Shown here piece after piece: positions 1 to 13,268 of a stretch of 13,268 nt of DNA (its first letter is position 1; every line of letters starts with the position of its first letter). The stretch comes from Anaerolineae bacterium. GTDB taxonomy: Bacteria > Chloroflexota > Anaerolineae > Aggregatilineales > Phototrophicaceae. The stretch is taken from contig JADLHH010000269.1 of assembly GCA_020848855.1 (NCBI GenBank), forward strand, positions 1 through 13,268, in the 5' to 3' direction. Under the pieces are notes generated by a model. The model made no database searches, had not been told where the DNA came from, and was given only the letters and a program-made list of their open reading frames with translations. Position numbers and translations under genes: made by a program.

Positions 1-278
1 AGGCGATCCACGTGAGCTACGGCTTTAAGTGGCTGCGACATCTGCTCGGCGATGACGACGCCGGGCAGGAAGAACTCAAGCGGCTGACCGACGAGGCGCG
101 CGCGAAGATGGCGGAATTTGTGTTCAATCACAAGGACGATCCGGGCGTGTCGCTGGCGCCGTACTTTGACCGGTTGCACGACGTAATCGCCGGGATGGCG
201 TATGAAATCCCCGACGATGGGCTGGACATTCAGTGGGCGCCGGTCGTTGCCGACGATGAGGTTTTGTACGAGTTGTGA
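1..278 (+). CDS. C-terminal end of an unrecognised protein (5' truncated by window)
   Basis: The frame is open from the left edge (first full codon at base 3) to a TGA at 276-278, leaving about 91 residues. A GTG at 12 could serve as a start, but there is no ribosome binding site that can be judged and no in-frame stop upstream, so this is most simply the tail of a longer gene. The segment is acidic and helical-looking (GDDDAGQEELKRLTDEAR), ending in a strand-like acidic tail (VVADDEVLYEL). It has no signal peptide, membrane segment or catalytic motif that I recognise. It lies about 100 bases before a sugar TIM-barrel gene on the same strand, so a role in carbohydrate metabolism is possible but only by position. 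Confidence 0.55.
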   Translation, partial: AIHVSYGFKWLRHLLGDDDAGQEELKRLTDEARAKMAEFVFNHKDDPGVSLAPYFDRLHDVIAGMAYEIPDDGLDIQWAPVVADDEVLYEL

Positions 279-382
279 GTCGGTGTCCCAAATCCGGCTT
301 GCGAAAACGGGCAGGGCATTCGACGCCGGCGAGGTGAGTATGGTGTGTTCGGATGCCGAACTGGATCGCTGGGGAGAACAGT

Positions 383-1198
383 ATGCGGCTTGCAGTGTTT
401 CGCGCTCTGTGGGGCATGACCGGCGCGACCGAACAGCAGATTGACCGGATCGCCGAAGCGGGCTATGACGGCATCGAGGGGTTTATCGGCGCGTCGCCGC
501 TGGACGCAGCGCAGTTTCGCGCTTTGGTCGCGGGGCATGGGCTGAAGCTGATCATGGCGGGCGCGGTCGAGAGCATCGACGCGCTGGAGCCGACGCTCAA
601 GGCGCTGGCGGAGTACCAGCCGATCAAGATTGGGCTGCACAGCGGGCGCGACCACATGACCCGCGACCAGGGACGGGCGTTCTTCGAAGAAGCGCTGCGG
701 GTCGAACAGGAAATCGGCATTCCGGTTTCGCACGAGACGCACCGGGGACGGATGTTCTTCACGCCCTGGGATACGGCTTTCTACCTGCGCGAATTCCCCA
801 TGCTGAAAATTGTGGCGGACTACAGCCACTGGGTCAACGTGTGCGAGCGCCTGCCGGACGATCATCTGGATGCGCTCGACCTCGCCAACGCGCGGACGTT
901 CCATATTCACGCCCGCGTCGGCTACGAGCAAGGTCCGCAGGTTCCCGATCCGTCCGCGCCGGAGTACGCCTCGCAGCTTACCTGGCACGAAAAGCAGTGG
1001 GCGGCGATCATCCGGGCGCGGCAGGCGGCGGGCGATGCGCTGCTGACGGTCACGCCGGAATACGGACCGCCGAATTACCTGCACACGCTGCCGCACACCA
1101 ACGCCCCGGTGGCGGATCTGTGGTCGGTGTGCGTGTGGGGGATGGTGCATTTTCGGCAGCTATTCGGGGCGGTTGTACAGCCGCCCCCGGCAAGCTGA
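383..1198 (+). CDS. Sugar phosphate isomerase/epimerase-like TIM-barrel protein
   Basis: A 271-residue protein of the xylose-isomerase-like (AP endonuclease 2 superfamily) TIM-barrel fold, probably cytoplasmic and metal dependent. I chose the ATG at 383 because GGGGAG lies 6 bases upstream and the protein then opens directly with the first barrel strand (MRLAVFRALWG). An ATG at 353 adds ten residues that do not look like part of the fold. Likely metal ligands sit at the usual strand ends: Glu118 in SHETHRGR, Asp146 in VADYSHW, His176 region in FHIHARVG and Glu226 in TPEYGPP. The HETHRGR and HARVG...GPQVPDP patterns mark an uncharacterised subfamily often found with glycoside hydrolases. The substrate is unknown; isomerase, epimerase or keto-sugar lyase chemistry would all fit. 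It precedes a GH2 glycosidase by 174 bases. Confidence 0.85.
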   Translation: MRLAVFRALWGMTGATEQQIDRIAEAGYDGIEGFIGASPLDAAQFRALVAGHGLKLIMAGAVESIDALEPTLKALAEYQPIKIGLHSGRDHMTRDQGRAFFEEALRVEQEIGIPVSHETHRGRMFFTPWDTAFYLREFPMLKIVADYSHWVNVCERLPDDHLDALDLANARTFHIHARVGYEQGPQVPDPSAPEYASQLTWHEKQWAAIIRARQAAGDALLTVTPEYGPPNYLHTLPHTNAPVADLWSVCVWGMVHFRQLFGAVVQPPPAS

Positions 1199-1372
1199 CC
1201 AGTCTTTGCGGGCAAATGGCACAGAGGTTGCTATCCAGGTAATGGAAACATCGGGGCGGCTGTAGATGCCGCTTCAGCACAAAAGATGCAACTGGCGATG
1301 CAAGGCGTGGGGTAGAAGCAGTCATGAACCGTAGGGGCGTTCAGCGGAGCGCCCCTGCTTCATTATGAGGTT
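1199..1372. other. Intergenic stretch between TIM-barrel gene and GH2 gene
   Basis: There is no open frame worth reporting. The only clear structure is the palindromic element at 1333-1356 just before the GH2 start. I see no convincing -35/-10 pair, so the GH2 gene may be read from an upstream promoter. Confidence 0.5.
1333..1356. repeat. Short palindromic element (AGGGGCG / CGCCCCT hairpin)
   Basis: Perfect 7-bp arms AGGGGCG (1333-1339) and CGCCCCT (1350-1356) flank a 10-base spacer. No T-run follows, so it is a poor intrinsic terminator. GTAGGGGCG...CGCCCCT palindromes resemble short dispersed intergenic repeats (REP-like) that I recall from Chloroflexota and cyanobacteria. Only one copy lies in the window, so repeat status is inferred. 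Confidence 0.4.
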
Positions 1373-3982
1373 ATGATGCACGAAAACGAACGGGCGGAAA
1401 TATTGTCCCTGAACGGGACGTGGCAGATCGAAATTGGTGGCGCGGTGGGCGAAATTCGCGTGCCTGGCGCGTGGGAAGCGCAGGGCTATGACGGCAGGGC
1501 GGGGGTGAACGAGCCGGTCATCTACCGTTGCTCGTTCGTCGTGCCCGCTGAATGGGCGGGCGCAGAAATGATGCTGCGCTTCGGGGCGATCAGCTACTAC
1601 GCCGAGGTGATCGTCAACGGCGTGCCAGTGGGGGCGCACGAGGGCTTATGGACGCCGTTCGAGTGCGACGTGACGCAGGCGATTAAGATTGGCGAAACGA
1701 ATCAACTCGAAGTGCGTGTTGTCAAGCCGGGGCGCGCCGGGGATCGCTTCCCGTACCGCGACGTACTGGTTGGCTTCCTGCCGTATGTGTTCGATACCTT
1801 CGGCGGTATCTGGCAGGATGTGACGCTGGTGGTGCACCGTGCGGGTGGATTCTCCGGTGTGGCTGTACTGCCGGATGCCGACAGCGGAACGGTAGAAATC
1901 CGGTGGCAGCCTTCTCAGGATGGCAACGTAGTGGCAACGATTACAGAAGCGGGCGGAACAACAGTCGCTCAGTCGCGGATATCAGGATCGAAACAGGTGA
2001 CCCTTCGAGTCGATGCGCCCCAGCGCTGGTCGCCCGAAACGCCATCGCTGTATACGCTGACCTTGCAGATTGAACGAGGCGACGAGGTGGTTGCCGAGAC
2101 GACGCGGCGCTTCGGCTTTCGCAAACTGGAAGCCGACGGCGCGCGCCTGCGCCTGAACGGCGAGCCAAGCCACTTGCGCGGCGTGCTCAGTTGGGGCTGG
2201 GATCCCAAGACGCTCGCGCCGATGCCGACCGACGACGAAGTGCGCGACGAATTCCGGCGCGTGCGCGCAATGGGCTTCAACCTGGTCAAGCTGTGCCTGT
2301 TCGTGCCGTCGGAGAACGTGTTCCGCATCGCCGACGAGGAAGGGATGCTGCTGTGGCTCGAACTGCCGCTGTGGCTGCCGAACCTGAACGACCACCTGCG
2401 CGAGCAGGCGCGAATAGAATACGCCGACATCATGGCGTGGGTGCATCACCATCCGTCGGCGGTGATCTACAGCCTCGGCTGCGAGCTGGGCGCGGACATG
2501 GCAGACGCGGCGCTGCTGGATGCGCTGAATGCGACGGTGCGCGGCATGACCCGCGACTGTCTGGTGTGCGACAACAGTGGGTCGGGCGAAGCCTACGCCG
2601 GGCTGAGCTTCGACTACGCCGATTTCAACGATTACCACTTCTACGCCGACCTGCATTATTTCGTGCCGCTGCTTGATCTGTTCCGGCGCGACTGGCGTCC
2701 GGCGCGCCCGCTGATCTTCGGCGAATTCTGCGACGCCGACGATTACCGCGACCCGGCGGCGCTGGAAAACGGGCAGCAGGCGGCGTGGCGCGATTACGAA
2801 GGCATCGAGGGGAATGTCAGCCGCTGGGCGTATATCGAGCAGGAGCAGCGGATGGCGAAAAACGCGTTGCCATTCAGCGACGCGCAAATCGCCAGTATTT
2901 CGCGTCGTCAATCGCTGGTGGTGCGCAAGACCATTCTGGAGCGCACGCGGCTGCGGAACGACATCGGCGGTTACGTGCTGACCGGGCTACGCGACACGCC
3001 GATCAGCACGTCGGGCGTGTTCGACGACAACGGGCGCGCCAAATGGGAGCCGGAGGCGTTCCGCGCCTTCAACGATGACGCGGTGCTGCTGCTGGAGCAG
3101 GGGCGCGCTCGCCGCTGGATGCACGGCGGCGACCGTCCGTACCCCGGCGACCTGTTCAATCATCGTTCCGGCGCGGCGGCGAGCTTCCGCGTGGTGCTGG
3201 CGCACGCGCGGCGCGAATTTGCTGCCGGTGAACTGGTTTGGCGGCTGGTCGCGCCGAATGGCGACGCGCAGGGCGGCACGATTACGCGCGGCAAAGCGCT
3301 GCGGGTTTCGCCTGTCGAGGTTGCGCGGATCGAATTCACCGTGCCGGATGTGGCGCGCGCCGAACAGTGGGCGCTGGAAGTCGAACTCGACGGCGCGGTT
3401 CGCAACCGCTGGGCGCTGTGGTTCTATCCGAAGCTGCCGCCCCTCGAAACGCCGGTGTACGACCCGGCGGGTGTGTTGGACGACCTGAGCAGTCTCCCGA
3501 CGGCTGATCTGTCGCGCGACGAAGCCGTGATCGCCGGGGTGTTTACGCCGGAACTGGAACACTACCTGCGAGCAGGCGGCAGGGCGGTGCTGATCCAGCC
3601 CGGCGCGGGCGCGCTGCCGACGCAGCCCGTCCCGTTCTGGCGCGAGTCGATCAAGCTGCTGTACGACCATCCGGTGATGAACGCCATGCCGCACGCCGGT
3701 TACGCCGATTTGCAGTTCTATCACGTGGCGACCGACCACGCTTTCGACGCGGCGGCGTTCGCCGACATGGAAGTCACCCCGGTGATGCGGCGGCTCGACG
3801 CGCGGCTGTTCACGCTGCTGGATTACGTCGTTGACGTTCGGCTCGGCGCGGGCAGGCTGCTGGCGACGACGCTGCGGCTGCTGGGCGGGGCGGGCGATCA
3901 GGCGTGGGGGCTGGACGGCAACGTCGCCGGTGAGTACCTGCTTCACCAGATGATTCGAGCGCTGGCGTCGCACGTCAATTGA
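1373..3982 (+). CDS. Glycoside hydrolase family 2 protein (beta-galactosidase/glucuronidase-like) with an altered acid/base motif
   Basis: An 869-residue GH2 glycosidase with no signal peptide, so probably cytosolic. Order of parts: jelly-roll sugar-binding domain (about 11-160, opening with LSLNGTWQIE), immunoglobulin-like domain (about 165-250), TIM barrel (about 255-560), a second beta-sandwich (about 600-690) and a Rossmann-like C-terminal region (about 715-869, DEAVIAGVFTPELEHYLRAG) resembling the GATase-like modules of some beta-galactosidases. The acid/base Glu is E371 in VIYSLGCELG and the nucleophile is E451 in RPLIFGEFCD, 80 residues apart as expected. The Asn that normally precedes the acid/base Glu is Cys370. 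Tandem ATGs occur at 1373 and 1376; the second is better spaced from TGAGG at 1366-1370. Substrate cannot be read from sequence; beta-galactoside, beta-glucuronide and beta-mannoside are all possible. Neighbouring sugar isomerases and an oxidoreductase suggest plant or microbial glycan use. Confidence 0.88.
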   Translation: MMHENERAEILSLNGTWQIEIGGAVGEIRVPGAWEAQGYDGRAGVNEPVIYRCSFVVPAEWAGAEMMLRFGAISYYAEVIVNGVPVGAHEGLWTPFECDVTQAIKIGETNQLEVRVVKPGRAGDRFPYRDVLVGFLPYVFDTFGGIWQDVTLVVHRAGGFSGVAVLPDADSGTVEIRWQPSQDGNVVATITEAGGTTVAQSRISGSKQVTLRVDAPQRWSPETPSLYTLTLQIERGDEVVAETTRRFGFRKLEADGARLRLNGEPSHLRGVLSWGWDPKTLAPMPTDDEVRDEFRRVRAMGFNLVKLCLFVPSENVFRIADEEGMLLWLELPLWLPNLNDHLREQARIEYADIMAWVHHHPSAVIYSLGCELGADMADAALLDALNATVRGMTRDCLVCDNSGSGEAYAGLSFDYADFNDYHFYADLHYFVPLLDLFRRDWRPARPLIFGEFCDADDYRDPAALENGQQAAWRDYEGIEGNVSRWAYIEQEQRMAKNALPFSDAQIASISRRQSLVVRKTILERTRLRNDIGGYVLTGLRDTPISTSGVFDDNGRAKWEPEAFRAFNDDAVLLLEQGRARRWMHGGDRPYPGDLFNHRSGAAASFRVVLAHARREFAAGELVWRLVAPNGDAQGGTITRGKALRVSPVEVARIEFTVPDVARAEQWALEVELDGAVRNRWALWFYPKLPPLETPVYDPAGVLDDLSSLPTADLSRDEAVIAGVFTPELEHYLRAGGRAVLIQPGAGALPTQPVPFWRESIKLLYDHPVMNAMPHAGYADLQFYHVATDHAFDAAAFADMEVTPVMRRLDARLFTLLDYVVDVRLGAGRLLATTLRLLGGAGDQAWGLDGNVAGEYLLHQMIRALASHVN

Positions 3983-4007
3983 AGTTACTGTATTGTGAGG
4001 CTAAGAT
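3979..4007 (+). promoter_or_regulatory. Candidate sigma70-type promoter before the second TIM-barrel gene
   Basis: TTGAAG (3979-3984) and TAAGAT (4002-4007) are separated by 17 bases, each matching four of six consensus positions. The -35 overlaps the GH2 stop codon. It would let the 4073-5921 gene pair be transcribed without the GH2 gene. Confidence 0.3.
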
Positions 4008-4072
4008 CGAGGTAGTTTGGACTTTCGACGCGTGCCCGACTGGGATACGCACATTACCCCTGGGAATAGATT

Positions 4073-4816
4073 ATGGCAAAACCGATTGCAGTACAGCTTT
4101 ATTCCGTTCGGGAAGCGCTCGCGCAGGACACCGAGGGCGTGATTCGCAAGATTGCTTCGTTCGGCTATCAGGGTGTCGAGCCGTTCGGCGGTGTGAACGC
4201 GCAGGCGGTTGCCGACCTGTGTGGCGAGCTGGGTCTGAAAATTCCCAGCACGCACATCGGGCTGCCGCTGGGCGAGAAGCGTGACGAGATGCTGAACTTC
4301 GTGCGGATTCTGGGCTGCCAATACCTGGTTGTCCCGTGGATTGCGCCCGACGAATTCAAGACGGTCGAAAGCACGATTGCCGTGTGCAACCGCCTGAATG
4401 AAGCCAACCAGGTCGCGCGCGATGCCGGGCTGACGCTGGTGTATCACAACCACTGGTTCGAATTCGAGCCGCTGGGCGACACGCGCCCCTACAAGGTGAT
4501 GGCGGAACATCTCGACCCGACGATTGCGTTCGAGATTGACACCTACTGGGCGCAGGTTAGCGGCTGCGATCCGGTCGCGGTCATTGACGAACTGGGCACG
4601 CGCGTGCCCCTGCTGCACATCAAGGACGGTCCTGCCGATGGCAGGGAATCGCCGATGGTGGCGGTCGGCGAAGGCGTGATGGATGTCCCGGCGATTGTCG
4701 CGGCGGGCAAGCACGCCGAATGGCTGATCGTCGAGCTGGATCGCTGCGCGACCGACATGCTGGAAGCAGTGCGGACGAGCTACGGCAATCTGGAGCAGAT
4801 CGCCCGTGGAAACTAA
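4073..4816 (+). CDS. Sugar phosphate isomerase/epimerase (xylose isomerase-like TIM barrel)
   Basis: A 247-residue TIM-barrel protein of the IolE/hydroxypyruvate-isomerase-like group, cytoplasmic and probably metal dependent. It opens with the family's typical first strand ([10 protein letters not shown]). Likely metal and substrate residues are His125 and His127 in YHNHWFEF, Glu154 and Asp156 in FEIDTYWA, His182 in LLHIKDG and Glu221 in IVELD, plus the VGEG loop near 198-201. The length is slightly short for the group (usually 250-290) but all the expected motifs are present. The start ATG at 4073 follows GGGAA with 7 bases between. The gene ends one base before the Gfo/Idh/MocA gene, so the two are almost surely co-transcribed and likely act on one sugar. 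Proteins of this kind are known as isomerases, epimerases and, in some systems, 3-keto-glycoside lyases; the exact reaction is not readable here. Confidence 0.88.
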
Positions 4817-4817
4817 G

Positions 4818-5921
4818 ATGCGTGTCGGCATTATCGGGTGCGGCAACATTTTCCCGGCGTATGTGAAGGGCTGCCGTGCGTTCAAGATTCTGGAAGTCGT
4901 CGCCTGCGCCGACCTACTGCCGGAACGCGCCGGGGAACGGGCGAAGGAATTCGATATTCCGAAAGCACTGTCGGTCGAAGGACTGCTGAGCGACCCGGAA
5001 ATCGACGTGGTGATCAACCTGACCGTGCCGGTGGCGCACGCCGAAATCAGCCGGGCGATTCTGGCAGCCGGGAAGCACGTCCACAGCGAGAAGCCGCTGG
5101 CGATCACCCGCGAGGATGGCAGGTCGATCCTCGACGCCGCCGGCGAATGCGGGCTGCGCGTCGGCTGCGCGCCGGATACATTCCTCGGCGGCGGCTTGCA
5201 GACCTGCCGCAAGCTGATCGACGACGGGGTGATCGGCGTGCCGGTAGCGGCGACGGCGTTCATGGCGTCGCATGGTCCCGAAGCGTGGCACCCGAACCCG
5301 GACTTCTTCTACAAGCTCGGCGGCGGCCCGCTGCTGGACATGGGTCCCTATTACCTCACGGCGCTGGTTCACCTGCTCGGTCCGGTTCGTCGGGTGAGCG
5401 GCTCGGCGCGTATTTCGTTCCCGGAGCGAATCGCCACCAGCGAGGCGCTGAACGGGCACCGGATCGCCGTCGAAGTGCCGACCCACGTCGCGGGGGTGCT
5501 CGACTTCGGCAGCGGGGCGGTGGCGACCATCCTGACGAGCTTCGACGTGTGGGCGCACAACCTGCCGCGTATCGCAGTCTACGGTTCGGAAGGGACGCTG
5601 AGCGTGCCCGACCCGAACACGTTCGGCGGTCCGGTCAGGCTGCGGCTGGGCGGCGAAAGCGAGTGGCGGGAAGTCGCGCTAACGCACAGCGCCGATGTGG
5701 GGCGCGGGATCGGCGTGGCAGACCTGGCATATGGCTCGGTGTACGGACGCCCGCACCGCGCCAGCGGCGAACTCGCGTATCACGTGCTTGACCTGATGCA
5801 CGCGCTGATCGACTCGTCGGCTGCCGAACGGCATATCCTCATTGAGAGCACGTGCGCCCAGCCCGCGCCGCTGCCGGTCGGTTTGCCGGTGGGCGAACTG
5901 GACGCTTCGCTGGCTTCATGA
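4818..5921 (+). CDS. Gfo/Idh/MocA family NAD(P)-dependent oxidoreductase
   Basis: A 367-residue dehydrogenase, probably oxidising or reducing a sugar or cyclitol hydroxyl. The N-terminal Rossmann domain (1-120) opens with RVGIIGCGN, matching the GxGxxx dinucleotide-binding loop. EKPLAIT (Glu91-Lys92-Pro93) carries the family's catalytic Lys. The C-terminal half (about 125-350) is the alpha/beta dimerisation domain. In the [13 protein letters not shown] segment Asp174 is kept, but the classical catalytic His four residues on is Tyr178; this DMGPYY variant recurs in a recognisable subfamily, so it is probably functional. I prefer the ATG at 4818, one base after the preceding stop. A GTG at 4806 would add four residues and overlap the upstream gene; GGAG near 4792 could serve it. 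Pairing with a TIM-barrel isomerase is a common arrangement in inositol and keto-sugar pathways. Confidence 0.9.
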
Positions 5922-5966
5922 CTGCGGGGGTCGGGCGGGTGCGAACTGCCCCGTATCCAACCCTTT

Positions 5967-5978
5967 TTGTCTAGACAA
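5967..5978. promoter_or_regulatory. Perfect palindromic operator TTGTCTAGACAA (GntR/HutC-type candidate)
   Basis: TTGTCTAGACAA equals its own reverse complement over all 12 bases. The GTCTAGAC core is shared with known GntR/HutC-subfamily sites (DasR- and NagR-type operators contain GGTCTAGACC). A 10-of-12 match recurs at 10024-10035 inside another candidate promoter, which argues against chance. It sits about 90 bases upstream of the -10 at 6069, so control could be at a distance or act on a promoter I did not resolve. No regulator gene lies in the window. Confidence 0.55.
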
Positions 5979-6068
5979 CACGACTAAGAGCTTAAGCCCC
6001 GATTAGACGAACACGGGCGTAATTGTGCGGAAATGTGCAACTTAATTTCTGGCAGCGTATGTTCGTAT

Positions 6069-6074
6069 TATAAT
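6069..6074 (+). promoter_or_regulatory. -10 box TATAAT of the DJ-1 gene promoter
   Basis: A consensus TATAAT lies 94 bases before the ATG at 6168. The -35 at 17-base spacing is TTTCTG (6046-6051), a poor match, and there is no TGn extension. A good -10 with a weak -35 suggests help from an activator. Confidence 0.5.
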
Positions 6075-6113
6075 CGGGTTGAGCTACGATAAATACAACT
6101 CGCATTTCGACGC

Positions 6114-6130
6114 GCCATGTCGCACATGGC
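6114..6130. promoter_or_regulatory. Leader dyad GCCATGT-CGC-ACATGGC
   Basis: Perfect 7-bp arms surround a 3-base centre, about 35-50 bases after the presumed transcription start. ATTTGTTT follows at 6131-6138. It could be a short attenuator hairpin or a protein-binding dyad downstream of the promoter; the sequence does not decide. Confidence 0.4.
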
Positions 6131-6167
6131 ATTTGTTTAGCGCGCAATCTCAGGAGATGTAGACCAG

Positions 6168-6995
6168 ATGTCCAAGCGAAAGATTCTCGTCACGCTGTCC
6201 GAGTACGGCTACTGGGGCGAGGAATTGATTGGTCCGCTCGACGTTATGATCGAGCAAGGATGGGAATACACGTTTGTCACGCCGCGCGGGCGCAAGCCGC
6301 CGGCGCTGCCGCCGAGCATGGAAGTCGGCTTCTACGATCCGCCGCTTCACAAAGTCGTCACCGACGAATACTACGCCAGGCGGACGAAGGAAGTCCATGA
6401 ATCCGACCTGCTGGCGAACCCGGTGAACCTGGAAGCGTGGTTCCCGGAGCGCCCCTATTTCAACGGACCCAACTACGGGCACGATCTCGAAGCATACTAT
6501 AACGCCCGCGACAAAGCCTGGAAAGACCTGGAGCAGTACGACGCGCTGGTGATGCCGGGCGGCAGCGGTCCGATGATCGACATCAACAACAACCTGCGCA
6601 TCCACGACCTGATCCTCGGCTTTGTCAAGCAGGACAAGCTGGTGGCGGCGGAATGCTACTGCGTGACGGCGCTCGCCTTCGCGCGCGAGCTTGAAGGGCG
6701 CAAGAGCATTATCGCCGGCAAGCACGTCACCGGGCACGCGGTCGAATACGACTGGAAAGAGGGCACGGGCGTCATGGGCATCAACGCCGACTTCCGCTGG
6801 CCGTTCTACCCGCTGGAATACATCCTGCGCGATGCGACCCAGCCGGGCGGGCAGTATCATGGAGGCGTCGGGCGCACGATTTCGACGATTCTCGACTATC
6901 CGTTCCTGACCGGGCGTTCGACGCAGGACTCGCGTCTGGTTGGCGACCTGCTGGTCGAAGTTCTGGACAACGGTCTGCGCCGCTACGGATGGTAA
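6168..6995 (+). CDS. DJ-1/PfpI family protein, long form
   Basis: A 275-residue protein of the DJ-1/PfpI (class I glutamine amidotransferase-like) superfamily, cytoplasmic. Visible landmarks are an N-terminal Glu-rich turn (GYWGEELIGPLDVM, residues 14-27), the strand and loop LVMPGGSGPM (127-136) and the nucleophile elbow VAAECYCVTALAFA (158-171), in which Cys163 aligns with the catalytic Cys. The residues after the Cys are Tyr-Cys-Val where relatives have His-Gly-Pro, so this is a divergent elbow. At 275 residues it resembles Hsp31-like members rather than the roughly 190-residue core; an insert lies at about 45-120. AGGAG lies about 11 bases before the ATG, rather far but the best site. Members are proteases, hydratases, glyoxalases or deglycases; the activity here is unknown. 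It is the first gene of region 3 and is followed by a strong terminator. Confidence 0.82.
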   Translation: MSKRKILVTLSEYGYWGEELIGPLDVMIEQGWEYTFVTPRGRKPPALPPSMEVGFYDPPLHKVVTDEYYARRTKEVHESDLLANPVNLEAWFPERPYFNGPNYGHDLEAYYNARDKAWKDLEQYDALVMPGGSGPMIDINNNLRIHDLILGFVKQDKLVAAECYCVTALAFARELEGRKSIIAGKHVTGHAVEYDWKEGTGVMGINADFRWPFYPLEYILRDATQPGGQYHGGVGRTISTILDYPFLTGRSTQDSRLVGDLLVEVLDNGLRRYGW

Positions 6996-7009
6996 GCTGC
7001 TAACGGCAA

Positions 7010-7042
7010 AACTCGGTCAACCAAGATTCGGTTGACCGAGTT
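7010..7042 (+). terminator. Strong intrinsic terminator after the first DJ-1 gene
   Basis: Perfect 13-bp arms AACTCGGTCAACC (7010-7022) and GGTTGACCGAGTT (7030-7042) enclose a 7-base loop, followed by GTTTTCG. It begins 15 bases after the DJ-1 stop and ends 35 bases before the next start. No promoter is obvious between it and the ThDP gene, so read-through may set the level of that gene. Confidence 0.85.
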
Positions 7043-7077
7043 GTTTTCGCCCGTCAATGAAGGGACAAGTGCAAACT

Positions 7078-8763
7078 ATGCCAGGTAAATCCGGGCGCTT
7101 TGCGATGATCGAGCAATTCCTTGCCGACGACATCCATTACATGTTCGGCAATCCGGGCACGGTCGAGCAGGGCTTCCTCGATTCGCTGGAAGAATATCCC
7201 CAGTTCCGGTACATCATGGGGCTGCAGGAGACGATCGCGGTAGCGATGGCGGACGGCTATGCCCGTGCCACCAAGCGCCCGACAGTCGTGCAGCTTCACA
7301 GCGGTGTGGGGCTGGGCAATGGCATCGGCATGATGTATCAGGCGATGCGCGGTCATGCGCCGCTGGTGGTGATCGCCGGCGAGTCGGGCATCAAATACGA
7401 TGCGATGGACGCGCAGATGGCGGCTGATCTGGTGTCGATGGCGAAGCCGGTGACGAAATGGTCGACGCGCGTGATTGACCCGCGCTCGCTGCTGCGAGTG
7501 CTGCGCCGGGCAATCAAGATCGCGGCGACTCCGCCGATGGGTCCGGTGTTCGTGTGCGTCCCGGCGGATGTGCTGGACGCCGACAACGACGAGCCGATCT
7601 TCCCGACCTCGATCCCGGAGACGCGGGTCGCGCCTGCGCCGGAACTGGTCGCGCGGGCGGCTGACATGCTGGTCGGCGCTCAACACCCGATGATCATCAT
7701 CGGTGACGGCATCGCCTTCTCGTACGCGCAGGATGAGCTGGCGCGGGTCGCCGAACTGCTCGGCGCGGAAGTGTGGGGCGCGGACGCTTCGGAGACCAAT
7801 CTCAGCTTCACTCATCCGTTGTGGAAGGGGATGCTGGGGCACATGTTCGGTGCGTCCAGCAGCAAGGTGACCATCAAAGCCGACGCGGTGCTGATCGCCG
7901 GGACATACGTCTTCCCCGAAGTGTTCCCATACTTCGAAGACGTGTTCAGCCCGAACACCCCCGTCGTTCACTTCGACCTCAACGCTTACGAAATTGCCAA
8001 GAACTTCCCGGTCGATCTCGGCGTCGTCAGCGACCCGAAGCTTTCGCTCGCGGCGCTGGCAGATGCGCTCGCCAGCCGTCAGAGCGAGAGCCAGAAGCAG
8101 GCGGCGCAGGCACGGCTGCAAGCCAGCCGCAGCGCCAACGACGCCGCGCGTCAGCAGCAGCTTGATCACGACCGCGCGGTGCGAGACGAAGTGCCGATGC
8201 ACGCTTCGGTGTTCATGGAAGAACTGTCGAAGCACGTTCCATCGGACGTGATGATCTTCGATGAGGCGCTGACCGTCTCGCCGGATGTGACGCGCTATAT
8301 GCCGCCCACGCTGCCGGATCACTTCTTCCAGACGCGCGGCGGCTCGCTCGGCGTCGGTATCCCCGGCGCGCTGGGGATCAAGATCGCGCATCCTGAAAAG
8401 ACGGTGATCGGCTTCACCGGCGACGGCGGCAGCATGTATACGATTCAGGCGTTGTGGACGGCGGCGCACTTCAAGATCGGCGCCAAGTTCGTCATCTGCA
8501 ACAACCAGACCTATATGCTCCTCAAGCTGAACATCATGCAGTACTGGAAAGACCAGATTGGCGAGCCGGCGCATCAGTTCCCGCACAGCTTCGACCTGGG
8601 CGACCCGGTGGTCGACTTCGCGGCGCTGGCTCGCTCAATGGGCGTGCCGGCGGTGCGCGTGGATCATCCCGATCAGGTTGCCGACGCGGTCAAGCAGATG
8701 CTGGAAATAGATGGTCCGTTCCTGGTCGATATGGTGATCAGCAGCCGTGTCCCGGGCACGTGA
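7078..8763 (+). CDS. Thiamine diphosphate-dependent enzyme, benzoylformate decarboxylase-like
   Basis: A 561-residue ThDP enzyme with the three-domain plan of the decarboxylase/acetolactate synthase group: Pyr domain (about 1-170), central domain (about 180-330) and PP domain (about 370-550). Glu51 in GLQETIAVAMADGYA is the conserved cofactor-activating Glu. His74 in QLHSGVGLGN matches benzoylformate decarboxylase His70. The Mg/ThDP motif starts at GFTGDGGSMYTIQALWTAAH (Asp449) and ends at Asn475-Asn476. The IQALWTAAH...NN pattern is closest to benzoylformate decarboxylase among enzymes I know. The FGNPGT loop has Thr where that enzyme has its active-site Ser26, and no His is seen at the second catalytic His position (GTYVFPEVFPYF), so substrate or reaction probably differ: a 2-keto acid decarboxylase, a carboligase or an aldehyde-forming lyase. 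An ATG at 7057 is possible, but AGGGA at 7061-7065 favours 7078. Confidence 0.88.
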   Translation: MPGKSGRFAMIEQFLADDIHYMFGNPGTVEQGFLDSLEEYPQFRYIMGLQETIAVAMADGYARATKRPTVVQLHSGVGLGNGIGMMYQAMRGHAPLVVIAGESGIKYDAMDAQMAADLVSMAKPVTKWSTRVIDPRSLLRVLRRAIKIAATPPMGPVFVCVPADVLDADNDEPIFPTSIPETRVAPAPELVARAADMLVGAQHPMIIIGDGIAFSYAQDELARVAELLGAEVWGADASETNLSFTHPLWKGMLGHMFGASSSKVTIKADAVLIAGTYVFPEVFPYFEDVFSPNTPVVHFDLNAYEIAKNFPVDLGVVSDPKLSLAALADALASRQSESQKQAAQARLQASRSANDAARQQQLDHDRAVRDEVPMHASVFMEELSKHVPSDVMIFDEALTVSPDVTRYMPPTLPDHFFQTRGGSLGVGIPGALGIKIAHPEKTVIGFTGDGGSMYTIQALWTAAHFKIGAKFVICNNQTYMLLKLNIMQYWKDQIGEPAHQFPHSFDLGDPVVDFAALARSMGVPAVRVDHPDQVADAVKQMLEIDGPFLVDMVISSRVPGT

Positions 8764-8804
8764 AGCAAATTGAAATGATTAACGATGCAAAGTAGGAGTA
8801 TTGT

Positions 8805-9248
8805 ATGCCGAACCCATTGAGTCATGAAGCCGTCTACGCGATGGCGGTGGAGTGGTACGGCGGTCTGGACGATCACGTTCCAGAGCCGCGCCTGCTGAAG
8901 CTGCTGGTCGAAGAGGGGCTGGAACAGCAGTGGCCGGATTACCACGTTCAGAACCTGGAAGATTTCGACGGCTGGTACCAGCGCGCGCTGGGGCTGTTCT
9001 TCGATGAACACCATACCATCAAGGAACTCACGGTGACGCCGAGCGCGGATGGAACCTATGCGGACGTGAAGGTGTTCGTCAACTGGAAGGCGCGCGTGTG
9101 GACGCACCGCGAGGCGCGCAGCAAGTTCCTGAACCTGGACATTCATCAGACGTGGGTGGTCGTGCCGTCCCCGGACGGGACGAAGCCGCTGATCAAATTC
9201 ATTCGGTTTGACGACGGTACGCCGCTGGAAGGTTCCGACACGCTGTAA
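8805..9248 (+). CDS. NTF2/SnoaL-like small protein (first of three)
   Basis: A 147-residue protein with AGGAG six bases before its ATG. It has the look of an NTF2-like alpha+beta cone: two N-terminal helices, a YQRALGLFFDEHHTIKELTV segment, then long strands (YADVKVFVNWKARVW; LDIHQTWVVV; LIKFIRFD). There is no signal peptide or membrane segment. Family assignment is by pattern and weaker than for the next two genes. NTF2-like proteins act as small dehydratases, isomerases or cyclases, or simply bind ligands in a hydrophobic pocket. It follows the ThDP gene by 41 bases with no terminator between, so the two are likely one transcript and may act on the same product. A strong stem-loop follows 20 bases after its stop. 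Confidence 0.7.
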   Translation: MPNPLSHEAVYAMAVEWYGGLDDHVPEPRLLKLLVEEGLEQQWPDYHVQNLEDFDGWYQRALGLFFDEHHTIKELTVTPSADGTYADVKVFVNWKARVWTHREARSKFLNLDIHQTWVVVPSPDGTKPLIKFIRFDDGTPLEGSDTL

Positions 9249-9267
9249 GCACGGCGGTACGACAGAG

Positions 9268-9308
9268 AGTCGTGAAACGACGACCCCAAACGGCATCGTT
9301 TCACGACT
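9268..9308 (+). terminator. Long perfect stem-loop after the first NTF2-like gene
   Basis: Arms AGTCGTGAAACGA (9268-9280) and TCGTTTCACGACT (9296-9308) are perfectly complementary over 13 bp with a 15-base loop. No T-run follows (TATACTCTGG), so termination may be weak or factor-assisted; an mRNA-stabilising 3' end is an alternative. Confidence 0.6.
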
Positions 9309-9318
9309 TATACTCTGG

Positions 9319-9356
9319 ATACATTCAAAGCCTGGTGTATCACAGCCGAGAGGCTG
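9319..9356 (+). promoter_or_regulatory. Structured leader before the second NTF2-like gene
   Basis: Two small hairpins stand side by side: GATACA/TGTATC with a 12-base loop (9319-9342), and CAGCC-GAGA-GGCTG, a 5-bp stem with a GNRA-type tetraloop (9343-9356). Together with the 13-bp stem just upstream they make the 9268-9356 stretch unusually foldable. I could not match it to a riboswitch class I know. No good promoter was found in 9249-9400. Confidence 0.3.
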
Positions 9357-9400
9357 AGCAGTACCTAAGGTAACATTTCCAGTTGAATGGAGAGTATAAC

Positions 9401-9826
9401 GTGGCAAACAAAGACGTAGTTTTCCAGTACTATGATCTGTTCGCTAAGGGTGACTTCGACACGATGATCAAGGAGTGCTTCCACCCGAACATGACCTGGA
9501 CGATGCCGGGACATCACCCGCTCTCCGGGAAGATGCAGGGCGCTCCCGCTGCTGCCGCGTTTCTCCAGGCGCTGAGTAAAGCAGGCGTGTGGGTTGAAGA
9601 CATCCACATCGGCGAACTGGACGACGGCACGATTGTCGAGAAGCACATGGGGCACGCCAAGTATGACGATGGACGTGTGGTCGACTTCCCGACCTGTACA
9701 ACCTATGGCTTCAAAGATGGCAAGATTTTTGATGTGCGCGTCCACACCGGCGGGCAGCACGTAGTTGATGCCTATTTCTGGTGGAAGTTCCCGCTGAAGG
9801 GCGTTCCCGCTCGCCTGGCGGAATAA
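9401..9826 (+). CDS. SnoaL/NTF2-like protein (second of three)
   Basis: A 141-residue SnoaL-like protein. I chose the GTG at 9401 because GGAGAG lies six bases upstream and the resulting start (MANKDVVFQYYDLFAKGDFDT) is the classic first helix of the family. A TTG at 9383 would place that ribosome site inside the coding region. The helix is followed by MIKECFHPNMTWTMPGHHPL (residues 22-41), the usual pocket-forming segment, then GAPAAAAFLQALSKAG and alternating strands through DIHIGELDDGTIVEKHMGHAKY, TTYGFKDGKIFDVRVHTGG and the end. Such proteins are small cytosolic dimers that bind or isomerise carbonyl or polyketide-like ligands; many are uncharacterised. It stands between two long stem-loop regions, so it may be expressed at a level different from its neighbours. 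Confidence 0.82.
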   Translation: MANKDVVFQYYDLFAKGDFDTMIKECFHPNMTWTMPGHHPLSGKMQGAPAAAAFLQALSKAGVWVEDIHIGELDDGTIVEKHMGHAKYDDGRVVDFPTCTTYGFKDGKIFDVRVHTGGQHVVDAYFWWKFPLKGVPARLAE

Positions 9827-9963
9827 GCTGATTGCACTGGACTTATCTGGCGCGAACGGCATTCGGGGGCAAGGGTGAACGGGTCGTCTGCCAAGCCGAA
9901 TCATAACCGTCACCCTCGCTATTCACAACCGGGGCGTTTTGCGTGTAGACCTCAAAATTATCA

Positions 9964-10016
9964 CTGCGGCTGAAAGATGCGAATTGTGTTGGCTAGCATT
10001 CTCCTTTCAGCCGCAG
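9964..10016 (+). terminator. Stem-loop with 13-bp perfect stem
   Basis: CTGCGGCTGAAAG (9964-9976) pairs perfectly with CTTTCAGCCGCAG (10004-10016) around a 27-base loop, followed by GATTTTGTTG. The following T-rich bases make it a plausible terminator for the second NTF2-like gene, although the loop is longer than usual. Confidence 0.55.
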
Positions 10017-10020
10017 GATT

Positions 10021-10050
10021 TTGTTGTCTAGAGTAAGATTCTTCTATAAA
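10021..10050 (+). promoter_or_regulatory. Candidate promoter with operator between -35 and -10
   Basis: TTGTTG (10021-10026) and TATAAA (10045-10050) are 18 bases apart. The sequence at 10024-10035 matches TTGTCTAGACAA at 10 of 12 positions and covers the spacer, where a bound repressor would block RNA polymerase. The third NTF2-like gene starts 160 bases downstream. Confidence 0.45.
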
Positions 10051-10209
10051 GATTTCTTTCAGCGCACCGGGCTTACAATGGAGAAAGAACCACGCTCAGC
10101 GGCAGTATCCAGCTTGATATCGGGGGTTGGAACGCCCGATTTCATTACGAAGTCGACCAACTTCCGATACTTTAACGGTTTCAAGCGCAAAACTAAGGGA
10201 GAATGATAC

Positions 10210-10599
10210 ATGATGAACCGTGAAATAATTGAGAAGTACTTCGAGTACGCTAATGCCGGTGAATGGGATAAGTGGTGCGACCTGTTCAGCGAGGACGCAG
10301 TCTATGAGGAACAGTTGGCAGGGCGTATTGAAGGTCGTGAGACATTGCGCCCGATGATGGCTGGTTTCCCCAACGCTTATAAATCGTTCGTCAATACGCC
10401 GCGGCACTTCATCGTCGAAGCTGATCGCGCAGCGGCGGTATCGCATATCTCGGCTCAAGCGATGAAATATCCTGACGAGAAGATTGAAGCCGAGGCGATG
10501 CTGTTCCTGCAAATGAAAGACGGCTTGATCGTCTTTGCACAGAACTTCCATGATTCGAAGCCGTTTGCACCGTTCCTGCGTCAAATCAGCGAAGGGTAG
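10210..10599 (+). CDS. SnoaL/NTF2-like protein (third of three)
   Basis: A 129-residue SnoaL-like protein. Its first helix and pocket segment (EIIEKYFEYANAGEWDKW, then CDLFSEDAVYEEQLAGRIEG) are typical of the family, as is the closing strand pair (EAEAMLFLQMKDGLIVFAQN). GGGAGA lies 7 bases before the ATG at 10210; a second ATG follows at once at 10213. Similarity to the second NTF2-like protein is limited to fold-level patterns, so the three are not recent duplicates. The GMC oxidoreductase starts 12 bases after its stop, so the pair is probably translated from one message, suggesting this small protein binds or processes the substrate or product of that flavoenzyme. The exact chemistry is unknown. 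Confidence 0.85.
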   Translation: MMNREIIEKYFEYANAGEWDKWCDLFSEDAVYEEQLAGRIEGRETLRPMMAGFPNAYKSFVNTPRHFIVEADRAAAVSHISAQAMKYPDEKIEAEAMLFLQMKDGLIVFAQNFHDSKPFAPFLRQISEG

Positions 10600-10611
10600 G
10601 CAGGGAAGAAG

Positions 10612-12147
10612 ATGAGCGACACTTACGATTACATCGTGATTGGGGCAGGCGCAGCAGGTTCGGTGGTTGCCAACCGTCTGTCCGAAACCAAGAGCGCCCG
10701 CGTCCTCCTGCTCGAAGCCGGGACGGGGGAAATTCCCGAAACGGTGCGTATTCCTGCTGCCTGGCCGATGCTGTGGCACACGAACATCGACTGGGATTAC
10801 CAGAGCACGCCGCAGGATGCGCTCGGCGGTCGCCGGGTATACGAGCCGCGTGGCAAGGTGGTCGGCGGTTCGAGCGATTTTTACATCATGATGCATATTC
10901 GCGGGCATGTTTCGGACTACGACAACTGGGCGTACAACGGCGCGCCGGGCTGGGCGTATGACGACGTGCTGCCTTATTTCAAGAAGATGGAAGACCAGGA
11001 AGACGATACCAGCCCGTGGGCGGGTCATGGCGGCATGATCAGCGTGATCAATGCCAAGAATCACAACCCGAACCCGACTTCGGCGGCATTTATCGAAGCC
11101 TGCGTCGAACTGGGCTACCCGCGCACCGACGACTTCAACGGTCCCGACATGATCGGCGCAGGGTGGCATCATGTGAACATCAAGGACGGCAAGCGCCACA
11201 GCGCCAACGAAGCGTATATCGAGCCGATTCTGGGCAAGCGGAAGAATTTCACGCTGAGCACCAATTCGCAGGCGACCCGGCTGCTGTTCCGGGGAAACCG
11301 CTGCACAGGTGTCGAATACAAGCAGGGGCGCAAGAAGGTCAAGGCGTATGCCGACAAGGAAGTGATCGTCTGCGGTGGCGCGATCAACTCGCCCCAACTG
11401 CTGATGCTGTCCGGCATTGGCAACCCGGAACATCTCAGGCAGCATGGCATTGACGTAAAAGTGGGGCTGCCGGGTGTCGGCGAAAATTTCCACAATCATG
11501 TGCTGACCGGGCTGATCTACGAGACGACGCGCCCCGTACCGCCGCCGAACCTCAACATGAGCGAGTCGGCGATGTTCGTCAAGTCCGACCCCGGCTGGGT
11601 GGGACCCGACCTGCAGATGGCGTTCGTGCATGTGCCGTTCGACATCATCATCGGCGGTAAAAACCCGAATGCGGTCAGCATGCTGCCGGGACTGGTACGT
11701 CCACTGTCGCGCGGCTGGGTGCGCCTGAACAGCGCCGACCCGCTCGACAAGCCGCTGATCAACGCCAATTATCTCAGCCTGCAGTCGGACGTGGATCGCC
11801 TGATCAGGACGATTGAAATCGGGCGCGAGATTTTCAACGCCAAAGCCTTCTCGGACTGGATTACCGGCAAGGAACTGCTGCCCGGTCCGCGCTACAAGAC
11901 CAAGAAGCAGCTCGAAACGTTTGTGAAGCAGCGCGCCGATTCGTACCACCATCAAGCCGGGTCGTGCAAGATGGGCTTGGACGCGATGGCGGTGGTCGAC
12001 CCCGAATGCCGCGTGCACGGCGTCGAGGGGCTGCGCGTCGTCGACGCCAGCGTGATGCCATTCGTACAGTCGGGCAACTGCCACGCCGGCATCCTCATGA
12101 TTGCCGAAAAGGTCTCCGACCTGATCAAGCAGGCGAACGGCGCATAA
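10612..12147 (+). CDS. GMC family FAD-dependent oxidoreductase (choline dehydrogenase-like)
   Basis: A 511-residue flavoprotein that probably oxidises an alcohol or sugar hydroxyl. The FAD-binding Rossmann motif is at the N-terminus (YIVIGAGAAGSVVANRL, then LLLEAG at 33-38). GMC signature 1 is at about 80-98 (RGKVVGGSS...MMHIRG), with DFYI where most members have a SING-like segment near the flavin. Signature 2 is canonical (GGAINSPQLLMLSGIG, 255-270). The catalytic pair is His447 in YHHQAGSCKMG and His491 in GNCHAGILMIAEK, so a His-His arrangement as in aryl-alcohol oxidase. Length is normal for bacterial members. No signal or membrane segment is seen, so it is cytosolic. GGGAAG upstream supports the ATG at 10612. 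It lies 12 bases after an NTF2-like gene and ends 15 bases before a terminator. Substrate unknown. Confidence 0.92.
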   Translation: MSDTYDYIVIGAGAAGSVVANRLSETKSARVLLLEAGTGEIPETVRIPAAWPMLWHTNIDWDYQSTPQDALGGRRVYEPRGKVVGGSSDFYIMMHIRGHVSDYDNWAYNGAPGWAYDDVLPYFKKMEDQEDDTSPWAGHGGMISVINAKNHNPNPTSAAFIEACVELGYPRTDDFNGPDMIGAGWHHVNIKDGKRHSANEAYIEPILGKRKNFTLSTNSQATRLLFRGNRCTGVEYKQGRKKVKAYADKEVIVCGGAINSPQLLMLSGIGNPEHLRQHGIDVKVGLPGVGENFHNHVLTGLIYETTRPVPPPNLNMSESAMFVKSDPGWVGPDLQMAFVHVPFDIIIGGKNPNAVSMLPGLVRPLSRGWVRLNSADPLDKPLINANYLSLQSDVDRLIRTIEIGREIFNAKAFSDWITGKELLPGPRYKTKKQLETFVKQRADSYHHQAGSCKMGLDAMAVVDPECRVHGVEGLRVVDASVMPFVQSGNCHAGILMIAEKVSDLIKQANGA

Positions 12148-12161
12148 CGGTCTGGTATTTT

Positions 12162-12194
12162 CGGTGGAGAGGCATCGCCCCTCCACCGCATTTT
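12162..12194 (+). terminator. Intrinsic terminator after the GMC gene
   Basis: CGGTGGAG (12162-12169) pairs with CTCCACCG (12181-12188). An inner GGC/GCC stem closes an ATC loop after one A-C mismatch. CATTTTCG follows directly. It lies 14 bases after the GMC stop and 34 bases before the next start. Confidence 0.75.
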
Positions 12195-12222
12195 CGCGTG
12201 ATATAACCTGGGACAAACATCC

Positions 12223-12804
12223 ATGAGTTTGCAGGGAAAAAAAGTCGGCGTACTGATCGAAAGCGACTACTACGAGAAGGAAATCTTCTACTACGAGCAT
12301 CGCTTTCCCGAAGAAGGCATCGAACTGCATTTTCTAAGCCGCCTGTGGGGGCAGCCTTATCTGACGTTCACCGGGCACGAGTACAAAGCGCCGTTTGAAT
12401 GTCACGAGAGCTTCGAGGACATGAGCGACGAGACGCTGCGCAGCTTTTCGGCGATCATCGTTCCTTCAGCCATCGTATCGGATCGTCTGCGGTATACTCC
12501 AGATGTGCATGATCCATCTCCAGCAGTGAAATTCCTGGCGCGGGCTTTTGCCGAGCCGGATATCGTCAAGGGGATTATCTGCCACGGCATGTGGCTGTGT
12601 TCGTACAAACCGGAACTGGTGCGCGGGCGCCGCGTAACCTGCCACAATAACCTGTATGGCGACGTGGTGAACATGGGCGCGATTTACACGGACGAGGACG
12701 TGGTGGTGGACGGCGACCTGATCACCGGACGCACGGGCGGTCACTGTCACCTGTTTGCGCGTAAGATCATCGACACTCTGTACGAAAAGGAGGGGGCACG
12801 CTGA
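12223..12804 (+). CDS. DJ-1/PfpI family protein, short form
   Basis: A 193-residue DJ-1/PfpI protein of the usual core length. It starts with strand VGVLIESDYYEKE, in which Glu18 or Glu20 would be the Glu that supports the catalytic Cys. The nucleophile elbow is canonical, GIICHGMWL, with Cys120 followed by His-Gly. The end has the GRTGGHCHLFARKII pattern that in relatives reads GR.P.D. It is not a close copy of the long DJ-1 at 6168: the elbow differs and the insert is missing. Possible activities are hydratase (isonitrile-hydratase-like), glyoxalase or deglycase. GGGAC about 9 bases upstream is a weak ribosome site. Its TGA shares one base with the start of the VOC gene (TGATG), so the two are translationally coupled. 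Confidence 0.87.
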   Translation: MSLQGKKVGVLIESDYYEKEIFYYEHRFPEEGIELHFLSRLWGQPYLTFTGHEYKAPFECHESFEDMSDETLRSFSAIIVPSAIVSDRLRYTPDVHDPSPAVKFLARAFAEPDIVKGIICHGMWLCSYKPELVRGRRVTCHNNLYGDVVNMGAIYTDEDVVVDGDLITGRTGGHCHLFARKIIDTLYEKEGAR

Positions 12805-13229
12805 TGATTTTTTCGCATGTTGCCTTAACCTGCAAAGACCAGCAGGCGACCGAGCATTACTACACGCAGTATTTCGGGTTCAGGCGCGCTGCCGTCTTCG
12901 ATATTGGCGGCGGCAACCAGTTGATCTTCATCAAGATGGGAAATGTCTACCTGGAACTGTTCCCCGGCGCAGACCCGCGCGTAGGCGACGCGCCGGCTGC
13001 CGATGGCGGCAACGCGCAGGGCGTGCGCCACATCGCGTTCCAGGTTGACAATGCCGATGTGACGATTGCGGCGATGGGTGATGCCGCGAAGATCACCCTC
13101 GGTCCACTCGATTTTGACGGCTTTATCCCCGGCTGGCGCACCTATTGGCTTGCCGACCCGGACGGGAACATCGTCGAGGTCAGCCAGGGGTTCAAAGACC
13201 AAGCTAATCCGCCCGCGTTTGAGTCATAA
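12804..13229 (+). CDS. VOC family protein (glyoxalase/dioxygenase-like)
   Basis: A 141-residue member of the vicinal oxygen chelate superfamily, with two beta-alpha-beta-beta-beta halves. The likely metal ligands are all present: His5 (IFSHVALTC), Glu51 (VYLELF), His in GVRHIAFQVD (about 77) and Glu in DPDGNIVEVSQG (about 125). That set fits a metal-dependent lyase, epimerase or isomerase of the glyoxalase I or methylmalonyl-CoA epimerase sort better than a metal-free binding protein. AAGGAGGGGG lies just upstream, and the start overlaps the DJ-1 stop by one base. Pairing with a DJ-1 protein suggests handling of a reactive 2-oxo compound, which is an inference from context. Confidence 0.88.
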   Translation: MIFSHVALTCKDQQATEHYYTQYFGFRRAAVFDIGGGNQLIFIKMGNVYLELFPGADPRVGDAPAADGGNAQGVRHIAFQVDNADVTIAAMGDAAKITLGPLDFDGFIPGWRTYWLADPDGNIVEVSQGFKDQANPPAFES

Positions 13230-13241
13230 GATGAGGACACT

Positions 13242-13268
13242 GTGAATAACTTCGACTTTTCCTTTTCC
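13242..13268 (+). CDS. Start of a further gene, cut by the window edge
   Basis: GAGGA (13233-13237) lies four bases before a GTG at 13242 that opens nine codons (VNNFDFSFS) running off the window. The gap after the VOC stop is only 12 bases, as in an operon. Too short to assign a product. Confidence 0.4.

What the first reader, a model, noticed from the sequence alone, without database searches (positions are those of the whole stretch)
6168..13229. Possible undescribed pathway: ThDP lyase + GMC oxidase + three NTF2-like + two DJ-1 + VOC
Eight consecutive same-strand genes encode enzymes that all act on carbonyl or hydroxy-carbonyl chemistry. I know no named pathway with this set. A plausible scheme is alcohol oxidation by the GMC protein, C-C cleavage or ligation by the ThDP enzyme, and rearrangement or detoxification of reactive 2-oxo products by the DJ-1, NTF2-like and VOC proteins. 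Gene identities are seen; the pathway is inferred.
Basis: partly seen in the sequence, partly recalled or inferred. Interest (0 to 1): 0.75.

Follow-up and report, generated by a model that had tools for sequence, protein, structure and literature searches.

The report
Widespread undescribed ThDP–DJ-1 gene cluster
The eight neighbouring genes belong to a gene cluster found together in bacteria of about ten phyla, often beside glycogen-degrading genes, and they probably encode an unstudied route that oxidises, dehydrates and splits a sugar-derived compound.

Summary
In detail: eight same-strand genes (6168-13229) encode a long DJ-1-like protein (DJL), a ThDP enzyme, three NTF2-fold proteins, a GMC oxidoreductase, a short DJ-1 protein and a VOC protein. 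The window ends inside a ninth gene, very probably an AGE-type epimerase (13242 onward).

The ThDP enzyme is a discrete clade, and DJL goes with it: the same 25 of 192 Nostocaceae genomes, the same 3 of 199 genomes of a Chloroflexota class, the same 14 of 72,556 plasmid records. In 52 loci with at least 8 kb on both sides DJL occurs in 51, NTF2a 39, short DJ-1 39, VOC 31, GlgX-type 30, AGE 27, GMC 26. Around 15 other ThDP genes of nine of these genomes: DJL, VOC, GMC, AGE and GlgX 0, NTF2a 1, short DJ-1 1.

Best explanation: a pathway fed by alpha-glucan-derived sugar: oxidation (GMC), dehydration (NTF2a), C-C cleavage (ThDP), dicarbonyl handling (DJ-1, VOC). Linkage and conserved catalytic residues are shown; substrate, order and product are inferred. 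Ten term searches of open-access papers found no description.

The parts
6168..6995 (+). DJL: long DJ-1/PfpI superfamily protein (Hsp31-like fold), near-constant partner of the ThDP enzyme
7057..8763 (+). ThDP-dependent enzyme, benzoylformate-decarboxylase-like but a separate clade
   Evidence: Pfam TPP N/M/C; in plasmids 14 records at 50-65% identity, next rows listed 31-32%; one clade member in each of 9 genomes
8805..9248 (+). NTF2a: NTF2-fold protein without a Pfam model, putative Asp22-His70 dehydratase dyad
9383..9826 (+). NTF2b: SnoaL_2 protein (TTG start as listed; the true start may be later)
   Evidence: PF12680 49 bits, cut-off 27
9964..10016 (+). 13-bp perfect inverted repeat with a T-rich stretch after it, possible internal terminator or attenuator
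   Evidence: fold z -3.74
10210..10599 (+). NTF2c: SnoaL_2 protein
   Evidence: PF12680 60.9 bits, cut-off 27
10612..12147 (+). GMC-family FAD oxidoreductase
   Evidence: PF00732 and PF05199; H447 38 of 38 and N489 37 of 38 in one GMC group
12223..12804 (+). DJS: short DJ-1/PfpI protein with Glu-Cys-His set
   Evidence: PF01965 64.2 bits; E13, C120, H121 47 of 47 aligned
12804..13229 (+). VOC protein with glyoxalase-I-like metal-ligand pattern
   Evidence: PF00903 41.8 bits; E51 41/41, E125 38/41, H76 36/41, H or Q at position 5 37/41
13242..13268 (+). 5' end of a ninth gene, probably the AGE-type epimerase, cut by the window end
   Evidence: reads (V)NNFDFSFS; resembles the N-termini of AGE relatives; VOC-AGE order in nine loci and L003

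Best explanation
The eight genes are most of a conserved, mobile metabolic cluster whose core is the DJL/ThDP pair. I think it encodes a pathway acting on a polyhydroxylated, probably alpha-glucan-derived compound. The ninth gene (AGE) and the linked GlgX/GH13 enzymes would supply and epimerise or isomerise the sugar; the GMC flavoenzyme (or another oxidoreductase in other versions) would oxidise a hydroxyl to a ketone; NTF2-fold dehydratases or isomerases would eliminate water beside that ketone; the ThDP enzyme would cleave, or decarboxylate, the resulting 1,2-dicarbonyl or 2-oxo compound; DJL, DJS and the VOC protein would convert the reactive 2-oxoaldehyde-type products. The logic resembles myo-inositol catabolism (oxidise, dehydrate, ThDP cleavage, isomerise; recalled) with different protein families. 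Shown: linkage, co-inheritance, folds, conserved catalytic residues. Inferred: substrate, order of steps, product.
Against: DJL is missing from 4 of 90 loci: two Acidimicrobiia loci that have only the short DJ-1 (L050, L059), L038 (3.5 kb upstream seen) and L058 (only 0.2 kb upstream held); it could lie elsewhere in those genomes. GMC is absent from 20 of 52 well-covered loci and NTF2-like genes from 13 of 52 by ORF clustering, so not every step is universal. AGE also occurs without ThDP in 42 of 192 Nostocaceae genomes, so it may serve another pathway; neither AGE nor GlgX-type genes were seen in 18 of 52 well-covered loci, including both Chloroflexota ones, the closest relatives of the window. 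Up to 11 NTF2-like genes per locus are hard to fit into one linear pathway. In the control a true NTF2a homologue (59% identity) lies near another ThDP gene (L094). There is no substrate, product or expression evidence.
Confidence: 0.37

Rival explanations
1. Carbonyl-stress island: the genes are co-regulated but act in parallel, each removing a different reactive carbonyl or electrophile (DJ-1 and VOC as glyoxalases, NTF2 proteins as binding or detoxifying proteins), switched on with glycogen and trehalose metabolism under stress.
For: DJL has an Hsp31/glyoxalase-III-like fold; DJS keeps Glu-Cys-His; STAS, RsbW or SpoIIE genes lie in 11 of 52 well-covered loci and STAS is fused to AGE in L041, L043 and L090; TreS, GlgE or MalQ neighbours in Streptomyces and Nostoc plasmids; many NTF2 paralogues.
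Against: The near one-to-one DJL/ThDP pairing suggests a shared reaction; DJL has Tyr164 instead of the His after the catalytic Cys (25 of 25).
Confidence: 0.3
2. Small-molecule biosynthesis: the ThDP enzyme joins two carbonyl compounds (acyloin formation, as recalled for ScyA of scytonemin), and NTF2/SnoaL-type cyclases, GMC and VOC proteins tailor the product.
For: SnoaL-type proteins are often cyclases (family knowledge); Nif11 or NHLP leader-peptide genes lie in some cyanobacterial versions and in Gemmobacter; accessory genes vary between lineages.
Against: Of the 30 neighbour families found in at least 6 loci none is labelled PKS, NRPS or ligase, and the five unlabelled ones tested are a porin, a zinc dehydrogenase, an aldo-keto reductase, a pullulanase-X25 protein and a 2Fe-2S protein; glycogen enzymes recur.
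Confidence: 0.22
3. Chance neighbourhood of unrelated housekeeping or catabolic genes.
For: The genes upstream of 5921 are indeed unrelated to the set.
Confidence: 0.01

Closest known systems
Benzoylformate decarboxylase (BFD/MdlC)
   Same: Best solved relatives of the ThDP enzyme (6a50, 1bfd and others); conserved ThDP glutamate (E58) and the BFD His70 counterpart (H81).
   Different: Scores 317.6 against the curated cut-off of 493; the BFD His281 position falls on Val289/Phe290 (P-E-V-F invariant in 11 of 11 rows).
myo-Inositol catabolism (iol), recalled
   Same: Logic: oxidation, dehydration, ThDP-dependent C-C cleavage, isomerisation.
   Different: Oxidation and dehydration would be done by GMC and NTF2 proteins, not by Gfo/Idh and TIM-barrel proteins; the TIM-barrel and Gfo/Idh genes upstream in the window have no match in the other 90 loci.
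Hsp31 / glyoxalase III (DJ-1 superfamily)
   Different: The residue after Cys is Tyr164 in 25 of 25; the three NCBIfam DJ-1 scores listed are far below cut-off.
LinA / scytalone dehydratase / BaiE dehydratases (NTF2 fold)
   Different: 10-16% identity; no Pfam match; activity unknown.
Scytonemin ScyA/ScyC pair (recalled, not compared)
   Same: A ThDP enzyme next to a putative cyclase in cyanobacteria.
   Different: No comparison was run here; GMC, DJ-1, AGE and GlgX are not, as I recall, part of that cluster.

Membership tests
Benzoylformate decarboxylase | curated NCBIfam equivalog score (NF005485) | tested here: not met
   317.6 bits against 493
Benzoylformate decarboxylase | catalytic His70 and ThDP Glu47 counterparts (BFD numbering recalled) | tested here: met
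   H81 and E58 invariant in 11 of 11 rows; alignments
Benzoylformate decarboxylase | catalytic His281 counterpart (recalled) | tested here: not met
   position falls on V289/F290, both invariant in 11 of 11 rows
NTF2 / SnoaL fold | NTF2 fold | tested here: met
   NTF2a by model; NTF2b and NTF2c by Pfam SnoaL_2 above cut-off
Asp-His NTF2 dehydratases (LinA, scytalone dehydratase) | Asp-His dyad in the pocket | tested here: inconclusive
   D22/H70 align with 3ef8 D25 and a His by a weak sequence match, same spacing as LinA D25/H73 (recalled); pocket geometry not measured
Hsp31 glyoxalase III | Cys-His-Glu catalytic set (recalled) | tested here: not met
   DJL: C163 and E19 invariant, but Y164 where the set has His (25 of 25)
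PfpI/DJ-1 type (DJS) | Glu and Cys-His motif | tested here: met
   E13, C120, H121 in 47 of 47 aligned (2 short members of 49 left out)
GMC oxidoreductase | GMC N and C domains and His-Asn pair | tested here: met
   Pfam; H447 38/38, N489 37/38 (a second GMC group of 14 ORFs was not aligned)
Glyoxalase I-type VOC | four metal ligands (pattern recalled) | tested here: met
   window has H5, E51, H76, E125; conservation 37 (18 H, 19 Q), 41, 36 and 38 of 41
AGE epimerase (ninth gene, seen whole only in relatives) | AGE barrel with two catalytic His (recalled) | tested here: inconclusive
   PF07221 59.7 bits in L016 (cut-off 23.4) but no match in L061 and L073; H375 and H516 invariant in 16 of 16 and aligned with GHDIE and YHNS of 5zig; only 9 codons lie in the window
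GlgX glycogen debranching enzyme (linked gene in relatives) | curated TIGR02100 score | tested here: met
   700.1 and 717.2 bits against 640.9 for L003 and L001; the AMY-type gene of L007 does not reach it (91.5)
myo-inositol (iol) pathway | IolE/IolG-type genes conserved with the ThDP gene | tested here: not met
   the window's TIM-barrel and Gfo/Idh proteins have no blastp match (E 1e-6) in the ORFs of the other 90 loci
Anti-phage defence system | PADLOC model match | tested here: not met
   0 families for 8 of 8 proteins

The most novel reading that the evidence does not exclude
The cluster encodes a new branch of glycogen-linked sugar metabolism: a DJ-1-type protein is the dedicated partner (substrate presenter, or product-releasing hydrolase) of a ThDP lyase, and STAS partner-switching proteins, sometimes fused to the AGE epimerase, control the carbohydrate enzymes directly rather than a sigma factor, so that under stress bacteria of about ten phyla divert alpha-glucan carbon through a keto-sugar dehydration and cleavage route to a product not yet known.
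Probability: 0.2. Interest if true: 0.85.

Novelty: new variant of a known kind. Interest (0 to 1): 0.61.

Why it matters
A gene set kept together across about ten phyla, on chromosomes and plasmids, with two proteins that co-occur exactly in three independent sets searched, is unlikely to be a loose collection; no paper describing it turned up in the open-access text searched. It gives a DJ-1-superfamily protein a nearly fixed enzymatic partner, which would make the disputed biochemical role of this superfamily testable in one defined pathway, and it may add a route to glycogen and stress physiology of cyanobacteria and actinobacteria. It also points to an NTF2 family without a Pfam match.

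Tried and rejected
Own genome: none held, so context beyond the window rests on relatives. Rfam: no RNA family at gathering scores. Defence: PADLOC nothing. Literature: ten searches. Seven listed nothing; one search listed PMC9739823, PMC4694148, PMC10607838 and PMC4167512. I saw only these search listings with the beginnings of the abstracts; no paper was opened, and nothing in the listings mentions this cluster. Only open-access PMC text was searched, by words, so 'undescribed' is limited to that. A link to the scytonemin pair was considered and not tested. The upstream sugar operon (3-5921) was considered as part of the pathway and rejected. I expected AGE to be confined to this cluster; it is not (67 of 192 genomes, 42 without ThDP). 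DJL counts: ORF clustering gave 80 of 91 loci because longer overlapping frames had been picked; tblastn gave 88 of 90, of which two, in L050 and L059, were cross-hits of the short DJ-1, so the right figure is 86 of 90 and 51 of 52 well-covered loci. I had taken five AGE proteins for STAS fusions from the alignment; Pfam confirms three (L041, L043, L090) and finds no STAS in L061 and L073.

Limits: the 80 loci are the best of 403 relatives, biased towards close ones and cyanobacteria; I opened 10 of the 14 close plasmid hits. Residue conservation was counted on chosen rows: ThDP 11, DJL 25, NTF2a 43, AGE 16. Phylum labels are mine from record titles, partly given by the tree tool; many records are MAGs and could be misbinned (L049 is flagged UNVERIFIED_CONTAM). 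Hypergeometric values treat genomes as independent, which they are not. Several control loci are short (4.4 to 19.9 kb).

Full report
What is in the window. Eight + strand genes lie at 6168-13229 as described: a long DJ-1-type protein (DJL), a ThDP enzyme, three small proteins, a GMC oxidoreductase, a short DJ-1 protein (DJS) and a VOC protein (Pfam). Four more complete genes upstream (two xylose-isomerase-like TIM barrels, a GH2 glycosidase and a Gfo/Idh protein) form a different unit: they end at 5921, 246 bp before DJL; a terminator-like site lies at 5937-5958 (such sites are not more frequent than in shuffles, 8 against 6.7); an AGGAG lies 11 nt before the DJL start; and none of the four has a blastp match (E 1e-6) among the ORFs of the 90 other loci. 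At the other end the last 27 bases read (V)NNFDFSFS. AGE-type proteins in relatives begin in the same way (for example MNRIDFSFSDMIAGYV in L041) and directly follow the VOC gene in nine loci (L004, L016, L033, L036, L061, L066, L073, L082, L086) and in L003. So the window is very probably cut inside a ninth gene.

A discrete ThDP clade. Against plasmids the ThDP protein has 14 records at 50-65% identity; the next rows listed are at 31-32% (1516 weaker records were not listed). Nine whole genomes each have one clade member (E 7.9e-266 or better) and paralogues no better than 1.3e-78; the 25 Nostocaceae genomes with it have one each, but the locus L073 holds two. A scan of genome contigs gave 403 relatives, of which the best 80 were fetched. 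By record titles and tree labels they come from Chloroflexota, Cyanobacteriota, Actinomycetota, Deinococcota, Planctomycetota, Pseudomonadota, Thermodesulfobacteriota, Myxococcota, a candidate phylum (Desantisbacteria) and one Bacillota record flagged as contaminated; the plasmids add Bacteroidota. A tree places the window among Chloroflexota and Deinococcota (highest identity 79%, L012) and needs 18 label changes where 9 is the minimum, so transfer between phyla is likely, in line with plasmid carriage.

Conserved neighbourhood. In 90 loci tblastn finds NTF2a in 68, DJS 57, VOC 44, AGE 39, GlgX-type 39, GMC 36, EthD 17. DJL, counted where it is the best-matching family, is in 86; L050 and L059 have only DJS, L038 has neither, and L058 holds too little upstream sequence. 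DJL lies within 1 kb upstream of ThDP on the same strand in 78 of 87 loci with room for it; one search adds L023 and the second ThDP copy of L073. Of 52 loci with at least 8 kb on both sides: DJL 51, NTF2a 39, DJS 39, VOC 31, GlgX-type 30, AGE 27, GMC 26, AGE or GlgX 34. By ORF clustering, GMC of either group is in 32 of 52, any of GMC, SDR or FAD oxidoreductase in 40, any NTF2-like in 39. As a control, the regions around 15 other ThDP genes of nine of these genomes were fetched: DJL, VOC, AGE, GMC, GlgX 0 of 15, NTF2a 1, DJS 1, SnoaL group EC 2; the nine cluster loci gave 9, 7, 4, 6, 6, 9, 7 and 3. The NTF2a control hit is a true homologue (59% identity to that of L011), the DJS and EC hits are distant (28-32%).

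Co-occurrence. Among 192 Nostocaceae genomes ThDP is in 25 and DJL in exactly the same 25, at 23-711 bp (in G278 DJL is split over two contigs). NTF2a is in 22, of which 20 are ThDP genomes, at 77-1538 bp. AGE is in 67, including all 25 ThDP genomes: in 22 of them within 35 kb on the same contig, in one at 94 kb (G363, whose ThDP place matches that on the 120-kb circular plasmid, so it is nearer across the start), in two on another contig. Among 199 genomes of the class of the L014 genome (a Chloroflexota record) ThDP and DJL are in the same 3. ThDP was in 4 of 194 genomes drawn from the cyanobacterial phylum. In plasmids the 14 records with DJL at 48% or more are the 14 with ThDP at 50% or more. 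The cluster is therefore rare and patchy but internally strict. DJL relatives number 3644 proteins clustered at 90% (E 0.001, so not all need be orthologues).

Wider setting. AGE-type proteins here are divergent (PF07221 59.7 bits in L016; no PF07221 match in L061 and L073) and seem to carry roughly 100 extra N-terminal residues (my reading); in L041, L043 and L090 a STAS domain follows. GlgX of two loci passes the curated cut-off. AGE and a GH13 enzyme lie within 1.5 kb in 20 of 27 loci that hold both. STAS, RsbW or SpoIIE genes lie in 11 of 52. Streptomyces plasmids add GlgE, TreS, and GalU or NDP-sugar synthase; Nostoc plasmids add MalQ, and one a glucosidase, glucose dehydrogenase and aquaporin. 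Five recurrent families that had no label are an OprB carbohydrate porin (10 loci), a zinc dehydrogenase, an aldo-keto reductase, a pullulanase-X25 protein and a 2Fe-2S protein. NTF2-like genes number 0 to 11 per locus.

Mechanism. ThDP enzyme: E58 and H81 are invariant; the BFD His281 position is not His, so benzoylformate chemistry as such is not expected. GMC: H447 and N489 conserved; nearest solved relatives are an enzyme named chloramphenicol-inactivating oxidoreductase, alcohol and choline oxidases and pyridoxine 4-oxidase, which does not fix a substrate. NTF2a: H70 43/43 and D22 39/43 fall on a His and D25 of 3ef8 (E 0.34). DJS: Glu-Cys-His 47/47; VOC: metal-ligand pattern. DJL: Cys163 and Glu19 invariant but Tyr164 follows the Cys, so it is Hsp31-like in fold but probably not a standard glyoxalase III. 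Oxidation, dehydration, ThDP cleavage and dicarbonyl conversion of a sugar-derived compound is the most economical reading (0.37; lowered by 0.01 after the DJL recount). A parallel-acting carbonyl-stress island (0.30) and a small-molecule pathway (0.22) remain open.

Novelty. Ten full-text term searches found no paper describing the cluster (listed under Tried and rejected). The enzymes are of known families; the combination and its DJL/ThDP core appear undescribed within that search.

Noticed in passing
window 9964-10016: A 13-bp perfect inverted repeat in the 383-bp gap between NTF2b and NTF2c folds unusually well (z -3.74) and is followed by a T-rich stretch; it may split the cluster into two transcription units.
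   Followed up: partly
window 3-5921: A separate sugar-catabolic operon: two xylose-isomerase-like TIM barrels, a GH2 glycosidase and a Gfo/Idh oxidoreductase, after a partial gene without a Pfam match.
   Followed up: partly
L002:12748-14199: A SnoaL_2 domain fused to ankyrin repeats in the cluster of Nostoc edaphicum; an ORF family with this label occurs in 8 loci.
   Followed up: no
L041, L043, L090 (AGE genes): AGE-type epimerases with a C-terminal STAS domain, suggesting direct partner-switch control of an enzyme.
   Followed up: partly
L005, L007, L039, L058, L070: Pairs of ORFs matching Nif11-type leader peptides beside EthD or GMC genes within the cluster (Nif11 confirmed by Pfam for L007).
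   Followed up: no
Nostocaceae genomes: The AGE clade occurs without ThDP/DJL in 42 of 192 genomes, so AGE has a life of its own.
   Followed up: no
L094:2970-3413: A second NTF2a homologue (59% identity) near an unrelated ThDP gene in the genome of L013.
   Followed up: no
L004, L013, L014, L015, L021, L050, L059: Arrays of 7 or more NTF2/SnoaL-like genes in one cluster (up to 11 per locus), unexplained by a linear pathway.
   Followed up: partly
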